A stretch of DNA of 64,000 bases, taken from NCBI RefSeq assembly GCF_000348945.1, contig NZ_AOCK01000002.1:310001-374000 (forward strand), written 5' to 3'. Source of the DNA: Paeniglutamicibacter gangotriensis Lz1y. Lineage in GTDB: Bacteria > Actinomycetota > Actinomycetes > Actinomycetales > Micrococcaceae. Both the position numbers and the translations under genes were made by a program. The notes beneath the pieces are model-generated. The model did not search any database. It was not told where the DNA came from and was given only the letters and a program-made list of their open reading frames with translations. This document shows, piece after piece, positions 1 to 64,000 of this stretch (position 1 is its first letter; every line of letters begins with the position of its first letter).

Positions 1-303
1 GTGCTGCTCGAAGTGCGGCCGTTGCCGCAGGCGACCGAAGCCTCCGGCCGCCTGCCGGATCAGGGTCCCGGACCACGGGTGTAGTTCTCCTGCCCGGCGG
101 CGCAGCAGCATGGTCTTGCCCGCGCCGTTCTCCCCGTTGACCCCCAGGCATTCGTCAGGGCACACCGAGAAGTCCAGATCCTTGAACACGACGCGGGCAG
201 GGTAGGAAAAGGTGATCCCGAAGGGATAGTTGGGTGCCCATAGATTGCTTCTCGTATTTTCTGCGCAGCGCCTGGAGTGATGCCCGGGATACTGCGCTCG
301 CTG
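1..303 (-). pseudogene. ABC ATPase remnant, cut by window edge
   Basis: Read on the minus strand, about 100 codons are open from just after a TGA at 304-306 to the window start. They encode an ABC nucleotide-binding start: ITFSYPARVVFKDLDFSV, then a Walker A motif GENGAGKT, then GELHPWSGTL. This order is typical of ABC-F proteins or the second half of a tandem ABC ATPase. No ATG, GTG or TTG lies between the upstream TGA and the first beta strand, so the piece cannot be a normal gene start. It is most likely the surviving part of a decayed gene whose rest lies beyond the window edge. A frameshift joining it to an overlapping upstream frame is possible but I cannot prove it. Confidence 0.45.
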
Positions 304-606
304 TCAACGGCTGGGTGGTGCGCGGCTCCATGGATCCGGGCGAACACCGCAGGGGGCGTCGGCGCAGGATCATGGGCATGGCGCGGCGATCGGTGAGGCC
401 ACCTAGGTGATGCAGGTGGCGTGTAAAACGATCGGCGGCCCGGTTACAAGAAGAAAAGCAGCATGGCCATACCCTAGCAACGGACCCACGTGGCTGACGC
501 GGGTTCCGCCCGGTGGCGGGTCGTCTGCGTAGTGTGAAGCAGGTCTTTGCCGAAGCCGCCGGCACCGCGTATGAATGGATGGACACCGGTGCGCAAGGGA
601 GAAACG
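304..606. other. Intergenic, no gene seen
   Basis: No convincing coding frame is visible between the ABC remnant and the MFS gene. Open frames here have no family features. A purine-rich AAGGGAGAAACG just before 607 is the probable ribosome-binding region of the MFS gene. Confidence 0.5.
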
Positions 607-2115
607 ATGAGTGATCAAGGTCCAGTGGTCGAAGGTCAGGTGCCCGACCCGGCGCGCTGGCGGATCCTGGTGGTCCTACTGGTCACCATGTTCATGTCGC
701 TCATCGGCGTCTCGATCGTGAATGTGGTGCTGCCCAGCATCCAGTCGGGGTTGGGTGCCTCGCAGTCCGATATCCAGTGGGTGCTCTCCGGTTATGCGCT
801 GACCTTCGGCGTGGTGCTGGTAGCGGCGGGCCGAGCAGGGGACGTCTTTGGCCGCGGGGCGCTGTTCATTGCCGGGGTGGTGGTGTTCACGCTGTCCTCG
901 GTCGCCGCGGGACTGGCACCTGACCCGCTGAGCCTGAACATCGCCAGATTCATCCAGGGCGTGGGCTCGGGGCTGATCAACCCGCAAGTGCTGGGGATGA
1001 TCCAACAATACTTCCGCCGGCGCGAGCGCGGGCGTGCCTATGGTGCGATGGGGACCATGGTCGGCTTCTCGGTGGCGATCGGACCACTGCTCGGAGGCGT
1101 GCTCATCGCGTGGCTGGGCTCCGAGACCGGCTGGCGCGCAACGTTCCTGGTCAATGTGCCGGTGGGAATCGCCGTCATCGTGCTGGCCCTGGTCTGGTTC
1201 CCGCGGCCGCTGTTCGCCAGGGTGCCGAACACCGTCCGGCAACCCGTGGCACGCGCAGTGGGCGAAGTGGGTGCGGCGCGCCGTTCCCGGAAAATTGCTG
1301 ACTTGGACCCGGTCGGCAGCATCTTGCTGGGCGTGGGGGTGCTGGCCCTGTTGCTTCCCTTTGTGCAGGGACGCCAGAGCCCCTGGGTGTGGTGGCTGCT
1401 GCCCGGCGGGCTGGCGGTGATCGCCGGGTGGGTGCGCTGGGAGCGGAACTACACCGCGCGCGGCCGATCCCCGATGGTGGATCTGCGGCTCTTTGGCATC
1501 AGGTCATTCACCTTCGGCACGCTGATTGCCGGGCTGTACTTCGTCGGGATCACCAGCGTCTGGGTGTTGGTGGCAATCTACGTCCAGGACGGGCAGGGCT
1601 TCAGCGCCCTGGACGCGGGGCTGCTGGGCTTGCCGGCGGCGCTGTGTGCGGCGGTAAGCTCGCACCTGGCCGGGCTGCGGATCATGGAATACGGGCGCAA
1701 GATCGTGATCTTCGGGATCTTGTCGGCGCTGTTCGGCCTGCTGGCCAGCATTGTGGTCATCGAATTGCATGCCGCCGGGTACGTGGGCCTGTGGTGGCTG
1801 TTGCCCACCCTCGCGTTCATCGGCATCGCCCAGGGCGCCATCATCGCCCCGAACCAGGCACTGACGATGCTCGAGGTGCCCGAGAGCGCATCGGGCAGTG
1901 CCGGGGGAGTGATGCAGACCGGCCAGCGGATCGGCACCGCGGTGGGTATAGCGATGATGACCGGGATCTTCTTCGCCACGCTGCGCGCCACGGCCTGGGA
2001 CACCGCCATGAGCGTGGGGCTGGCCTCCATCGCAGTGGTGGTCCTGGCGACACTGCTCGTGGCGCTCGCCGATCAACGCCGCCGCACCCGCGGAACACCC
2101 GCGCCCCGAACCTGA
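607..2115 (+). CDS. MFS transporter, DHA2 (14-TM) drug exporter type
   Basis: This 502-residue membrane protein belongs to the major facilitator superfamily, proton-coupled exporters of the DHA2 type. The first helix ILVVLLVTMFMSLIGVSIV is followed by NVVLPSIQ, the usual start of this family, and motif A (GRAGDVFGR) lies at about residues 75-83. GPLLGG and the NVPVG motif that follows TFLV also match DHA2 exporters, and hydrophobic segments continue to about residue 490, enough for 14 helices. I chose ATG 607 because AAGGGAGAA stands in front of it and the protein then begins with a short hydrophilic tail; an ATG at 547 has no such signal. The stop codon abuts the stop codon of the convergent phosphoribosyltransferase. 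The substrate cannot be told. Confidence 0.9.
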   Translation: MSDQGPVVEGQVPDPARWRILVVLLVTMFMSLIGVSIVNVVLPSIQSGLGASQSDIQWVLSGYALTFGVVLVAAGRAGDVFGRGALFIAGVVVFTLSSVAAGLAPDPLSLNIARFIQGVGSGLINPQVLGMIQQYFRRRERGRAYGAMGTMVGFSVAIGPLLGGVLIAWLGSETGWRATFLVNVPVGIAVIVLALVWFPRPLFARVPNTVRQPVARAVGEVGAARRSRKIADLDPVGSILLGVGVLALLLPFVQGRQSPWVWWLLPGGLAVIAGWVRWERNYTARGRSPMVDLRLFGIRSFTFGTLIAGLYFVGITSVWVLVAIYVQDGQGFSALDAGLLGLPAALCAAVSSHLAGLRIMEYGRKIVIFGILSALFGLLASIVVIELHAAGYVGLWWLLPTLAFIGIAQGAIIAPNQALTMLEVPESASGSAGGVMQTGQRIGTAVGIAMMTGIFFATLRATAWDTAMSVGLASIAVVVLATLLVALADQRRRTRGTPAPRT

Positions 2116-2787
2116 TCAGTGGTGCGCCGCCGGGGCATCGCGCAGCAACCGCCCCACGGTGTCCTCGTCGACCTGAGAAAAATCCTCGTAGTGGGCACCG
2201 ACAGAGGCGAAATCACGCGGCGATCGCAGTACCACGAGGGTATCGGCCCCCGGCATGGACCCGGCCAGGTCCCGCGGAGCCACAGGCACCGCAACAATCA
2301 GCTGCGCAGCACCGCAGGCCGTAGCGACTTCCAACGCCGCGTGCATGGTCGCCCCGGTGGCCAGCCCGTCATCGCAAAGCACCACGATCCGCCCGGCAAT
2401 CTCCGGGGCGAAGCCGGCGAAGCGTGCCGCCAGATACTCCAGCTCGGTGTCCGCATTGATCTCCGCCTCCTCGAGCGCAGCGGCCGGGAAGGTATCCAGC
2501 GCATGCCGGTACACCGAGGGCACCAGATATCGGCCGGCGTGCGACAGATAAGAAGCCACGGCTCCGAAGGCGAGTTCCCGGTGGTCGGGAACCCCCAGCT
2601 TGCGTACCGCCAGGACCCCTAGCTCCGCGTCCAGTGAAGCGGCAGCCGCCGCGGCCACCGGCACCCCTCCGCGCAGCAAGCCCAGCACCACGGCGTCAGA
2701 GCCGACGCCCCGAGCTGCCAGGGCATCGGACAGCAGCGCGCCGGCCTGCGCCCGGTCACGGAACTTTGATGCTGGATGCCTGCCCAT
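2116..2787 (-). CDS. Phosphoribosyltransferase family protein
   Basis: This 223-residue protein carries the type I phosphoribosyltransferase fold. The PRPP-binding loop is VVLCDDGLATGATM at about residues 135-148, with the two acidic residues and the GATM turn intact. An early LGLLRGGVPVA segment (about 35-45) is the flexible-loop region typical of the stand-alone actinobacterial PRTases often found next to dienelactone hydrolase or erythromycin-esterase genes. The real substrate of these proteins is not established. ATG 2787 gives the family's usual N-terminus (MGRHPASKFRDR); the frame runs 32 codons further upstream without family similarity. GGAGG lies only one base from this ATG, so the exact start is less certain. 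It converges on the MFS gene with zero spacing. Confidence 0.8.
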   Translation of the reverse strand: MGRHPASKFRDRAQAGALLSDALAARGVGSDAVVLGLLRGGVPVAAAAAASLDAELGVLAVRKLGVPDHRELAFGAVASYLSHAGRYLVPSVYRHALDTFPAAALEEAEINADTELEYLAARFAGFAPEIAGRIVVLCDDGLATGATMHAALEVATACGAAQLIVAVPVAPRDLAGSMPGADTLVVLRSPRDFASVGAHYEDFSQVDEDTVGRLLRDAPAAHH

Positions 2788-3104
2788 GCCTCCAGTGTGC
2801 CCGTGTTCTGTGTCGAGGTGAATAGCGTGAGTGTGGATCGTATGCCCACTGGTCCGTTGTGCAGTTGCCGCCCGAGGTGGCACTCATCTACTCGATGCTG
2901 ATGCTGTCATTTGCCCACGGCAACCGGATGGGGACCAAGGCCGTCTGCAAAGATCGTACGCTTTCGGAGGCGGAAGTATTGCGGGACAAAGATTCTTTGA
3001 GGAATCTCACTGGGCTTAGGAATGATGGCAGATGGCTCAGCAGTGAGTGCCTCATCATGCGCGGTCCTTTCGGACCACTGATGCACATTGGTAGGATCCT
3101 GAGC
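2788..3104. other. Divergent intergenic region
   Basis: This region separates the phosphoribosyltransferase (minus) from the acetyltransferase (plus) and must hold both promoters. A frame is open through it in phase with the acetyltransferase, but it has no family features and no ribosome-binding site. A short hairpin, GGTCC-TTTC-GGACC, lies at 3063-3076, about 30 bases before the acetyltransferase start. Confidence 0.4.
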
Positions 3105-3623
3105 ATGTCCAGCTCTCGAGCCATCACGCTTCGTTCCCCTTCCGAAGATGACGTTGACGTCTTGTTCCAAATCGCTAGCGACATGACCACATGGGAGGAA
3201 CGGACCGAAGCAACGCCTGCTCCGTTGAATAGGGACACCTTCAAGGCACGCCTGGCACGGGACGATGCCCAAGAATCAGGCAAAAGCGTGCGTTTCGTGA
3301 TCGATGTGGACGGTGTCGCGGTCGGCAGCGTTTCGCTGTTCGATTTCGACGAGCTCGCCCGCCACGCAGAAGCCGGTATCGCATTGCTGCCCGAAGCTCG
3401 TGGAAAGGGCATCGGGACCGCAGCCATCTCACAAATCGTTGAGTTTGCCTTCGTGCGCTGTAATTTGCGCCGTGTCCATCTGCAAGTAATCGAGTCGAAT
3501 GTCGGCGCAATCCGCGTGTATGAGAAGGCAGGGTTCATGATCGAGGGTCGTCAGCGCCAGCATGCCTGGGTGCGCGGAAAATATGAGGACATCATCGTCA
3601 TGGGGATCCTCCGCTCGGCGTAG
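3105..3623 (+). CDS. GNAT N-acetyltransferase
   Basis: This 172-residue protein matches the RimJ/RimL-like GNAT acetyltransferases, which move an acetyl group from acetyl-CoA to an amine. The CoA-binding signature EARGKGIGTAA lies at about residues 98-107, followed by a helix and then VIESNVGAIRVYEKAGF, the conserved N..A...Y.K.GF element near the C-terminus. I took ATG 3105 (MSSSRAITLRSPSEDD) because the family starts two or three residues before the first beta strand; ATG 3081 is a possible alternative. No good Shine-Dalgarno sequence precedes either. The acceptor is unknown. Confidence 0.8.
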   Translation: MSSSRAITLRSPSEDDVDVLFQIASDMTTWEERTEATPAPLNRDTFKARLARDDAQESGKSVRFVIDVDGVAVGSVSLFDFDELARHAEAGIALLPEARGKGIGTAAISQIVEFAFVRCNLRRVHLQVIESNVGAIRVYEKAGFMIEGRQRQHAWVRGKYEDIIVMGILRSA

Positions 3624-3758
3624 AACTTCACAGCATGGCAGCGGAGCGCGCTCGTGGGAGCCCACCGGCTGCGAGCGGAACGCTCTGTTGGACGGCTACC
3701 GGGGTTGCGGAGCCTTGGTCAACTTTCCTATTGCTTGTGGGTTGACCATCATTTCCTG

Positions 3759-3794
3759 TTTGCCGATGAGAGCAGGGCTATTCTCATCGGCAAA
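3759..3794. promoter_or_regulatory. Perfect 13-bp inverted repeat upstream of toxin-antitoxin genes
   Basis: TTTGCCGATGAGA at 3759-3771 is the exact reverse complement of TCTCATCGGCAAA at 3782-3794, with a 10-base spacer. It lies 37 bases before the antitoxin start. Antitoxins with ribbon-helix-helix folds bind inverted or direct repeats in their own promoters, so an operator is the simplest reading. It has no T-tract, so a terminator is less likely. Confidence 0.6.
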
Positions 3795-3831
3795 CGGCGT
3801 AAACTTGTCTTATGCAATGACGGAGGAATTC

Positions 3832-4053
3832 ATGACTATCTCAATCCGGCTCACGCCTGACGAAGAGAACCGCCTCGACGCGCTAGCCAGCCGGACCGGA
3901 CGCTCCCGAAGTTTCTATGTCCGCCAAGCGCTCCGTGAACATCTGGATGATCTTGAGGACGCTTACGCTGCCGACACTGCGATCGATACCCTTGAAGCCA
4001 GCGGGAGCAAAAGCCGGCCCCTTTCTGCGGTGAAGGCGGAGCTCGGTCTTTGA
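3832..4053 (+). CDS. RelB/DUF6290-type antitoxin (ribbon-helix-helix)
   Basis: This 73-residue protein begins with a ribbon-helix-helix DNA-binding domain: the strand MTISIRLTPDEENRLDALA is followed by RTGRSRSFYVRQALREHL. The C-terminal half, ending in RPLSAVKAELGL, is the region that binds and neutralises the toxin in RelB-like proteins. It overlaps the toxin gene by four bases, a typical antitoxin-toxin operon. GGAGGAATTC precedes ATG 3832, a strong ribosome-binding site, and this rules out the longer in-frame start at 3562. The protein probably represses its own promoter through the inverted repeat just upstream. Base composition around the pair is less GC-rich than in neighbouring genes, which fits horizontal transfer. 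Confidence 0.88.
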   Translation: MTISIRLTPDEENRLDALASRTGRSRSFYVRQALREHLDDLEDAYAADTAIDTLEASGSKSRPLSAVKAELGL

Positions 4054-4316
4054 CTGGTCCTTGGCAGCTGGAGACCACTTCGGAATTCGACAAAGAGCTC
4101 CGAAAGTTGGATCGACCCTTGCAACGCCGTGTGGTTGTGTACTTGGAAGAGGTCGCAACATTGAACGACCCGCGTTCGCGCGGTAAGGGCCTGATCGCCA
4201 ACCACCGAGGTGTTTGGCGATACCGGATCGGTGACCACCGCGTTTTGGCCCAAATCATCGACGACAAGCTCGTCATCCTCGCGCTTAAAGTGGGCCACGG
4301 CAGCAGGACTTATTAG
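4050..4316 (+). CDS. RelE/ParE-family toxin
   Basis: This 88-residue protein is a RelE/ParE-superfamily toxin. The segment FDKELRKLDRPLQRRVVVYL near the N-terminus and GVWRYRIGDHRVLAQIIDDKLVILAL near the C-terminus match the RelE mRNA interferase fold, including the basic R-YRIGD-R strand that holds the active residues. RelE proteins cleave mRNA in the ribosomal A site. The start is TTG 4050, which overlaps the antitoxin TGA (TTGA), so translation is coupled. It is full length, with no sign of decay. RelE is preferred over ParE because of the GDHRV strand, but sequence alone does not settle this. Confidence 0.85.
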   Translation: MTGPWQLETTSEFDKELRKLDRPLQRRVVVYLEEVATLNDPRSRGKGLIANHRGVWRYRIGDHRVLAQIIDDKLVILALKVGHGSRTY

Positions 4317-4626
4317 TCTGACCTTGCCCAGTCCGCTGGTCATCTCGGTTCCCCATCATCCCCTGGAACACTACATGGCGAGTACGGGCGTCGGCGCCTG
4401 TTGCCGGATGATCGATGGGCTTACGGGGAGGACCGATGCCACAACTCGACGGGGTTTCTGGGGGTACCCAGGGGCCGTTCCTGAAAAATCAGCTGCTTTC
4501 GACCCGACGGCAAACTTGATCCCGCGGCCGGTGACTTCCCGGGGCCACGGGCGTAGCGTGGCATCGAAGGCTGACCAAGCCCGACCGGCGCGAGGCTCGC
4601 GCGGGCCACATTCGAAGGAGAACACC
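4317..4626. other. Intergenic, no gene seen
   Basis: No supported gene lies here. A frame continuous with the next gene is open but has no family features. AAGGAGAACACC at the 3' end is the ribosome-binding site of the reductase gene at 4627. Confidence 0.5.
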
Positions 4627-5187
4627 ATGGCCAAACTCATCTACGGGTTCCTCTCCTCGCTGGATGGCTACATCGCCGACGAGGCCGGGGACTTCGGGTG
4701 GGCATACCCGGGTGAGGAAGTGCTGGGCTTTCTTAATGAGCGCGAACGCGACGTGGGTACCTACCTGTACGGGCGGACCATGTACGAGCTCATGCTCGGC
4801 TGGGAGACCGACCCCGGCTACGCAGAGCAGTCGCCCGGCAATGCCGCGTTCGCGCGCCTCTGGCAGACCGCGGACAAGGTGGTCTTTTCCAGCACGCTGG
4901 AGGCCGTGTCCACGAAGCGCACGCGGATCGAGCGCACCTTTGAGCCCGAGATGGTGCGGAACCTGAAGGCCTCGGCCACGGGCGATCTGGGAATTTCCGG
5001 TGCCACGGTGGCGGGCGCCGCGTGGCGCGCGGGACTCATCGACGAATGCCAGATCTATGTGGCCCCGATGCTCGTCGGAGGCGGAAAACGGATGTTCCCC
5101 GACGGGGTGCGCCAGGCGCTGCGGCTGCTGGAGGAACATCGCTTTGAAAACGGCATGGTCTTTCTGCGCTACGCGGTGGAGCACTAA
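4627..5187 (+). CDS. Dihydrofolate reductase / RibD C-terminal-like protein
   Basis: This 186-residue protein belongs to the DHFR/RibD C-terminal-like group (YyaP type), NADPH-binding reductases of unknown substrate. It begins MAKLIYGFLSSLDGYIADEA, the family's usual first strand, carries LYGRTMYELM near residue 40, KVVFSSTLE near residue 85 and ISGATVAGAAWRAGLIDE followed by a proline/glycine-rich APMLVGGGK segment. These correspond to the nucleotide-binding and active-site strands of the fold. A strong ribosome-binding site (AAGGAG) stands nine bases before ATG 4627. It is a single gene; the next gene converges on it. Confidence 0.85.
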   Translation: MAKLIYGFLSSLDGYIADEAGDFGWAYPGEEVLGFLNERERDVGTYLYGRTMYELMLGWETDPGYAEQSPGNAAFARLWQTADKVVFSSTLEAVSTKRTRIERTFEPEMVRNLKASATGDLGISGATVAGAAWRAGLIDECQIYVAPMLVGGGKRMFPDGVRQALRLLEEHRFENGMVFLRYAVEH

Positions 5188-5226
5188 ACACCACGTAGCG
5201 CAGGCCCGGCACCGGGGCTCGAGCAC

Positions 5227-5280
5227 AAAAAGGCCGGCGTGCGGTGCACCATCGAATCGATGATGCGCCGCACGCCGGCC
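5227..5280 (-). terminator. Rho-independent terminator of the hpa operon
   Basis: Arms GGCCGGCGTGCGG (5232-5244) and CCGCACGCCGGCC (5268-5280) are perfect reverse complements, and an inner CATCG/CGATG pair lengthens the stem. Read on the minus strand the stem is followed by TTTTTG, so it ends the transcript whose last gene is hpaD. Confidence 0.85.
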
Positions 5281-5299
5281 CGGTGATGTTGCAGGTGCT

Positions 5300-6397
5300 C
5301 TAGAGCTGGTTGCCCAGCTTGAAGCCCTTGGCCGCCTCGCCGCGGTAGGTGCCGTCCTCATCCTTTTCACGGGTGTAGGAGAAGCCGTCGGCGCCGACGG
5401 TCACCGCCATCTCCGAGGAATCGGTGCGCTCGATGAGTTCCTGCACGTTGCCGTCCAGGTCCAGGACCTTGGAAGCCTCGGTGTACCAGGACGGGACCAC
5501 CGGGTTGCCCCACCAGTCGCGGCGCTGGTTGTCGTGCACATCCCAAGTGATCACCGGGTTATCCGGGTCCCCGGTGTAGTAGTCCTGAGTGTAGATCTCG
5601 ATGCGGTGATCATCCGGATCCAGGATGTAGAGGTAGAAGGCGTTGGAGACGCCGTGCCGGCCGGGGCCGCGCTCGATGCGGTCGGACATGCGCAGGGCGC
5701 CCATCTTGTCGCAGATCTGGATGATGTTGTGCTTCTCGTGGGTGGAGAAGGCCACGTGGTGCAGGCGCGGGCCGTCGCCGCCGGTCAGGGCGGTGTCATG
5801 CACGGTGCCCTTGCGGTGCATCCAAGCGGCGTAGGTGGTGCCTTCTTCGTCCTTGATGTCCTCGGTGACGCGGAAACCCAGGTCTTCGAGGTAGCCGCGG
5901 CCGCGCTGGACGTCCGGGGTCACCTGGTTGAAGTGGTCCAGGCGGACCAGTTCGCCGGCCGAGTAGATGTCGTAGCGCATGTGCAGGCGTTCGACGTGCT
6001 CGGTCTCGAAGAAGAACTCGTACGGGAAGCCCAGCGGATCCTCGACGCGCACCGAATCTCCGATGCCCTTCACGAAGCCCTCGGTGCGGCGTTCGGTGCG
6101 GCAGCCCAGTTCCTTGTAGTACGCCTCGGCGGCGTCGACATCGGCGTTGGAACGCACCCGGAAGGCCATGGCTTTCAGCGCGGCGACCGGACCCTGGGTC
6201 AGCACCAGGTTGTGGTGGATGAACTCCTCGAAGGAGCGCAGGTAGATCTGGTTTTCGTCTTCCTCGGTGACGTGCAGGCCCAGGACATCAACGTAGAACT
6301 TGCGCGAGGCCGCCAGGTCGGTGACGACCAGTTCGGCGTAGGCGCAGCGCAGGATATCCGGTGCCGGGACCGAGGGGGTGGGGATGGGGTTTGACAT
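5300..6397 (-). CDS. hpaD: 3,4-dihydroxyphenylacetate 2,3-dioxygenase (homoprotocatechuate dioxygenase)
   Basis: This 365-residue enzyme opens the ring of homoprotocatechuate by extradiol cleavage to 5-carboxymethyl-2-hydroxymuconate semialdehyde. It is of the glyoxalase-fold type I family and matches the well-studied Brevibacterium fuscum HPCD and Arthrobacter globiformis MndD enzymes in length and residue numbering. The metal triad is in place as H155 (RLDHFNQV), H214 (RLHHVAF) and E267 (HRIEIYT), and the second-sphere residues H200, H248 and Y257 are also present. The metal may be Fe(II) or Mn(II); the family shows both and sequence does not decide. ATG 6397 has AAGGAGCGAACCCC in front. 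It is the last gene of the minus-strand operon, just before the terminator. Confidence 0.95.
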   Translation of the reverse strand: MSNPIPTPSVPAPDILRCAYAELVVTDLAASRKFYVDVLGLHVTEEDENQIYLRSFEEFIHHNLVLTQGPVAALKAMAFRVRSNADVDAAEAYYKELGCRTERRTEGFVKGIGDSVRVEDPLGFPYEFFFETEHVERLHMRYDIYSAGELVRLDHFNQVTPDVQRGRGYLEDLGFRVTEDIKDEEGTTYAAWMHRKGTVHDTALTGGDGPRLHHVAFSTHEKHNIIQICDKMGALRMSDRIERGPGRHGVSNAFYLYILDPDDHRIEIYTQDYYTGDPDNPVITWDVHDNQRRDWWGNPVVPSWYTEASKVLDLDGNVQELIERTDSSEMAVTVGADGFSYTREKDEDGTYRGEAAKGFKLGNQL

Positions 6398-6444
6398 GGG
6401 GTTCGCTCCTTCGCGAAAAAAGCCGTAAAAAGTGGGGGAGGTGC

Positions 6445-7950
6445 CTAGGCGCCGAACTTGGGGGTGTGCACGTCACCGAGGGTGATGTGCACTGCCTGCT
6501 GGTCGGTGTAGAAGTCGATCGAGCGGTAGCCGCCCTCGTGGCCCAGGCCCGAGGCCTTCACGCCGCCGAAGGGGGAGCGCAGGTCGCGGACGTTGTGGGA
6601 GTTGAGCCACACCATGCCGGCCTCGACGTCCTGGGCGAAGTTGTGGGCGCGCTTCAGGTCGTTGGTCCAGACGTAGGCGGCCAGACCGTACTTGGTGTTG
6701 TTGGCCAGTTCCAGTGCCTCTTCGTCGGTGTCGAAGGGGGTGATCGCCACCACGGGGCCGAAGATCTCTTCCTGGAAGATGCGGGCATCCGGGGCGACAT
6801 CCACGAACACGGTCGGGGCGACGTAGGAGCCGTTTTCCTGGCCCTCGGGCAGGTTCTCCGGGCGTCCGCCGCCGGCCACCAGGCGGGCCTCGGTCTTGCC
6901 GATTTCCACGTAGCTCATGACCTTGTCGTAGTGCTCCGGGTGGACCAGCGCGCCGACCTGGGTTTCGGGATCGTGCGGGTCCCCGACCTTGATGTTCTTC
7001 GCGCGGGCCGCGTAGGCCTTAACGAACTTCTCATAGATGGGGCGCTCGACGATGATGCGTGAGCCGGCGGTGCAACGCTCGCCGTTCAGCGAGAACACCC
7101 CGAAGAGGGTCGAGTCGATGGCCGCATCGAAGTCGGCGTCGGCGAAGACGATGGCCGGGGACTTGCCGCCCAGCTCCATGGACATGCCCTTGAGGTTCTC
7201 CGCGCAGTTGCGGAAGATCAGCTGGCCGGTGGAGGATTCGCCGGTGAAGGAGATCAGCGGGACATCCGGGTGCTTGACCAGTGCGTCGCCGGCTTCTTCG
7301 CCGATGCCGTTGACCATGTTGAAGACGCCCTCGGGCAGGCCTGCTTCTTCGAAGATGGTCGCCCACAGCGAGGCCGAGAGCGGGGTGAACTCGGCCGGCT
7401 TTAGCACCACGGTGCAACCGGAGGCGATCGAGGGGGCGAGCTTCCAGGATTCGAGCATGAACGGGGTGTTCCACGGGGTGATGAGCCCGGCGACGCCGAT
7501 CGGCTTGCGGTTCACGTAGTTCAGCTGCGAGCCGGGGACCTTCAGCGCGGTGTCGTGCTGGGCGACGATGAGGTCGGCGAAGAAGCGGAAGTTCTCGGCG
7601 GCGCGCTGGGCCTGGCCGCGGGCCTGGGTGATCGGCAGGCCGGTGTCGAAGGTTTCCATCTCGGCCAGGCGGTCTTCGGCGGCGACGACTGCATCGGCGA
7701 TCTTGTACAGCACCTTCGCGCGGGCGCGGGGGCTCATCGTCGGCCACGGGCCCTTCTTGAATGCGGTGGTCGCCGCGGCGACAGCGGCGTCGATGTCTGC
7801 CTTCTGGCCGGCGGCAGCGGTGGCGTAGGTGGTATTGGTCACCGGGTCCAGCACCTCGAAGGTTTCCCCGCCGATGGAATCGACGAATTTGCCGCCGATG
7901 TAGTGCTGGATGGTCGTCGGAAGGTTCTCGGGAACGAAGTGCTTGCTCAT
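6445..7950 (-). CDS. hpaE: 5-carboxymethyl-2-hydroxymuconate semialdehyde dehydrogenase
   Basis: This 501-residue NAD-dependent aldehyde dehydrogenase should oxidise the ring-cleavage product of HpaD to the dicarboxylic acid. Visible active-site elements are N161 (PWNTPF), K184 (VLKPAE), the nucleotide-binding FTGESSTG near residue 236, the general base E259 (ELGGKSP) and the catalytic cysteine C293 (GERCTAGSR). Length and motifs fit the HpaE/betaine-aldehyde dehydrogenase group, and the specific role rests on its place directly before hpaD (47-bp gap). AAGGAGCCAGTAA precedes ATG 7950. Confidence 0.92.
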   Translation of the reverse strand: MSKHFVPENLPTTIQHYIGGKFVDSIGGETFEVLDPVTNTTYATAAAGQKADIDAAVAAATTAFKKGPWPTMSPRARAKVLYKIADAVVAAEDRLAEMETFDTGLPITQARGQAQRAAENFRFFADLIVAQHDTALKVPGSQLNYVNRKPIGVAGLITPWNTPFMLESWKLAPSIASGCTVVLKPAEFTPLSASLWATIFEEAGLPEGVFNMVNGIGEEAGDALVKHPDVPLISFTGESSTGQLIFRNCAENLKGMSMELGGKSPAIVFADADFDAAIDSTLFGVFSLNGERCTAGSRIIVERPIYEKFVKAYAARAKNIKVGDPHDPETQVGALVHPEHYDKVMSYVEIGKTEARLVAGGGRPENLPEGQENGSYVAPTVFVDVAPDARIFQEEIFGPVVAITPFDTDEEALELANNTKYGLAAYVWTNDLKRAHNFAQDVEAGMVWLNSHNVRDLRSPFGGVKASGLGHEGGYRSIDFYTDQQAVHITLGDVHTPKFGA

Positions 7951-8001
7951 TTACTGGCTCCTTGTGGGGGGAATTGTTGTCGTGAAGAAGTAGGTAACGG
8001 T

Positions 8002-8661
8002 TTAGAGCGGGGAGGCCGGGAGGCTGGCCGCCGCCAGGTAGGCGTTCAGGGTGGTGGTGCGGTGTGCCCTGGCTGCCTGTTCGATCTGCGCTGCCGGGGC
8101 CTTGGCCTCGATCAAATCCAACAGTCCTGCGTGTTCCTTCACCGATTCTCGGGCGCGGCCCGGGATGTGGGTGAAGGATGAGGAACGCATGACCGCCAGC
8201 CGGTCCCAGCCGCGGTGCACCAGCTCCAGGATGTGTGGATTGGGGCAGTTGCGGTAGAGCACCTGGTGGAACTCGTTGTTCAATTGTGTGAAGCGCGGGG
8301 CGTTGAAGTCGACCAAAAGATCGCTCATGGCCTGGTTGATGGCCCTGGCCGCGGCCAGTTGGTTCTCGTCGATGAACGGGGCGCTGAGCGCGGTGGCGGC
8401 GCCCTCGATGATCGCCAAGGTCTGCATGGTGTGCAGGTACAGCGTGGTGTCCGCGGCTGCCACCGTGGCCCCGACGTTGCGTTCGAAGGTCACCAGGCCC
8501 TCGGCTTCCAGGCGGCGGATAGCCTCGCGCACCGGGACCACCGAGCAGCCAAGCTCCGCGGCGATGGTGCCCAGCACGAGCCGGTAGCCGGGGGAGAAGG
8601 TTCCCTCGGTGATCCGCTCGTGCAGCAGCCGATAGGCCGACTCTGATTTGCTCGGGGCCAC
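8002..8661 (-). CDS. GntR-family (FadR/FCD) regulator of the hpa operon
   Basis: This 219-residue regulator has an N-terminal winged helix (YRLLHERITEG, then CSVVPVREAIRRLEAEGLV at about residues 40-57) and a C-terminal FCD ligand-binding domain with the usual FH..LYR.C.N motif (EFHQVLYRNCPNP) and EHAGLLDLI before a final histidine. FCD regulators of catabolic operons are released from DNA by a pathway acid. It sits between the FAH-RraA gene and hpaE, so it controls its own operon; the palindrome at 10197-10208 is its likely operator. The start is GTG 8661, six bases after the upstream stop. Confidence 0.88.
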   Translation of the reverse strand: MAPSKSESAYRLLHERITEGTFSPGYRLVLGTIAAELGCSVVPVREAIRRLEAEGLVTFERNVGATVAAADTTLYLHTMQTLAIIEGAATALSAPFIDENQLAAARAINQAMSDLLVDFNAPRFTQLNNEFHQVLYRNCPNPHILELVHRGWDRLAVMRSSSFTHIPGRARESVKEHAGLLDLIEAKAPAAQIEQAARAHRTTTLNAYLAAASLPASPL

Positions 8662-8667
8662 GGTGGC

Positions 8668-10173
8668 CTAGATTTCCGGTTCGCCGTCGGCGACCCACTG
8701 GTTGTACTTGGTCTTCCAGTCCGGGTTCATCGGGAACAGGCCCTCGATCTTGTTGCCGTTCTTCACGTTCAGGAACACGAAGGTGTCCTGGCGTTCGGAT
8801 TCGACGACTTCCTCGGCGATCTCGGCGGCAAGGTGCGGCGGGATGACCAGGATGCCGTCGGCATCGGCGATCACGATGTCCCCGGGCACGATGGTGGTCC
8901 CTCCGCAGCCCACTGCCACGTCGGTGTCCCACGGCACGTGCTTGCGTCCCAGCACCGCGGGGTGCGCGCCGTTGTGGAAGGTCGGGATGTCCAGGGCGGC
9001 TACGGCGTCCAGGTCGCGGACCCCGCCGTCGGTGATGATGGCTTCGGCGCCGCGGACCTGGGTGCGCATCGCCAGGATGTCACCCAGGGTGCCGGAGCCC
9101 TTTTCGCCGCGGGCCTCCATGACAAGGATTTCGCCGGGGCCGATGGAGTCGATGACGCGCTTCTGGGCGTTGTAGCCGCCGCCGTGGCTCTTGAACAGGT
9201 CCTCGCGGCCCGGCACGTAGCGCAGGGTGCGGGCGGTGCCGATGACCTTTTTCATGCCCTTGGTGGCTTGCAGGCCGTCGACCGAGACGTTGTTGAGCCC
9301 GCGCTTGCGCAGGGCACCGGAGATGGTCGCGGTGGCCACCGACATGAGCTTTTCCTTGACCTCGTCGGTCAGTGCCTCCTTGCCGGTGATCGGAGCAGCG
9401 ATCCCGGCGTCGGCTGCGGTGCCGAACGCGTCGATCTTGTCCGCGTCGGTGATCTTGGGCTGGTTGCCGAAGGCCGCGAAGGTTTCGGTGCCCTCGATGA
9501 CGGTGGTGGACAGGCGTCCGGTGGAAAGGCCTGCAGCCTCGTCGTCGACCTGCACCTCGACCACGTCGCCGGGATTGATCACGGAGGATCCTGCCGGGGT
9601 GCCGGTGAGGATGACGTCCCCTGCCTTCAGCGTCATCTGCTGGGAGAGGTCCGCGACGATCTGTGCGAAGGAGAAGATCAGTTCGGCGGTGGAGGCGTCC
9701 TGGGCGATCTCGCCGTTGACCCAGGTGCGGATGCGCAGGGCCGCCGGGTTGACCGATGCTGCAGGGAGCAGGACCGGGCCCATCGGGGTGTAGCCGTCGC
9801 CGGACTTGGAGCGGATGTTCGAGCCCTTGTCGGCGTACTTCATGTCGTACACGCCCAGGTCGTTGGAGGCGGTCACGAAGCCGACGTGGTTCCAGGCGTC
9901 TTCGACTGACACGCGGCGGGCGTCGGCGCCGATGACCAGGGCAATCTCGCCCTCAAAGGCCAGCAGTTCGGTGCCGGCGGGGCGCTCGACGGTGGAACCG
10001 GAGGCCGCCAGCGAGGAGGATGCCTTCATGAAGTAGGACGGGAAAGCGGGGGTGCGGCCGCGCTGTGCGGCCCGCGAGGAGTAGGAGAGATGTACGGCAA
10101 GTACCTTGCCGGCCTTGTCGAAGATGGACTGGTCGACCTGGGCCAGTGCGGCGCCTGTTGCGTCGGTGCTCAC
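8668..10173 (-). CDS. Fusion of fumarylacetoacetate hydrolase and RraA-like aldolase domains
   Basis: This 501-residue protein joins two enzyme domains. Residues about 20-225 form a fumarylacetoacetate-hydrolase-like domain (HpaG type) with the acidic metal ligands E74 and E76 (FEGEIALVIG) and DMKYADKG further on; such domains act as OPET decarboxylase or HHDD isomerase in homoprotocatechuate breakdown. Residues about 275-450 form an RraA-like domain with ITDGGVRD (R386, D387) and GDIVIADADGILVIP (431-445), the signatures of class II 4-hydroxy-4-methyl-2-oxoglutarate-type pyruvate aldolases. It is the first gene of the operon. I chose GTG 10173 because AGGAGG stands directly upstream; an in-frame start at 10239 would lie inside the -35 box. 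The aldolase role in this pathway is inference. Confidence 0.88.
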   Translation of the reverse strand: MSTDATGAALAQVDQSIFDKAGKVLAVHLSYSSRAAQRGRTPAFPSYFMKASSSLAASGSTVERPAGTELLAFEGEIALVIGADARRVSVEDAWNHVGFVTASNDLGVYDMKYADKGSNIRSKSGDGYTPMGPVLLPAASVNPAALRIRTWVNGEIAQDASTAELIFSFAQIVADLSQQMTLKAGDVILTGTPAGSSVINPGDVVEVQVDDEAAGLSTGRLSTTVIEGTETFAAFGNQPKITDADKIDAFGTAADAGIAAPITGKEALTDEVKEKLMSVATATISGALRKRGLNNVSVDGLQATKGMKKVIGTARTLRYVPGREDLFKSHGGGYNAQKRVIDSIGPGEILVMEARGEKGSGTLGDILAMRTQVRGAEAIITDGGVRDLDAVAALDIPTFHNGAHPAVLGRKHVPWDTDVAVGCGGTTIVPGDIVIADADGILVIPPHLAAEIAEEVVESERQDTFVFLNVKNGNKIEGLFPMNPDWKTKYNQWVADGEPEI

Positions 10174-10196
10174 GAATTCCTCCTGTTGTGTATGAA

Positions 10197-10239
10197 ATCG
10201 TATACGATCCAGTGTGATGGGGATCTCCGCCGATGTCAA
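10197..10239 (-). promoter_or_regulatory. hpa operon promoter with palindromic operator
   Basis: On the minus strand a -35 box TTGACA (10234-10239) and a -10 box CACACT (10211-10216) are separated by exactly 17 bases. Two bases further lies the perfect 12-bp palindrome ATCGTATACGAT (10197-10208), covering the expected transcription start. GTATAC-centred palindromes are typical of FCD-type GntR regulators, and the operon encodes one. Confidence 0.75.
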
Positions 10240-10648
10240 GGCGTGCGGAGGGGTGATCTATAAAAATTTCCGACCATGGTGGTCTCGGAGCGGGACACTC
10301 CCATGGATCCCGCGGATTGGGGAGGGGGCGCCTCTTCTGACCTCCGTGGGTAGTCGGGACCGTGCCGTGGGCGAGGCTTCGAATGACGAAGGCGCCCTGC
10401 CATTCCCAAGCCGCTGCTAGTACAGTGCTTTCGATGGAGGAATCATTGGAGAGTGGTGCGGTAGCTTCTGTCTGTTTCAAGGAACCAGTCGGAGTACGTC
10501 CATCCACGATGACCCTGCCACGTCAGACGGTTAAGCTCGGGAATCTGATGATCCAGACACGGCAGGAAGGCCAGGAATAGCGAGCGGTGGGGCCGAGCGA
10601 GGCTCCGAGCAACTCATGCGCCACATGAAGCGATGACGGAGGAACGAT
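10240..10648. other. Intergenic, no supported gene
   Basis: Four hundred bases separate the hpa promoter from the next gene. A short frame from ATG 10434 to 10580 (48 codons) has no recognisable family and no clear ribosome-binding site, so I do not call it. TATAAAAATTT near 10260 is the only AT-rich patch. A GGAGGAACGAT ribosome-binding site precedes the gene at 10649. Confidence 0.4.
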
Positions 10649-10894
10649 ATGTCTACGACACCACGAAATCCAGAACCCAAGCGCGATGACCAGTTCACTT
10701 CAAGGGACGCAGCAGCAGGTGCGGTGTTCTCCGCGGCAGAGTCCTTTGACTACACGGGAAAACCGGGAGACTTCGACCCGTTTCAAGATGCTGAGCTGAT
10801 ATTCACCCAGGCACCCGAGGCGGCGGGCAGCGATGCAGAGGCTGGCAGTTCCCGTTCGCCCGCACAGCGTGGCCCATGTTCGGACGGCGGCTAG
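10649..10894 (+). CDS. Small hydrophilic protein of unknown function
   Basis: This 81-residue frame is preceded by a strong ribosome-binding site (GGAGGAACGAT) and ends four bases before the next gene, which suggests one operon. The product is acidic and rich in Ala, Asp, Glu and Pro (FDYTGKPGDFDPFQDAEL) with no hydrophobic helix and no motif that I recognise. It may be a soluble partner of the membrane protein encoded next. The last 30 residues are of low complexity. Function unknown. Confidence 0.55.
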   Translation: MSTTPRNPEPKRDDQFTSRDAAAGAVFSAAESFDYTGKPGDFDPFQDAELIFTQAPEAAGSDAEAGSSRSPAQRGPCSDGG

Positions 10895-10898
10895 CGAA

Positions 10899-12005
10899 AT
10901 GGATACGCAGCCAGCCAAAAAGTTGGTGGTCGGGTTGATCGCGGATCCCGGGATGCCACTCTCCTTCGCCAAGGGCTTGAGCTCTTCCCTCCCGAGTGTG
11001 CTCGAAAATATGCTTGATTCCGGGTCCGAATGGAGCGTCGAGGTTGCGGAGCTTTCCTTGCCACTTGACGATCTGGGGGAAATTGAACTCAACTCCCACT
11101 CGGCCAAGTTGCGCAAAGAGAACAACTGGGACTACCTGGTGTACCTGACAGATTTGCCCAAGTACGAAAACGGGGAGCCGCTGGCCGCCAGTCACAATGT
11201 CGGCTACGGATCCGCCATTGTTGTCCTCTCGGCCTTGGGGATCGTGCGCAGGGCCAGGGTGCGCCGAGCCCTGGTGCAGGTGCTGGCCGCACTGCACGGG
11301 GTCGGGGACCCCTTTCTGAAAGAAGACGGTCAAGTATCGACGTCCGCCGATCCGTTTTCCGTAGTGCGCAGGACCCAGGCGGCCACTGCCAACGAAGATG
11401 CCTTCGAAACGATCAAGGGCCTGCGTGGGCGATTCCTGCTTCTGGCCGGAATGGTACGCAGCAATCGTCCCTGGAGGCTCGTGCCCAGCTTATCTTCGGC
11501 CATGGCAGCGGCCTTGGCCACCGGGGCCTTTGGCGTTTTCTATACCAGCATCTGGAGCATGGCCGATTTCCTGCCGCCCTCACGGTTGACGGTGATCAGC
11601 ATGCTCTCGGTGGTCATCATGGGTTCCTGGCTGGTGCTGCACAACGGACTTTGGGAACAACCCGTGGGAACCCGCCATCGTGAAAAGCGAGTGATGTACA
11701 ACTTGGCCACCTTGTTGACCATCTTCTCGGCCATCGTGATGATGTACCTGGTGCTCTTCGCTATCATCCTGGCCGGCGCATTGATCATCATCGACGCCGG
11801 ATTCCTGTCCCAGTCGCTGGGCCACGACGTGGGATTCGCGGAGTATGTGAATCTGTCGTGGCTATCCGCCTCGCTGGGCACCATCGCCGGGGCGGTGGGC
11901 TCGAGCCTGGACAACGTTGACTCCGTCCGCAAGGCAACCTTCAGCCACCGGGAAGTCGAACGACGGCAAATCAACATGAATCAGGACAGCGGAACTGGCG
12001 CATAA
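10899..12005 (+). CDS. Conserved-looking membrane protein of unknown function
   Basis: This 368-residue protein has a soluble N-terminal half that opens with an alternating strand/helix pattern (KKLVVGLIADPGMPLSFAKG, then WDYLVYLTDLP), as in nucleotide-binding or hydrolase-like folds. The C-terminal half holds about four or five hydrophobic segments, for example AMAAALATGAFGVFYTSIW and ATLLTIFSAIVMMYLVLFA, ending in a charged tail. I do not recognise the family. ATG 10899 lies four bases after the preceding stop and is preferred over the in-frame ATG 10833, which would overlap that gene. The two genes are likely co-transcribed. Confidence 0.65.
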   Translation: MDTQPAKKLVVGLIADPGMPLSFAKGLSSSLPSVLENMLDSGSEWSVEVAELSLPLDDLGEIELNSHSAKLRKENNWDYLVYLTDLPKYENGEPLAASHNVGYGSAIVVLSALGIVRRARVRRALVQVLAALHGVGDPFLKEDGQVSTSADPFSVVRRTQAATANEDAFETIKGLRGRFLLLAGMVRSNRPWRLVPSLSSAMAAALATGAFGVFYTSIWSMADFLPPSRLTVISMLSVVIMGSWLVLHNGLWEQPVGTRHREKRVMYNLATLLTIFSAIVMMYLVLFAIILAGALIIIDAGFLSQSLGHDVGFAEYVNLSWLSASLGTIAGAVGSSLDNVDSVRKATFSHREVERRQINMNQDSGTGA

Positions 12006-12228
12006 AACGGTGCCTGCGGGCGTAGCAGGGGCAGCTGGGGCAGCTGGGGCGCCCGCGCACGGGCCGGGGATCTTTCGCCATGTGACAACGCAAACACATG
12101 CCGCCAGAACGGTGCGGGGTTGAACCGGTGCTCTAGTGATCGGACCGGACCCCAGGGCAAAGTGTCGGCGCACCATGACAGGGTTTGCTGCGACCTTCGT
12201 CCCCGTTGCAAGCCAGGAGCCAGCCGAC

Positions 12229-12996
12229 ATGCCAGAACCCACCGAAGACTGTCAACCTTGGTGCGATAACCACGTTGGTGCTTTTTGCGCCGCCGCCTTT
12301 GAGTTGTATCTCAAGCCGACGGCACTTCGCGGCAGGGAGAGGCTGCGCGGTATCGAGGGGATTGGTGGCAGCTGCAACGACCTCGAGCTGTCGGTCGGCA
12401 GTGATTTGCGCTATGACGAGGACGCGGCACCGACGCTTTGGTGCAGTCTTAACCTCAGCAAGGTGGATGATACCTATCGCGGGGAAGCCCGGGCCGTTCT
12501 GCAGACTAACGGCCCGGGCATGAAATCCATCCATGCGCAGCTGGGGCGGTTTCTGGCCTTGGTTCGCAGTGGGGATGCGCACCGGGCCGAGCACCAGCCG
12601 GGCATCAGTCCCGCCAAAGTGGTCTGGACGGCACGGAATCCAGCCGAGCAGCACCTAGACGACTGCCAGCCGTGGTGCCGGGACCACGGTGAAGAAGGCT
12701 GCGGGTTGAAAATGACGTTGGCGCTGACCGGCAGGTCATCGGACGAGAACCTGGTGTACGGCAACCCGGTCCCGGCTGGCGGGGCAGCCGACCTTTTGGC
12801 GGCACGGGCGATCTACACCCCCGGTGCCGAAGGCAGTCAGGGGTGCCTGTACCTCGGCCTTGACTGCTGGAACACCGTGAGCGACGACGTGGACGAGTAC
12901 CGCACCGATCGCACTGCTTCGTTGCCGGTGACGTTGACTGCCCTGGAACGCATCCACACCAAGCTCGGAAAGCTGCTGGTCAAGGTCGAAGCTTAG
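12229..12996 (+). CDS. Protein with two DUF6907-like CxxWC repeats
   Basis: This 255-residue protein is built from two copies of one domain of about 110 residues. Each copy starts with DCQPWC..H....C (residues 7-20 and 145-158) and ends with the same helix (SIHAQLGRFLALV near 100-112, RIHTKLGKLLVKV near 241-253). The Cys/Trp/His cluster resembles the actinobacterial DUF6907 domain, which has no assigned function; the clustered Cys and His could bind a metal. ATG 12229 was chosen because AGGAG lies nine bases upstream; GTG 12136 and ATG 12175 are weaker. The gene stands alone and converges on the alpha/beta hydrolase. Confidence 0.7.
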   Translation: MPEPTEDCQPWCDNHVGAFCAAAFELYLKPTALRGRERLRGIEGIGGSCNDLELSVGSDLRYDEDAAPTLWCSLNLSKVDDTYRGEARAVLQTNGPGMKSIHAQLGRFLALVRSGDAHRAEHQPGISPAKVVWTARNPAEQHLDDCQPWCRDHGEEGCGLKMTLALTGRSSDENLVYGNPVPAGGAADLLAARAIYTPGAEGSQGCLYLGLDCWNTVSDDVDEYRTDRTASLPVTLTALERIHTKLGKLLVKVEA

Positions 12997-13084
12997 GCCT
13001 TGGTACTTGGTCCCACGAAGCTCAGTCTGGGTGAGCGCGCGAAAACTCGCTGAAAGTTACCGATGGGAGCCAGAGGGCAAAGTT

Positions 13085-13104
13085 CCCGCGGGCGCTTCCG
13101 CGGG
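13085..13104 (-). terminator. Hairpin just after the alpha/beta hydrolase stop
   Basis: CCCGCGG (13085-13091) and CCGCGGG (13098-13104) form a perfect 7-bp stem right after the hydrolase stop on the minus strand. The following AACTTTG is only weakly U-rich. It lies between two convergent genes. Confidence 0.4.
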
Positions 13105-13105
13105 G

Positions 13106-13918
13106 TTAGGCGGCAAGAAATGCGACTGCAGCGTCCTTGAACTCACGGCTGGTCACTGCGTTGGCGTGGTCTCGTCCCGAGAGCCACAACACCGACTTTT
13201 CGGTGTTCCGGGTGGCCAGCAACTCGGTGAGTCGCCCCATGGTCGTGGCCAGGGCATCTCCGTCCCCGGCCACTAGTAAGGCAGGCATGGACGGGATCAT
13301 TTGCTCGGGGGAGAAGGGCTCTGTTTTGATGGCCTGGATCATGCTCATGAGTGAGAACATGTCGTTGGATTCCACCGTCTGTGCCATGCGCAGCAAGTCG
13401 GCGGTGGCCTCGTCGGCGATCGAACTTCCGTCGGCCAGGAACTGTTGGGCGGCATTGAGGTCGAAAGCCGCCAGGGGGTCAATGCTTGCCGGTCCACCGA
13501 GCACCAGCCTGTTGACCAGCTGTGGCTGGGTGCCACCGAATTCCCAAGCCAGGCGTGCGCCCAAGGAGTAGCCGACCAGATCGATTCCGCTCATCGGATC
13601 ATCTGCGGATAGGGTCGTGATGCCTTGATCCATCAGCAGTTGCAGTAGGTCCGCGCGCATGCGGCTTGGCGTGTAGGCGTCCAGATCTTCGGGTGCCGGG
13701 GAAGTGCCGTGTCCGGGCAGGTCCACGGCGAGCACCTTGCGTCCGGCTTCGGTGAGGCTGCGGATCCAGCCGGATTTCACCCAGTTCAGATCGCTGGAGG
13801 ACGCGAATCCGTGCAACAGGACTACCGGGCGGTTTCCCGTGGAAGAAGCGGGCTCGAAAATTGTCAGTCCAAGGGCGTTTGACGTGCCTTCGACGAGGTG
13901 GTCATGTGTGGAGTCCAT
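13106..13918 (-). CDS. Alpha/beta-fold hydrolase
   Basis: This 270-residue protein has the alpha/beta-hydrolase fold. The oxyanion region VVLLHGFASSS lies at 32-42, the nucleophile elbow GYSLGA places Ser118, the acid is Asp219 or Asp221 (AGDGDAL) and the histidine is His251 (GRDHANA). DLPGHGTS near residue 66 is the conserved loop of the epoxide hydrolase/lactonase/esterase group. No signal peptide is seen, so it is cytoplasmic. The substrate cannot be predicted. It is a single gene with a possible terminator directly after the stop. Confidence 0.88.
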   Translation of the reverse strand: MDSTHDHLVEGTSNALGLTIFEPASSTGNRPVVLLHGFASSSDLNWVKSGWIRSLTEAGRKVLAVDLPGHGTSPAPEDLDAYTPSRMRADLLQLLMDQGITTLSADDPMSGIDLVGYSLGARLAWEFGGTQPQLVNRLVLGGPASIDPLAAFDLNAAQQFLADGSSIADEATADLLRMAQTVESNDMFSLMSMIQAIKTEPFSPEQMIPSMPALLVAGDGDALATTMGRLTELLATRNTEKSVLWLSGRDHANAVTSREFKDAAVAFLAA

Positions 13919-14006
13919 GGGCAGATCATTTCAGATCGGAGTGGGCATTGCGAATGTTAGAGATCCATGGGGTGGCCACATCGGTTTTTCGCGTGGATCG
14001 GCGGGG

Positions 14007-14335
14007 TCAGTCGGCCGTCGCGGCAGGCTCAATGGAGTCAAAGTGCTCCACTAGCGGGAACGGATCGTAAAAGTGGTGCAAGAGGTTCTTCCAGGTTTCG
14101 TAGTTCTCCGAGCCGCGGAATCCCTCGATGTGTGCCTGCACGGTTTCCCAGGAAACCAAGACTAAGAAGCGGTGGGGTGTCTCGATGCTGCGCTTCAGTT
14201 GGAGCCAGAGAAAGCCTGTGGTCGAGGATATGAGGGGTCTAGCGCGCTCGAAAGCGGCCACGAAGTCGTCCTCAATCCCGGTCAATCCCGGTCAAGCCCG
14301 GGCTTGACCGGGATTGAGGCGTGTTCGATGATCAT
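14007..14335 (-). pseudogene. Antibiotic-biosynthesis-monooxygenase (ABM) domain gene, frameshifted
   Basis: The intact family member would begin at ATG 14335: MIIEHASIPVKPGL, then EDDFVAAFERARPLISS and so on to YDPFPLVEHF, a normal ABM/YgiN-like ferredoxin-fold protein of about 102 residues. In this sequence 20 extra bases (14272-14291) separate KPGL from EDDF. They shift the frame and bring in a TGA five codons later. Removing exactly these 20 bases restores the whole family sequence. A shorter product could start at TTG 14285 but would lack the first beta strand. The insert is two copies of a 10-mer templated by a neighbouring palindrome (separate entry). The function of such ABM proteins is usually unassigned. 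Confidence 0.8.
14272..14317. repeat. Palindrome plus tandem 10-mer inside the ABM gene
   Basis: On the plus strand TCAATCCCGG occurs twice in tandem (14272-14281, 14282-14291). It is followed by the 16-bp perfect palindrome TCAAGCCCGGGCTTGA (14292-14307) and then by CCGGGATTGA (14308-14317), the reverse complement of the 10-mer. Together 14282-14317 form a 36-bp perfect palindrome. Confidence 0.95.
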
Positions 14336-14447
14336 GCTAACCAGCATGCGGCACCCAGACCGGGGAATGGGACACCCCTGGTCCGTGCCGCGCCGGTGAT
14401 GTCATCTGCCGGTGGTGTCATCTATCGGAGCCCGACTGTCATGGGGC

Positions 14448-14504
14448 TTGTGAACATGGGTGCCGAGCCGTAGTCTTAGTTCTGGTCAAAGTGACTTTAA
14501 CTAA
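14448..14504 (+). promoter_or_regulatory. nrtR-nad promoter with NrtR-type operator
   Basis: A -35 box TTGTGA (14448-14453) and a -10 box TAGTCT (14471-14476) are 17 bases apart. From the -10 box into the start codon runs an imperfect 29-bp palindrome: TTAGTT (14476-14481), GTCA (14485-14488), TGAC (14492-14495), AACTAA (14499-14504). A GTCA/TGAC dyad at this place, right before an nrtR gene, fits autoregulation by NrtR. Confidence 0.65.
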
Positions 14505-15256
14505 TGAGGGTGATCCACACAGTGTTTGCAAATGTCGCCGAGCGTGCCGAGCGGCAGCCGGTACTTGCCGTCTCCACGGTGATCTTCTCGCTGCGCGACG
14601 ACGAGCGTACCGGCCGCAAGAGCTTGTGGTTACCGCTGGTGCGGCGCACCCGCGAACCGTTCCGTGGCCAATGGGCGTTGCCTGGTGGTCCGCTGGGACC
14701 GCGCGACTCGTTGGTCGATACCGCGGCCAACAATCTGCGCGACACCACCGGCCTGGTCCCGCGCTACCTCGAACAGCTCTACGCTTTCGGGGACATGGAT
14801 CGTTCGCCCACCCGCCGAGTGGTCTCCATCGTCTACTGGGCATTGGTCCGCGAGGACGATGATCACAACACCGCCACCGCAGCGAACTCCGAACTGCTCG
14901 ATGACCCCAACGTCGCTTGGTTTCGCGCCGATGATCCCGAGGTACTGGCCAATCTGGCCTTCGATCACCGGGACATCATCGAGTACGCGCTATGGCGATT
15001 GCGCAACAAGGTCGAATACGGTTCCATCGCCCACCGGCTGCTCGGCGAGCGCTTCACCCTCGCCCAGGTGCGTGAGGTCTACGAAGCGGTGCTGGACAAG
15101 GCCCTGGACCCGGCGAACTTCCGCCGGCAATTGCGCACCGCGGCAAATATCGAGGAAACCGACGAGTTCCTCTCCGGCGGCAAACACCGTCCCCCACGTC
15201 TCTATCGCTACACCGGATCAACTACCCACCCCCTTGAGAGCGAGAACATCTCATGA
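14504..15256 (+). CDS. nrtR: NrtR-type NUDIX transcriptional regulator of NAD biosynthesis
   Basis: This 250-residue protein combines an N-terminal NUDIX-fold domain with a C-terminal winged helix, the architecture of NrtR. The NUDIX box (about residues 63-85) runs GPLGPRDSLVDTAANNL and lacks the catalytic glutamates, so it senses ligand instead of hydrolysing it; NrtR responds to ADP-ribose or NAD-related nucleotides. RFTLAQVREVYEAVL and the following residues form the winged helix. It overlaps nadA by four bases (ATGA) and heads the NAD operon. ATG 14504 overlaps the operator palindrome and lacks a Shine-Dalgarno site; GTG 14522 is a possible alternative start. Confidence 0.9.
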   Translation: MRVIHTVFANVAERAERQPVLAVSTVIFSLRDDERTGRKSLWLPLVRRTREPFRGQWALPGGPLGPRDSLVDTAANNLRDTTGLVPRYLEQLYAFGDMDRSPTRRVVSIVYWALVREDDDHNTATAANSELLDDPNVAWFRADDPEVLANLAFDHRDIIEYALWRLRNKVEYGSIAHRLLGERFTLAQVREVYEAVLDKALDPANFRRQLRTAANIEETDEFLSGGKHRPPRLYRYTGSTTHPLESENIS

Positions 15257-16521
15257 GCAGCATCGATACCACCCTGCAGACCCTGAAGCTTGTTTCCCCC
15301 GAAGCCAGCTGCAACACCGACCTGACCAAAGGCCCTTGGCTCTTTGATACCGGAGAGGCGGCTTACGGCCCGGGGTCCTCGCAAGAGGACCTCGCCCCGA
15401 TTGACACCCCCCGGCAAGGAGAGCTCCCAGCCGTTTATCGCGAAGCCTCCGATGCCGAGCTGACCGCCCGGATCTTGGCCGCCAAAGAAACGCTCGGCGA
15501 GCGTGTGGTGGTCCTGGGACACCACTACCAACGCGACGAGGTCGTGGCCTTCGCCGATTTCATCGGGGACTCCTTCCAGCTGGCCAACGCCGCGCAAACC
15601 CGCGAGCAGGCCGAGTACATCGTCTTCTGCGGCGTGCATTTCATGGCCGAGACCGCCGATGTGCTCTCACGCAGTGACCAGGCGGTGATCCTGCCGAACC
15701 TGGCGGCGGGCTGCTCGATGGCCGACATGGCCGATGAATCAAGCGTCGAGGAATGCTGGGAACAGCTCATGGACCTCTACGCGGACCAGCGGACCACCGA
15801 CGGGAAGGCCGCGGTCATCCCGGTGACCTATATGAACTGCTCCGCGGCGCTGAAGGCGTTTGTCGGTAAGCACGGCGGCATCGTCTGTACCTCCTCGAAC
15901 GCTGCCACGGTGCTTGAATGGGCGTTTGCGCGTGGGCAACGCGTGCTGTTCTTCCCTGACCAGCACCTGGGACGCAACACCGCCAAGGCCATGGGCGTGC
16001 CCTTGGAAGCGATGCCGATGTGGAACCCGCGCAAGGCACTGGGTGGCAACGACGCGCAGACGCTGCTTGATGCCCAGGTCATCCTGTGGCACGGATTCTG
16101 CTCGGTACACAAACGCTTCACCGTCGCCCAGATCGAGAAAGCGCGTGCCGAACACCCCGGGGTACGGATCCTGGCCCACCCGGAGTGCCCGATGCCGGTG
16201 GTGGACGCCGCCGACGAGGCAGGCTCCACCGACTACATCCAAAAGGCCGTCGCCCAGGCCCCGGCCGGCTCGGTCTTCGGCATCGCCACGGAGATCAACA
16301 TGGTCAACCGGTTGGCTGCCCAGCACCCGGAGCACACCATCTTCTGCCTGGACCCGGTCATCTGCCCGTGTTCGACCATGTACCGGATCCACCCCGGGTA
16401 CCTCGCCTGGGTGCTTGAGGCCCTGGTGGATGGGGTGGTGCTGAACCAGATCACCGTGCCGGAGCTCGTAGCCGCCGACGCCAAGGTGGCACTGGAACGG
16501 ATGCTGGCGGCCCGGCCGTGA
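15253..16521 (+). CDS. nadA: Quinolinate synthase A
   Basis: NadA (422 residues) condenses iminoaspartate with dihydroxyacetone phosphate to quinolinate and needs a [4Fe-4S] cluster. GHHYQRDEVVAFADFIGDS lies at about 89-107. The three cluster cysteines can be placed at C126 (VFCGVHFMAET), C154 (LAAGCSMAD) and in CPCSTMYR near residue 370. The long N-terminal extension is usual for the actinobacterial/Bacillus-type enzyme. It is coupled to nrtR upstream and to nadB downstream by four-base overlaps. The cysteine desulfurase at the end of the operon is well placed to serve its cluster. Confidence 0.96.
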   Translation: MSSIDTTLQTLKLVSPEASCNTDLTKGPWLFDTGEAAYGPGSSQEDLAPIDTPRQGELPAVYREASDAELTARILAAKETLGERVVVLGHHYQRDEVVAFADFIGDSFQLANAAQTREQAEYIVFCGVHFMAETADVLSRSDQAVILPNLAAGCSMADMADESSVEECWEQLMDLYADQRTTDGKAAVIPVTYMNCSAALKAFVGKHGGIVCTSSNAATVLEWAFARGQRVLFFPDQHLGRNTAKAMGVPLEAMPMWNPRKALGGNDAQTLLDAQVILWHGFCSVHKRFTVAQIEKARAEHPGVRILAHPECPMPVVDAADEAGSTDYIQKAVAQAPAGSVFGIATEINMVNRLAAQHPEHTIFCLDPVICPCSTMYRIHPGYLAWVLEALVDGVVLNQITVPELVAADAKVALERMLAARP

Positions 16522-18194
16522 AGTCCGCGGACCTGCTGATCGTCGGATCCGGGGTTGCCGGTCTCTATGCGGCGCTGACCGCCGCGGTGCGCGGACTAGA
16601 GGTGGTGCTGCTGACCAAGGACGAGCTTGCCGATTCGAACTCCTGGTACGCGCAGGGCGGTTTGAGTGCCGTGGGACCGGCCGGCGTGGCCGCGGGGGAT
16701 TCGATCGCCAGTCATGTGGCCGACACCCTCACCGCCGGGGCACATTTGAACGACGCCCATGCGGTCGCGCTGATGTGTTCCTCCGCCTGGGGACACGTAC
16801 AGCGGCTCGTGGATGCCGGGGCCCTCTTTGACACCAACGCTGAGGGACAGCTCGCGCGCGGGCTCGAGGCGGCCCACGCACACCCGCGGATCCTGCACGC
16901 CGGAGGGGACGCCACCGGCAAGCACTTGGCCAGCGCGCTGATCGCAGCCTGCCGTGCCCAGGAAGCTGCCGGGCGGCTGATCATCCGCGAGCACGCCTTC
17001 GTCACCGAACTGCTCACCGAACACCACCCGTACGCGAACCCGGCCGCAGAATCGCCGGCCACCGTGGTCGCCGGGGTACGGGTACTGGGCGCCGGTGGCA
17101 CCATCGAGGAACTGGAATCCCGGGCGGTCTTGCTGGCCACCGGGGGTCTGGGCCGGCTCTTTGCGGCCACCACCAACCCGCACGGTGCCACCGGCGATGG
17201 TGCTGCCCTGGCCTACCGGGCCGGTGCAGTGCTGGCCGATACCGAATTTATCCAGTTCCACCCCACCCTGGTCAGCCCCGGAGGCTTCATGGTCTCCGAG
17301 GCAGTGCGCGGGGAAGGCGCCACACTCATCAACGAACGCGGCGAACGCTTCATGCAGGCCATCCATCCGGATGCCGAACTCGCGCCGCGGGACGTGGTGG
17401 CCCGCGCCATCCACGCCGTGCGCGCCAAGGGTGGCACCGTCCGTCTGGACGCCCGGGGCGTAGAAGCCCGGCACGGGGCAGGGTTCCTGGCCCGACGATT
17501 CCCCTCCATCACCACCGAGCTGGGGAAGCTCGGCTATGACCTGGCCAGTGAACCGGTCCCGGTCACCCCTGCCGCCCATTACTGGATGGGCGGAGTCCTC
17601 ACGAACGACACCGGCGCCAGCACACTGCCCGGTCTCTTCGCCGCCGGGGAGAGCGCCTGCACCGGGGTACACGGGGCCAACCGGTTGGCCTCCAACTCGC
17701 TGCTCGAGGCCCTGGTCTTCGCCTGGCGGTGCGTGGTGAACCTGCCCGCCGACTCCATGGCAGCACCCATGACTAATAACGCGCGCGTCAACGTGAACGT
17801 GACCCGGCTTTCCGCCGCCGGGGATGCCGACGACGTCGCATCCCGCGCGCGAGGCGAGGCGCTCCGGGAATTGGAACTGCCCGCACTGCAGGAGCTGGCC
17901 CAGGCGCACCTAGGCGTCGAGCGCACCGCGCAGGGCCTGCGCGCCGCCCTGGCGCAGCTGGATAGCTGGCACGTCACCACCGGGGACCGGGCCTCACATG
18001 AACGCGCCAACCTGCTCACTCTGGCCAAGGTTATCGCCGAAGCGGCGCTGGGGCGGGAAAACTCCCTGGGCGCCCACTACCGGGTGGACGCCGCCGGCTC
18101 CCCACAACCGGTCAACGGCCAGCTGCTTCGTTATGGCAGGGTCCTGGACCCGGCCACCATCACCTCGAACCTAAGGACCAAGACCCTTGTCTAG
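16518..18194 (+). CDS. nadB: L-aspartate oxidase
   Basis: NadB (558 residues) is the FAD-dependent oxidase that makes iminoaspartate for NadA. The dinucleotide-binding start DLLIVGSGVAGLYAALTA is at residues 4-21, followed by SNSWYAQGGLSAV, the family's active-site region. EFIQFHPTL and the later HGANRLASNSLLEALVF are the fumarate-reductase/succinate-dehydrogenase-family signatures. GTG 16518 overlaps the nadA stop (GTGA). The C-terminal helical domain is present and the protein has normal length. Confidence 0.96.
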   Translation: MKSADLLIVGSGVAGLYAALTAAVRGLEVVLLTKDELADSNSWYAQGGLSAVGPAGVAAGDSIASHVADTLTAGAHLNDAHAVALMCSSAWGHVQRLVDAGALFDTNAEGQLARGLEAAHAHPRILHAGGDATGKHLASALIAACRAQEAAGRLIIREHAFVTELLTEHHPYANPAAESPATVVAGVRVLGAGGTIEELESRAVLLATGGLGRLFAATTNPHGATGDGAALAYRAGAVLADTEFIQFHPTLVSPGGFMVSEAVRGEGATLINERGERFMQAIHPDAELAPRDVVARAIHAVRAKGGTVRLDARGVEARHGAGFLARRFPSITTELGKLGYDLASEPVPVTPAAHYWMGGVLTNDTGASTLPGLFAAGESACTGVHGANRLASNSLLEALVFAWRCVVNLPADSMAAPMTNNARVNVNVTRLSAAGDADDVASRARGEALRELELPALQELAQAHLGVERTAQGLRAALAQLDSWHVTTGDRASHERANLLTLAKVIAEAALGRENSLGAHYRVDAAGSPQPVNGQLLRYGRVLDPATITSNLRTKTLV

Positions 18195-19095
18195 CCCCGC
18201 CACCACCGCCTCCGCAGAACTCCGCACCCAGGGGATCATGCCGGTCCCCACGCGCGTCATCGAGAAAATCGTCTTGGCGGCCCTGGAAGAAGACAATCCC
18301 CGCGGGGATCTGACGGGGAACACCCTGATCCCCGCGCACACCACCGCCACCGCCGCGGTCATCGCCCGCGAACCGGGGATCTGCGCCGGGCTGGAGACCT
18401 TCATCGCCGCCATGAAGCTCTCCGAGCCAACACTGGTACTCACCCCCGCGCTCGCCGACGGGGACGCCTTTGCCACGGGGGACACCCTGGTCACGGTCTC
18501 CGGCCCGGCCCGCGGGTTGTTGGCCGGCGAACGCGTGGGACTGAACCTGCTCCAGCGCCTGTCCGGGATCGCCACCTCCACCGCCGCATTCGTCAAAGAA
18601 GCCGCAGGAACAGGCGCGCGGATCGTGGACACCCGCAAGACCACCCCGGGGCTGCGCGTGCTCGAACGTTACGCGGTGCGCTGCGGCGGCGGGCACAACC
18701 ACCGCGACAACCTCTCCGAGGCCGTGATGGCCAAGGACAACCACCTAGCGTTGCTGGGCACCGGCTCGACGCTAACCAACGCGCTGCGCAAGGCCCGCGC
18801 CTCCCTGGGACACACCGTGCACTTCGAGGTGGAGATCGATTCGCTGGACCAGCTCGACGCGGTGCTCGCCGCCGGGGTCGATACCATCATGCTGGATAAC
18901 TTCAGCGTGGCGGACCTGGCCACCGGGGTACGCCGGATCGCCGGTGCCGCACTCGTGGAGGCCTCGGGGAACGTTAAGCTGGACACCGTGGCAGCCATCG
19001 CCGCCACCGGGGTCGACGTCATTTCCTCCGGCGCCCTGACCCACTCGGTGCGCGCCCTTGACCTCGGCCTGGACATCAGGATGGAAGCGAACTGA
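18187..19095 (+). CDS. nadC: Nicotinate-nucleotide pyrophosphorylase (carboxylating)
   Basis: NadC (302 residues) converts quinolinate and PRPP to nicotinate mononucleotide. DTRKTTPGLRVLERYAVRCG and GGHNHRDNLSEAVMAKDNH form the quinolinate/PRPP site in mid-protein; EVEIDSLDQL, DTIMLDNF and VEASGNVKLDTV follow in the standard order. The start TTG 18187 overlaps the nadB stop by eight bases; ATG 18238 would also give a complete enzyme and cannot be excluded. It is the third catalytic step of the operon. Confidence 0.95.
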   Translation: MSSPATTASAELRTQGIMPVPTRVIEKIVLAALEEDNPRGDLTGNTLIPAHTTATAAVIAREPGICAGLETFIAAMKLSEPTLVLTPALADGDAFATGDTLVTVSGPARGLLAGERVGLNLLQRLSGIATSTAAFVKEAAGTGARIVDTRKTTPGLRVLERYAVRCGGGHNHRDNLSEAVMAKDNHLALLGTGSTLTNALRKARASLGHTVHFEVEIDSLDQLDAVLAAGVDTIMLDNFSVADLATGVRRIAGAALVEASGNVKLDTVAAIAATGVDVISSGALTHSVRALDLGLDIRMEAN

Positions 19096-19096
19096 C

Positions 19097-20242
19097 TTGA
19101 TCTACCTCGATGCCGCGGCAACCACCCCCGTGCGCCAGAACGTGCTGGATGTCATCATCCCGCTGCTGACCCACGACTACGGCAACCCCTCCAGCACCCA
19201 CCAGATGGGTGGCAGCGCCAAACGTGCCCTGGACTATGCCCGGGAGACCGCCGCCAAGACACTTGGGGTACGCACCGGGGACATCGTTTTCACCTCCGGG
19301 GGCACCGAGTCCAACAACCTGGCCATCAAGGGCCTAGCGCTGGGCACCCCGCGCGGGAAGCACCTGCTGATCTCCGCGATTGAACACCCCTCGGTGACCG
19401 AGGCCTGCCACTACCTGGCCAAGCACCACGGGTTCGACCTAGACATCGCACCGGTGGATGCCCAGGGCATCCTCGATTTGGAGGCTTTCACCGCGCTGCT
19501 GCGCCCGGATACCACCCTGGTCAGTGTGATGGCGGTCAACAATGAGGTGGGCACCATTCAGCCGATTGCCGAAGTTGCCGCTGCCGCGCGTGCCTTCGGC
19601 GCCCTGGTGCATTGCGATGGGGTGCAGGGTGCCGGATGGCTGGAGATGGCCGGCATTGCCGCACACGTCGACGCACTGAGCCTCTCCGGGCACAAGATCG
19701 GCGGGCTCAAGGGGGCAGGGCTGCTGATGGTCCGCGGGAAACTGCCGCTGGAGCCCTTGGTCCACGGCGGGGGCCAAGAACGTGAACGCCGCTCCGGAAC
19801 CGAGAACGTGGCAGGTGCCGTAGCCACCGCCACCGCGCTGTCGCTGGCCGCGGAAGCCAACGCCACCGGGACCGCCGAAGGCTACGGAGAGCATTTCATC
19901 AGCACCGTGCTGGATGGGCTGAACACCGAGGGGCGCATTCGGGCCAGACTCACCGGGGATGCCGGACGGCGCATTCCGGGCATCGTCTCCTTCGTCTTCC
20001 CCGAAACCGGGGGCGAGACGGTGCTGCTGGAACTCGAACGCCGCGGGGTGGTGTGTTCCTCCGGGTCGGCCTGCGCCGCCGGATCCACCGATCCCTCACA
20101 CGTATTGCTGGCGATGGGCTACGACGAGGACACCGCGCACACAGCGGTGCGGCTGAGCTTCACTCGCACCGTGAAGGAAGCAGAGATCGCCACCTCCGCC
20201 CGTGCCGTGGTGGCAGCGGTTCAGGCGATTGCCGGGGTTTAG
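19097..20242 (+). CDS. Cysteine desulfurase (NifS/IscS-like) of the nad operon
   Basis: This 381-residue PLP enzyme removes sulfur from cysteine to build Fe-S clusters. The start IYLDAAATTPVR is diagnostic, the PLP lysine is K200 (SLSGHKIGG) and the active cysteine is C326 on the loop SSGSACAAGS. The loop is of the short class I NifS/IscS form. It starts at TTG 19097, one base after the nadC stop, and has no scaffold gene next to it. In other bacteria a NifS-like protein coded with nadB/nadC/nadA supplies the NadA cluster, and the same role is inferred here. Confidence 0.92.
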   Translation: MIYLDAAATTPVRQNVLDVIIPLLTHDYGNPSSTHQMGGSAKRALDYARETAAKTLGVRTGDIVFTSGGTESNNLAIKGLALGTPRGKHLLISAIEHPSVTEACHYLAKHHGFDLDIAPVDAQGILDLEAFTALLRPDTTLVSVMAVNNEVGTIQPIAEVAAAARAFGALVHCDGVQGAGWLEMAGIAAHVDALSLSGHKIGGLKGAGLLMVRGKLPLEPLVHGGGQERERRSGTENVAGAVATATALSLAAEANATGTAEGYGEHFISTVLDGLNTEGRIRARLTGDAGRRIPGIVSFVFPETGGETVLLELERRGVVCSSGSACAAGSTDPSHVLLAMGYDEDTAHTAVRLSFTRTVKEAEIATSARAVVAAVQAIAGV

Positions 20243-20523
20243 GCGCCGGACTTCATCCTTTGGCGTTTGGCATCCGTGGAACCAGAGCCCTCGATATGGG
20301 GGTATTTTCGGGGTATGAAGGGGTCCGTAGGTTTTTTGCCTTGCATAATCGCTTGTGTACGCACCATGGTGTCATCGGACTGTTCGAGGATCCGGGCGCG
20401 CTGGGGGTCTCTGACGTAAATGACAGTGTCGTCGTACTTCAAAAAAACCTTAATCTGCCGGGCTTCACTGGGAACGCTCAGGGCCTCGATCATTTCTTCA
20501 CGCGTTGGCACTTCTTCATCCAT
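20239..20523 (-). CDS. Small protein of unknown function
   Basis: This 94-residue hydrophilic protein begins MDEEVPTREEMIEALSVPSE and has a strand-rich middle (IKVFLKYDDTVIYVRD) and a basic tail. No family is recognised. AAGGAGGGGAACAAC before ATG 20523 is an excellent ribosome-binding site and rules out the longer frame. The gene overlaps the end of the membrane-protein gene at 20516 by eight bases, so the two are translated together. Its stop overlaps the stop of the convergent cysteine desulfurase. The pair is less GC-rich than the neighbouring nad genes, which suggests acquired DNA. Confidence 0.65.
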   Translation of the reverse strand: MDEEVPTREEMIEALSVPSEARQIKVFLKYDDTVIYVRDPQRARILEQSDDTMVRTQAIMQGKKPTDPFIPRKYPHIEGSGSTDAKRQRMKSGA

Positions 20524-20950
20524 GTTGTTCCCCTCCTTCATTGGCAGATTCCGTGTTTTCGTTGTAGCGGCCTTCATGCTCATTATCCCTCTGTTTGGCA
20601 CGTTCTACCAGCAAAGCATCGAATTCATCAGTCAAGCTGTCATTGCTTGGAACGAGGGCTGTTTCGAAGATCAAAGACGCATCTTCTTTGGTCTGTAAGC
20701 CACTTCTACTCAGATGGTTCATAACATTGGCGCCCATCTGTTGGAGATTCGGATTTTCCGAAGCCGAGCTTTCGATTCCCCATTGGGCCCTTTTCCACCA
20801 TTCGGAGCGTTTGTCCGCTTTGGCTTTCTGCCGATAGGCCAAGTAAGCGACAAAAACGACGAGAAGAGTGACCGCCGGTGCGAAACCGCCAATGATATCG
20901 GCCCATTGAGTCCATGCCGATAGCTCGATGGGGGCGAGGTGTGTTCCCAA
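20516..20950 (-). CDS. Single-span membrane protein of unknown function
   Basis: The 144-residue product has one hydrophobic helix near the N-terminus (DIIGGFAPAVTLLVVFVAYL) followed by a basic, Lys/Arg-rich segment and a long hydrophilic tail. This predicts an inner-membrane protein with a cytoplasmic C-terminal domain. I selected TTG 20950 because GGGAGGAACTG stands five bases before it; ATG 21061 is further upstream in frame but lacks such a site. No family is recognised. It is coupled to the small gene at 20239 by an eight-base overlap. Confidence 0.6.
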   Translation of the reverse strand: MGTHLAPIELSAWTQWADIIGGFAPAVTLLVVFVAYLAYRQKAKADKRSEWWKRAQWGIESSASENPNLQQMGANVMNHLSRSGLQTKEDASLIFETALVPSNDSLTDEFDALLVERAKQRDNEHEGRYNENTESANEGGEQHG

Positions 20951-21239
20951 CAGTTCCTCCCGATGGCCGTGGCAGCCAGCATACCCATCTATCTTGAAAA
21001 CTCCGCGCCTAGGGTGCCACAAAGTTTGCGCGAAACCTGTCCCGTCGGACGGGAACAACATTTGCCTGATTGAGGCTAAATCGAGGATTCCGGATTGCGC
21101 GTATTATCTCCTGCATTCCTCTGCCTGTTCCCTGATCTAGCCGACATGACCCGATGGGAAGATTCCAGCCGGGCTATTGGATTCAATGGTCGGGCGCACT
21201 CGCAATGTCCAACAAACCCCAAGAGGTAGGCTATGAGCC

Positions 21240-22598
21240 ATGTCACTGACCTCGAATATTGGGTCCACGCCGGAACGTGGTGCCCAAGAAGTTGCTGCCA
21301 AGCTCACACGGTTGATCGCTTGCCGGACGGTCTCCCGCCCGAACCGTGACGAAGAGGACCGCGAGGAGTTCACCCGGCACGCCCAACTGCTCACCCAACT
21401 CTTTCCTCACGTGGCCGGCGCCGTTGAGCAGCACACGCTGGGGATCACCGGACAGCTCTGGCATTGGCGGGGCACCGAGAGCAGCAAGCCCGTAGTGCTG
21501 ATGGCCCATCAAGACGTGGTGCCGGTTGAAAGCGAGGAGGACTGGGAACACCCGCCCTTTGCCGGAGTGATCGCCGACGGGCGGATCCATGGCCGAGGCG
21601 CACTGGATGACAAGGGGGACCTGGCCTGCATCCTGCAAGCGGCCGACGAATTGGCTGCCACGGGCTTTATCCCAGGACAAGACATCTACTTCTTCTTCGG
21701 GGACTGTGAGGAAACCGCCGGACCCACCGCGATGCTGGCCGTGGACTTCCTCTCCGCAGCGGGCGTGCGCCCGTGGATGGTGCTCGACGAAGGCGGAGCA
21801 GTGGCAAGCCAAACGTTCCCGGGCATCAACACACCGGTCGGCGTGATTGGGGTCAGCGAAAAGGGCCTGCTGGACCTGGAGCTCACGGCCACCGACGCCG
21901 GCGGGCATGCATCGGCCCCGCCGCGCTTCGGAGCCGTGCAGCGCATCGCCCGAGCCGTGGGCAGACTGCAGGCCAAGCCCTTCCCCGCCTCGATGCACCC
22001 GGTCACCAGCGAGACCTTCCGCCGCCTGGGAGCCGGAGCCCCGGGACTCATGGGCACCGGACTGAAGTGGGTGGCCCGACGCGGAAGAATCGCGGCAGAG
22101 ACGCTGGCGTTGCTCGGAGCCGAACCCGCGGCCATGGTGCGCACCACCGTGGCAGCCACGCGCCTGGAGGGAAGCGATGGCATCAACGTACTGGCCCGCC
22201 GGGCCGCGGTGGTGCTGAACATTCGTATTGCAGTCACCGAGTCGGTGGAAGGAGTCATCGCCGGTATCCGCAAACGCGTGCGCGATCCACGGATCAACCT
22301 GTGCGTGCTCAGCGCGACCGAACCCTCACCGATATCGCCCATCAACTCGGAGGGCTTCGCGCTGCTCGAATCCGCGCTGGGGCACTCGCACCCCGGGGCG
22401 AGGACGGTCCCGTACATCATGATGGCAGCCACCGACGCCCGCCGCTTCACTGGGATCTGCACCCAGGTGTACCGCTTTGCACCGCTGGGTATGGACAAGG
22501 CCCAACGCGGTTCCATCCACGGAACCAATGAATGGGTAGAAGTTGCCGAATTGGGTCGGGCGGTTTCCTTCTACACCTTCCTGCTTCGTTCGCTCTAG
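21240..22598 (+). CDS. M20-family metallopeptidase (carboxypeptidase S/PM20D1-like)
   Basis: This 452-residue zinc peptidase belongs to family M20. Metal ligands can be placed at H90 (VVLMAHQDVVPV), D123/D124 (GRGALDDKGD) and the E157-E158 pair (DCEETAG). EDWEHPPFAGVIADGRIHGR between the first two sites is typical of the carboxypeptidase S/PM20D1 group, which hydrolyses peptide or N-acyl amino acid bonds. The dimerisation domain follows the catalytic N-part. ATG 21240 is taken as start; an AAGAGG patch lies upstream. No signal peptide is seen. A terminator follows at 22647. Confidence 0.92.
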   Translation: MSLTSNIGSTPERGAQEVAAKLTRLIACRTVSRPNRDEEDREEFTRHAQLLTQLFPHVAGAVEQHTLGITGQLWHWRGTESSKPVVLMAHQDVVPVESEEDWEHPPFAGVIADGRIHGRGALDDKGDLACILQAADELAATGFIPGQDIYFFFGDCEETAGPTAMLAVDFLSAAGVRPWMVLDEGGAVASQTFPGINTPVGVIGVSEKGLLDLELTATDAGGHASAPPRFGAVQRIARAVGRLQAKPFPASMHPVTSETFRRLGAGAPGLMGTGLKWVARRGRIAAETLALLGAEPAAMVRTTVAATRLEGSDGINVLARRAAVVLNIRIAVTESVEGVIAGIRKRVRDPRINLCVLSATEPSPISPINSEGFALLESALGHSHPGARTVPYIMMAATDARRFTGICTQVYRFAPLGMDKAQRGSIHGTNEWVEVAELGRAVSFYTFLLRSL

Positions 22599-22646
22599 AC
22601 GACGTCTTTCGGGGGTGGAATGCGCGGGAGGGTAAGTCGATACGCC

Positions 22647-22678
22647 CCTGAATCGAAACTATGTTCGAATCAGGTTTT
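22647..22678 (+). terminator. Terminator after the M20 peptidase gene
   Basis: CCTGAATCGAA (22647-22657) pairs with TTCGAATCAGG (22664-22674) with one mismatch and a six-base loop, and is followed by TTTT (22675-22678). Confidence 0.7.
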
Positions 22679-22840
22679 GGTGTGCTCCGAGCCAAGGTCC
22701 CTTCGTGCGGAAAGATCGCCAAGATGGGCCACAAACACCCTGCCCGGACCCGGTCTTCCGGGGGTAGCCTGACCCATAGGAGGCAGGGGGAGTACGGGCA
22801 ACCGCAATTCCGTGGCTCCGAGAACAGGGAGGTTGGAGGC

Positions 22841-24361
22841 ATGTCCAAACGCAGCGACGTACGCATGCGCGAACTGCTCGCCTCCATGGCCTCGATCACC
22901 GGGGACCTCTCGGTCACCGCGATCACCCACCGGGTACTGGATGAAGCGATGAAGATCTACGGTGCCACCACCGGGGTATTGGAACTGACCAACGACTCCC
23001 ACCAGCGAGGACGGCTAGCCAAGGGCAAGGGCGCCGCGGCCCTGCTCGAACCCGCGGCACGGGACGAAGCCAAACGCCTGCGCCTGGAACTGAGTACGCG
23101 CGAACAACACTTCGCCCGCCTCATCCTGGGACCCAAGAACGGCAAGGACAGATACTCGCGGGCGGATAGGGAGCTGGGCGAAGCGCTCGCCGGAAGCGCA
23201 GGTGTGGCCCTGGAGAATGCCCAGCTCTACCAGGATGCCGCGGACCGCGCCCGCTGGCTGACCGCCTCAGCCAGCCTCGGCACGCTGCTGGGCGGAGAAT
23301 CCCTGCACCACCCCCGTGGCCTAGACGAGGTGGCGGAGCTGGCCAGACGTGAGTCGCGCGCCAAGTACGCGCTGCTGCTGACGCCCATTGTTGGGGAGGC
23401 GGAGACCGGCACCAGCTACCGGATCGCCGGGATCAGCGAGCACGTCCACCGGCACCTGGCCGGGAGAGTGCTGCTCGACGTCGGTTCCCGGCACCACCTG
23501 GCACTGCGCAACACCGAACCGTTTGTGCTTGCCGGGCCCGCACAGCTCCTCCCGCTGGGCGAATTCGCCGATGGGCAGGCCACGTTGGTCGCCGAGCTGA
23601 TAGCCCGTGGCATGCACTCCGGGCTGTTGGTGATGATCAGGGCACGGGGGGCCGAGGACTACCGTCCCGTGGAGGAACAAATGGCCGGGATCTTTGCCGC
23701 AGACATCGCCCAAGGCCTGGGCCTGGTCCAGATGCATCACCTGCGCGAAGAGGTACTGCTGTACCTGGAGCGCGAACGCATCGCCCGGGACCTTCACGAC
23801 ATCGTCATCCAACGCATCTTCGCCGCCGGGTTAGGAATCAGTGCCCTGCGCAAACAGCTGCCCAGCGAAGCCGCCCGGGAGCGGGCCGCCGGCATCGCCA
23901 GCGAACTGGACACCACCATCGCCGAGCTGCGCGCCACCATCTACTCGCTGCGCGTCAACGCCGGGCAGTCGGAGACTCCCGGCTCCCGCATGCTGCGCAC
24001 CATCCGGCTGGCCTCCGAACCATTGGAATTCACCCCGGCGCTGCGGCTGGGCGATAACCTGGACGCACTGCTGGACGAAGTTACGCTCGGAAACCTGTTG
24101 GCGGTGCTCACCGAGGCACTGAGCAACGTGGTGCGCCACGCCCGTGCCCACGCCGTCGATCTGGCCGTGGAACGCACCGGGGATAGCCTGCGCCTGATCT
24201 TGCACGACGACGGGATCGGCTTCCTGCCCGGCGGGCCGGAAAGCGGGTTGGCGAACATGCGCCAGCGCGCCGCCGAACTCGGCGGGGAACTGCGGATCGA
24301 TTCCACCCCGGGAGAGGGAACCACCCTGCACTGGATCGTGCCGGTGCCCGCCGGCAGCTAG
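22841..24361 (+). CDS. GAF-domain sensor histidine kinase (DevS/NarL-type)
   Basis: This 506-residue cytoplasmic sensor has a GAF domain at about 20-130, a second GAF-like region at about 150-295, a HisKA_3 dimerisation domain and a HATPase domain. The phosphorylated histidine is H319 in ERIARDLHDIVIQRIF. The ATPase N-box is seen in LTEALSNVVRHARAHAV, with DDGIGF and GLANMRQRAAELGGEL after it. The layout is that of actinobacterial DevS/DosS kinases, but a haem or redox ligand cannot be shown here. ATG 22841 has GGGAGGTTGGAGGC in front. The cognate regulator is surely the NarL-type gene that converges on it. Confidence 0.9.
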   Translation: MSKRSDVRMRELLASMASITGDLSVTAITHRVLDEAMKIYGATTGVLELTNDSHQRGRLAKGKGAAALLEPAARDEAKRLRLELSTREQHFARLILGPKNGKDRYSRADRELGEALAGSAGVALENAQLYQDAADRARWLTASASLGTLLGGESLHHPRGLDEVAELARRESRAKYALLLTPIVGEAETGTSYRIAGISEHVHRHLAGRVLLDVGSRHHLALRNTEPFVLAGPAQLLPLGEFADGQATLVAELIARGMHSGLLVMIRARGAEDYRPVEEQMAGIFAADIAQGLGLVQMHHLREEVLLYLERERIARDLHDIVIQRIFAAGLGISALRKQLPSEAARERAAGIASELDTTIAELRATIYSLRVNAGQSETPGSRMLRTIRLASEPLEFTPALRLGDNLDALLDEVTLGNLLAVLTEALSNVVRHARAHAVDLAVERTGDSLRLILHDDGIGFLPGGPESGLANMRQRAAELGGELRIDSTPGEGTTLHWIVPVPAGS

Positions 24362-25068
24362 GTGCCCCCGTCATGGGGACCGGGCAACGGGTGAGTCACG
24401 AAGACCGCGGCCTGGGTCCGCGACTCGAATCCCAGCTTCGCCAACATCGAGGACACATAGTTCTTCACGGTCTTCTCCGCCAAGCGCATGCGCTCGCCGA
24501 TTTGCCGGTTGCTCATTCCCTCACCGACCAATTCCAGCACCCGGCGTTCCTGACTGGTGAGTTGGCTGATCCGCGGGTCGGGGTGTTCGTGGCTGAAGAG
24601 CCCGGAAATGATCCGCGCCTTGAGCCCGGGGGTGAACAGCGATTCACCGCGTGCCGCCCGGCGCAGGGCCTGGATCAGGTCGTTGCCGGCGATCTGCTTC
24701 AGCACATATCCCATGGCACCTGCCAGCACCGCACCGCGCAATGCCTGCTCGTCATCGTAACTGGTGAGGATCAAACAGTTCAGCGAGGCATCGATGGAGC
24801 GCACATCGCGACAGACCTCGATGCCCGTGCCATCGGGCAGCCGTGCATCAAGAACCGAAACATCCGGGCGCAGCGCCGGGATCTGTTTGCGAGCCTCGTG
24901 TGCCGTGCCGGAAGTGCCGACGACCTCGAAGCCCTCACCCTCGAGCAATTCACGCAAGCCGCGGCGGACCAACTCGTGATCATCGAGGATGAAGACGCGG
25001 ATGGGGGTGTCGGTCTCAGATTCGGTGCCGGGGATGGGCGACGGGCTTGCTGCCGCTGCGTGATCCAT
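24358..25068 (-). CDS. NarL/FixJ-family response regulator
   Basis: This 236-residue regulator has a receiver domain (about 22-140) with the acidic pair ILDDHELVRRG and the phosphoacceptor D74 (VSVLDARLPDGTG), then a LuxR-type helix-turn-helix: LTSQERRVLELVGEGMSNRQ with IGERMRLAEKTVKNYV. It should be the partner of the kinase at 22841. The two genes meet tail to tail with a four-base overlap, so they are not one transcript. AAAGGGGCGCTC precedes ATG 25068. Confidence 0.92.
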   Translation of the reverse strand: MDHAAAASPSPIPGTESETDTPIRVFILDDHELVRRGLRELLEGEGFEVVGTSGTAHEARKQIPALRPDVSVLDARLPDGTGIEVCRDVRSIDASLNCLILTSYDDEQALRGAVLAGAMGYVLKQIAGNDLIQALRRAARGESLFTPGLKARIISGLFSHEHPDPRISQLTSQERRVLELVGEGMSNRQIGERMRLAEKTVKNYVSSMLAKLGFESRTQAAVFVTHPLPGPHDGGT

Positions 25069-25227
25069 GAGCGCCCCTTTCGACTCCGCGGGTAGGTGCA
25101 GACGCGTCCGCACATTCCTATTCTTAGCCCTCGAACCAGTACCGGACAAGGGGCCAAAGACCTGATGCGGATTTCGGCGACGGTTGGATGCCGGGACCGT
25201 GGTTGAGCGGACGGCCTGGCGCAAGCG

Positions 25228-25683
25228 CTAGTGCGGTTGCGGGAAGCCGAGCAAGGACCGGGTGCGGGCGTACTTCGCGGCTAGCCGTTCACGTGTCTCA
25301 GCGGGCAATACTGCGGTGCGTGCGGGGTCGGTGTTGTCCTCGATGTCGGCACGCTTGACCAACAGGCCCGTTGGGTTTCCCCGGACCCGGGCGCAGTAGT
25401 CCTCCAAAGTTTCACCCTCGCGTTTGGTCAGTGCGCGAACCGCCTCGATGACAGGGACCGGGATACCAGCAGCCCCAAGGTCAGCTTCGGTGACCTCACA
25501 GTCCTCCAGAACATCGTGCAGCCAGGCCGTGGCGATCGCCGCATCGTCGCCGCCGTGGGCGCGCACACCAGCTGCCACACGCGCGGGATGGGTGATGTAC
25601 TCGACGCCGGACTTATCGACCTGTCCGGCGTGGGCGCGGGTGGCAATGTCCTGGGCTACCTGCACCAAGGCCTGCGTATTCAT
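25228..25683 (-). CDS. HD-domain protein related to (p)ppGpp hydrolases
   Basis: This 151-residue protein has the HD-superfamily metal site in the arrangement seen in SpoT/MESH1-type hydrolase domains: HAGQVDKSGVEYITHPARVA (about 19-38), WLHDVLED (about 54-61) and KRADIEDN (about 109-116). It lacks the synthetase and regulatory domains, so it would be a small alarmone-type hydrolase or another HD phosphohydrolase. GGAGGACCATC before ATG 25683 fixes the start. It stands alone after the response regulator. Confidence 0.8.
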   Translation of the reverse strand: MNTQALVQVAQDIATRAHAGQVDKSGVEYITHPARVAAGVRAHGGDDAAIATAWLHDVLEDCEVTEADLGAAGIPVPVIEAVRALTKREGETLEDYCARVRGNPTGLLVKRADIEDNTDPARTAVLPAETRERLAAKYARTRSLLGFPQPH

Positions 25684-25779
25684 GATGGTCCTCCGTGGGC
25701 TGGGCGGTGGCTCGGTTGCCAGCATCGCTTGGTGTTTCCCAGCGTAGCGATGCTCACGGACAGTTGGCCTCCGCTGTGC

Positions 25780-26319
25780 CTAGGCAGGGTTCTGTGAGGT
25801 CGGCGGGTAGGTGATGGTGGTGCCTTCAACTTGGGCGAAGGAGGTCATCGTATGGGCGGTGGCCTTGGTGGCCGAGAAGATATCCAGGACTTCGACGCCG
25901 CGGGCCAATAGCGCATCGCCGACCAGCGAACGGTGGCAGCGCCAGGGAAGGGCCTCGGCGCACATGATGGCGGTGCTGTGTCCGTTGGCCCGCGTCAATA
26001 AATCCTCGATGGCGTGATCGAAGGCTTCGGTCTGCATGTAATCGGCGTAGCCGCGGAATGAATCGTTGTGCCAGGCTCCGTTGCCGCTGTCCTTGTGTGT
26101 GGGGCGCAGGCCGCCGAGATCCTTGGCCCGGTGGTAGCCGATTCCCGCGCCGGTCAGTGCCTCGGCGAGGACCTCGCCATTGAACTGCGGGTTGTGTCGT
26201 GACTTCGGGATGCTGCGGATGTCAACGAGGTGGGTGATGGCGTGGGCCTTGAGGATCTTGATGAACTCGGAAATCTCATGGGTGGAGTGGCCGATGGTGT
26301 AAATCATTCTCGTATCCAC
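25780..26319 (-). CDS. DUF488 family protein
   Basis: This 179-residue protein matches the DUF488 family. It begins with YTIGHSTHEISEFIKIL, continues with LVDIRSIPKSRHNPQFNGE, the conserved DIR.P.S...P.F pattern, and has IMCAEALPWRCHRSLVGDAL, the conserved C.E....CHR motif. The biochemical role is not established, though the cysteine and CHR motif suggest a catalytic or metal site. GTG 26319 has GGAG six bases upstream. It does not appear to form an operon with its neighbours. Confidence 0.88.
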   Translation of the reverse strand: MDTRMIYTIGHSTHEISEFIKILKAHAITHLVDIRSIPKSRHNPQFNGEVLAEALTGAGIGYHRAKDLGGLRPTHKDSGNGAWHNDSFRGYADYMQTEAFDHAIEDLLTRANGHSTAIMCAEALPWRCHRSLVGDALLARGVEVLDIFSATKATAHTMTSFAQVEGTTITYPPTSQNPA

Positions 26320-26518
26320 GATGTGCTCCGATTCCCTGGTCTTTGTGCCCGAAGCCGATGCCTGTGGCTCCTCCCTTTAGCGTAGGCGGATTCCTTCCGG
26401 ATGCCCACTGATCTGCTCTGGCACAGCACCCGGAGCGGCCCGTGCCGGAGCGCCGAAAAGATCCGCCGGGTACCGCGGGTCTCGTGATACAAGGACGGTG
26501 AAAAGCGGGGCGGCAGGG

Positions 26519-28117
26519 TTAGGAGCGCTCGGCCCGCAATTCGCGCTTGAGCAGCTTCCCGGACTGATTGCGGGGGAGCTCTGCCACAAAATCCACCCGT
26601 TTGGGCACCTTGTGATTCGCGAGCCTGCTCTTCACATGTTGGCGCACCGTTTCCGCGGTCAATTCAGCACCCTCCTTGAGCACCACCACCGCGGTGATGG
26701 CTTCGATCCAGCGTTCATCCTCGAGCCCGATCACTGCCACCTCGGCGACTTCCTCGAGCTCGTAAATGCAGTCTTCGACTTCGCGAGGAGCCACCAGGAC
26801 ACCGCCGGTGTTGATCACGTCCTTGATGCGGTCGACCACCTGGATATAGCCCTGGTGATCACGGGTGACCTGGTCGCCGGAACGGAACCAGCCCTCGGTG
26901 AAGGCCTCGACCGTTGCCTCGGGCTTGTTCCAATACCCGTTCATGACCTGCGGGGAACGGTACTGGACTTCACCGGGCTCGCCAGCAGCGGCGATCGTCC
27001 CCTCGGCATTGATGACCCGTGCCTCGACGAAGAACACCGGCCGGCCGCAGGAGGCCGGACGAGCTTCGTGATCCTCCGGACGCAAGACCGAGCACAGTGG
27101 CCCGAGTTCCGACTGGCCGAAGCAGTTGTAGAAACCGATCCCCGGGTAGCGGGAGCGCAAACGATGCAACACCGTCACCGGCATGATGGAGGCGCCGTAC
27201 TGGGCCTTGGTCAGCGAGGACAAGTCGCGGGTGTCCAGATCCGGGTGGTTGCTCAGGGGCACCCACACGGTGGGCGCCAGAAAAAGCGAGCCAATGTGCT
27301 CGGCTTCGACCCGTTTCAGGATTTCGGCGATGTCAGGCTTGGCCATCAGCCGGACCGTGGCTCCCAGGGACAAGTAGGGCAAGAGGAAAACGTGCATGGC
27401 CGCCGAGTGATACAGCGGCATCGGAATCAGCGGCCGGTCCTCGGCCGTGAAGTCCAGGGCGATGATCGCCGAAACATACTGGGCGATCAACGCCGCGTGA
27501 GTCATCATCGCACCCTTGGGCGCGGAGGTTGTCCCGGAGGTGTACAACAACTGGGCCAGATCGCCACCGCGAACTGCCACGTGCACCGGGTCCGTGCCCG
27601 CCTCGGGGTCCACGGCAGGGTCCAACGCGGTGTCCAAGATCGAGGGCGAATCGGAGGCTCCGGGCAGCAACGTCCAGACCTGCTCGATGGCTTCGGCCCG
27701 GCCATCGTCACGAACTTGGTTCACCAGCGGCAGCCTTTCCTTATCCGCCACCACCACGACGGCTCCGGAATCTTCTAGCAGGTAGGTGAGTTCGTCACCC
27801 TTGAGCGCGAAGTTCACCGGCACATGGACCAGTCCCGCCGAGGCGCAGGCCAGGAACAAGATCGCGTAGGCATCGGAGTTGGCGCCGTAGGCTGCCACCC
27901 GGGAGCCTGGAGGAAGATTGGCGCTGCGCAGCCTGCCGGCAACTCGTTGCACCGCCACATCCAGTTCCCGGTAGGTCCACCGACGATCCTGAAATTCTAG
28001 GGCGGTGGTGTTCGGATTGCGGGAGGTACTGCGGCGCAGCAACGCACCGATGGTATCGACCGGATCCGTGGTGATGATGCTCGCCGCCTCAGCGCTGCCT
28101 GGCGTGGAATCTTTCAT
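26519..28117 (-). CDS. Acyl-CoA synthetase (AMP-forming, FadD-like)
   Basis: This 532-residue enzyme activates a carboxylic acid through an acyl-adenylate to the CoA thioester. The P-loop-like signature LLYTSGTTSAPKGAMMTH, the mid-protein NCFGQSELGP, the GWFRSGDQVTRD hinge and the C-terminal PRNQSGKLLKRELR with the catalytic lysine are all present in order. It is closest in pattern to medium/long-chain fatty acyl-CoA synthetases. The acid it uses is not clear. ATG 28117 lies nine bases after AAAGGA; ATG 28147 is an alternative. Confidence 0.9.
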   Translation of the reverse strand: MKDSTPGSAEAASIITTDPVDTIGALLRRSTSRNPNTTALEFQDRRWTYRELDVAVQRVAGRLRSANLPPGSRVAAYGANSDAYAILFLACASAGLVHVPVNFALKGDELTYLLEDSGAVVVVADKERLPLVNQVRDDGRAEAIEQVWTLLPGASDSPSILDTALDPAVDPEAGTDPVHVAVRGGDLAQLLYTSGTTSAPKGAMMTHAALIAQYVSAIIALDFTAEDRPLIPMPLYHSAAMHVFLLPYLSLGATVRLMAKPDIAEILKRVEAEHIGSLFLAPTVWVPLSNHPDLDTRDLSSLTKAQYGASIMPVTVLHRLRSRYPGIGFYNCFGQSELGPLCSVLRPEDHEARPASCGRPVFFVEARVINAEGTIAAAGEPGEVQYRSPQVMNGYWNKPEATVEAFTEGWFRSGDQVTRDHQGYIQVVDRIKDVINTGGVLVAPREVEDCIYELEEVAEVAVIGLEDERWIEAITAVVVLKEGAELTAETVRQHVKSRLANHKVPKRVDFVAELPRNQSGKLLKRELRAERS

Positions 28118-28564
28118 GGATGAAGGTCCTTTCGAAATGTTCATCATGCCTGGACTGGAGATGTTCGATGCGGGTGTTGTTGGCCTGTTCGGTACGTTAG
28201 TGCCTGGCGGGTAGCTGCCGGCTGATCGATGCGGCTCGGCCTTGCGGAAATCCTTCAGGGGAAGCGTTCTTATCTCTTCGGCGGGCGTGCGGCTTTCAAG
28301 CGGGGAAACGTGTAGTCGTTTCCCCGATGAATAGTGATCTTAGGATGCCCAACTAATTTCGAGTTGTCTAGGTCACATCGCGGTTTTGATGCCCGTGGCT
28401 TGAATGGGGGCAGGATGGGCGAGGAGAGTATGGGATTTTTCGCTACACACAGCACGGGGCGCCGCGTATGCGCTTTCTGGCCTGACGCGGCATCTGCAAA
28501 AACCCTGCTGCACGGAGCCGTGCCCGCAGTTTCCTTCCAGGGCAACAACCGATTGCTTCGGCCA
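28118..28564. other. Intergenic, no gene seen; holds one strong hairpin
   Basis: No supported coding region lies between the acyl-CoA synthetase and the acetyltransferase. The region should contain the synthetase promoter, and it holds the hairpin listed at 28301-28326. Confidence 0.45.
28301..28326. promoter_or_regulatory. Perfect 10-bp inverted repeat
   Basis: CGGGGAAACG (28301-28310) is the exact reverse complement of CGTTTCCCCG (28317-28326), with a six-base spacer. No T-tract follows on either side. It lies about 185 bases upstream of the acyl-CoA synthetase start, so an operator or a structured leader element is possible. Confidence 0.45.
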
Positions 28565-29152
28565 CTAGGCGCCGGAGGATCCGGGCCCGGCGGTCAGCCA
28601 CGCTTCGCGGGTGATGGCGTACTCGACGTCGCCGAGCTCGTCCCCGTCGATGCGCACCGGCCAGTCGGCGACGAAGTGCCGCACTAGATCCATCGAACAC
28701 TTCTCCATAACCAGGCGCGAGGCGGTGTTCACCGCCATGGTGTTGGCATGGATGCGGGTCACCGACGGCACCGAAAACCCGTGGTTGATCAGCGCGCGGG
28801 CACCCTCGGTGGCCAGCCCGCGGCCCCAAAACACGTGCTTGAGCCGGTAGCCCAGCTCTGGTTCCGCGGCAGGGGTCCCGGGTTCGGGGCGCAGGTGGAA
28901 CCAGCCGGCGAATTCGCCGGTGGTCCGCAGCTGAGCCACCCAGAACCCGAAGTCCGGACCTGCCCGGTGGTAGCCGAGGTAGGCGGGGATGTACTCGTCG
29001 GTGATTTCCGCCAGCGAGGTCGGCACCCCGTTGGAGATATAGCGCATGACCCGCGGGTCCGCATCCAGGTCAACCAGCAGCCCGGCGTCGTCGGCGGTAA
29101 ATTGACGCAACACCAACCGCGGGGTCTGCAGCAGGATCTTCATGGAACCCAT
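28565..29152 (-). CDS. GNAT acetyltransferase (RimJ/RimL-like)
   Basis: The 195-residue product is a RimJ/RimL-type N-acetyltransferase. It starts with LLQTPRLVLRQFTADDAGLL, the family's first strand, has GYRLKHVFWGRGLATEGARA as the CoA-binding segment in mid-protein, and NTASRLVMEKCSMDLVRHF near the C-terminus. ATG 29152 or ATG 29143 can be the start; neither has a clear Shine-Dalgarno site. The gene lies only ten bases after the ABC permease stop, so it may be transcribed with the sugar importer. Confidence 0.85.
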   Translation of the reverse strand: MGSMKILLQTPRLVLRQFTADDAGLLVDLDADPRVMRYISNGVPTSLAEITDEYIPAYLGYHRAGPDFGFWVAQLRTTGEFAGWFHLRPEPGTPAAEPELGYRLKHVFWGRGLATEGARALINHGFSVPSVTRIHANTMAVNTASRLVMEKCSMDLVRHFVADWPVRIDGDELGDVEYAITREAWLTAGPGSSGA

Positions 29153-29162
29153 TGTGCGCCGG

Positions 29163-29978
29163 TTATTCCTTGACGGCTCCCTCGAGCATGCCCTTGATGA
29201 AGTGGCGTTGCATCAGGAAGTAGAGCAGGACCACCGGCAGGGCGACCATCACCGCGGCGGCGGCCAACAGCGCGGTGCCCTGGGTGTACTGGCCCTGGAA
29301 GAAGGCCAGGCCCAGCGGGGCGGTGCGGAACTCCCCGGAAGGGGACATGACCAGCGGGATCAGGAATTCGTTCCACGTCCACATGAACATCAGAACGACC
29401 ATGGTGGTGATCGCCGGGCGGCCCATGGGCACCAGGATGGAAAACAGGATCCTGCCCTTTGAGGCCCCGTCCACGCGCGCGGCGTCCATGATGGAGGGAT
29501 TCACGCCCTTGAAGTAGGCGCGCATCCAGTAGGTGCCGAACGCGACCGACTGGGCGACCTGTGGCAGGGCCACGGCCCAGACGGTGTCGGTGAGCCCGAA
29601 GGTGCGCAGATCGAAGAAGAGCGGCACGATGATGGCCTCGGAGGGCACCATGATGCCCAGCAGGAAGAGGTAGAACAGGAATTGTTCGCCGCGAAATCTC
29701 ATGGTCCCAAACGCGTAGCCGGCCATGATCGACAGCACCACGGCGAGGGACACCACAATCACCGCGACCAGCACCGAGGTGCCCATGTATTGCCCGAAGC
29801 GTCCCTCGACCCAAGCTTCGGCGAAGTTGCCGGGGTGGAAGGAGCCCTGACGGGCGGCGGACGCGCTGGCAGGACCGAACGCGGTGACCAAGATGGAGAG
29901 CACCGGAGTGAGCACTACCAGTGAGAAGCCGATCAGGATCACGTAGTTCAGCGTGCGCTCGGTGGCAGAGACCCTCAT
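29163..29978 (-). CDS. Carbohydrate ABC transporter permease (MalG-like)
   Basis: This 271-residue inner-membrane protein has six predicted helices and the EAA loop of binding-protein-dependent permeases (YFKGVNPSIMDAARVDGASK, then GRILFSILVPMGRPA). It matches the MalG/UgpE-type CUT1 family. It overlaps the other permease gene by four bases and forms the importer with the genes at 29975 and 30870. No ATPase gene is nearby; in actinobacteria a shared MsiK-type ATPase often serves such importers. Confidence 0.92.
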   Translation of the reverse strand: MRVSATERTLNYVILIGFSLVVLTPVLSILVTAFGPASASAARQGSFHPGNFAEAWVEGRFGQYMGTSVLVAVIVVSLAVVLSIMAGYAFGTMRFRGEQFLFYLFLLGIMVPSEAIIVPLFFDLRTFGLTDTVWAVALPQVAQSVAFGTYWMRAYFKGVNPSIMDAARVDGASKGRILFSILVPMGRPAITTMVVLMFMWTWNEFLIPLVMSPSGEFRTAPLGLAFFQGQYTQGTALLAAAAVMVALPVVLLYFLMQRHFIKGMLEGAVKE

Positions 29979-30895
29979 TGGGCACGCTCCGAGATCCGGT
30001 TCACGGCCAGGGTGATCAGGAAGATGATGAGGGTCAGGGTGACGCCGATGGCCGCGGCGGAGCCGACCTGCCCGGTCTCAAATGCCCTGCGGTAGACCTC
30101 GTAGCTGGGCACCGTGGTGGAGGAACCGGGACCCCCGGAAGTGGTCATGTAGATCAAGTCGAAGGTCTTCAGCGAGGCGACGATGGTCAGCGTCAGGGCC
30201 ACGGTGAGCTCCGCGCGGACCGCTGGGACGATGATGGCGAAGAACTCGCGCACCGGTCCGGCACCATCGAGCCGGACCGCTTCGAAGAGCTCGGTGGGGA
30301 TCTTGGCCATGCCGGCCAGCAGCAGCACCGTGACTAATCCGGTGGACACCCAGGAGCCGATCAGCCCCACGGCGGGCAGGGAGAAGACGTAGTCCCCGAG
30401 CCAAGACCGGGTCAGCGCGTCCAGGCCGATGGAGCGCAGCATCGAGTTCAGCAGCCCGTCGGGCGCATAAATCTGTTTGAAGGCCACCGAGACCACCACC
30501 ATCGCGATGACCTGCGGCAGGAAGACCAGGGTGCGGAACAGGGCCAGCCCGCGGGCCTTGGCCCGAGTTAGTACCGCGGCCAGCACCAGGCCGATCCCGC
30601 AGGGCAGCACCGCGTAGAAGAAGATGAACACCAGTGCGTGGCCGAAGGCGGCGCGCAGCCGGGCGTCGGCGAAGATCTCGGTGTAGTTCTCCGCCCCGAC
30701 GAACGTGGCCAGACTCAGCCCGTCCCAGGCGAAGAGCGAGAGGTGCACCGAGCGGGCCAGCGGGTAGAGCATAAACGCCGCGTAGATGATGAAGGCCGGG
30801 GCGATGAAGAGATACGGGGTCAGCCGGCGGCCCTGGCGCCCCGAGGAATTCCCCGGGGCGCCGGTGGTGTTACTTGCCTTGGGTAAAGCCGGCAT
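29975..30895 (-). CDS. Carbohydrate ABC transporter permease (MalF-like)
   Basis: This 306-residue permease begins with a hydrophilic tail and then the helix LTPYLFIAPAFIIYAAFML, as is typical for MalF/UgpA-type CUT1 proteins. The EAA loop is seen as PTELFEAVRLDGAGPVREFF with AIIVPAVRAEL behind it. ATG 30895 was chosen because it starts the protein in the usual place; it lies inside the last codons of the binding-protein gene, a 26-base overlap that couples their translation. Confidence 0.9.
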   Translation of the reverse strand: MPALPKASNTTGAPGNSSGRQGRRLTPYLFIAPAFIIYAAFMLYPLARSVHLSLFAWDGLSLATFVGAENYTEIFADARLRAAFGHALVFIFFYAVLPCGIGLVLAAVLTRAKARGLALFRTLVFLPQVIAMVVVSVAFKQIYAPDGLLNSMLRSIGLDALTRSWLGDYVFSLPAVGLIGSWVSTGLVTVLLLAGMAKIPTELFEAVRLDGAGPVREFFAIIVPAVRAELTVALTLTIVASLKTFDLIYMTTSGGPGSSTTVPSYEVYRRAFETGQVGSAAAIGVTLTLIIFLITLAVNRISERAQ

Positions 30896-32234
30896 AGTCC
30901 GCTTCCATGGCCTCGGTGAAGGCCTTCGCGTCGATCCGGCCATCGAGCAGTCCCTGCAGCGAATCGCCCAGGGTGTCTCCCATGGTCGGGGTCGCGTAGT
31001 CCAGGTACGGCAGCAGTACTCCATCGGTGCTCACCGATTCGAAGGTGGTGAACACGTCCCTCTGGACTCCGGAGTCCGGGGCGTGGGCCGCGGTGTCAAG
31101 CACCGGCAGGTTCCCGGTCTCGGCCAGCACCTTCATCGCGTCCTGGTTGGTGATGAAGTCGATGTAGGCCGCGGCGAGGTCGGGGTTCTTGGTCTTGGCG
31201 GTCACGGTGAAGGGCAGCCCGGTGCCGCCGGTGGTGTGTGCGCCCGTTCCTGCGGTGGCACCGGGAGCGAAGAATCCGACGTCCTGCCCCATAGCGTCTT
31301 CCAAGTCGGCGGCCATCCAGGAGCCGCCCATCAAGAAGACCCCTTCGCCCTTGGTCAGCTTCTGCCAGGCGGCATCGTACTCGGTGCCGTTGACGCCCTG
31401 GTTGAAGTAGCCCTTGGCGTTCCAGTCGGCCAGCGTCTGCGCCGCGGCCTGGTTTTCCTCGGTGGTCCAGGAGGCGCCGGCGTTGCCGAAGCCGAGCTTC
31501 TCGATGTCCTCTGCGGGGACCTTGGCGCCTTGGATGGGGCCAAAGACGTGACCTGCAGGCCACTTCTCGATGTTGCCCAGCAGCAGCGGGGTTTCGCCCG
31601 CCTCCTTGGCGGTGGTGATGGCCTCTTCGAATCCTGCCCAGTCGCCCGGGACCTCAAGGTCCAGGGACTGTAGCTTCTTCTTAGAGTAGAAGACGCCCAC
31701 GACCTCACCGACCTGCGGCAGCCCGTAGACCGAGCCGGAGCCGAAGGTGGTGCCGTCGGTGGAGTACTGCGAGTACTTCAGTACCGAGGACGGGAAGCGC
31801 TCGGTCCAGCCGTAGGCCGCGGCCCAGTCATCGAGCGGCAGTAACTGCCCGGCCTTCACAAACGCGCCCATGGTGTTGCGGGCGTTGTTGGCCTGGACCA
31901 CGTCGGGGGCGTCGGTGCCCGAGAGTGCCAGGCGCAGCGTCTTACCCAGATCCTCGAAGGACTGGGAATTTCGCTTGATGGTGATGTTGGGGTATTTGGC
32001 CTCGAAGGCGGCGTTGAGCTTGGTCATTTGCTCGTTCTGTCCGCCGCGGACCTCCTGGTCCCAGATGGTCAGGGTTACCTCGCCCATCGACGCCACATCC
32101 GTGTTGACGATGGCGCCGGTTTGCGGTGCCGAGGGCGCGGGGGCCTCGGATCCCGGGGTGCAGGCCGACAGGCTCAGCGCCAGGACGGCCGCTGCGGCCA
32201 GGGCCAGGGTGCGGGTTTTGCCTCGGGGTGTCAT
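30870..32234 (-). CDS. Extracellular sugar-binding lipoprotein
   Basis: This 454-residue protein is a family 1 solute-binding protein. A signal peptide runs TRTLALAAAAVLALSLSAC and ends at a lipobox cysteine near residue 25, so it is anchored outside the membrane. EVTLTIWDQEVRGGQNEQ and the following FEAKYPNITIK are the family's first two strands. GAAAGGACCCAT precedes ATG 32234, so that start is preferred over ATG 32252. It is the receptor of the importer encoded downstream; the sugar may be a beta-glucoside or disaccharide, judged only from the GH4 gene nearby. Confidence 0.92.
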   Translation of the reverse strand: MTPRGKTRTLALAAAAVLALSLSACTPGSEAPAPSAPQTGAIVNTDVASMGEVTLTIWDQEVRGGQNEQMTKLNAAFEAKYPNITIKRNSQSFEDLGKTLRLALSGTDAPDVVQANNARNTMGAFVKAGQLLPLDDWAAAYGWTERFPSSVLKYSQYSTDGTTFGSGSVYGLPQVGEVVGVFYSKKKLQSLDLEVPGDWAGFEEAITTAKEAGETPLLLGNIEKWPAGHVFGPIQGAKVPAEDIEKLGFGNAGASWTTEENQAAAQTLADWNAKGYFNQGVNGTEYDAAWQKLTKGEGVFLMGGSWMAADLEDAMGQDVGFFAPGATAGTGAHTTGGTGLPFTVTAKTKNPDLAAAYIDFITNQDAMKVLAETGNLPVLDTAAHAPDSGVQRDVFTTFESVSTDGVLLPYLDYATPTMGDTLGDSLQGLLDGRIDAKAFTEAMEADYAGFTQGK

Positions 32235-32309
32235 ATGGGTCCTTTCGTACACAGGGGAAGTTTTGGTGGGCGGCGGCCGGGAGGGGACCGGGGCCGCCGG
32301 GGGATCGGG

Positions 32310-33425
32310 TTAGCGCGAGGGTGGCAGCGGGCCGTGCCCGTGGCGGCGGTAGTGGGCTTCGGCCTCGGTCAGCAGCCCGAAGGTGGCCTCGGCGCGGCGC
32401 ACGGCGTTGGGCTTGTGCTGCGCCAGTACGTCGTTGAGGAACCCGTAGCGTTTGGCGATGTCTGCGCATTCGGCGTTGTCGCGGGCGCGTAGCTTGGCCG
32501 TTTCCCACCAGTCGGCGATATCTCCCCAGCCCGGGGAAGCCAGCGAACCGCCGAAGTGTTTCACCGCCAGGGCCGAGCAAAGCGTGGAGAAGAGTAAGCG
32601 TTGGTGCAGCGGCCAGCCGGCCAGGGTGCCCAGCACGATGCCGGCGGAGAATACGTCCCCGGCGCCCGTCGGGTCGATGGCCGCCACGCGCAGGCTGGGA
32701 ACCTGGGCATGTTCCCCGGTGGAGGAGTCGATGGCGATGGCACCGTCCACGCCCTGGGTGATGACCACCAAGGGGGCGCGTGTTGAGAGCGCCTTCAGTG
32801 CGGCGTCGGGCGACTCAGTGCGGGAGTAGGCCATGGCTTCGACGTGGTTGGGCAGGAACCCGTGGCAAAGTGCTAAGTCGTTGAGTGTGGCCGTGTCCCA
32901 TTTTTCTGTGGGGTCCCAGCCGACGGCCGCGAAAACCTTGCCCTGGTTGGGGTGGGTGGGGATCCACCAGGGTTCCTCATGTCCGGGCATGGCCAGCTCG
33001 GCGATCATCGCCTTGGAGGTGGGTGGGATGCCGATGAGCTCGGCGGCGCTGATGGGGATCGGGTGGCCGTGGGTGATCATCGAGCGGTCCCCGTCGCGGG
33101 CCAGGGATACGGTGAGGGCCGAGTGCCAGTTCTCGAAGATGCGCGAGCGGCTTAGGTCGATGCCCTCCTGCTCTTCAAGCAGCGACCAGGACCATGCACC
33201 GTAGGCGTCGTCCCCGAAGCCTGCCGATAACCCGGTGGACAAACCGAGCCGGGCGGCTGCCACCGCGAGGTTGGCGATGCCGCCGGGGACCGAGCCCATG
33301 CCCTCTGCCCAGACCTCGGTGCCGGGCTGCGGGGCCGTGGGCAGGCCGGTGAAGATGATGTCGAAGAAGAGGGAGCCGGTGAGGAACAGATCGAGTTCCG
33401 TCTCTGGCTCGGATGCGGAGATCAC
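32310..33425 (-). CDS. PfkB-family carbohydrate kinase
   Basis: This 371-residue kinase of the ribokinase/PfkB superfamily should phosphorylate a sugar or nucleoside. The N-terminal GGIANLAVAAARLG matches PfkB signature 1 and AIDPTGAGDVFSAGIVLG in the C-terminal half is signature 2 with the catalytic aspartate. The last 70 residues, rich in charged helices, extend beyond the common PfkB core. The start is GTG 33425 with AAGAGG upstream. It lies 75 bases before the binding-protein gene in the same direction, so the imported sugar may be its substrate. Confidence 0.88.
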   Translation of the reverse strand: MISASEPETELDLFLTGSLFFDIIFTGLPTAPQPGTEVWAEGMGSVPGGIANLAVAAARLGLSTGLSAGFGDDAYGAWSWSLLEEQEGIDLSRSRIFENWHSALTVSLARDGDRSMITHGHPIPISAAELIGIPPTSKAMIAELAMPGHEEPWWIPTHPNQGKVFAAVGWDPTEKWDTATLNDLALCHGFLPNHVEAMAYSRTESPDAALKALSTRAPLVVITQGVDGAIAIDSSTGEHAQVPSLRVAAIDPTGAGDVFSAGIVLGTLAGWPLHQRLLFSTLCSALAVKHFGGSLASPGWGDIADWWETAKLRARDNAECADIAKRYGFLNDVLAQHKPNAVRRAEATFGLLTEAEAHYRRHGHGPLPPSR

Positions 33426-33560
33426 CGGTGTGTTCCTCTTGCTTGCGCCGTCAGTGGCGGTCAGGGATGCTTACCGGGTTTCCGGTGGCATGCGGGGCGC
33501 GCAGCGCACCCTTGAATTGGACGTTAGCACGCGTTAAGGGGTGGTACAAGTGATTGAATT

Positions 33561-33580
33561 TGCTCGGTTCTGCTCATTTG
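33561..33580. promoter_or_regulatory. Possible DeoR-type operator (10-bp direct repeat)
   Basis: TGCTCGGTTC (33561-33570) and TGCTCATTTG (33571-33580) share TGCTC at one helical turn, in the gap between the divergent kinase and DeoR genes. DeoR-family proteins often bind direct repeats. The match is short. Confidence 0.3.
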
Positions 33581-33599
33581 TGACTGTTAGTCTGGGGGT

Positions 33600-34349
33600 A
33601 TGTTAATCAGTGCGCGGCAGGGCTCGATCCTGCGCCGGATCCAGGAGACCGGGGATGTCTCGGTCCAGGAGCTGGCCAACGACCTGAAGGTGAGCCCGTC
33701 GACCATCAGACGGGATTTGAACCTGCTCTCCTCCGAGGGTCACCTGCGCCGGGTCCACGGGGGTGGGTCGCTGGATTCGGACAAGATCGACTTCCGCGAG
33801 GTGCTGGCCAGAAGCTCGCCGGCCAAGGAAAAGATCGCCAACCGGGCCGCGGAACTCGTGCAGGACGGCGACGTGGTGCTGCTGGACATCGGCACCACCA
33901 CCGCGATGCTGGCCCGGGCCCTGCGCGGACGCAAGATTACGGTGATTACCTCCAGCATGGCGGTGCTTGATGAGCTGCGTAACGACCCCGAGGTTGAACT
34001 GATCATCCTTGGCGGGGTGCTGCGCCGCTCGTATCACTCGCTGGTGGGCTCGTTGACGCTGGCGTCGCTGGCCAACATCCGGGCGAACATCAGCTTCCTG
34101 GGCTGCAGCGGAATCAGGGAGGACACCACGGTGCAGGACACCACCGGTATCGAGGTACCCGTCAAGCAGGCCATCTTGGACAGCAGTGCGAAGATCGTGT
34201 TGCTGGCCGACGAAACCAAATTCCCCGGGGTGGGGATCCGAGATGTGTGCACCGCCGAGCGGATCAGCACGCTGGTGACCAGCCAGGGCGCCGATCCGTA
34301 TACCCTCGAAGCATTCAGGACATTAGGAAGCGAAGTGGAACTGGCATGA
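33600..34349 (+). CDS. DeoR-family transcriptional regulator
   Basis: This 249-residue repressor has the DeoR N-terminal winged helix (ILRRIQETGDVSVQELANDL, then VSPSTIRRDLNLLSSEGHLRR) and the C-terminal sugar-phosphate-binding DeoRC domain (DVVLLDIGTTTAMLA, later VLLADETKF). It probably represses the divergent kinase/importer genes and its own operon until a sugar phosphate appears. A TTAGTC -10 box (33587-33592) lies about eight bases before ATG 33600 with no usable Shine-Dalgarno site, which suggests a leaderless transcript. It overlaps the GH4 gene by four bases. Confidence 0.9.
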   Translation: MLISARQGSILRRIQETGDVSVQELANDLKVSPSTIRRDLNLLSSEGHLRRVHGGGSLDSDKIDFREVLARSSPAKEKIANRAAELVQDGDVVLLDIGTTTAMLARALRGRKITVITSSMAVLDELRNDPEVELIILGGVLRRSYHSLVGSLTLASLANIRANISFLGCSGIREDTTVQDTTGIEVPVKQAILDSSAKIVLLADETKFPGVGIRDVCTAERISTLVTSQGADPYTLEAFRTLGSEVELA

Positions 34350-35698
34350 AACTGACCATCATTGGCGGCGGCGGATTCAGGGTCCCGCAGATTTTCGAGG
34401 CACTGGCAGGCGAGAACGAGGGCGTGCACATCACCGAGCTCTGCCTCTTCGATTCAGACCCTGCGCGGGTGATGGCCATCAAGGCCGTGCTGGAGCAAAT
34501 GGCGCCGGCGCTGCCGCGGCCACCGAGCGTGGTTTCCGCCGCAACGCTGGATGAAGCGGTGAGAGGGGCGGCCTTCATCTTCTCCGCCATGCGCATTGGT
34601 GGGACCGAGGGAAGGATCAAGGATGAACGGATCGCCCTTGATCTCGGGGTGCTGGGCCAAGAGACCACCGGCCCCGGCGGCCTGGCCTACGCCATGCGCA
34701 CCTTGCCGCATGCCCGGGACCTGGCCAAGCGCGTGGCCAGGCTCGCACCCGGGGCCTTCCTGATTAACTTCACCAACCCCGCCGGCATCGTCACCGAGGC
34801 CATGCGCGAGGAACTGGGGGACAATGTGGTGGGGATCTGCGACACCCCCATCGGGCTGATGCGCCGGGCCGTGCACGCCATCGGCTCCACCCCGGAGCAG
34901 GTCGACTTCGACTACGTGGGACTGAACCACCTGGGCTGGCTGCGCTCCCTGAAGGTGGGCGGGGTGGACAAGCTCCCAGGGCTGCTGGCCGACGATGTGC
35001 TGCTGGGTGGCATCGAGGAAGCCCGGCTCATGGGCCTGGAATGGGTCAGGGCGCTGGGGGCGATCCCCAATGAATATCTGTATTACTACTACTTCCAGCG
35101 CGAGGCCACCGCACGGCTGGCTGGTTCGCCCGAGACCCGCGGCGAGTTTCTGCACCGGCAGCAGTCCGGCTTCTACGCCGAAGCCTGTCAGCACCCGGAG
35201 CGTGCGCTGGAATCCTGGCAACGGACCAAACACGACCGCGAGGCCAGCTACATGGCCGAAAGCAGGCCCGAGGACCAGCGCACCAACCGTGAGGCTTCGG
35301 ACATCGAGGGTGGGGGCTACCAGCAGGTGGCCCTGGATTTGATGACGGCACTGCTTGGCGGCAAGCCTGCAACCATGATCCTGAATGTGGCTAACCGAGG
35401 TATGGTTCCACAGCTGCCTGAGGACGCAGTGATCGAAGTCCCGTGCACCGTCACGGCCGCCGGCATCGTCCCGAAGGAGATCGCCCCGGTCACCGGGGAG
35501 ATGCTCGGGCTGCTGCAGCAGGTCAAGGCGGTGGAGCGGCTGGTCATCTCCGCCTCGAAGCAAAAGAGTGAGACGTTGGCCTGGCGGGCGCTGGCCGCCC
35601 ACCCGCTGGTGGATTCGATCGCTGTGGCCCGGCAACTATTTGAGACCTACAGGGAACAGATCCCTGGCGTGGCGGAGGCCTTCGCCGACGGATCTTAG
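34346..35698 (+). CDS. Family 4 glycoside hydrolase (6-phospho-beta-glucosidase type)
   Basis: The 450-residue enzyme is of GH4, the NAD- and Mn-dependent glycosidases that act by redox elimination. The start MKLTIIGGGGFRVPQIFEAL is the NAD-binding fold, NFTNPAGIVTEA and GICDTPIGLMRR carry the metal-binding asparagine and cysteine, and VGLNHLGW holds the next conserved histidine. The pattern is nearest to 6-phospho-beta-glucosidases (CelF/BglT), but GH4 specificities vary. ATG 34346 overlaps the DeoR stop (ATGA). Confidence 0.88.
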   Translation: MKLTIIGGGGFRVPQIFEALAGENEGVHITELCLFDSDPARVMAIKAVLEQMAPALPRPPSVVSAATLDEAVRGAAFIFSAMRIGGTEGRIKDERIALDLGVLGQETTGPGGLAYAMRTLPHARDLAKRVARLAPGAFLINFTNPAGIVTEAMREELGDNVVGICDTPIGLMRRAVHAIGSTPEQVDFDYVGLNHLGWLRSLKVGGVDKLPGLLADDVLLGGIEEARLMGLEWVRALGAIPNEYLYYYYFQREATARLAGSPETRGEFLHRQQSGFYAEACQHPERALESWQRTKHDREASYMAESRPEDQRTNREASDIEGGGYQQVALDLMTALLGGKPATMILNVANRGMVPQLPEDAVIEVPCTVTAAGIVPKEIAPVTGEMLGLLQQVKAVERLVISASKQKSETLAWRALAAHPLVDSIAVARQLFETYREQIPGVAEAFADGS

Positions 35699-35885
35699 AT
35701 GCTGACCGGGTGTTGAACTTCGTGTAAATTCAGTCGCTTTTCAATGCCACTGCGGTGGACCGTTTCGTTGGAGTGCTCCGATGCCGGTGGAGGACTTTGA
35801 ACAAGCGTTTTGTATCGGCGCAACGAGGGGCGTTTCAGGAGGGTACTGGTGAGGGTCCCAACAATTTTATTGCCGGGCACGGGCG

Positions 35886-36626
35886 CTACGGAAGGTCATC
35901 GCTGACTGAGATCGTGACATCTAAGGCCTCCGCCAACTCGTCGAGTAGCAACCTGCCGGTGCCCTCCAGTAGTGAACCCGAAGCATTTCGATAGGGACCG
36001 AGTGTCCAAGCGCCGCGGTGCAGCGGCACTCTGTCTCCAAAGACCATTGCGACCTCTTGGTGCCGTATCCCGGAGATCTCGGCCTGACGGGAGTGCCAGA
36101 GGATGCCAGAAGACGCAGGATATGAGGCGTGGATCGTCCGCGCAACCTTCCGCGTGCAGGGATAATGCTCGGTAGAGCTGCTCGCGACATTCTCCCGTAC
36201 CAGCCCCAGAGCCTCGAGCTGCATATCACGGAGATCGATCAGGTCTAGGGGCCCCGGCGGCACCACTCGGGCATGTAGTTTGCCCAGAAGAGACAGCTCT
36301 GAAACCACCCTGGGACGGCGGACATGCACGTCGTGAAGGCTGGTCTCCAACAGCGCGGCTTCAAGGGACTGCGCTAAATAAAAAGACGGTACCCGTTCCC
36401 CGGTGCCAAGCGAGTCGAACGGTGAAAACCGTGTGTCGCCAAAACCGGGGTTCGGGTGGCCGTATCCATCTCGGGCGTCGTAGACGCGGTACCAGTGTCG
36501 AGAAGTAGGGAAACTGACGTGAAGCAAGCCACCAGTCGTGGCCAGGGATCCCAACTGCGAGATCGCGACGGTACAGCCGGCGGGATCAGGGCATTGAAGG
36601 TCTTGCGGTGGGAATCCGCCGGTCAT
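35886..36626 (-). CDS. RES-domain toxin (NAD+-degrading type)
   Basis: This 246-residue protein has the RES domain: WYRVYDARDGYGHPNPGFGD with TRFSPFDS (the arginine-containing start), FYLAQSLEAALLETSLHDVH and the conserved HYPCTRKVARTIHA region with SGILWHSRQ. RES toxins deplete NAD+ by phosphorolysis or ADP-ribosylation and are fused in operons to Xre/MbcA-type antitoxins. The upstream gene is exactly such a partner, and TAATG joins them. The start ATG 36626 shares its A with the antitoxin stop codon. Nothing suggests decay. Confidence 0.88.
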   Translation of the reverse strand: MTGGFPPQDLQCPDPAGCTVAISQLGSLATTGGLLHVSFPTSRHWYRVYDARDGYGHPNPGFGDTRFSPFDSLGTGERVPSFYLAQSLEAALLETSLHDVHVRRPRVVSELSLLGKLHARVVPPGPLDLIDLRDMQLEALGLVRENVASSSTEHYPCTRKVARTIHASYPASSGILWHSRQAEISGIRHQEVAMVFGDRVPLHRGAWTLGPYRNASGSLLEGTGRLLLDELAEALDVTISVSDDLP

Positions 36627-37249
36627 TAGGGGGTCGCCTGTGCGGTCCGTAGCTCGGCCGCGTACCGTTCGGCCGCCTTGTGGGCACGTTTCATGTTGCT
36701 CCTGGCGACTTCGGCTGGAACCTCCCCGCTCAGAAGCCCGGTGGGATTAGTCAACCAAGCCCACAGCGACCACCCGTCCAACCCGGCGTACAGCAATGGT
36801 CGGACCAGCTCGGAAATCAACGGGTTTACATCCCGGGAATCGGTGAGTTGCACCGACGGGACTAGGACAAGGCCTCGGGCTTCTACGGTGAAAATCTCTC
36901 GTCGCTTACGTAGCCGCGACACCCAGGTGCGGATTGAGCTTTCCATGGTTCCGCGAAATTCCGCCAGCGATGCGTAAGTTTCGGCGCCGTTTTCTTGGAC
37001 AAGCTGTTGCCGGAGGGCTGCGCTGCGCTGCACCTGCCGCTGAGAAGCCTGTGAAACCAGCGGGATGGATTCTTCGATCATGGCTTCGTGAACGTATGAC
37101 GCCAGGGCCGCCCGGGCCTGGACACGCTCGTTTCCCACCGCGTGATACAGCGAGAGGGCATAGGAAACGTCTTGCTCGTTGAGTCCAATGACCTCGACAC
37201 GGCCGTTGTTGGTTTGGACGTTAACTCTGTCGGGAACTTGTGCAGTCAT
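36626..37249 (-). CDS. Xre/MbcA/ParS-like antitoxin for the RES toxin
   Basis: The 207-residue protein has a helix-rich N-terminal part, a central DNA-binding-like unit (ESSIRTWVSRLRKRREIFTV, then EARGLVLVPSVQL) and a C-terminal toxin-binding domain with LDGWSLWAWLTNPTGLLSGE and VPAEVA, the WAWL..P...L.G..P pattern of RES/COG antitoxins. It should hold the RES toxin inactive and repress the operon. GGAGGTGTTCCC precedes ATG 37249. An inverted repeat lies 32 bases upstream. Confidence 0.82.
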   Translation of the reverse strand: MTAQVPDRVNVQTNNGRVEVIGLNEQDVSYALSLYHAVGNERVQARAALASYVHEAMIEESIPLVSQASQRQVQRSAALRQQLVQENGAETYASLAEFRGTMESSIRTWVSRLRKRREIFTVEARGLVLVPSVQLTDSRDVNPLISELVRPLLYAGLDGWSLWAWLTNPTGLLSGEVPAEVARSNMKRAHKAAERYAAELRTAQATP

Positions 37250-37280
37250 GGGAACACCTCCGTACCTCCAATGTAGCAAT

Positions 37281-37305
37281 GTCGCACTGCTTTAGATAGT
37301 GCGGC
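37281..37305. promoter_or_regulatory. Inverted repeat upstream of the RES/antitoxin operon
   Basis: GTCGCACT (37281-37288) and AGTGCGGC (37298-37305) are reverse complements with one mismatch around a nine-base spacer. Its place just upstream of the antitoxin start makes it a probable operator. Confidence 0.5.
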
Positions 37306-37401
37306 GAACGCCACAGTTGTGGTCCATATCTTGCCGAGGCGGGGTCTGGAAAGCGGCCCACCCGGCACCCTTTGCCTCAGCAGCAGATCTGATATCAAGG
37401 A

Positions 37402-39048
37402 TCAGGAAATGACGCCCAGGCGCACCTGGCCGGCTTCGACTTCCCAGCGCGCATCCAGACGCACATTCTGCAGCAGCCGGCGGTCGTGGGTGACCAGCAG
37501 CAACGCGCCTTCGTAAGCACCTAGGGCTTCCTCGAGCTGTTCGATGGCCGGCAGATCCAGGTGGTTGGTCGGTTCATCGAGCACCAGCAGGTTCACTCCG
37601 CGTCCCTGCAACAGTGCCAGGGAGGCACGGGTGCGTTCCCCGGGAGAAAGATCCCTGACCAGCGAGGCGGTCTGGTGGGCCTTGAGCCCGAACTTGGCCA
37701 GCAGCGTGCGGGCCTCGGCACTGGGGAACTCGGGCACCGCTGCCTCGAACGCCTCACCAAGGGCCATGTCCTCGGGCAGCTGGCTGCGGGCCTGGTCGAT
37801 CTCGCCGATGGCCACCGAAGAACCCAGGGATGCAGTGCCTGCATCGGGAGCCAAGTGCCCGAGCAAAAGGTTCAGCAACGTGGACTTCCCCGCCCCATTG
37901 GGCCCGGTGATCCCGATCCGGTCCCCGGCGTTGACCTGCACCGAGACCGGGCCGAAGGTGAAATCCCCGCGGGTGATGGAAGCCTCGTTGAGCGTGGAGA
38001 CCACGGTGGAGGAACGCGGGGCCGCGGCGATCTCGAACTGCAAGACCCATTCCTTGCGCGGCTCGGCGACCTCATCCAGCCGGGCGATGCGCGATTCCAT
38101 CTGCCGCACCTTGGAAGCCTGCTTCTCCGAGGACTCGTTGGAAGCCTTGCGGCGGAGCTTATCGTTGTCGGGGTTCTTCTTCATGGCGTTGCGCACGCCC
38201 TGGGAGGACCATTCTCGCTGGGTGCGTGCCCGGGAAACCAAGTCGGCCTTCTTGTCGGCGAACTCGTCGTAGGCCTCGCGCGCGTGGCGTCGGTTGATGG
38301 CCCGCTCCTCGAGGTAGGAGTCGTAGCCTCCGTCGTACACCGCCACCTGGTTCTGCGCCAGATCCAGTTCGACGATGCGGGTGACGCAGCGGGCCAGGAA
38401 CTCGCGGTCGTGGGAGACCAGCACCACCCCGGTGCGCAGCGAGGAGACGAAGGATTCCAGGCGGGTCAGCCCGGCCAGGTCCAGGTCGTTGGTTGGCTCG
38501 TCCAGCAGCACCACGTCGAAGCGGCTCAGTAGCAGTGCGGCCAGTGCCACGCGGGCCACCTGCCCACCGGAGAGCGCGGTCATCAGGGTGTCGGTGGGCA
38601 GGTCGAAACCGAGTTCTGCCAGTATCCCGGGGGCTCGATCCTCCAGGTCCATGGCGCCGGAGGCCATCCAGTGATCAAACGCCGTGGCATAGGCGTCGTC
38701 GGCACCCGGTGCCCCGGTGCCCAGGGCCTCAGCCGTGGATTCCATGGCCGAGGTGGCTGCGGCACAACCGGTGCGCCGGGCCAGATAGGCCTCGATGGTT
38801 TCGCCGGCGATGCGCTCGTGTTCCTGCGGCATCCAGCCGATGAAGGCGCCAGCGGGTGCCGAGGATACGGTGCCGCCCAGCGGCTCATCGACCCCCGCCA
38901 GCAAGCGCAGCAGCGTGGATTTACCGGCGCCGTTGGAGCCCACCACCCCAATGACGTCCCCGGGGGAGAGCGTGAAGGACAAAGCGGAGAAAAGGGTGCG
39001 ATGGGCGTGGCCGCCGGCCAGATCCTTGGCCACGAGTGTTGCAGTCAT
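37402..39048 (-). CDS. ABC-F family ATPase
   Basis: This 548-residue cytoplasmic protein has two ABC domains and no membrane part. Domain 1 shows Walker A GSNGAGKS near residue 36, signature LSGGQ and Walker B VVLLDEPTNDLDL; domain 2 shows GPNGAGKSTLLN, the variant signature LSPGE and LLVLDEPTNHLDL. A charged linker (DEFADKKADLVSRARTQREW and on) joins them. Members act on the ribosome, in translation control or antibiotic protection; the LSPGE form is common in actinobacterial ABC-F proteins. ATG 39048. It is a single gene, separate from the phn genes upstream. Confidence 0.92.
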   Translation of the reverse strand: MTATLVAKDLAGGHAHRTLFSALSFTLSPGDVIGVVGSNGAGKSTLLRLLAGVDEPLGGTVSSAPAGAFIGWMPQEHERIAGETIEAYLARRTGCAAATSAMESTAEALGTGAPGADDAYATAFDHWMASGAMDLEDRAPGILAELGFDLPTDTLMTALSGGQVARVALAALLLSRFDVVLLDEPTNDLDLAGLTRLESFVSSLRTGVVLVSHDREFLARCVTRIVELDLAQNQVAVYDGGYDSYLEERAINRRHAREAYDEFADKKADLVSRARTQREWSSQGVRNAMKKNPDNDKLRRKASNESSEKQASKVRQMESRIARLDEVAEPRKEWVLQFEIAAAPRSSTVVSTLNEASITRGDFTFGPVSVQVNAGDRIGITGPNGAGKSTLLNLLLGHLAPDAGTASLGSSVAIGEIDQARSQLPEDMALGEAFEAAVPEFPSAEARTLLAKFGLKAHQTASLVRDLSPGERTRASLALLQGRGVNLLVLDEPTNHLDLPAIEQLEEALGAYEGALLLVTHDRRLLQNVRLDARWEVEAGQVRLGVIS

Positions 39049-39111
39049 TGAACCAGTTTAGGTTCTTGGACCCCCGCGCGGTGTATCGGCGGGCGCAACG
39101 GGGGTGTGCGG

Positions 39112-39990
39112 TTAGTCGCTGAGGTTCTCGGAGAGGATCTGCAATACCTGCGAGCGGGCTGCGGCGGCCCGTTCGCCGAGCCGGGTGGCGATGACCTCCA
39201 CCAGGGATTCGAGCAAGATCACGTGCGGCACCCGCGAGGTGTGCTCTAGTTCGTGCCTGAAGGAACCACCGGCCGGAGCAACCACTAATGCCACGTCGGC
39301 CAGCTCCACCAGCGGGGAATCGGTGAAAGAGGTGATGACGATCAGTGTGGCCCCGGCATCGCGTACCGCGCGCCCGGCACGCAGGCTTGATTCGTTGGCG
39401 CCGCTTCCGCTGATGACCACCGCCGCATCCGCGGCCGCCAGAGACCTGGCGGCGATCTGCTGGGCGATGGTGTCTGCCACCAACTCGGTGGGGCGCCCCA
39501 GCGACGTCAAGCGCATGGACAGGTCCGAGGCCAGCGGGGCCGAAAGCCCGTTGGCCATGGCCAGTAGTCGCGGGGCAGCGATGATCCGCTCCACGGCCCG
39601 TTGCAGCGAGGATTCCTCAAGCATTGCGGTGATCTGCCCCAGCGAGTGCGCCAGCGCATTGATGTCGGCCCGAATCGCCCCGAGCACCGAACCATCCGGG
39701 AGATCGGAGCCTGCCGCCGGTAGCCGCGGACCCGGAAGCAAGGCCAGATCACGGGCCAGGGCCACGCGCAGCTGCGGGAATCCGCGGTAGCCCAGGCGCT
39801 GGCAGGTGCGGATCGCCGTGGAGCGGGCCACCCCGGCACGCTCGGCAAGCTGCTGCGCCGTCATCTCCACCACCGCCTCGGGTTCGGCCATGATGATCTC
39901 GGCGATGCGCAGTTCGCTGGGCAGCAGGGTGTTGCGCACCGTGGAGAGGCGCGCGCGGACCCCCGCCTGCTCGACGTCGTTGGCTGTCAC
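39112..39990 (-). CDS. RpiR/MurR-family regulator with SIS domain
   Basis: The 292-residue protein has an RpiR-type helix-turn-helix (LRIAEIIMAEPEAVVEMTAQ, then QLAERAGVARSTAIRTCQRL) and a SIS domain for phosphosugars (ADAAVVISGSGANESSLRAG, then AGATLIVITSFTDSPL). RpiR proteins sense phosphorylated sugars or amino sugars. It is the last gene of the phn-type operon; GTG 39990 overlaps the permease stop (GTGA) and GAGG lies nine bases ahead. An unusual partner for a phosphonate importer, so the ligand may be a phosphorylated sugar-like compound. Confidence 0.88.
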   Translation of the reverse strand: MTANDVEQAGVRARLSTVRNTLLPSELRIAEIIMAEPEAVVEMTAQQLAERAGVARSTAIRTCQRLGYRGFPQLRVALARDLALLPGPRLPAAGSDLPDGSVLGAIRADINALAHSLGQITAMLEESSLQRAVERIIAAPRLLAMANGLSAPLASDLSMRLTSLGRPTELVADTIAQQIAARSLAAADAAVVISGSGANESSLRAGRAVRDAGATLIVITSFTDSPLVELADVALVVAPAGGSFRHELEHTSRVPHVILLESLVEVIATRLGERAAAARSQVLQILSENLSD

Positions 39991-40841
39991 TGTGGTTTTC
40001 CTCCATCTGTCAGCCGGCGCCGGATGGCCCCGGATACGGCGTCGATGCCCATGGTCACGGCAATGACCACCAGGATCAGCACGCCGACCGTCGACCATTC
40101 ACGGTACTGGGTGTAGGAGGTGAGCATATCCCCGACGCCGCCGACCCCAATGAGTCCAAGTACCGCGGAAGCGCGCACATTGATTTCGAAGCGGTAGAGC
40201 CAGAAGGATGCGAACTCGGGCATGGCCGAGGGCCAGACGCCCCAGCGGATGACCTGCGAGGTACTGCCGCCCGCGGCACGCACCGCCTCAAGCGGGCCCG
40301 GATCCACGCCCTCGATCGATTCGTAACCCCATTTGCCCAGGGTGCCGATGCTGTTCACGGCCAGCGCGAGCGCACCGGTGAGCGGGGTCAGTCCGGTGAC
40401 CGAGAGGATGATGATGGCGATGACGATCTCCGGGACCGCGCGGATCAGGGCAAAGGCCATGCGCAGCAATCCGCGCACGGGCGCCGGGGCGAATCCGCGG
40501 GCCGCCAGGAAGCTCAGCGGGAAGGAGATGAGCAGTCCCAGCACCGTTCCCACCCAGGCCATTTGCACGCTGCGCCAGGTCTGGGCCAGTGCCTCTCCGA
40601 GCTTGTCCCAGTTCGGGTTCGAGAACATCAGCCACAGGTAGCGGACGATGTCGGCCGGCAGACCCAGCAGCCTCGACCAGGTGATCTCCACGGACCAGAA
40701 GGAAGCGACGGCGATAACGGCCACCGCCAGTACGGCGGCCAGTGGCCGCCACGGAACCGGCTTGGCTGGCGGGACCGGAGCCGGCGCCTGCGGCGCCTGC
40801 GCGGCCGTCGCGGTGTTGCGGGTGGGGTTGTGCAGGCTCAC
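39987..40841 (-). CDS. phnE: Phosphonate-type ABC transporter permease
   Basis: This 284-residue membrane protein is a PhnE-type permease. After a Pro/Ala-rich N-terminal tail it has about six helices; the cytoplasmic coupling loop reads GPLEAVRAAGGSTSQVIRWG with VWPSAMPEFASFWLYRFE, and RASAVLGLIGVGGVGDML follows, the PhnE signature. GTG 40841 overlaps the stop of the other permease. The two permeases probably pair as a heterodimer. Confidence 0.92.
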   Translation of the reverse strand: MSLHNPTRNTATAAQAPQAPAPVPPAKPVPWRPLAAVLAVAVIAVASFWSVEITWSRLLGLPADIVRYLWLMFSNPNWDKLGEALAQTWRSVQMAWVGTVLGLLISFPLSFLAARGFAPAPVRGLLRMAFALIRAVPEIVIAIIILSVTGLTPLTGALALAVNSIGTLGKWGYESIEGVDPGPLEAVRAAGGSTSQVIRWGVWPSAMPEFASFWLYRFEINVRASAVLGLIGVGGVGDMLTSYTQYREWSTVGVLILVVIAVTMGIDAVSGAIRRRLTDGGKPQ

Positions 40842-41632
40842 ACCAATCTCCTTCGGATGACGTCGCTGAACTTGTCCAAGAGCAGCACGAGTATGAGGAT
40901 CTCCAGGATGATCAGCGAGAGCTGGTCGTAGCGGTAGAAGGTGCGCACCGCGTCGATGAGCAGCCCGAGGCCGCCGGCGCCCACCAGTCCCAGGACCGTG
41001 GAGGCGCGCACATTGAGTTCAAAGACGTACAAGGTCTGATTGATGAAGGCAGGTGCCACCTCCGGCAGCGCCAGCGCCCGGTTGATCTGTGCACGGGTGC
41101 CACCCGCGGCGGAACCGGCCTCCAACAGGCCGGTGTCGTTGGCTTCGATGGATTCGGAGACCAGCTTGACGATGGTGCCGAGGTTGAACATGACAAGTGC
41201 CAGGATTCCGGGCAGGGCACCGACCCCGACCATGGCCACCAGCACCGCGGCGTAGAGCAGGTCGGGGACCGAACGGACGATGTTTAACGCCGTGCGCACC
41301 AAGGTCCGGGTGACGGAATTAGGATTGGTCGGCCGGGCCGCCCACATGCTCAGCGGCAGCCCCAGCAGCGAACCGACCAGCGTGGCAATGACGGCCATTT
41401 GCAGAGTTTCGAGTAGCGGTGCGACGGTGCGCGGGAAAAAAGAAAAATCTGGGGACAGCATTTCCAGGATCTTGCCGACACCGTTTTGCCAGTTGCGGGA
41501 GATGGCATCGAAGCCGAAGGCGATGCCCCATTGCGGGCTCAGCGTGACGGCGGTGATGGCCACGATCACGAGCGTTGCGGCGTAGGGTTTCCAGCGTCCG
41601 CGCGGCTTGGCGGGAATCTGCAGGTCCGTCAT
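40838..41632 (-). CDS. phnE: Phosphonate-type ABC transporter permease
   Basis: The 264-residue protein is the second PhnE-like permease of the operon. It has the same features: the coupling loop [20 protein letters not shown] with [17 protein letters not shown], and then [18 protein letters not shown]. Its N-terminal tail is short. ATG 41632 overlaps the phnC stop (ATGA), and its own stop overlaps the next start, so all three genes are translationally coupled. Confidence 0.92.
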
Positions 41633-42444
41633 TTCTCCAGCACATCCTGGGCTCCGATGGAGCGTCCGTAGATCTCCTCGAATACCGCGTCGTCGGCGCT
41701 AGCTGCATCCCCGTCGTAGACGATGCGTCCGGCGCGCAGGCCGATCAGCCGGGTCCCGTAGCGCCGGGCCAAATCCAGCAGGTGCAGGTTGGTCAGCACC
41801 GTGATGCCCAGGTCCTGGTTGATCCGGCGCAGATCGCCCATCACCGCGTGGGCCGTGGGCGGGTCCAGGCTGGCCACGGGCTCGTCGGCCAGCACCAGGC
41901 GCGGTTCCTGGGTAAGCGCGCGGGCGATGGCCACGCGCTGGGCCTGACCGCCGGAAAGATCGGCGGCGCGCTGGTAGGCCTTGGGCAGGATCTCCACCCG
42001 ATCCAGCGCCTCGAAGGCCAGACGCCTATCCGCGGCGGTGTAGGCGCCCAGCATGGTGCGCCACCACGGGGCATGGGAGAGGCGCCCGACCAGCACGTTG
42101 TTGAGCACCGTGGTGCGCTTGGCCAGGTTGAAGCCCTGGAAGATCATGCCGATCTGCCCGCGGACCGCACGCAATTCGCGCCCGCGGGCACCGTCGATGC
42201 GGTGCCCGCCGACCTCGAGTTCCCCGGAGGTGACAGGTACCAGGGCGTTGATGGTGCGGATCAACGAGCTCTTGCCCGATCCCGAGAGTCCGACCACCGA
42301 GACCATTTCGCCCGCCTCGATGTCTAGGCTGATCCGGTCCAGGGCCACAACCCCGTTGGGGTAGCGGACCGTGACCTCACGCATCCTGATGGCGAAGGGG
42401 GTGCCTGGCGGTGCCGGCGGCACAGCTGTTGTTGCGGGGGCCAC
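41629..42444 (-). CDS. phnC: Phosphonate-type ABC transporter ATP-binding protein
   Basis: This 271-residue ATPase powers the PhnE permeases. Walker A is [19 protein letters not shown], the Q-loop sits in [15 protein letters not shown], the signature is [16 protein letters not shown] and Walker B is [14 protein letters not shown]. The FQGFNL and VLVGRLS segments are typical of PhnC. The start GTG 42444 lies five bases after the phnD stop. Confidence 0.94.
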
Positions 42445-42449
42445 CTCGG

Positions 42450-43418
42450 CTACTGCAGACCGAGCTTGGTGGCGGCGTCGGCGACAACATCCAGGGAATC
42501 CGGATCGGCCGGGGCCAGCTTGGTGATCGAGTAGATTTCGGTCAGTGCCGCGGCGCCCTCCTCCGTGGCGGAGTACTCGGCCAGCGCCGTGCCGATCTTC
42601 TCCTGCAGTTCGGCGGAGAGATCGTTGGTCAGTGCCACACCATCGTTGGGGATCTCCTGGCTCATCGCGAAGACCACCACGTCCTTGCCGACCTCGGGGG
42701 TGTCCTTCATGACGATGTCGCGGGCGTCCCAGAAGCTGAAGCCGACCTCGGCATCGCCGTTGTGCACGGCGAGCACCGCCGCGTCGTTGGCCGTCACGGG
42801 GACCGCCTCGATGCCGGTGTCGGTGTTGATGCCGGCATTTTTCAGGGCCAGCATCGGGTAGATGTAGCCAGCAGGGGAGCCGGGACCCAACATGGCCACC
42901 TTGGCGCCTTCGATCTTCTTGATGGAGTCCAGGCCCGCCGGTCCGCTCAGGGCGTCGGCGCCGTTGCAGTAGAGTTTGCCGTCGCGCTCCACGGGGGAAT
43001 CCTCGCAGTACTTATCGGGGTTGTTGGTCATGAACTGTGCGGGGTAGGTGATGTTGCCGTCGCGTTCGGTCTGCAATACGACCGAGGCGCCGTAACGGTC
43101 GCTGGCCTGCCACAGCTGCAGCGAGGGCAGGAACCCGATCTGGGCTTGGCCGGCCCCCATGGCTTCGACCGCGGCCTGGTAGTCCTTGGAGACGACCCCG
43201 TGCACCGGCATGCCCAGTGCTTCGGTGAGCATGTCGGTCAGCGGCTTGGCCGTGTCGACGAGTCCGCCCTGATCCTGGGACGGAACCAGGGCCAGGGTCA
43301 GTTCTGTAGGATCGGCCGCGGGACCGGCGTCCGCGTTTCCTGCAGCGGAGCAGCCGGTCAGGGCCAGGACGGCCAGGGAAGTGGTTGCTGCGAGGAAAAG
43401 GGTCTTGCTGGGTTTCAT
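42450..43418 (-). CDS. phnD: Phosphate/phosphonate-binding lipoprotein
   Basis: The 322-residue protein is a PhnD-type substrate-binding protein. A signal peptide ([18 protein letters not shown]) ends in a lipobox cysteine near residue 23. [13 protein letters not shown] is the family's first strand, and [20 protein letters not shown] and the following AQIGFLPSL carry the phosphonate-type pattern. Members bind phosphonates, phosphite or hypophosphite. Which one is used here cannot be told. ATG 43418 has AAAGG upstream. Confidence 0.92.
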
Positions 43419-43479
43419 GGTGTTTGCCTTTGCTGTGTGAGGTGCGTGGGGTGGGGTTTGTTGGTGCGGTGCAGAGGGG

Positions 43480-44280
43480 CTAGATGCTTCGGGTGGATGC
43501 TGCCGCGATGGGTGCTTGCCGAACCTCGGTGGCCTTGGTCAGCCACCGGCGAATGTCGTCGTAGAGATCGGTCAGTGCGACAGCGGCGAAGGTCGGGCCG
43601 ATACCGCTGCCGGTGCCTGGGAGTGCGGCGTCGCCCACCAACACCGTGGCCCCGCCGCGGGCATCAATCGGGGCCAGATCGTTGCGCCACACGTCCCCGA
43701 CGCCCATCAGAGCCGGCGCCTCGGGTGCGGATGAGCCGTGCCCCGATGCCGGGGAGCTCTCGTTGAGCAGCCGGTCAAGCAGTGGGGCGAACCCGTCGGG
43801 CTTGCCCATCGAGGCATGGATGCGATCGAAGCTGTTGGCCAGTCCCAGGGAATCCAACGCCGCATCGAGCCGGATATCCGGGGCATTGGTGGCAAGCACC
43901 AGGACGGCCTGGGGGCGGATCGTGGCCAGAAACCCTGCCAAGCCATCGGGTGCGTGGATGGGTGCGGCCTCGGTTGCCAGCTCGTGCCGGCTGCGCAGAT
44001 AGGCGGCGCCGCGCATCGCGTCGTCCACGCCGTGACGCAAAGAGAGCAACCTGACGGCGTCGTAGCCGTCGATGGGTCGGTGCCCGTCGATGAGCGCTGG
44101 TGTGGCGGGCGGCTTCGCGGCGTCGAGACCCAGGAATGCCTCCACTTCGGCGAGCAAATCGGCTGAAGCTTCCCGGGGCAGTGTGTGTGCAACGTTGCGT
44201 GCATAGGACAGTACGGGGCCCGGGCCCAGAGAAATGGTCCCGTCGAAGTCGAAGATGATGACCGGCTGATGCGGTTTCAC
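43480..44280 (-). CDS. HAD-superfamily hydrolase
   Basis: This 266-residue enzyme is a haloacid-dehalogenase-type phosphatase. Motif I is IIFDFDGTISLG with the nucleophile and general acid aspartates at about residues 9 and 11; motif II is VLVLATNAP, the lysine lies in GKPDGFAPLL, and motif III is LMGVGDVWRNDLAPIDARGG. It is not a PhnX-type phosphonatase, whose motif I differs (FDWAGT). GTG 44280 has AAGGAGG four bases upstream and is preferred over GTG 44331. It is the first gene of the phn-type operon, so it may dephosphorylate the imported compound. Confidence 0.88.
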   Translation of the reverse strand: MKPHQPVIIFDFDGTISLGPGPVLSYARNVAHTLPREASADLLAEVEAFLGLDAAKPPATPALIDGHRPIDGYDAVRLLSLRHGVDDAMRGAAYLRSRHELATEAAPIHAPDGLAGFLATIRPQAVLVLATNAPDIRLDAALDSLGLANSFDRIHASMGKPDGFAPLLDRLLNESSPASGHGSSAPEAPALMGVGDVWRNDLAPIDARGGATVLVGDAALPGTGSGIGPTFAAVALTDLYDDIRRWLTKATEVRQAPIAAASTRSI

Positions 44281-44449
44281 CGGGCCTCCTTTCCAAATAG
44301 CGCCAACCACCGTGGTGGACGCAATGTTCACGTTATGAAGTGAATGTGGACGAAATGACCATGGCAGGTTAACGCGGGGAAAACGCTATGCCTACATTGC
44401 GCATAGGCTCGACCCGGGGCACGGCAGTGGGGGCTGGGGACGGGCTAAC

Positions 44450-45160
44450 GTGGGCTGGATGATGTACAAACAGATTGCCGGGGATGCCATCGCCGGCAGA
44501 TTTGAGCGCTGGGGCCTTTCAACGGTGGTTGACGAGAACGTCGGAGTGCCGGTCATCGGTCGGAAAGATTTTGAGCAGCTGCACCGCCATGCAGGGTTGT
44601 CGGCAACCTGGCCGGTGGGAAACGCGGGATTGATCCACGTGTATGGCTACCTGCTTTCCACGGTGCCCACACCCTACGGGCTCAAACGCGAACGCTGGGA
44701 AAGCGGGCTGCTGGCCGATGCCTTAGGACTGGCGGGAACCGCGTTTCTGCTGGCGGACGCCCACGCCGGAGATCAGACGGTCCTGCAACGCGTCGAGGCC
44801 GCGACCGCGGAGATCTTGGAGCGGCCGGATGAGTCACCGGGCGTTCTTGAGTGGTTTGACGACGGGGTCGAGTCGGACGGTTCCCGTGGCGACGCCGGGA
44901 CCTTCGTCCGCACGGTGGTGGTGCAGCGCGAAGGCACCGGGTCGGCGGCACTTCTCTATGGCGTATCGACGTGCTCACGGATGCGGATCCTGACCGCGTT
45001 CCCGCTGCATGAGCCTACCGCTGAGTCTGTGGGTGCATTGCGTGCGCAGCCGCCGCGGTTGCGCTACAACGCAGTGCTCCCGGGGCTCTGCCCGGGTGCC
45101 GTATTGCACCGAATCAGGGCACAAACCTCCGGTTCCGGATGGTCCGGTCTTGCGCAATGA
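44450..45160 (+). CDS. Protein of unknown function
   Basis: The 236-residue protein is soluble and mixed in character; no family is recognised. It opens MGWMMYKQIAGDAIAGRFE, has a tyrosine-rich stretch GLIHVYGYLLSTVPTPYGLK followed by RERWESGLLAD, and ends with LRYNAVLPGLCPGAVLHRI. GTG 44450 or ATG 44459 can be the start; no ribosome-binding site is obvious. The frame is long for chance and codon use is normal for the region, so it is probably a gene. Its last codons lie in an 8-bp tandem repeat. Confidence 0.6.
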   Translation: MGWMMYKQIAGDAIAGRFERWGLSTVVDENVGVPVIGRKDFEQLHRHAGLSATWPVGNAGLIHVYGYLLSTVPTPYGLKRERWESGLLADALGLAGTAFLLADAHAGDQTVLQRVEAATAEILERPDESPGVLEWFDDGVESDGSRGDAGTFVRTVVVQREGTGSAALLYGVSTCSRMRILTAFPLHEPTAESVGALRAQPPRLRYNAVLPGLCPGAVLHRIRAQTSGSGWSGLAQ

Positions 45161-45176
45161 CGCAATGACGCAATGA
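45153..45176. repeat. Three tandem copies of an 8-bp unit over a stop codon
   Basis: CGCAATGA is repeated exactly three times (45153-45160, 45161-45168, 45169-45176). The first copy contains the stop codon of the gene at 44450, so copy number changes would not lengthen the protein, but each copy adds a new ATG and TGA. Confidence 0.9.
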
Positions 45177-45225
45177 CGCGGCGGCCCGGGCGCCGGCGGG
45201 CGCCGAGAGAATCGAGAGGCTCGAA

Positions 45226-45958
45226 CTACGTAGTGTCGGGGGTGAATAGTGCGGATCGGGGATTGAACATTCCCGAGGCGATGTAGTAGGCATTGCTGGC
45301 GATCATCATGACCAGATTCGTGGCCAGGTACATGATGGTGGTCGCAGCCGGGACCGCGTCGGGTTCCAGATTGTACGCAAGCAGCACGCGCAGCACCGCA
45401 TCAAGCAGGAAGCCGCAGCCCCACCCGACGGTGGACACCCGCCACATCCGGCGGAAGCGCGGGGCCGCGTGCCAGTGCGTTTCCCAGTTCCCGGGCCAAT
45501 GGAAACGGCCCTCGAGCACCGGCTTGGTCAGCGTATAGGCCAGCGGGCGCTTGGTGCCGATGGTGGAAATGAACCAGATGCCCAGGCCTGCGGTGATCAG
45601 TGCGTCGCGGGCCAGCAGGAACTGCGGGCTTCCAGGGATGAAAGCTAACGCCACCGCAGCCACCGAGGAGAGTGAAATATAGGTGGTCATGACGTGCCTG
45701 GTGCGGCCGGGCCGCAACAGGGCGTAGAGCGCGGGGATGGCCGTGGACACGGCGACTACCACCAGTGAGGCGTAGAGCGACAAGCCGAAGTGGCGCAGCT
45801 GGTAGAAGAGCAGCGGCGGCAGGCCGATGGCGGCGAGCATGCCCAGCGCGCCGCGCAGCAGGGCAAGGCCGCGGGCAGGTTTGGCCCGAGCAGGGTCCTG
45901 CGGTATCGGGCTGGGGCGCCGCCTTGTGCCGAAATTTCGTGGGTGTCGCGTGGGTCAT
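45226..45958 (-). pseudogene. VC0807-like multi-span membrane protein, probably frameshifted
   Basis: From 45840 down to 45226 the minus strand encodes a VC0807-like membrane protein (QLRHFGLSLYASLVVVAVST; PLAYTLTKPVLEGRFHW) of about 200 residues with five or six helices. No ribosome-binding site precedes ATG 45840. The better start is ATG 45958, which follows AGGACTG and overlaps the preceding stop (TGATG), but it lies in another frame (MTHATPTKFRHKAAPQPDTA). The two frames overlap between about 45900 and 45840, so a one-base indel near the ACCGCAGGACCCTGC stretch would join them. Either the gene is frameshifted, or it starts at 45840 without a normal signal. Confidence 0.55.
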
Positions 45959-46167
45959 CAGTCCTGGTGTTCGGCGCGGAAGACGTGGACCAGGGCGTTG
46001 GCATGCCCGTGTCCGATGCCGTGCTCGGCCTTAAGCCAACCGACTTGTTCGAGGTGTTTTTGGCCAGCCACGGTCTTGAGCTGCTCCATCCAGTGCTCGA
46101 TGGGCTTTCCGTATTTGGTCTCGATCGAGGGGAAATAGGACTTGGGACCCTTGACTGGTTCGCTCAT
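45958..46167 (-). CDS. DUF4287 domain protein
   Basis: This 69-residue protein matches DUF4287 in its whole length: SYFPSIETKYGKPIEHWMEQ is followed by KHLEQVGWLKAEHGIGHGHA and NALVHVFR. The family has no assigned function. ATG 46167 begins MSEPVKGPKSYF, a normal family start; the frame continues upstream without similarity. Its stop overlaps the ATG of the next gene (TGATG). Confidence 0.85.
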   Translation of the reverse strand: MSEPVKGPKSYFPSIETKYGKPIEHWMEQLKTVAGQKHLEQVGWLKAEHGIGHGHANALVHVFRAEHQD

Positions 46168-46467
46168 GGTGTTAATGGAACACGGACCGGGCCAAGTCCA
46201 CAAGGGCGCGGAATGGCGTGGTGCGGCGTGCCTCAACAAAAATGTTCGCGAAATCCACGTGGCGATTCTCGACGTGCCGCGGCACCGTGACTTTGGACCC
46301 TACCCGGCGGTCGTGGCCACGGGCAGTATGGGAATACAGCCAAAGGGTCGGCCCAGCAAGGATGTTGGAGCCAACCGGCCCGGCGGCACCCCGCAAGGGG
46401 AAGCCCTTCGCGATTCCGGAGCATCCGCGAATCGGAGGGCGAACGATAAGCAAAGGAGATCTTGACC
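46168..46467. other. Divergent intergenic region, no gene seen
   Basis: This gap lies between the DUF4287 gene (minus) and the SPW gene (plus) and must hold both promoters. I see no supported gene or strong hairpin. AAAGGAGATCTTGACC at its end is the ribosome-binding site for ATG 46468. Confidence 0.45.
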
Positions 46468-46833
46468 ATGAAGCGATGGACTGCATGGCAGAATTGGGTC
46501 GCCGTGGCCGCTGGCGTTTACACGCTTCTGGCCATGTCGTGGACCACCGCAGTTGGGTCCTCGATGGCGTACATGCTCACCGGCGGTATCGTCTTGATCG
46601 TCGTGGGCGTCATCAACCTCGCGGTTCCGGGTATGCCCTTGGCCGAGTGGGTGCAGGTAGTGGTTTCCCTGCTGGTGATCGCAGCGCCGTGGTTCGGCAG
46701 CTTCGCCTCGGGCACTCCGGACGTGGCTTTGAACACCTGGATTCCGGGGGTCGTGGCGCTGATTGCCTCGGTCATGGCTATCCAGCCGGCAATGAAGGTG
46801 TATCACGAGCACCATCCGGTTGGCTCGCACTAG
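46468..46833 (+). CDS. SPW-repeat membrane protein
   Basis: The 121-residue protein has four hydrophobic segments and matches the SPW-repeat family: KRWTAWQNWVAVAAGVYTLL near the start, and AAPWFGSFAS in the middle is the characteristic repeat turn. Function is unknown; members are small integral membrane proteins of actinobacteria and others. AGGAG lies about nine bases before ATG 46468, so this start is preferred over TTG 46462. A strong terminator follows. Confidence 0.85.
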   Translation: MKRWTAWQNWVAVAAGVYTLLAMSWTTAVGSSMAYMLTGGIVLIVVGVINLAVPGMPLAEWVQVVVSLLVIAAPWFGSFASGTPDVALNTWIPGVVALIASVMAIQPAMKVYHEHHPVGSH

Positions 46834-46844
46834 TTCAGTTCATC

Positions 46845-46872
46845 AAGGGCCCGGTCTGCTGACCGGGCCCTT
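46845..46872 (+). terminator. Strong hairpin after the SPW gene
   Basis: AAGGGCCCGGT (46845-46855) and ACCGGGCCCTT (46862-46872) pair perfectly with a six-base loop, 12 bases after the stop codon. No long T-tract follows, as is common in high-GC actinobacteria. Confidence 0.7.
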
Positions 46873-47001
46873 GGACTGTCCCATGTGAGCACCTGCGCCG
46901 GCTGGACAAGCCTGTCAACGCGAAGAGGTGCCCCGGGGCCACGGATGATCCGTAGCGCAGGGGTCACCTCTCGCGGTCTAAAAAGCAGGCCGGCTACGAG
47001 A

Positions 47002-47463
47002 CTATGAGGCTTCGATGTGCTGGCGCAGCTTGGTGGACAGCTCCTGCAACGTTGCGAATTCCTCGGAGCTCAACGCGGTGCCGATCAACGCGTGGATACC
47101 CTTGATGTGCTCACGTCCCATGGACTTCTGCAACGCGGCACCCTCGTCGGTGAGGCTGAATAGCACTGCCCGCTGATCGGTGGGGTCCTGCCTGCGGGCA
47201 AGTAGCCCCTTGGACTCCAGCCGATCGGCCATGCGGCTGAGGCTCGGTTGGGAAATGAGCAGGTACTGGTTCAGGTCCGAGAGGCGGCTGGTGCCTGACT
47301 CGCAGCGCGAGAGGTTGAAGAGCACATCGTACTCCCGGGTGCTCAGTGCCTTGAACTCGGGCAGCTTCTGGATCTCGCGCATCACCGTGACCTGGGCGCG
47401 GAAGAGAGCCTCCCAGGCCGTGGTCGAGGAACGCATGGTGGCTGCGCTACTCAATGGCTGCAC
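47002..47463 (-). CDS. MarR-family transcriptional regulator
   Basis: This 153-residue protein is a MarR-type winged-helix regulator: LSTREYDVLFNLSRC, then SDLNQYLLISQPSLSRMADR (recognition helix) and LLARRQDPTDQRAVLFSLTD (wing with the conserved D.R). MarR proteins respond to small, often aromatic ligands. GTG 47463 overlaps the end of the flavin oxidoreductase gene by 17 bases; ATG 47436 is an alternative start. It probably regulates that enzyme and itself. Confidence 0.9.
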   Translation of the reverse strand: MQPLSSAATMRSSTTAWEALFRAQVTVMREIQKLPEFKALSTREYDVLFNLSRCESGTSRLSDLNQYLLISQPSLSRMADRLESKGLLARRQDPTDQRAVLFSLTDEGAALQKSMGREHIKGIHALIGTALSSEEFATLQELSTKLRQHIEAS

Positions 47464-48550
47464 CCGCAGTCACCTTGGCATCGCGGGCCGCCACACGGTT
47501 GGCGTGGGTCGGCGGGGCCGGGTGGTCCGCCGGGGTGCGGGCCGCCAGTTCCTTACGCAGCGTCGGCAGCACGTGCTCACCGAAGAGATCCAGCTGTTCC
47601 AGCACGGTCTTGACCGGCAGACCCGCGTGGTCGACTAGGAAGAGCTGGCGGTGGTAGTTGCCGAAAGCCTCCTGGAAGGTGAGGGTCTTGTCGATCATTT
47701 CCGCCGGTGAACCCACGGTGAGCGGGGTCTGCTCGGTGAAGTCCTCCATGGAGGGGCCGTGGCCGTAGACCGGGGCGTTGTTGAAGTACGGACGGAACTC
47801 GTTCTTCGCATCCTGGGAGTTCTTGCGGATGAAGAACTGTCCACCCAGGCCCACCATGGCCTGGTCGGCGCGGCCGTGGCCATAGTGCTCGTAGCGCTCA
47901 CGGTAGAGGTTGATCAGCTGCATGTAGTGTTCCTTCGGCCAGAAGATGTTGTTGGCGAAGAATCCATCTCCGTAGTACGCGGCGATCTCGGCGACCTGCG
48001 GGGTGCGGATCGAACCGTGCCAGACGAAGGGGGCCACATCATCCAGCGGACGCGGAGTGGAGGTGAAGTTCTGCAGCGGGCCGCGGAACTTGCCTTCCCA
48101 GTTCACCGTGTCCTCGTCCCAGAGGCGGCGCAGCAGGTTGTAGTTCTCGATGGTCAGGTTGACCGAATCCTGCATGTTCTTGCCGAACCACGGGTAGACC
48201 GGGGCGGTGTTGCCGCGGCCCAGGACCAGGTCCACGCGGCCGTCTGCCAGGTGCTGGAGCATCGCGAAGTCCTCGGCGATCTTCACCGGGTCGTTGGTGG
48301 TAATCAGTGTGGTGGCCGTGGAGAGGATGATCTTCTCGGTTTGCGCCGCGATGTAGGCCAGCGTGGTGGTGGGGGAGGAAGAAAAGAACGGGCGGTTGTG
48401 GTGCTCGCCGATGGCGACGACATCCATCCCGACCTCTTCGGTCTTCTTGGCGATGGCAACGATGTCCTTGATGCGCTGCTGTTCGCTGGGGGTCTTGCCG
48501 GTGGTGGGGTCGCGGGTGATATCGCTGACCGAGAAAATTCCAAACTGCAT
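47447..48550 (-). CDS. LLM-class flavin-dependent oxidoreductase
   Basis: The 367-residue protein is a luciferase-like monooxygenase, using FMNH2 supplied by a separate reductase. MQFGIFSVSDITRD opens the barrel, and GEHHNRPFFSSSPTTTLAYI with KIILSTATTLITTNDPVKIAE and RVDLVLGRGNTAPVYPWFG give the flavin-binding barrel strands. The substrate is unknown. GGAGGCATCC precedes ATG 48550. It is in an operon with a MarR regulator, and an MFS exporter is divergently placed 154 bases away. Confidence 0.9.
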   Translation of the reverse strand: MQFGIFSVSDITRDPTTGKTPSEQQRIKDIVAIAKKTEEVGMDVVAIGEHHNRPFFSSSPTTTLAYIAAQTEKIILSTATTLITTNDPVKIAEDFAMLQHLADGRVDLVLGRGNTAPVYPWFGKNMQDSVNLTIENYNLLRRLWDEDTVNWEGKFRGPLQNFTSTPRPLDDVAPFVWHGSIRTPQVAEIAAYYGDGFFANNIFWPKEHYMQLINLYRERYEHYGHGRADQAMVGLGGQFFIRKNSQDAKNEFRPYFNNAPVYGHGPSMEDFTEQTPLTVGSPAEMIDKTLTFQEAFGNYHRQLFLVDHAGLPVKTVLEQLDLFGEHVLPTLRKELAARTPADHPAPPTHANRVAARDAKVTAGAAIE

Positions 48551-48704
48551 GGATGCCTCCTGTGGGCGGGGTCGTGGACTCTGGAATCCAGTATGTCACA
48601 TTTGTATGCGTTTGCATGTAATAGCACCTGCGGGTCCCGAATAATTCCCCGGCACTCTCGTGAGGTGCCTCACGCTCCGGCGGACTTCGCGGTAGGCTCC
48701 GGCT

Positions 48705-50186
48705 ATGGATACCCCGCGCCCCGCCGGTCCCGATGCACAAACGCCGCAACCGGCGCGTTGGGGCGCCGTCGCGGGGATCGTTGGATTTCTTGCCATCGTC
48801 GAGCTGACCAGCGGCATCCTGCAAGGTTTTTATACCCCGCTGATGACCGACATCGCCCGGCATCTGGGCATCCACGACGCGGATGTGAACTGGTTCGAGG
48901 CCGCGCAACTGATGGTCTCGGCGCTGGCCGTGCCGTTGCTGGCCTCACTGGGAGACATCTTCGGGCACAAGAAGATGCTGCTGATCTCGGCCATTGTCAC
49001 CGCTGCCGCCTCCTGGGCCGTGGTGTTTTCCGGATCATTCACCACCTTCCTGATTGCCTGGGCGCTGCAAGGTTTCTATGCGGTGTGGCTGCCGCTGGAA
49101 ATCGCCATCGTGTTTTCTCGCGCGCGCAAGCTCGGGGTACCTGGTCCCATGACCAGACGGGCGGCTGGCCTGCTGGTCGGTGCGCTGGAGGTCGGGGTGA
49201 TCGCCGGGGCACTGGCCGGTGGTGCGCTGATCGGAGTCTTTGACGGGAACCTCGCCCTGACCATGTCCATCCCGGCGATTGCCACCACGGGGTGCATCGT
49301 GGCCGTGGCCTTCGGGGTGCCCGACGACGGGGACCGCAATGGGGCGAAGATCGATAGTGGGGGCTTCGGCTATCTGGCAGTGGGCCTGTTGCTGCTGACT
49401 AGCGGGTTGAGCTTCCTGCGAATCAACGGGCCGGCCAGCGTGCTGGTTTGGGGTTCGATGGCGCTGGGATTGGCGGTGCTGTACCTGTTCTACCGCCACG
49501 AAAACAAGCAGAAAGATCCGCTGATCGACTTCTCGGTGCTCTTCGCCCGCTCGATGTGGCCCGTGCAGCTCACCGCCGGCCTCTTCGGGGTCTCGGTGCT
49601 CGGTGCACAGATCCCGATGAGCACCTTCGCCCGGACCGATCCGGCGGTCAACGGCTACGGGTTGGGACTGAGTGCCTCGGGAGTCTCGGTCATCATCGGC
49701 GCCTACGTGATGGCGCTGCTGCTCGGGGCGCTGCTCTTCCCGGTGGCAGCGCGTTGGGCGGGCACCAAGAGGACGCTGATTGCCGCAAGCTTCCTGGTGG
49801 GCATCGGGTACCTGCTGTTCTTGGTGCAGCATGGATCGCTCACGGTGGTGCTGTTGAATATGGTGATTGCCGGGATCGGCTCCGGTGCGCTGGTTGCCGC
49901 TCTTCCCGCTGCAGCAGCGGCAGCGGCGCCATTCCACCGCACGGGCATGGCCACTGGGCTGACCAACGCGGTGAAGACCATTGGCGGGTCCTTCGCCTCG
50001 GCAATCTTCGGGCTGGCGCTGATCGGGCAGGTGGCCGGGGCGGTCTCCGACGGGGCGGCAGAGAACTTTGCCGCACCTCTGGCCGGTTACATGGTGGTCT
50101 GGGCGATCTGCGGGGGCACCGCGATCATCTGTGCGCTGATCTTGTTTGCTGTTCCACGCGATGCGCTGGAAGACGCGCGCTCCTGA
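48705..50186 (+). CDS. MFS transporter
   Basis: This 493-residue protein is a major facilitator transporter with about 14 hydrophobic segments, similar in layout to DHA2 exporters. LASLGDIFGHKKMLLISAIV carries motif A, and QGFYTPLMTDIARHLGIHDA is the first loop. The substrate is unknown. It is divergent from the flavin oxidoreductase/MarR pair and may belong to the same resistance or catabolic response. ATG 48705 has no clear Shine-Dalgarno site; the protein begins with a short hydrophilic tail. Confidence 0.88.
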   Translation: MDTPRPAGPDAQTPQPARWGAVAGIVGFLAIVELTSGILQGFYTPLMTDIARHLGIHDADVNWFEAAQLMVSALAVPLLASLGDIFGHKKMLLISAIVTAAASWAVVFSGSFTTFLIAWALQGFYAVWLPLEIAIVFSRARKLGVPGPMTRRAAGLLVGALEVGVIAGALAGGALIGVFDGNLALTMSIPAIATTGCIVAVAFGVPDDGDRNGAKIDSGGFGYLAVGLLLLTSGLSFLRINGPASVLVWGSMALGLAVLYLFYRHENKQKDPLIDFSVLFARSMWPVQLTAGLFGVSVLGAQIPMSTFARTDPAVNGYGLGLSASGVSVIIGAYVMALLLGALLFPVAARWAGTKRTLIAASFLVGIGYLLFLVQHGSLTVVLLNMVIAGIGSGALVAALPAAAAAAAPFHRTGMATGLTNAVKTIGGSFASAIFGLALIGQVAGAVSDGAAENFAAPLAGYMVVWAICGGTAIICALILFAVPRDALEDARS

Positions 50187-50258
50187 TACCGGGGGCCGGC
50201 GACCGTGCCAGTGCTGCGCCGCGGCACGAAATCCGCAGACAGGTACGGGTTAAACGCC

Positions 50259-50291
50259 GTGTTCCCCCGCCACACTGTGGAGAGGGAACAC
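50259..50291. terminator. Hairpin between convergent genes
   Basis: GTGTTCCC (50259-50266) pairs with GGGAACAC (50284-50291), and an inner CCACA/TGTGG pair extends the stem. It lies between the MFS gene (plus) and the secreted-protein gene (minus) and may stop transcription from both sides. Confidence 0.6.
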
Positions 50292-50331
50292 GACACTTCT
50301 TTGATGAGCAGCCTTCACAGACGCCGATGGA

Positions 50332-52392
50332 TCAGTGGGTCAGGGTCCCGCAACCGGAGACTTCGAAGCCCTTGGCCGTGGCCGGGACATCGATAACCAG
50401 CCGTCCTGCGGTGAAATCGTTGGTGATCAGGTTCTTGAAGTCACCGGTGAAGTCGCTGTAGGTCGCCCAGTAACACGAGGATGAGCCCTTGCCGATGTAG
50501 CGCCCGGGCTTGATGTCGATCCCGACTCGGTAGGTGCCATCCTTGGTGATTTTGGAGGCCTTGGCCCCGCTGCTATTTACGGTGGTCCATTTCCCACAAC
50601 CGCTGGTCGTGAAGCCCTTGTCGCCGGAGACGATCCTGACGTAGGTGTTTGCCGTACCGAAGTAGTTGGCCTTGATCTGCTTGAAGCTGCCGCTGAATCC
50701 GCTGGTGCGGGCCCAATAGCAGCCCTTGCCGTTGCCGGTCGCCTTGTAGAGACCTGGATTGACGTCCTTACCCACGCGGTAGGTGCCGTTGTCGGACATG
50801 ACTGTCTTGACCGGGACCGGAATGGAGACGGCGCCGCTGGTGGCGGACTTGCTCTGGTAATTTTTCTTTTTGGCGGTGACCTTGACGCTGATCTTCTTAC
50901 CGTTATCCGACGCGGTGAGCTTGAAAGTGGATCGGGTGGCCTTGGAGATGGGTTTCCCGTTGCGCAGCCACTGGTAGGAATGCGACGTCGGCTTCGGGGA
51001 GTACGAACCGGTGGTGGCCTTCAGCGTACTGCCAGCCTTCTTGGTGCCGGAGACCTTGGGATTGAACATCACCGAGAAGGCGGGCTTGGCGATCTTGACG
51101 CTGTTCGAGTTCACGTTCAGCTTGGAATAGCCGGCACGGGTGAACGACATGCGGACCTGGTACTTTGCACCGACATCCTTGGATGAGAGCTTGTAGCTCT
51201 TTGTTGTCGCCTTGGAGATCTTCTTGCCGTTCTTGTACCACTGGTAGGTGGACTTCGAGGCTGCCGGTGCCTTGACCGAGGCCGAGATGGTGCTGCCGGA
51301 CCGGGCTGTGCCGGAAACCGTTAGCTTCGAACCGGTTTTCAGGATCCCGGCGGTGATCTTGCGTGCGGCCGAGACGCGTGTCGTGGTGGGATGGCCGCTT
51401 CGCTTGGCCGTGACGCGGACCTTGAGCGACTTGTTCAGGTCGGCGGCGGTGGTCGTGTGGCTCGATTTGGTGGCGCCCTTGATGACGGCATTGTTGCGGT
51501 ACCACTGGTAGCCAAACGTCGGAGGCGGTGCCCATTTGCGGGTCGAGACCTTGAGCGAATTGCCCACCCGGGCGGTTCCGGTGATCGTCGGGGTCGGTGC
51601 CGAGGTGAACCGTGCGGCGGCGATGGAACGCTCGACGGAAAATTTCTCGACCGTGGTGACGCCGGTGGCCGTGGCGCGGGTGCGGACCTTGATCTGCCGG
51701 CCCGCATCGGCGGCCACCAGGGTGTAGGTCTGCTTGGTTGCTCCGGGGACCGGGGTACCGTTGCGGTACCACTGGTAGGCGATCGACGCCTTCGGTGCCC
51801 AGGAGCCCGCCGAAGCGGTGAGCTTGTTGCCGGCCGTCGTCGTTCCGGAGAATGTGGGAGCAGGTGCCTTGGTGAACACGTTGGCCTTGACGTAGCCCAG
51901 GTCGAACTCGTCGACCCATGACTTCCCAAGAACGTCATCCATGTGGACGCGCACGACCAAGCGTTTGCCGATGGCCGAGACGGGAACGACGAACCGGCTG
52001 CCACCGACTATATCGGTGCCGAATTCCTCATCCTCCGCCCGCTGCACAGGCTGTTCGACGCCGTTGAGCAGCCATTCGATCTCGCTTGACCATGCTTTGA
52101 TCCAGCCCGCGGCCTCCGGCAGGATGGACATTCCCGCGGTGACGGTACCAGGCTTGGGGTATTCCGCCGGATTAACCTGCTCGGGTGCCTGCTCTGGTTC
52201 TTCTTCGTTGCAGAACTCGCTGGTCCAGCCGTGTTCACAGTCGTAATACGCATCAGTTGGCTGGGCTATGGCCGGCACCGCGGATACGCCCAGCGAGATT
52301 GTAAGCGCGGCGGCCGCCACGAGGCCGAGGACCCGGCGCAACATCGTGTGACGTGAAGTCAGATCCCCCGGACGTGCGAGCGTTTGGTGCAT
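50332..52392 (-). CDS. Secreted repeat protein with Ig-like domains and C-terminal Cys repeats
   Basis: The 686-residue protein has a signal peptide (LRRVLGLVAAAALTISLGVS, cleavage near AIA-Q at 43/44). After a spacer come four repeats of about 85 residues at about 142-480, each with YQWYRNG or YQWLRNG, then a TYTL/TFKL strand and KVRVTA-like ending; a weaker one precedes them (about 66-140). At the C-terminus are two 70-residue repeats (about 534-605 and 617-686) with DGTYRVG, PG.Y, CYWA, SGCG. The Ig-like repeats are common in actinobacterial surface proteins. No LPXTG or membrane anchor is seen, so it is released or bound through the terminal repeats. ATG 52392 follows GGGGGAAGC. Confidence 0.85.
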   Translation of the reverse strand: MHQTLARPGDLTSRHTMLRRVLGLVAAAALTISLGVSAVPAIAQPTDAYYDCEHGWTSEFCNEEEPEQAPEQVNPAEYPKPGTVTAGMSILPEAAGWIKAWSSEIEWLLNGVEQPVQRAEDEEFGTDIVGGSRFVVPVSAIGKRLVVRVHMDDVLGKSWVDEFDLGYVKANVFTKAPAPTFSGTTTAGNKLTASAGSWAPKASIAYQWYRNGTPVPGATKQTYTLVAADAGRQIKVRTRATATGVTTVEKFSVERSIAAARFTSAPTPTITGTARVGNSLKVSTRKWAPPPTFGYQWYRNNAVIKGATKSSHTTTAADLNKSLKVRVTAKRSGHPTTTRVSAARKITAGILKTGSKLTVSGTARSGSTISASVKAPAASKSTYQWYKNGKKISKATTKSYKLSSKDVGAKYQVRMSFTRAGYSKLNVNSNSVKIAKPAFSVMFNPKVSGTKKAGSTLKATTGSYSPKPTSHSYQWLRNGKPISKATRSTFKLTASDNGKKISVKVTAKKKNYQSKSATSGAVSIPVPVKTVMSDNGTYRVGKDVNPGLYKATGNGKGCYWARTSGFSGSFKQIKANYFGTANTYVRIVSGDKGFTTSGCGKWTTVNSSGAKASKITKDGTYRVGIDIKPGRYIGKGSSSCYWATYSDFTGDFKNLITNDFTAGRLVIDVPATAKGFEVSGCGTLTH

Positions 52393-52633
52393 GCTTCCCC
52401 CAGTGAAGTTTTCAAGTGCACCGTTCCATGGATTCTCCCGGAACGTGTGCGAGTTCCCTAAAGAGTATGTGCAAGATCCGATGCCTTGGAGTACTTGACG
52501 TGTCAGCCTCAATTGTTACCGAATCGCCCAGCCAGTGCGGAGATTCAGAACGTTGACCACGCGGTGGCCGAAGCCTTCCAGCAATACGGGTGGTCCATGG
52601 GGTCAATGGGGTCCGTAGTCGGGACAATCCGAC

Positions 52634-54526
52634 TCAGAAGAGCGGGGGTTGTTCGCCGAGCCAGTGGGCGTTGCGCCGCGGGATCTGTTCGGGGTCTTCG
52701 AACTGGGGCAGCACCACCCAGGGCACACCACTCTTCATCACGACCCGGATGTCTCCGTTGTCCACGGCGCGGTGCTCGGAGGTGCAGAACATGCCGAGGT
52801 TGGCCACACTCGTGGCTCCGCCCTCGGACCACGGTTCAATGTGGTGGAATTCGCAGTGTTCGGGCGGGACGGTGCAATGTGGTTTGAGGCAGCCGCGGTC
52901 GCGGGCTCGGATGGCTTGCTTCATGGACTCTGGCGGGTAGCGGCGCTCACGACCGTAGTCCAGGATCTCGCCCTCGCCGCCGAGCACGATCGGGATGCAG
53001 TCGAACTCGGCGAGTCGTTTGCGTACCTCGCTGACCGGAATTTCCAATCCGTGGGCGCTCCACCCCGCACCGCGCGCCATGCCCAGGAGCGTTTCGATGT
53101 TGATGTAGACAAAGAGCTTCGAAATCGGCAGTCCGGTGGCTCCCTTGGTTGACACCCGCGGGGAACGCATCAGATTGAGCAGGGTCTGCAGATGTCTTTG
53201 GGCGGGGGTGGGTTCCTCGAGTCCGGTGCCAAAGCTGGAACCGTTCTCCGTTCCGGGGATTCCGCTGGGCGGTGCGCCCTCATCGTCAAAGGTATCCGCG
53301 TTGGGCGGGCGATCAAACCAGTCCGGTCCTTCAGGGGGTACCGGGAACAAGGAGTCGTGGGCGGCTACGGGGTCGATGGTTGGGCTCGATGCGATATCCG
53401 GGCCGGTGTTGGCCTCTGGATTGACATCAGGATTCTTTGGGGTTGCTGGGGATGCGTTGGGGGAGGGGTCCGTCGTGGCTGCCGCTGCCTCCGGGACGGT
53501 CTCGGCTTCGGTGCCGGTGGTCGGTGAAGCATCGTCGGTTGGGGGAGCCTCCGTGGCGGGCTCGCTGCCGGTATCGGCGGCAGCGGAGGGAGTGCGGGGA
53601 GTAACCGTGGCGGCTTCGGCCATGGCGGCGCGATTGCCGGCAAGGGTGCGGGCGTTGTCGGAGGCGGCGAAGTGCGCCAGGAAGACCTCGGCGTCGATAT
53701 TCAACATGCACGCGCTGAAATACGTGAAGTGCCGGGTGCGTTTGGTGATCGATATTCCGGTCTTGTTGCGGACTTCCGCGGGTGTGGGCGCGGAGTCGAC
53801 GTCGTCGATCTCATCGGAGATCCGGTTGAAGAGTTTCGTGGTGTTTTTTGCGTCTCCGGCTGCAACCGACTCTGCAACGCGCGATTCGACCTGTTCGGTG
53901 AAGTCGGCTGCATCGTCTCGGGCTTCGATACCGGGGCGCAGCTTCTCCAACTTGCGCGCGGCGGCGGCCGTGGGACCGAGCCTGACCTTTCCATCGGCCA
54001 ATTGACCGGCGAGTTGTGGGTAGCGCGGTCCGCGGGGCATCCCGTGGGGATCCGTGCCTGGCAGCAGATCGTCGGCGGCCCGTAAACGCCTGTTGGCCTC
54101 GAAGTAGTCGATCCCCAGCATGCCGGCCAGACAATCTGCGGGGGACTTGAACTGCAGTCGCCCGGTGGGGACCGTGCGGGGGTCCTGCGGCAGCGTCGTC
54201 TGACCGGCTACGAAGGAGGCCGGATCCTCTGCCACGGTGCGCAGGGCGGTGAGGACATCGGCGGGAAGCTCATGGATCAAGGTGGCTCGGGCGAGCTGGG
54301 CGACCTTGAGCTGCGCGATTTCCAGGGCTTGGGCGGCGTGCTCGACGGTGATCGCGGTGAGCACGGCCCGGGTGGGGGAGTTGGTGTGCGTCGAGAGGCG
54401 GGCGACTAGTTCATCGACCTGGTGAAAAGTCTCGATGAGTGCGCGCAGTTCATCGTCCGGGGTGGGTTGATACCTCGTATCGTCGCTGTGGCCAGCGAGG
54501 GTGTTGATGAACGCGTCGGTCTGCAT
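52634..54526 (-). CDS. DUF222/13E12-type HNH endonuclease domain protein
   Basis: This 630-residue protein has an N-terminal DUF222 helical region (VDELVARLSTHTNSPTRAVL; ADCLAGMLGIDYFEANRRLR), a long linker rich in Pro, Thr, Ser and Ala in the middle, and an HNH nuclease domain at about 540-590 (DRGCLKPHCTVPPEHCEFHH, with IEPWSEGGATSVANLGMFC next). The zinc cysteines and the catalytic histidine pair are intact. Such proteins are abundant in actinobacteria and often multi-copy; their role is unproven. The start is ATG 54526 with GAGG upstream. Confidence 0.9.
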   Translation of the reverse strand: MQTDAFINTLAGHSDDTRYQPTPDDELRALIETFHQVDELVARLSTHTNSPTRAVLTAITVEHAAQALEIAQLKVAQLARATLIHELPADVLTALRTVAEDPASFVAGQTTLPQDPRTVPTGRLQFKSPADCLAGMLGIDYFEANRRLRAADDLLPGTDPHGMPRGPRYPQLAGQLADGKVRLGPTAAAARKLEKLRPGIEARDDAADFTEQVESRVAESVAAGDAKNTTKLFNRISDEIDDVDSAPTPAEVRNKTGISITKRTRHFTYFSACMLNIDAEVFLAHFAASDNARTLAGNRAAMAEAATVTPRTPSAAADTGSEPATEAPPTDDASPTTGTEAETVPEAAAATTDPSPNASPATPKNPDVNPEANTGPDIASSPTIDPVAAHDSLFPVPPEGPDWFDRPPNADTFDDEGAPPSGIPGTENGSSFGTGLEEPTPAQRHLQTLLNLMRSPRVSTKGATGLPISKLFVYINIETLLGMARGAGWSAHGLEIPVSEVRKRLAEFDCIPIVLGGEGEILDYGRERRYPPESMKQAIRARDRGCLKPHCTVPPEHCEFHHIEPWSEGGATSVANLGMFCTSEHRAVDNGDIRVVMKSGVPWVVLPQFEDPEQIPRRNAHWLGEQPPLF

Positions 54527-54749
54527 GCCTCAAGTGTGCACGCGCCCGGAGTTCGGGCGGGGTTCGCTGCGCGGGGTTGTGGACAACCCCCGCAAGGCTC
54601 CCGCGCGCAGGGGCTGCCCAACAGCCTTCCGGCTCGCGTGCGTGCGTACGCGTGAGTGCATGCGCGCGAGCGAGGGAGCCGGGATATGGGCATTTACGCA
54701 CCGGGACGCCTGAGCCCGAGGCGTTAGCTGACGGGGGACGATGTTGGAT

Positions 54750-54869
54750 GTCGGGACCGGTACCGTGACAGGTTCGCGTGGGTTGCCTGCCCGAACGTTT
54801 TGCCACCTTCGGCCTGCGGTGCGCAACGTCGGCGGGTAGAGCCACAGTGGCATCTCGAGCGGTCCCGAC
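54750..54869 (-). ncRNA. Structured element, copy 1 (candidate RNA)
   Basis: On the minus strand the element is bounded by GTCGGGACC (54869-54861) and GGTCCCGAC (54758-54750), a perfect closing helix. Inside are a GCCA/TGGC hairpin, a second hairpin with GCGCACC and GGTGGC arms within CCGACGTT/AACGTTCGG, and a conserved AGGCAACC...CGAACCTGTC hairpin followed by CGGTACCGG. Copy 2 at 55536-55658 shares these blocks with changes mostly in loops. It lies after the FMN-protein gene and 223 bases before the HNH gene. Confidence 0.5.
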
Positions 54870-54981
54870 ACCCCTGACGCTACTCCTGCGGCCGCGCCTG
54901 TCCATGGTTCCGGCACAGGATTTCGGGCGTTTTGGTGGAATCCATCCGCGTGGGAGGTCCATGCCGCGCCCCGGGACCTGG

Positions 54982-55434
54982 CTACCCGTGGCGCATGTGC
55001 TTCCACCAGGTCAGGGGGTCGGCCACCTTGAAGCGCCGACCGGTCATCGAGGTCGGCACGATGCGGACAAATTGGTCCTTGGGGCCCGATTCCCAGGGGA
55101 AGAGCATGAGGTTGAAGGAGTCGAGGGTTTCCTCGATGCCGCCGAAGAGTTCGGCCTCGCCCTGGATCATCACGGACCAAGCGACGCCGGTCTCTTGGTT
55201 CACCCCGTCGGCCTGGAAGGCGACCCGGGGCTGGGCTCGCAGGGTGGCCAGTTTGGTCCCTTCCCCGGTGCGGAAGACCACCGTGCCGTGGTCGATGGTG
55301 AAATTGACCGGGAAAATCTGCGGCATGTCATTGCTGCTGACGGCCAAGTGGCCCACAGACACGGCACGCAGCAGTTCCAGGCACTGGTGGGATTCAAGTT
55401 TCTCGACGTCCGTGTGGGTCTGGTTCTCGTCCAT
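54982..55434 (-). CDS. Pyridoxamine 5'-phosphate oxidase-like FMN-binding protein
   Basis: This 150-residue protein has the split-barrel flavin fold: HQCLELLRAVSVGHLAVSSN, then MPQIFPVNFTIDHGTVVFRT and EGTKLATLRAQPRVAFQADG, the usual order of the PPOX family. It ends with MTGRRFKV. Members are nitroreductase-, haem- or F420-linked; the exact role is not clear. ATG 55434 begins MDENQTHTDVEKL; there is no clear ribosome-binding site. One copy of the structured element lies 101 bases upstream and the other 112 bases downstream of the gene. Confidence 0.85.
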   Translation of the reverse strand: MDENQTHTDVEKLESHQCLELLRAVSVGHLAVSSNDMPQIFPVNFTIDHGTVVFRTGEGTKLATLRAQPRVAFQADGVNQETGVAWSVMIQGEAELFGGIEETLDSFNLMLFPWESGPKDQFVRIVPTSMTGRRFKVADPLTWWKHMRHG

Positions 55435-55535
55435 GACTTGAGCGTACTGCTGCGGAGCGGGGGTTGCCAGAGTAGCGCGTGATCCAAGAGGAACGACCGT
55501 GGACGCGAGGGTTGGCTGGTGGGAAGAAAGCTGAC

Positions 55536-55658
55536 GTCGGGGCCGATACCGAGACAGGTTTTCGCAGGTTGCCTCCGTGAACGCCGTGCCACCGATCGTG
55601 CTTGGTGGCGGGATATTTCGGGCCGTAGAGCTGCAGTGTCTTCCTGTAGGGTCCCGAC
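55536..55658 (-). ncRNA. Structured element, copy 2 (candidate RNA)
   Basis: On the minus strand the element runs from GTCGGGACC (55658-55650 as GGTCCCGAC on plus) to GGCCCCGAC (55544-55536). It has the same layout as copy 1: closing helix, ACACTG..GCTCTAC block, a hairpin with perfect GCCACC/GGTGGC arms, AGGCAACC...CGAA.ACCTGTC and CGGTA.CGG. It ends 101 bases before the FMN-protein start, so a leader or regulatory RNA is plausible; a decayed repeat element cannot be ruled out. Confidence 0.5.
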
Positions 55659-55784
55659 GCTCTTGAAGATACTCGTTGCAGTCCATGGAGCCAACGCCTG
55701 GGGCCCATCGGATACCGAAGCGGCGGGATGCTTCACGGGCTCCTGCCGATGGTCCCGGGTTCGGTGGGACCTCGAGGCAGGGGA

Positions 55785-55997
55785 TCAAAGCCGTGGAACT
55801 GGTTCGCCGGACTCGGCAAGATCGAGAAGCACAGCCGAAACGAGCCGGCGGATTCCGGCACGGGCACGGAACCGGTCGGAATCGAGCCACGACAACGACG
55901 GGAATTGCGCCACGGAGGCGACGAATTCGCCGTCGGCGGGCGACCAGCGAACCGAGTAACGGTAGCGTGCTGCCTGGGTTTGCTCGGGGGTGGCCAT
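55785..55997 (-). CDS. HicB-like N-terminal domain protein, truncated
   Basis: The 70-residue product begins MATPEQTQAARYRYSVRWSP and continues DGEFVASVAQFPSLSWLDSD with GIRRLVSAVLLDLAESGEPV, which is the HicB-type pseudo-nuclease fold. Full HicB antitoxins of this type go on with a ribbon-helix-helix DNA-binding domain after the GEP.P motif, but here a stop follows PRL. No HicA toxin gene is next to it. AGGAACAACGAG precedes ATG 55997. It may be a decayed antitoxin or an orphan. Confidence 0.65.
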   Translation of the reverse strand: MATPEQTQAARYRYSVRWSPADGEFVASVAQFPSLSWLDSDRFRARAGIRRLVSAVLLDLAESGEPVPRL

Positions 55998-56301
55998 CTC
56001 GTTGTTCCTGCTCCGGTTGTCCGAAAGGTTTGGTCGCATGGATCGCCTAAGCGAAGGTGCTGATCTACACTGGTGCGCTCTCACCACGATGCCACCAAGT
56101 CTCTGGTTGGCCAAGGACCGGAACATCGCACCGGGTTTGGCTGTTGGTGCCGTGGCGATCGTGGGCTGGGGAATGTACTGGGTCGCCGGGCCCGGAAATC
56201 AGCTTTTGGTCAAAACTAGGGGCCGCAGCCTGCCGGAAATCTGCTCGGCGGGCTGCGGCCCCTGGTTGTTAGTTCATCCAGTGCTGGACGTGGGAATCGG
56301 G
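55998..56301. other. Intergenic, with the RND-gene terminator
   Basis: No gene is supported here. The right part holds the terminator at 56219-56262; the left part should hold the promoter of the HicB-like gene. A plus-strand frame through the region has a hydrophobic patch (GLAVGAVAIVGWGMYWVAG) but no start signal, so I do not call it. Confidence 0.45.
56219..56262 (-). terminator. Terminator of the RND transporter gene
   Basis: GGGGCCGCAGCCTGCCG (56219-56235) pairs with CGGCGGGCTGCGGCCCC (56246-56262) with a single G-U type mismatch. On the minus strand it is followed by CTAGTTTTG. Confidence 0.8.
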
Positions 56302-59300
56302 CTAGCGCTTATCGCCCTGCTCGCCCTCGATTTCCTTGCGTTCGCGCCGGGTCAGCGGGATCTGCCCGGTGGCCGGGTTGATCAGCGTCTCGGGTTTCTC
56401 AGAGGCCGTCGTTCCACCGGTGGAAGCCGAGGAAGAAGCGCTGGCACCGGAAATCGGGCTTGCCGTCACCTTGGGTGCGCCATGCTCGGCCGGCAGCTCC
56501 AGACGGGCTCCGGCGACGGCCATGAACTCCTCGGTGACGGGGTGGTGCCGGGAGGCCCGCCTGTCGGCGGTGCGCTCCTTGGCGCCCTCCACCAGGTGGT
56601 AGAGCACCGGAACCAGGATCAGCGTCAGCGCCGTGGAGGAGACCAGCCCGCCGATGACCACCACTGCCAGTGGCTTGGAGATGAATCCTCCTCCGCCGGT
56701 GAGCCCCAGGGCCATCGGCACCAGAGCGAAGATCGTGGCCAGCGCAGTCATCAGGATCGGGCGCAGGCGCTGCCTGGCCCCGTGGTAGATCGCATCGGCC
56801 AGACTCATCGCCGGATGGCCGTCGCGCGGCACCCTGTACTGGTTGATCAAGTCGATGAGCACGATCGCGTTGGTCACCACGATGCCCACCAGCATCAGCA
56901 TGCCGATCAGTGAGGGCAGGCCCAACGGGACGCCGGTCAGCAGCAGCAGCCCGATGGCGCCGGTGGCGGCAAAGGGGATGGAAACCAGCAGGATCAGCGG
57001 CTGCACCAGTGACTTGAAGGTCGCCACCATCACCACGTAGACGATGGCGATGGCAGCCAGCAGCGCCAGATAGAGCTGGGCGAAGGACTCTGCCTGTTCG
57101 GTGGCGGCGCCGCCGAGTTCTGCCGTCGCCCCATCAGGCAGTTCCAGCGCATCAAGGCGCTTGGTGACTTCCGTGGAGACCGAGCCCAGATCGTTTTCGC
57201 CCGGGGTGATGGAGACCGTGGCGATCCGCTCCCCGTTGGAGGAGGTGATGGTGGCCGGGGATTCGGAACGTTCGATCTTCGCCACGTCGCGCAGCTTCAC
57301 CATCCCGTTGGCGGTGGGTAGCTGCAGGTCACGCAACTGGTTCAGATTGGTCAGGTCGGTGCCCTTGCCGATGCTCACCGGGTAGTCGGTGTAGCCCAGC
57401 CGGAGGGTCCCGGCGGGGACAGGGGTCAAGGTCCCGGCGGTCAACGCGCCGATTTGTGCCTCGGAGAGCCCGGCCCTGGCCGCTTTGGTCTTGTTGACTT
57501 CGATGGAGACCTGCGGGCGTGCAGCCGAAAGGTTGTCGCTGAGACCGGTGGCGCCTTCGATGTCGGTCATGGCCTCGAGGGTGGCTTCGGTGGCTTCGGT
57601 CAGCAGCTCGGGGGTCGGGGCACCAATCTGCACCGTCACATCCGAGGATCCGCCCATGCCGCCCTCGGAGGAAGACACGGTGATCTCCGAGTCCTGGGCC
57701 AGGGGCTTGACCGCCTCACGGGCAGCAGCCTGGATGGCTTCCTGATCGGCATCGGCGTCGGTCATCACGGTGAAGGAGGCGGTGTCGGTGCCGCCGGCCA
57801 TGAACGAGGAGAAGCCGCCCGAGGGATTGCCCGCGGTCAGCTGCACATCAATGACCCCGTCGAGGTCGCGCAGCTTCTTTTCTACCGGGGTGGCCTGTTT
57901 CAACGTGGTTTCCAAGGAGGAGCCGGCCGGCAGCTTCTGGGACACGGAGAAGGTGTTTTGCCCGGTGCCGCCCAGTAGGTTGGTGGGCACCATCGGGACC
58001 ATGATCGCGGTGATCCCCAGCAGGGCCAGGGCCGCGAGCAGCGTGATCACCGGGTGCTTCTGGGTGCCCTTGAGGATGGGGGAGTAGCCGCGCTGCAACC
58101 AGGAGGAAGCTTCCTTTTTCTCGGCCGCCGCGCGGGCTTGGCTCGCGTCGAGGGCACCGGGCTTGGTGTGGCCCAGGAACCAGTAGGCCAGCACCGGAAC
58201 GATGGTCAGCGAGACCAGCAGCGAGGCGAGCAGAGCGATGGTGACGGTCAGTGCGAAGGGGCGGAAGAGTTCCCCGGCCATGCCGCCGACCAGTGCCACC
58301 GGCAGGAACACCGCCACGGTGGTCAGGGTCGCGGCAGTCACCGCGGTGGCTACTTCGCGCACCGCGGTGAGGATGGCCTTGGATTTTTCCTCGCCGTAGG
58401 TCAGGTGGCGTTTGATGTTTTCGATGACCACGATGGAGTCATCGACCACTCGGCCAATGGAAATGGTCAGCGCGCCCAGGGTGAGCATGTTCAGCGAGTA
58501 CCCACCGGTGCGTAGCCCGATGAAGGTCACCAGCAAGGACAGTGGGATGGAGATCGCGGTGACCAGGGTGGAGCGCACCGAGAGCAAGAAGATCAGGATC
58601 ACGACCACGGCGAAGCCCAGGCCCAGCAGGCCTTCGACGGTCAGATCGTGGATGGATTGCTCGATGAACGGGGCCTGGTCGAAGACCGTGGTGAATTGGG
58701 CATCGGCACCGAGTTGCTCGGCCAGCGCCGGAAGCTCGGCGGCCACCGCATGGGAGATGGCCACGGTGTCCCCGGCGGGCTTCTTGGTCACCGAAACGGC
58801 CAGGGTTTCGGCGCCGTTGGTGCGGGTGATGGAGGTGGCCGGATCATCGGTCATCGCCACATCTGCCAGCTGGGAGAGGTCGTACACGCCGGTGGAACCG
58901 CGCACCGGCAGGGACTTCACGGCGTTGAGCGAGTCGATGAGCGATCCGGAGGTCACCGGCAGGTCCAGGCCGTCGGTGTCCAGGCGGCCCACGGGCATCA
59001 GCCCGGAGCCCTCCTCGATGACGGTTTTGAGGTCCTGGACGCTCAGACCCTCGGCAGCCAGGGTTTCGTTGTCCGGAAGTACCGAAATGTGCTGGGAGGT
59101 ACCTCCCGAGACATCTGCGGTGCGCACACCGTCGAGCTTTTGCAGCTTGGGTAGCACCAGGCGTTCAACATCGGCACGCAGGGCGTTGAGATCTTCACCG
59201 CCGGAGACGGCCAGGTAGACGATGGGGAAGTCGGAGATGGAGCCGGCAAACGCGGAGGGGTCAACGTCCTCGGGCAGTGTGGACTTGGCGTTGGAGATGG

Positions 59301-59634
59301 CCTTGTCGACCTGGGCCCTGGCACGATCGAGGTCGGTACCGTAGGCGAAGGACAGCGAGATCGTGGTGAACCCGGTCTGCGAGGTCGAAGACGAGGACTC
59401 GAGGCCCTCGACCGCCTGCAGCGCGCCCTCGAGCGGCTGGGCGACCTGCTTGTCGATGACTTCGGGGGATGCCCCGGACTGGGAGGCGACCACGGAGATC
59501 TGCGGGAACTCGAGGGCAGGAATGAGTTCCTGTTTGAGTTGCCCCATCGTGATCACGCCAAAGATCGCCACGAAGACGGTGATCAAGGCGATGAGGGCGC
59601 GGTTGCCCAAGGAAAGTGCGGCCAGCCGGTGCAT
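56302..59634 (-). CDS. RND-family efflux permease (HAE1/AcrB-like)
   Basis: This 1110-residue transporter is an RND permease of the AcrB/MdtB/SwrC type. It starts MHRLAALSLGNRALIALITV, has the porter region with FPQISVVASQSGASPEVIDK, helix 4 region GRVVDDSIVVIENIKRHL with the proton-relay acidic pair, and a second half with LIGMLMLVGIVVTNAIVLID and MTALATIFALVPMAL. A C-terminal tail is rich in Ser/Thr/Ala. Such proteins in Gram-positives export lipids, peptides or drugs without an outer-membrane channel. ATG 59634 has AGGATGGCAG in front; the frame continues upstream but overlaps another gene. Confidence 0.92.
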   Translation of the reverse strand: MHRLAALSLGNRALIALITVFVAIFGVITMGQLKQELIPALEFPQISVVASQSGASPEVIDKQVAQPLEGALQAVEGLESSSSTSQTGFTTISLSFAYGTDLDRARAQVDKAISNAKSTLPEDVDPSAFAGSISDFPIVYLAVSGGEDLNALRADVERLVLPKLQKLDGVRTADVSGGTSQHISVLPDNETLAAEGLSVQDLKTVIEEGSGLMPVGRLDTDGLDLPVTSGSLIDSLNAVKSLPVRGSTGVYDLSQLADVAMTDDPATSITRTNGAETLAVSVTKKPAGDTVAISHAVAAELPALAEQLGADAQFTTVFDQAPFIEQSIHDLTVEGLLGLGFAVVVILIFLLSVRSTLVTAISIPLSLLVTFIGLRTGGYSLNMLTLGALTISIGRVVDDSIVVIENIKRHLTYGEEKSKAILTAVREVATAVTAATLTTVAVFLPVALVGGMAGELFRPFALTVTIALLASLLVSLTIVPVLAYWFLGHTKPGALDASQARAAAEKKEASSWLQRGYSPILKGTQKHPVITLLAALALLGITAIMVPMVPTNLLGGTGQNTFSVSQKLPAGSSLETTLKQATPVEKKLRDLDGVIDVQLTAGNPSGGFSSFMAGGTDTASFTVMTDADADQEAIQAAAREAVKPLAQDSEITVSSSEGGMGGSSDVTVQIGAPTPELLTEATEATLEAMTDIEGATGLSDNLSAARPQVSIEVNKTKAARAGLSEAQIGALTAGTLTPVPAGTLRLGYTDYPVSIGKGTDLTNLNQLRDLQLPTANGMVKLRDVAKIERSESPATITSSNGERIATVSITPGENDLGSVSTEVTKRLDALELPDGATAELGGAATEQAESFAQLYLALLAAIAIVYVVMVATFKSLVQPLILLVSIPFAATGAIGLLLLTGVPLGLPSLIGMLMLVGIVVTNAIVLIDLINQYRVPRDGHPAMSLADAIYHGARQRLRPILMTALATIFALVPMALGLTGGGGFISKPLAVVVIGGLVSSTALTLILVPVLYHLVEGAKERTADRRASRHHPVTEEFMAVAGARLELPAEHGAPKVTASPISGASASSSASTGGTTASEKPETLINPATGQIPLTRRERKEIEGEQGDKR

Positions 59635-59881
59635 CTGCCATCCTAGAAAGTTTGTTTTGTTCGCTGTTGCTCTAAGGATCCACTCTAGTTGGCGGCGAAG
59701 CCCGTGAGGTACAACCAAGGGAGGAGGTTTTTGCTTCCGCGAAGCGTTAGACAACTGTGGACTGTGCGTGGGTAAGCGTGCAATCATGGGCCAACGTCCG
59801 GTCAGCGGCATCTGAGTAGTAATGGGTGCAGCGCCGGAAGACAGATATGACTGTCGACTCCGAAGCAATGAAGGAGAGCAG

Positions 59882-60169
59882 ATGAGAGTTGAATCCAGTG
59901 CAGAGCCAGCCGGCATCATGACGCCGGACGGGGATACCACCATGCCGCCGGAGCATGCCCCGTCACCCGAGCCGCCGCCGAGTCCCGAGCCCGGCCCCGA
60001 TCCATCGTTTCCGCCGGGACCGCCCTCGAGCCCGGACACCGAACCGGATCCGGGACCTTATCGGGAGCCTCCGGGTCCGGAGATTTTTCCGCCGGAGCCG
60101 TACCCCAGCCCGGTGCCGGGTCCCGATCCGATGCCGCACCCGGATCCCACCACGCGTCCGGCGGGCTGA
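59882..60169 (+). CDS. Proline-rich small protein
   Basis: This 95-residue frame has an excellent ribosome-binding site (GAAGGAGAGCAG) before ATG 59882. After 20 ordinary residues it is almost only Pro, Glu, Asp, Ser and Gly (PSPEPPPSPEPGPDPSFPPG and more), so it is disordered and strongly acidic. No signal peptide or anchor is visible. No family can be named; low-complexity composition makes any homology weak. It is divergent from the RND permease and is followed by a long perfect hairpin. Confidence 0.6.
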   Translation: MRVESSAEPAGIMTPDGDTTMPPEHAPSPEPPPSPEPGPDPSFPPGPPSSPDTEPDPGPYREPPGPEIFPPEPYPSPVPGPDPMPHPDPTTRPAG

Positions 60170-60476
60170 TGCGAGGCAGATAAAAGGCGCGGACATCATG
60201 GAATTCCCCCCAAAAGAAAATCGCATTCCATGATGTCCGCGCCGCGCCGTCCCGGTGGGCCGAAGGCTCAAAGATCGGCCGCTCCGTGTGCGATGGTTGT
60301 GACATTACCCAAGGAACGGGGCTCGTGGAAAGACTCTGCTGGCCGCTGGCGGGCAGATTCGTACCCGGCGGCGAAATGGCGTTGGGATATCCGCGACAAT
60401 CGGGTGCCTACGGGACATTTCGCGCCGTGGTGACTAGGCGCGATGCGCCAGTTGCAACCTCGTTGCCGAGGCGACA
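60170..60476. other. Intergenic, holds a long hairpin
   Basis: Apart from the 58-base hairpin at 60186-60243 nothing is recognised. The right end carries GAGGCGACA, the ribosome-binding site for ATG 60477. Confidence 0.45.
60186..60243. terminator. Perfect 19-bp hairpin after the proline-rich gene
   Basis: GGCGCGGACATCATGGAAT (60186-60204) and ATTCCATGATGTCCGCGCC (60225-60243) are exact reverse complements around a 20-base loop. It begins 16 bases after the stop codon. TAAAA before it becomes TTTTA on the minus strand. A terminator is the simplest reading, but the long perfect arms are unusual. Confidence 0.55.
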
Positions 60477-61541
60477 ATGTCAGTGCAAAGCTCGATTCCA
60501 GGCTCGTTGGCCGGGATCCATGAATATGGCCGAGGAAGCGGGAAAATGGAACGGATCCGTCTGCGTGTCCACGACGCGATGCTCACCCGCCGCGATGGAC
60601 TGACTCAGGCCAAGGTCGCCCGGCAGATCGGCATGAGCCGGGACTCGCTCAGTCGGGCCTTGAACGGGCAGCGGAAGTTCAGTGCCCGTGAACTCGGCGA
60701 GCTGTCCAAAATGCTTGAAGTGTCCGTGGATTGGTTGATCAGTGGCGCTCCGGCCACCGACGGTACCACGCGGCTGCCCCGCCACCACCCCACCGAAATC
60801 CTGGCGTCCCCCGTCGATGCCTACCGGGAGGTCGGACTCTTCACCCCCGCGCTCCCACGGCTTGAGGCGGGGGTTGGCATCGAAACGGCAGCCAGCGCGG
60901 CAGCGGAAAAACTCTCCGGCGCGGTGGGCCGAGAATTTGTGCGCGACCTTCCGGCGGCCATCGAAGCGGCCTACGGCATAGGGGTATTCGTGCTGTCCCA
61001 AGAACAGCTCTTTGATGCCCGGGCGATGCACTCGGGGGAGATCAATTACATCATGGTCAGGGCCACCGGATCTTGGTACCAGGGCAACCTGGTCCTGGCC
61101 CGCGAACTCGGGGTGTTGCTGTGCGGGCGCGATACTGAGACCGGGAGTAACGGGGTGATTGCCGCGGGATGGGCCAAGAGATTCGCCGACGCGCTGCTGA
61201 TGCCGGAGGCATACATACGCGAAATCAATTGGGATCGGCAGACCCCCCGTGAACTGGCAGGGTTCCTGTGGAATATGGGAGTCTCGGCCCAAACATTGAT
61301 GCGTCGCCTCGATGCCCTGTCGGTGCCGCGTGGTCCGGCGTTGGTGCACGCCGATGAGGGAACGCTGCAGCTGCTGCTGTGGCAGTACCCCGGGGCGCTG
61401 AAGAACCACCGGGCCGGGGCGTATCGCGGTCCCAGGATCCCCGCGGATCTCTTTGCCGCCCATCTGGCGGGGATGCGCCAGGGTTTGGTGGATGGCAGTT
61501 CGCTGGCCTGGTTGCTCGACACCCCGCTGACGGATTTGTGA
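60477..61541 (+). CDS. Xre-type regulator with ImmA/IrrE-like domain lacking the zinc motif
   Basis: The 354-residue protein has an Xre helix-turn-helix at about 30-85 (GLTQAKVARQIGMSRDSLSR, ALNGQRKFSARELGELSKML) and a C-terminal region like ImmA/IrrE metallopeptidases: AAIEAAYGIGVFVLSQEQL, a strand GEINYIMVRATG, and NLVLARELGVLLCGRD at about 204-219. In active members this last segment is a HExxH zinc motif; here the first His is Ala and the second is Leu (ARELGVLL). It is thus probably a non-catalytic sensor. The ATG 60477 follows GAGGCGACA; ATG 60546 is an alternative. Confidence 0.75.
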   Translation: MSVQSSIPGSLAGIHEYGRGSGKMERIRLRVHDAMLTRRDGLTQAKVARQIGMSRDSLSRALNGQRKFSARELGELSKMLEVSVDWLISGAPATDGTTRLPRHHPTEILASPVDAYREVGLFTPALPRLEAGVGIETAASAAAEKLSGAVGREFVRDLPAAIEAAYGIGVFVLSQEQLFDARAMHSGEINYIMVRATGSWYQGNLVLARELGVLLCGRDTETGSNGVIAAGWAKRFADALLMPEAYIREINWDRQTPRELAGFLWNMGVSAQTLMRRLDALSVPRGPALVHADEGTLQLLLWQYPGALKNHRAGAYRGPRIPADLFAAHLAGMRQGLVDGSSLAWLLDTPLTDL

Positions 61542-61563
61542 AAGACCAGAAGCAAAATTCTCG

Positions 61564-61586
61564 TGCCGGCAGGCATGCTGCCGGCA
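61564..61586. terminator. Hairpin after the Xre gene
   Basis: TGCCGGCAG (61564-61572) and CTGCCGGCA (61578-61586) pair perfectly with a five-base loop, 22 bases after the stop. No T-tract follows, so the call is tentative. Confidence 0.45.
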
Positions 61587-61643
61587 ACAACCCCGCTACC
61601 CGGCCAGTGCCGGTGCAGCAATAAAATCGATTGGAAGTGGATC

Positions 61644-61910
61644 ATGCCCGCGAAAAAGAACCCCAGCATCAAGGACGAAGAAGTCTACGAGGCACTGCGG
61701 AAAGAAGGAAACTCCGAGCAGAAGTCAGCACGCATCGCCAACGCGGCGGCCCGGGATGGGCGCTCGAAGGTGGGCGAACGTGGCGGGGAAGCTGGAAACT
61801 ACGAAGACTGGACGGTCGCTGAGCTCAAGGCCCGCGCCAAGGAAGTCGGTCTGAGCGGGTATTCGAGCAAGACCAAGGCCGCGCTGATCGAGTCGCTGCG
61901 CAATTCCTGA
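61644..61910 (+). CDS. Rho-N/SAP-like domain protein (DUF7218 type)
   Basis: The 88-residue protein has two parts. Residues about 7-47 ([20 protein letters not shown], then [13 protein letters not shown]) match the small ChaB/DUF7218-like helix pair, and residues about 55-86 ([20 protein letters not shown] with [13 protein letters not shown]) form the Rho N-terminal/SAP-like helical motif that can bind nucleic acid. Such proteins are common in actinobacteria; the role is unknown. GGAAG precedes ATG 61644. Confidence 0.8.
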
Positions 61911-61960
61911 GGCGCACCTGGGCTGGCGAGAATGTGGCCCGCCAGTCGGGCCCGGTAGGG

Positions 61961-61980
61961 TAGGTAGACCGATCTAACTA
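61961..61980. promoter_or_regulatory. Palindromic operator of the TetR gene
   Basis: TAGGTAGACCGATCTAACTA is an imperfect 20-bp palindrome (8 of 10 positions match), with core TAGACCGATCTA, a common TetR-type site. It lies 18 bases before the TetR start and so probably serves autoregulation. Confidence 0.65.
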
Positions 61981-61998
61981 CTTTTATGGGGTTTTCGC

Positions 61999-62607
61999 AT
62001 GGCTATGACGGACGATGTGTCGGGTGCCGAGAGGCAAAAGCGGGCCAGTGCCCACGATCGATTGTTGGAAGCCGCAGCGCAGCTGTTCTACGCCGAGGGC
62101 ATCCACGCCACCGGAATCGACACCATCACCGCTGCGGCGAACGTAGCCAAGAAGAGCCTCTACAACAACTTCGTCTCCAAGGCCGGGCTAGTCACTGCGT
62201 ACCTGGAGGACCGGCACGCCTGCCTGATCGGGCTCTATGAGGCCCGGTTGCGGTTGGCCCGCTCACCGCGGGATCGCGTGCTGGCGATGTTCGACGCCTA
62301 CCTCGACCATGCAGGGCTGAGCCGGGAGAACAACTTCCGCGGCTGCGGGATGCTCAATGCCGCGGCCGAGCTGCCCACCGGGCACCCCGGTCGTCTGGCG
62401 GTGGCCCGGCACAAACAGCAGATCCAAGATTTGCTGCACGACTCGCTCAAAGCAGTGCATCCGCAGGACCCCGAGCATCTCGAGCAGCTGGCCGAGCACC
62501 TCTCCTTCCTGTTGGAAGGCTCCATGGTCCGCGCCGGGCTCGAGGGCCACGACGCCCTGCTCCGTCGGGCTAGGGCACTGGCGGACTCGATGCTGGCCCA
62601 AGCGTGA
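61999..62607 (+). CDS. TetR-family transcriptional regulator
   Basis: This 202-residue repressor has the TetR helix-turn-helix in LFYAEGIHATGIDTITAAAN with VAKKSLYNNFVSKAGLV and a helical C-terminal ligand domain. It overlaps the transporter gene by four bases (GTGA), so the two form an operon. The palindrome just upstream should be its operator. Likely it represses the transporter until a ligand binds. Confidence 0.9.
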   Translation: MAMTDDVSGAERQKRASAHDRLLEAAAQLFYAEGIHATGIDTITAAANVAKKSLYNNFVSKAGLVTAYLEDRHACLIGLYEARLRLARSPRDRVLAMFDAYLDHAGLSRENNFRGCGMLNAAAELPTGHPGRLAVARHKQQIQDLLHDSLKAVHPQDPEHLEQLAEHLSFLLEGSMVRAGLEGHDALLRRARALADSMLAQA

Positions 62608-63542
62608 GTACGCGAGAACCCGGAGCCGGGATGGGAGTGGGGCTGGTGCTGGCGGCCTCAGTGCTCTGGGGAACCACCGGGACGGTGGCCACCTTCGCCC
62701 CCACAGTGGGGCCGCTGGCCATCGGCGCGGCAGCCATGGGTGTGGGCGGGCTGTTGCTGGGTCTGTCGTCGGCACGCCTGGTGGTGGCATCCCGACGGTT
62801 GCTCGGTGCACGCAAAGGGACTCTGTTCCTGGGTGCCGCGGCGGTGGCGATCTACCCGTTGGCCTTTTATTCCTCGATGTACCTGGCAGGGGTCGCCGTG
62901 GGCACGGTGGTGTCGATCGGCTCGGCGCCCCTAGCTGCGGCACTGATCGAGCGGGTCTTTGATGGAGTGCGGCTCACCAAGCGCTGGATGGGCGGTGCCG
63001 GGTTCGGTGTCGCCGGGGCCCTGGTGTTGTGCACAGCGGGTTCCCCCAGCGCAGCAGGCGAAGCAGTTTCGAACGGCCGGCTGCTGGCCGGTGTGGGACT
63101 GGGGCTGGTGGCGGGATCCACCTACGCGCTGTATTCATGGGCCGCCCATCGGCTGATGAAAGACGGGATCGGATCGCGTGCCGCGATGGGTGCGGTCTTT
63201 GGTGCCGGAGGGCTGTTGCTGCTCCCGGTCCTGCTGATCACCGGTGCGCAGCTGTTGGAATCGGTGTCCACTGCGGCGGTGGGCACCTATATGGCGCTGG
63301 TGCCGATGTTCGTCGGCTACCTGCTCTTTGGTTGGGGGCTTGCCAAGATTGGGGCCACGATGGCGACCACGGTGTCGTTGGCTGAGCCGGTGGTCGCGGC
63401 GATCTTGGCGGTCGTGATCGTTGGTGAGCGTCTGCCGGTGGCTGGGTGGGCCGGTATGGGGATGATCCTGGCCTGCCTGCTGGTTCTGGCCATTCCCGAG
63501 CGACGGCGTCGGTTGGTCCGTGAGGCACTGACAGTTCCGTGA
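62604..63542 (+). CDS. EamA/DMT-family transporter
   Basis: The 312-residue membrane protein has ten hydrophobic segments in two EamA repeats: GVGLVLAASVLWGTTGTVAT opens the first and LGLVAGSTYALYSWAAHRLM the second; VSLAEPVVAAILAVVIVGER is the family's typical penultimate helix. Such proteins export amino acids, metabolites or drugs. The start is GTG 62604 inside the TetR stop. The substrate is unknown. Confidence 0.9.
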   Translation: MSTREPGAGMGVGLVLAASVLWGTTGTVATFAPTVGPLAIGAAAMGVGGLLLGLSSARLVVASRRLLGARKGTLFLGAAAVAIYPLAFYSSMYLAGVAVGTVVSIGSAPLAAALIERVFDGVRLTKRWMGGAGFGVAGALVLCTAGSPSAAGEAVSNGRLLAGVGLGLVAGSTYALYSWAAHRLMKDGIGSRAAMGAVFGAGGLLLLPVLLITGAQLLESVSTAAVGTYMALVPMFVGYLLFGWGLAKIGATMATTVSLAEPVVAAILAVVIVGERLPVAGWAGMGMILACLLVLAIPERRRRLVREALTVP

Positions 63543-63585
63543 ATACCAGCGGCACATCGATGATGGCGCAGTACAAACGTCCGCT

Positions 63586-63921
63586 CTACCTCCCGGAACC
63601 CGAGTCCATGGCCGCATAGTATTTCTCGAGCATGTCCTTGGCCTCGTCGACCAGCCCCGCCAGAGGATCGACGTGGGGAGCGTTCCTGATGACGTCCTTG
63701 GGGTAGCGGACCTGCAGGTGCCCGTCGGTCATCACCGCACCGGCCAGGGACACCATGTGTTCCTCGCTGCCGAAGAGTCCCACGTGAACGCTGACGAAGT
63801 CGGCATCCCCGCTGCGCACATCCATGAAGATGTTTCCCAGCGTGCCAATTTTCTCGCGCGCCGGCCCGTAGACGGTGCTCTTGGCATTTTTCAGTGCGTT
63901 CAGGTAACCGTGCCCGCGCAT
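63586..63921 (-). CDS. PRC-barrel-like domain protein (DUF2171 type)
   Basis: The 111-residue protein has a small beta-barrel pattern: KIGTLGNIFMDVRSGDADFV, then VHVGLFGSEEHMVSLAGAVM and HLQVRYPKDVIRNAP, which fits the PRC-barrel/DUF2171 group, and a helical tail (GLVDEAKDMLEKYYAAMDSG). Role unknown. GAGGACACTGCC precedes ATG 63921. It is a single gene near the window end. Confidence 0.65.
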   Translation of the reverse strand: MRGHGYLNALKNAKSTVYGPAREKIGTLGNIFMDVRSGDADFVSVHVGLFGSEEHMVSLAGAVMTDGHLQVRYPKDVIRNAPHVDPLAGLVDEAKDMLEKYYAAMDSGSGR

Positions 63922-64000
63922 GGCAGTGTCCTCACCGGATGGTTTCCCCCAGGCCGGGAATGGGAGTCCTTGGCGTGTTGGGCGCAGCGCCGCTGGTTCT
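63922..64000. other. Window end, nothing supported
   Basis: The last 79 bases should hold the promoter of the PRC-barrel-like gene. No further gene is visible before the window edge. Confidence 0.4.

What the first reader, a model, noticed from the sequence alone, without database searches (positions are those of the whole stretch)
54750..55658. Two diverged copies of one structured 120-nt element around an FMN-protein gene
Seen: on the minus strand 54750-54869 and 55536-55658 share an ordered set of blocks (GTCGGGACC; ACTG..GCTCTAC; GGTGGCA; AGGCAACC; CGAA.ACCTGTC; CGGTA.CGG; CCCGAC). The ends close as a 9-bp helix in both, perfect in copy 1. Inner helices hold although their loops differ (GCGCACC/GGTGGC in one, GCCACC/GGTGGC in the other). 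Sequence changes with kept pairing point to selection on RNA structure. Copy 2 sits 101 bases before the FMN-protein gene, copy 1 before the HNH gene. I could not match it to a riboswitch class that I know. It could be a cis-regulatory RNA, a small RNA, or a mobile repeat with GTCGGGACC ends.
Basis: partly seen in the sequence, partly recalled or inferred. Interest (0 to 1): 0.82.

Follow-up and report, generated by a model that had tools for sequence, protein, structure and literature searches.

The report
Orphaned insertion-sequence leader hairpin
Two diverged copies of a 120-base RNA-like hairpin beside an FMN-protein gene are the left-over leader of an IS110-type jumping element that has lost its transposase, and related species have kept the hairpin, which suggests that the host may now use it.

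Summary
The two copies are real: 85 of 123 aligned positions identical, z = 12 against shuffles. Homologues sit beside the same FMN gene, before or after it, in 8 of the 15 genomes held for the genus (Paeniglutamicibacter); only the window genome has both.

In other Micrococcaceae the same hairpin starts about 22 bases inside complete IS110-family insertion sequences, directly before the transposase gene, with its Shine-Dalgarno in the 3' arm. Beside the FMN gene no transposase remains; about 37 bases related to its start survive after copy 1.

In the solo copies 13 of 37 pairs have two-sided compensatory changes, against 1 to 3 when the helix is slid. Their identity is at or above that of four-fold sites of the FMN gene in 16 of 16 genome pairs. 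Two carriers show no IS110 transposase at E <= 1e-5.

Best reading: the structured leader of a dead IS110 element, kept by the host, most likely as a small RNA. An IS200 leader RNA is a published precedent (PMC12594629, abstract). Transcription, partner and target are untested.

The parts
54750..54869 (+). Copy 1: solo IS110 leader hairpin, after the FMN gene and 223 bases before the HNH gene start (RNA strand inferred as +)
   Evidence: matches models R1, R2, R3 (it is one of the sequences they were built from); IS homology
55536..55658 (+). Copy 2: solo IS110 leader hairpin, 101 bases before the FMN gene start (RNA strand inferred as +)
   Evidence: as for copy 1
54870..54906 (+). Probable relic of the start of the transposase gene after copy 1
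   Evidence: 19 of 37 bases as in the best of five IS copies, shuffle P 0.001; the same stretch after copy 2 is not significant (14 of 37, P 0.33)
54982..55434 (-). FMN-type gene (pyridoxamine-phosphate-oxidase-like, 150 aa), neighbour, not part of the element
   Evidence: PF12900 E 6.9e-25
55441..55446 (-). TACGCT, likely -10 box of a leaderless FMN-gene transcript
   Evidence: Same word six bases before ATG in 10 of 11 loci; reading it as a promoter is inference, and the sigma-70 scan found none

Best explanation
Each copy is the 5' leader hairpin of an IS110-family insertion sequence that lost its transposase long ago. In complete elements the hairpin forms the start of the transposase message, with part of the Shine-Dalgarno in its closing stem, and probably holds translation down, as reported for ISPpu9 of the same family. 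Beside the FMN gene of Paeniglutamicibacter only the hairpin was kept, under selection for its fold and for a nearly invariant internal-loop motif (GGGUUGCC opposite GGUAGAGCC). Its most likely present role is a small structured RNA read from the + strand, a host-adopted transposon leader. Shown here: homology to the IS leader, absence of transposase and of the left-end word, conservation, compensatory changes. Inferred: transcription, strand and use by the host.
For: Same hairpin in four near-identical 1584-1586-bp IS copies and before IS110 transposase homology at 58 of 76 classified places; transposase families PF01548, PF02371 and NF033542, 216.8 bits against a cut-off of 140. Transposase-start relic in L073, L072 and W1 (22, 21, 19 of 37; P <= 0.001). 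Two-sided changes in 13 of 37 pairs of solos against 1-3 slid, 12 of 23 with IS copies added against 1-4 slid. Element identity at or above FMN four-fold sites in 16 of 16 pairs. The FMN-locus copies form one clade (support 97/89). Kept in G002 and G007, where PF01548 has no hit at E <= 1e-5. Precedents: ISPpu9 leader (PMC8450116, abstract) and IS200 5'tnpA RNA (PMC12594629, abstract).
Against: No transcript is known; no promoter or terminator was found at the copies. The element is missing from 7 of 15 genus genomes. Within the close group before the gene the margin over four-fold sites is small (0.90-0.95 against 0.82-0.91), and the flank that holds the FMN promoter is more conserved than the element in 2 of 16 pairs. 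Template switching between palindrome arms can also produce paired changes. Shine-Dalgarno masking by the 5' arm is supported by folding in only 5 of 8 IS leaders.
Confidence: 0.55

Rival explanations
1. Fossil: the hairpins are remnants of dead IS110 elements without present function; pairing is kept passively by template switching between the arms and the copies are simply not yet worn away.
For: Six other tnp-less copies look like ordinary IS fragments; the transposase relic is decayed; element missing from 7 of 15 genus genomes.
Against: Against the window genome the element is 0.67-0.73 identical with 3-4 gaps, while FMN four-fold sites are 0.51-0.62 and flanks 0.44-0.56; two-sided changes in 13 of 37 pairs.
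Confidence: 0.22
2. Bidirectional terminator or insulator: the strong hairpin ends or separates transcription between neighbouring genes, on either strand.
For: All copies lie between genes; in G009 and G014 between two convergent genes; strong folds.
Against: No T run was called at the copies, and copy 2 lies beyond a strong terminator-like hairpin at 56217-56264; related loci show an alternative hairpin after the RND gene. A terminator does not explain the conserved internal-loop motif.
Confidence: 0.1
3. Cis-regulatory leader (riboswitch or attenuator) of the FMN or HNH gene.
For: Copy 2 is 101 bases before the FMN gene, copy 1 lies 223 bases before the HNH gene.
Against: Fold and wobble pairs favour the other strand; FMN gene looks leaderless; in G007, G009 and G014 the element is after the FMN gene, and L014 and L015 show no HNH match; no Rfam match.
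Confidence: 0.05
4. Non-autonomous mobile repeat moved in trans by an IS110 transposase.
For: IS origin; two copies in the window genome; one more tnp-less copy at another locus in another genus (L047/L065, G157).
Against: The IS left-end word is absent from all 9 FMN-locus copies, though this word was also missed in 36 of 58 tnp-linked copies, so the test is weak. One locus only in the genus; copies 69% identical; two carriers without an IS110 transposase hit. That L065 belongs with the other solos is unsure: support 97, but 83/77 and AU p 0.364 for placing it with nearby IS.
Confidence: 0.05

Closest known systems
5' untranslated hairpin of the ISPpu9 transposase mRNA, IS110 family (PMC8450116; abstract and section list seen)
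   Same: Structured transposase leader of an IS110-family element that can involve the ribosome-binding site.
   Different: ISPpu9 is an intact element of Pseudomonas with two small RNAs; here the leader stands alone without transposase. No sequence comparison with ISPpu9 was made.
IS200 5'tnpA small RNA of Salmonella (PMC12594629; abstract and section list seen)
   Same: Structured RNA from the 5' end of a transposase transcript, described by its authors as transposon domestication through a small RNA.
   Different: Other IS family, and processed from a present tnpA transcript; here the transposase gene is gone and no RNA or target has been shown.
IS110 bridge RNA / seekRNA (PMC11208160, one section and passages; PMC11187229, one section and passages)
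   Same: Structured RNA in a non-coding end of an IS110-family element.
   Different: The hairpin shows no match to IS ends or target flanks beyond chance; in these IS the likelier bridge RNA is the conserved 3' non-coding end.

Membership tests
Leader hairpin of this IS110 subgroup | Sequence and structure homology to hairpins before IS110 transposases | tested here: met
   R1, built from same-genus copies beside the FMN gene, finds tnp-linked copies in other genera at up to E 5.7e-10 (linkage); alignment of 9 solo and 10 IS copies
Leader hairpin of this IS110 subgroup | Transposase gene directly downstream | tested here: not met
   No transposase homology (tblastn E <= 1e-3, 1.4 kb) after the 9 FMN-locus copies; only a relic of about 37 bases, significant in 3 of 8 distinct FMN-locus copies tested
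Bridge RNA / seekRNA | Guide stretches matching IS ends and target | tested here: not met
   In 8 IS copies (three of them near-identical) the longest matches of the hairpin to ends and flanks are 4-7 nt, shuffle P 0.22 or more in all 32 tests
Bridge RNA / seekRNA | Binding by the recombinase | not testable with these tools
   Needs a binding assay
Non-autonomous IS110 element | Both IS ends present | tested here: inconclusive
   Left-end word absent in 9 of 9 FMN-locus copies, but also missed in 36 of 58 tnp-linked copies; the right end was not searched for
Known Rfam family | Match to a covariance model | tested here: not met
   No match over the copies up to E 10; none up to E 1 in L055, L062, L066
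Cis-regulatory leader of the FMN gene | Lies in the gene's transcript, sense strand, upstream | tested here: not met
   After the gene in G007, G009, G014; probable leaderless start; plus strand favoured. Transcript starts were not measured
Domesticated transposon small RNA | Conserved without the transposase | tested here: met
   8 of 15 genus genomes; conservation and covariation; no PF01548 hit in G002 and G007
Domesticated transposon small RNA | Discrete transcript that acts on host genes | not testable with these tools

The most novel reading that the evidence does not exclude
A new host RNA family born from the transposase leader of an IS110 element: transposase and IS ends are lost, but the folded leader is kept by selection as a regulatory RNA acting in trans, also in species where no IS110 transposase is now detected.
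Probability: 0.35. Interest if true: 0.75.

Novelty: new variant of a known kind. Interest (0 to 1): 0.57.

Why it matters
IS leaders are usually taken to matter only to the IS. A leader kept without its transposase would show that the RNA part alone can be adopted, as argued for IS200, here in another IS family and as a free-standing element. It also exposes a conserved leader structure, absent from the Rfam copy used here, in a sizeable group of Micrococcaceae IS110 elements that carry a second conserved block at their 3' end. That makes it directly testable how an RNA-guided transposase controls its own synthesis.

Tried and rejected
Known RNA families: no match over the copies. Ms1/6S-like RNA: considered because the fold is one long hairpin and PMC9130861 (passages seen) lists Arthrobacter; dropped because IS-leader homology explains the sequence; not tested with a model. 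Bridge RNA: no guide matches in the hairpin. For the 3' end most single-element tests were not significant either: right-end match P 0.02, 0.03 and 0.07 in three of eight rows and 0.30 or more in the rest, left-end match P 0.22-0.80; in the 0.07 row and in L059 the best match was not the ATATCAG word. That the bridge RNA lies there rests on conservation across elements and is inference. Pairing between hairpin and 3'-end block: seen by eye, not kept between elements, dropped. Hits L159 and L160 look like coding sequence and were discarded by eye. Promoter scan at the copies: none. Copy 1 against plasmids: one match of 38 bases, taken as chance. A larger set of solos was sought with R3: 28 of 395 family genomes and 3 of 18 in the genus of G157; the listed places gave no further copy that I recognised as solo, but not all were classified. 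Novelty searches: (open-licence PMC only); no listed title or abstract describes a solo IS110 leader, which says nothing beyond those listings.

Full report
Observation. Copies 1 (54750-54869) and 2 (55536-55658) are as described. They share 85 of 123 aligned positions, z = 12.1 against 2000 dinucleotide shuffles. No Rfam family matches over either copy up to E 10.

Distribution. Among 59 genomes (the window's and relatives), long blastn matches to copy 1 occur in seven genomes besides the window's, all of the same genus: G002, G003, G006, G007, G009, G010, G014. Seven further matches of 19-34 bases were treated as chance. Copy 2 gives long matches in four of the seven. Named loci identify the genus as Paeniglutamicibacter. 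With model R2, built partly from these copies, 10 of 15 genus genomes have a match at E <= 1. Eight of them carry copies beside the FMN gene, 9 copies in all; G012 and G013 have tnp-linked copies only; G006 and G010 have both kinds (four of the five tnp-type G006 places were not classified). Of 80 FMN-type loci, L069-L073 carry the element. L074, L075 and L076, with FMN proteins 79-86% identical to the window's, show none; five weak matches elsewhere (E 1.1 or more) were taken as chance. The copy lies before the FMN gene in G002, G003, G006 and G010 and after it in G007, G009 and G014; the window genome has both.

Origin. Family searches give matches at E <= 0.01 in 17 (R1), 48 (R2) and 28 (R3) of 395 genomes, an order search in 7 of 396 (R2). 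These large searches score only 8 or 9 candidates per genome, so the counts are lower bounds. I classified 76 of the 90 matches, leaving out 4 repeats of a place or of an identical copy and 10 opposite-strand or secondary matches. At 58 of 76 there is IS110 transposase homology within 1.4 kb downstream on the model strand. At 18 there is none: the 9 FMN-locus copies, one copy in another genus (L047/L065, G157), six that look like truncated IS, and two apparent coding-sequence hits. Four near-identical copies in G069 and G017 set the IS limits: 1584-1586 bp; model match starting 22 bases after the left end; Shine-Dalgarno GGGAGG in the 3' arm and ATG just after it; a transposase of about 380 residues from that ATG; about 300 nt of 3' non-coding DNA. 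The protein matches PF01548 and PF02371 and NF033542 above its cut-off.

Loss of the transposase. None of the 9 FMN-locus copies has transposase homology downstream. They also lack the left-end word TAGAC[AG]NTATGA, but that word was missed in 36 of 58 tnp-linked copies too. After the hairpin 22, 21 and 19 of 37 bases match the transposase start in L073, L072 and W1 (P below 0.0005, 0.0005, 0.001). L065 is borderline (17 of 37, P 0.01, one of nine tests). W2 and the four copies before the gene are not significant (P 0.07-0.33). For these last, descent from an IS rests on hairpin homology and on the clade of FMN-locus copies (97/89; 94; 65 distinct sequences). Whether L065 belongs to that clade is unsure (97; 83/77; AU p 0.364 for placing it with nearby IS).

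Structure. Solos (A4, 8 distinct rows): 93.1% of cells paired, 13 of 37 pairs with changes on both sides, covariation score 0.227 against 0.104 in shuffles; 1-3 such pairs when the 3' partner is slid. Nine solos with ten IS copies (A7): 94.5% paired, 12 of 23 pairs with two-sided changes against 1-4 slid; one measure, further pair types, did not exceed shuffles (180 of 500). Cautions: relatedness inflates the shuffle control, the structures come from the same alignments, and template switching in palindromes can mimic covariation. Strand: + folds better in 8 of 9 solos and 7 of 10 IS copies, mean z -2.88 against -2.03 and -4.12 against -3.11. G-U cells on + against on -: 41 to 3 (A4), 27 to 1 (A7 solos), 33 to 9 (A7 IS copies). 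In the IS, + is the transposase strand.

Selection. Element identity is at or above FMN four-fold-site identity in 16 of 16 genome pairs (one pair nearly identical throughout). It exceeds the left flank in 15 of 16 (one tie) and the other flank in 14 of 16. In the two exceptions, both among the close relatives with the copy before the gene, that flank holds the FMN promoter. Against the window: element 0.67-0.73, four-fold sites 0.51-0.62, flanks 0.44-0.56. L072 against L073: 0.85, 0.62, flanks 0.70 and 0.45. Within the close group: 0.90-0.95 against 0.82-0.91. PF01548 has no hit at E <= 1e-5 in G002, G007 and G011; the first two carry the solo. The window genome has four PF01548 hits, none with an R2 match other than the two solos.

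What it does. An FMN leader is unlikely: TACGCT six bases before the ATG in 10 of 11 loci suggests a leaderless transcript starting downstream of the element. Copy 2 is not needed as the RND terminator, since another hairpin follows that gene. In the IS, the leader may restrain transposase translation, as reported for ISPpu9 (PMC8450116, abstract). By folding, taking away the first 45 bases raised Shine-Dalgarno accessibility in 5 of 8 leaders, left it nearly unchanged in 2 and lowered it in 1, and the ATG was mostly open in 7 of 8 full leaders, so support is partial. For the solo the best inference is an adopted small RNA like IS200 5'tnpA (PMC12594629, abstract). Transcript, partner and target are not shown.

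Bridge RNA. Published work places bridge RNAs (seekRNAs) of IS110-group elements mostly in the left end; some elements have two long non-coding ends or a downstream one (PMC11208160, PMC11187229; one section each and passages). Here the 3' end holds a conserved block with TAGAC- and ATATCAG-like stretches resembling the IS ends, while the 5' hairpin shows no such match. I do not call the hairpin a bridge RNA, and I call the 3' block only a candidate.

Noticed in passing
L055:13317-13619 and the matching 3' ends in L059, L060, L062, L063, L064: About 300 nt of conserved 3' non-coding DNA in these IS110 elements, with stretches like both IS ends: a candidate bridge/seek RNA in the right end of elements that also have a structured left end.
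   Followed up: partly
L054 (G010:C19:56000-75000): Stretch crowded with insertion sequences: several IS110-type transposases, one broken copy of the element studied here, and other transposase-like ORFs.
   Followed up: no
L055 (G069:C1), around 6-15 kb of the locus: The IS lies twice in opposite orientation inside repeated DNA of about 3.2 kb, with further near-identical repeats, suggesting a recent inverted duplication.
   Followed up: no
window about 54626-54670; also beside the hairpins of L069, L070, L071, L012: Alternating GC/AC-rich tracts close to the hairpins, seen by eye; no test made.
   Followed up: no
window 52634-54526: HNH protein of 630 residues (PF01844) with a weak match to the HNH part of the IscB model, far below its cut-off. 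A homologue sits at the same place in G007 (L013), not in L014 or L015.
   Followed up: no
window 50332-52512: Protein of 726 residues with repeated Ig-like matches (PF13895, PF13927), perhaps secreted.
   Followed up: no
window 56217-56264: Very strong terminator-like hairpin (20 pairs) after the RND efflux gene.
   Followed up: no
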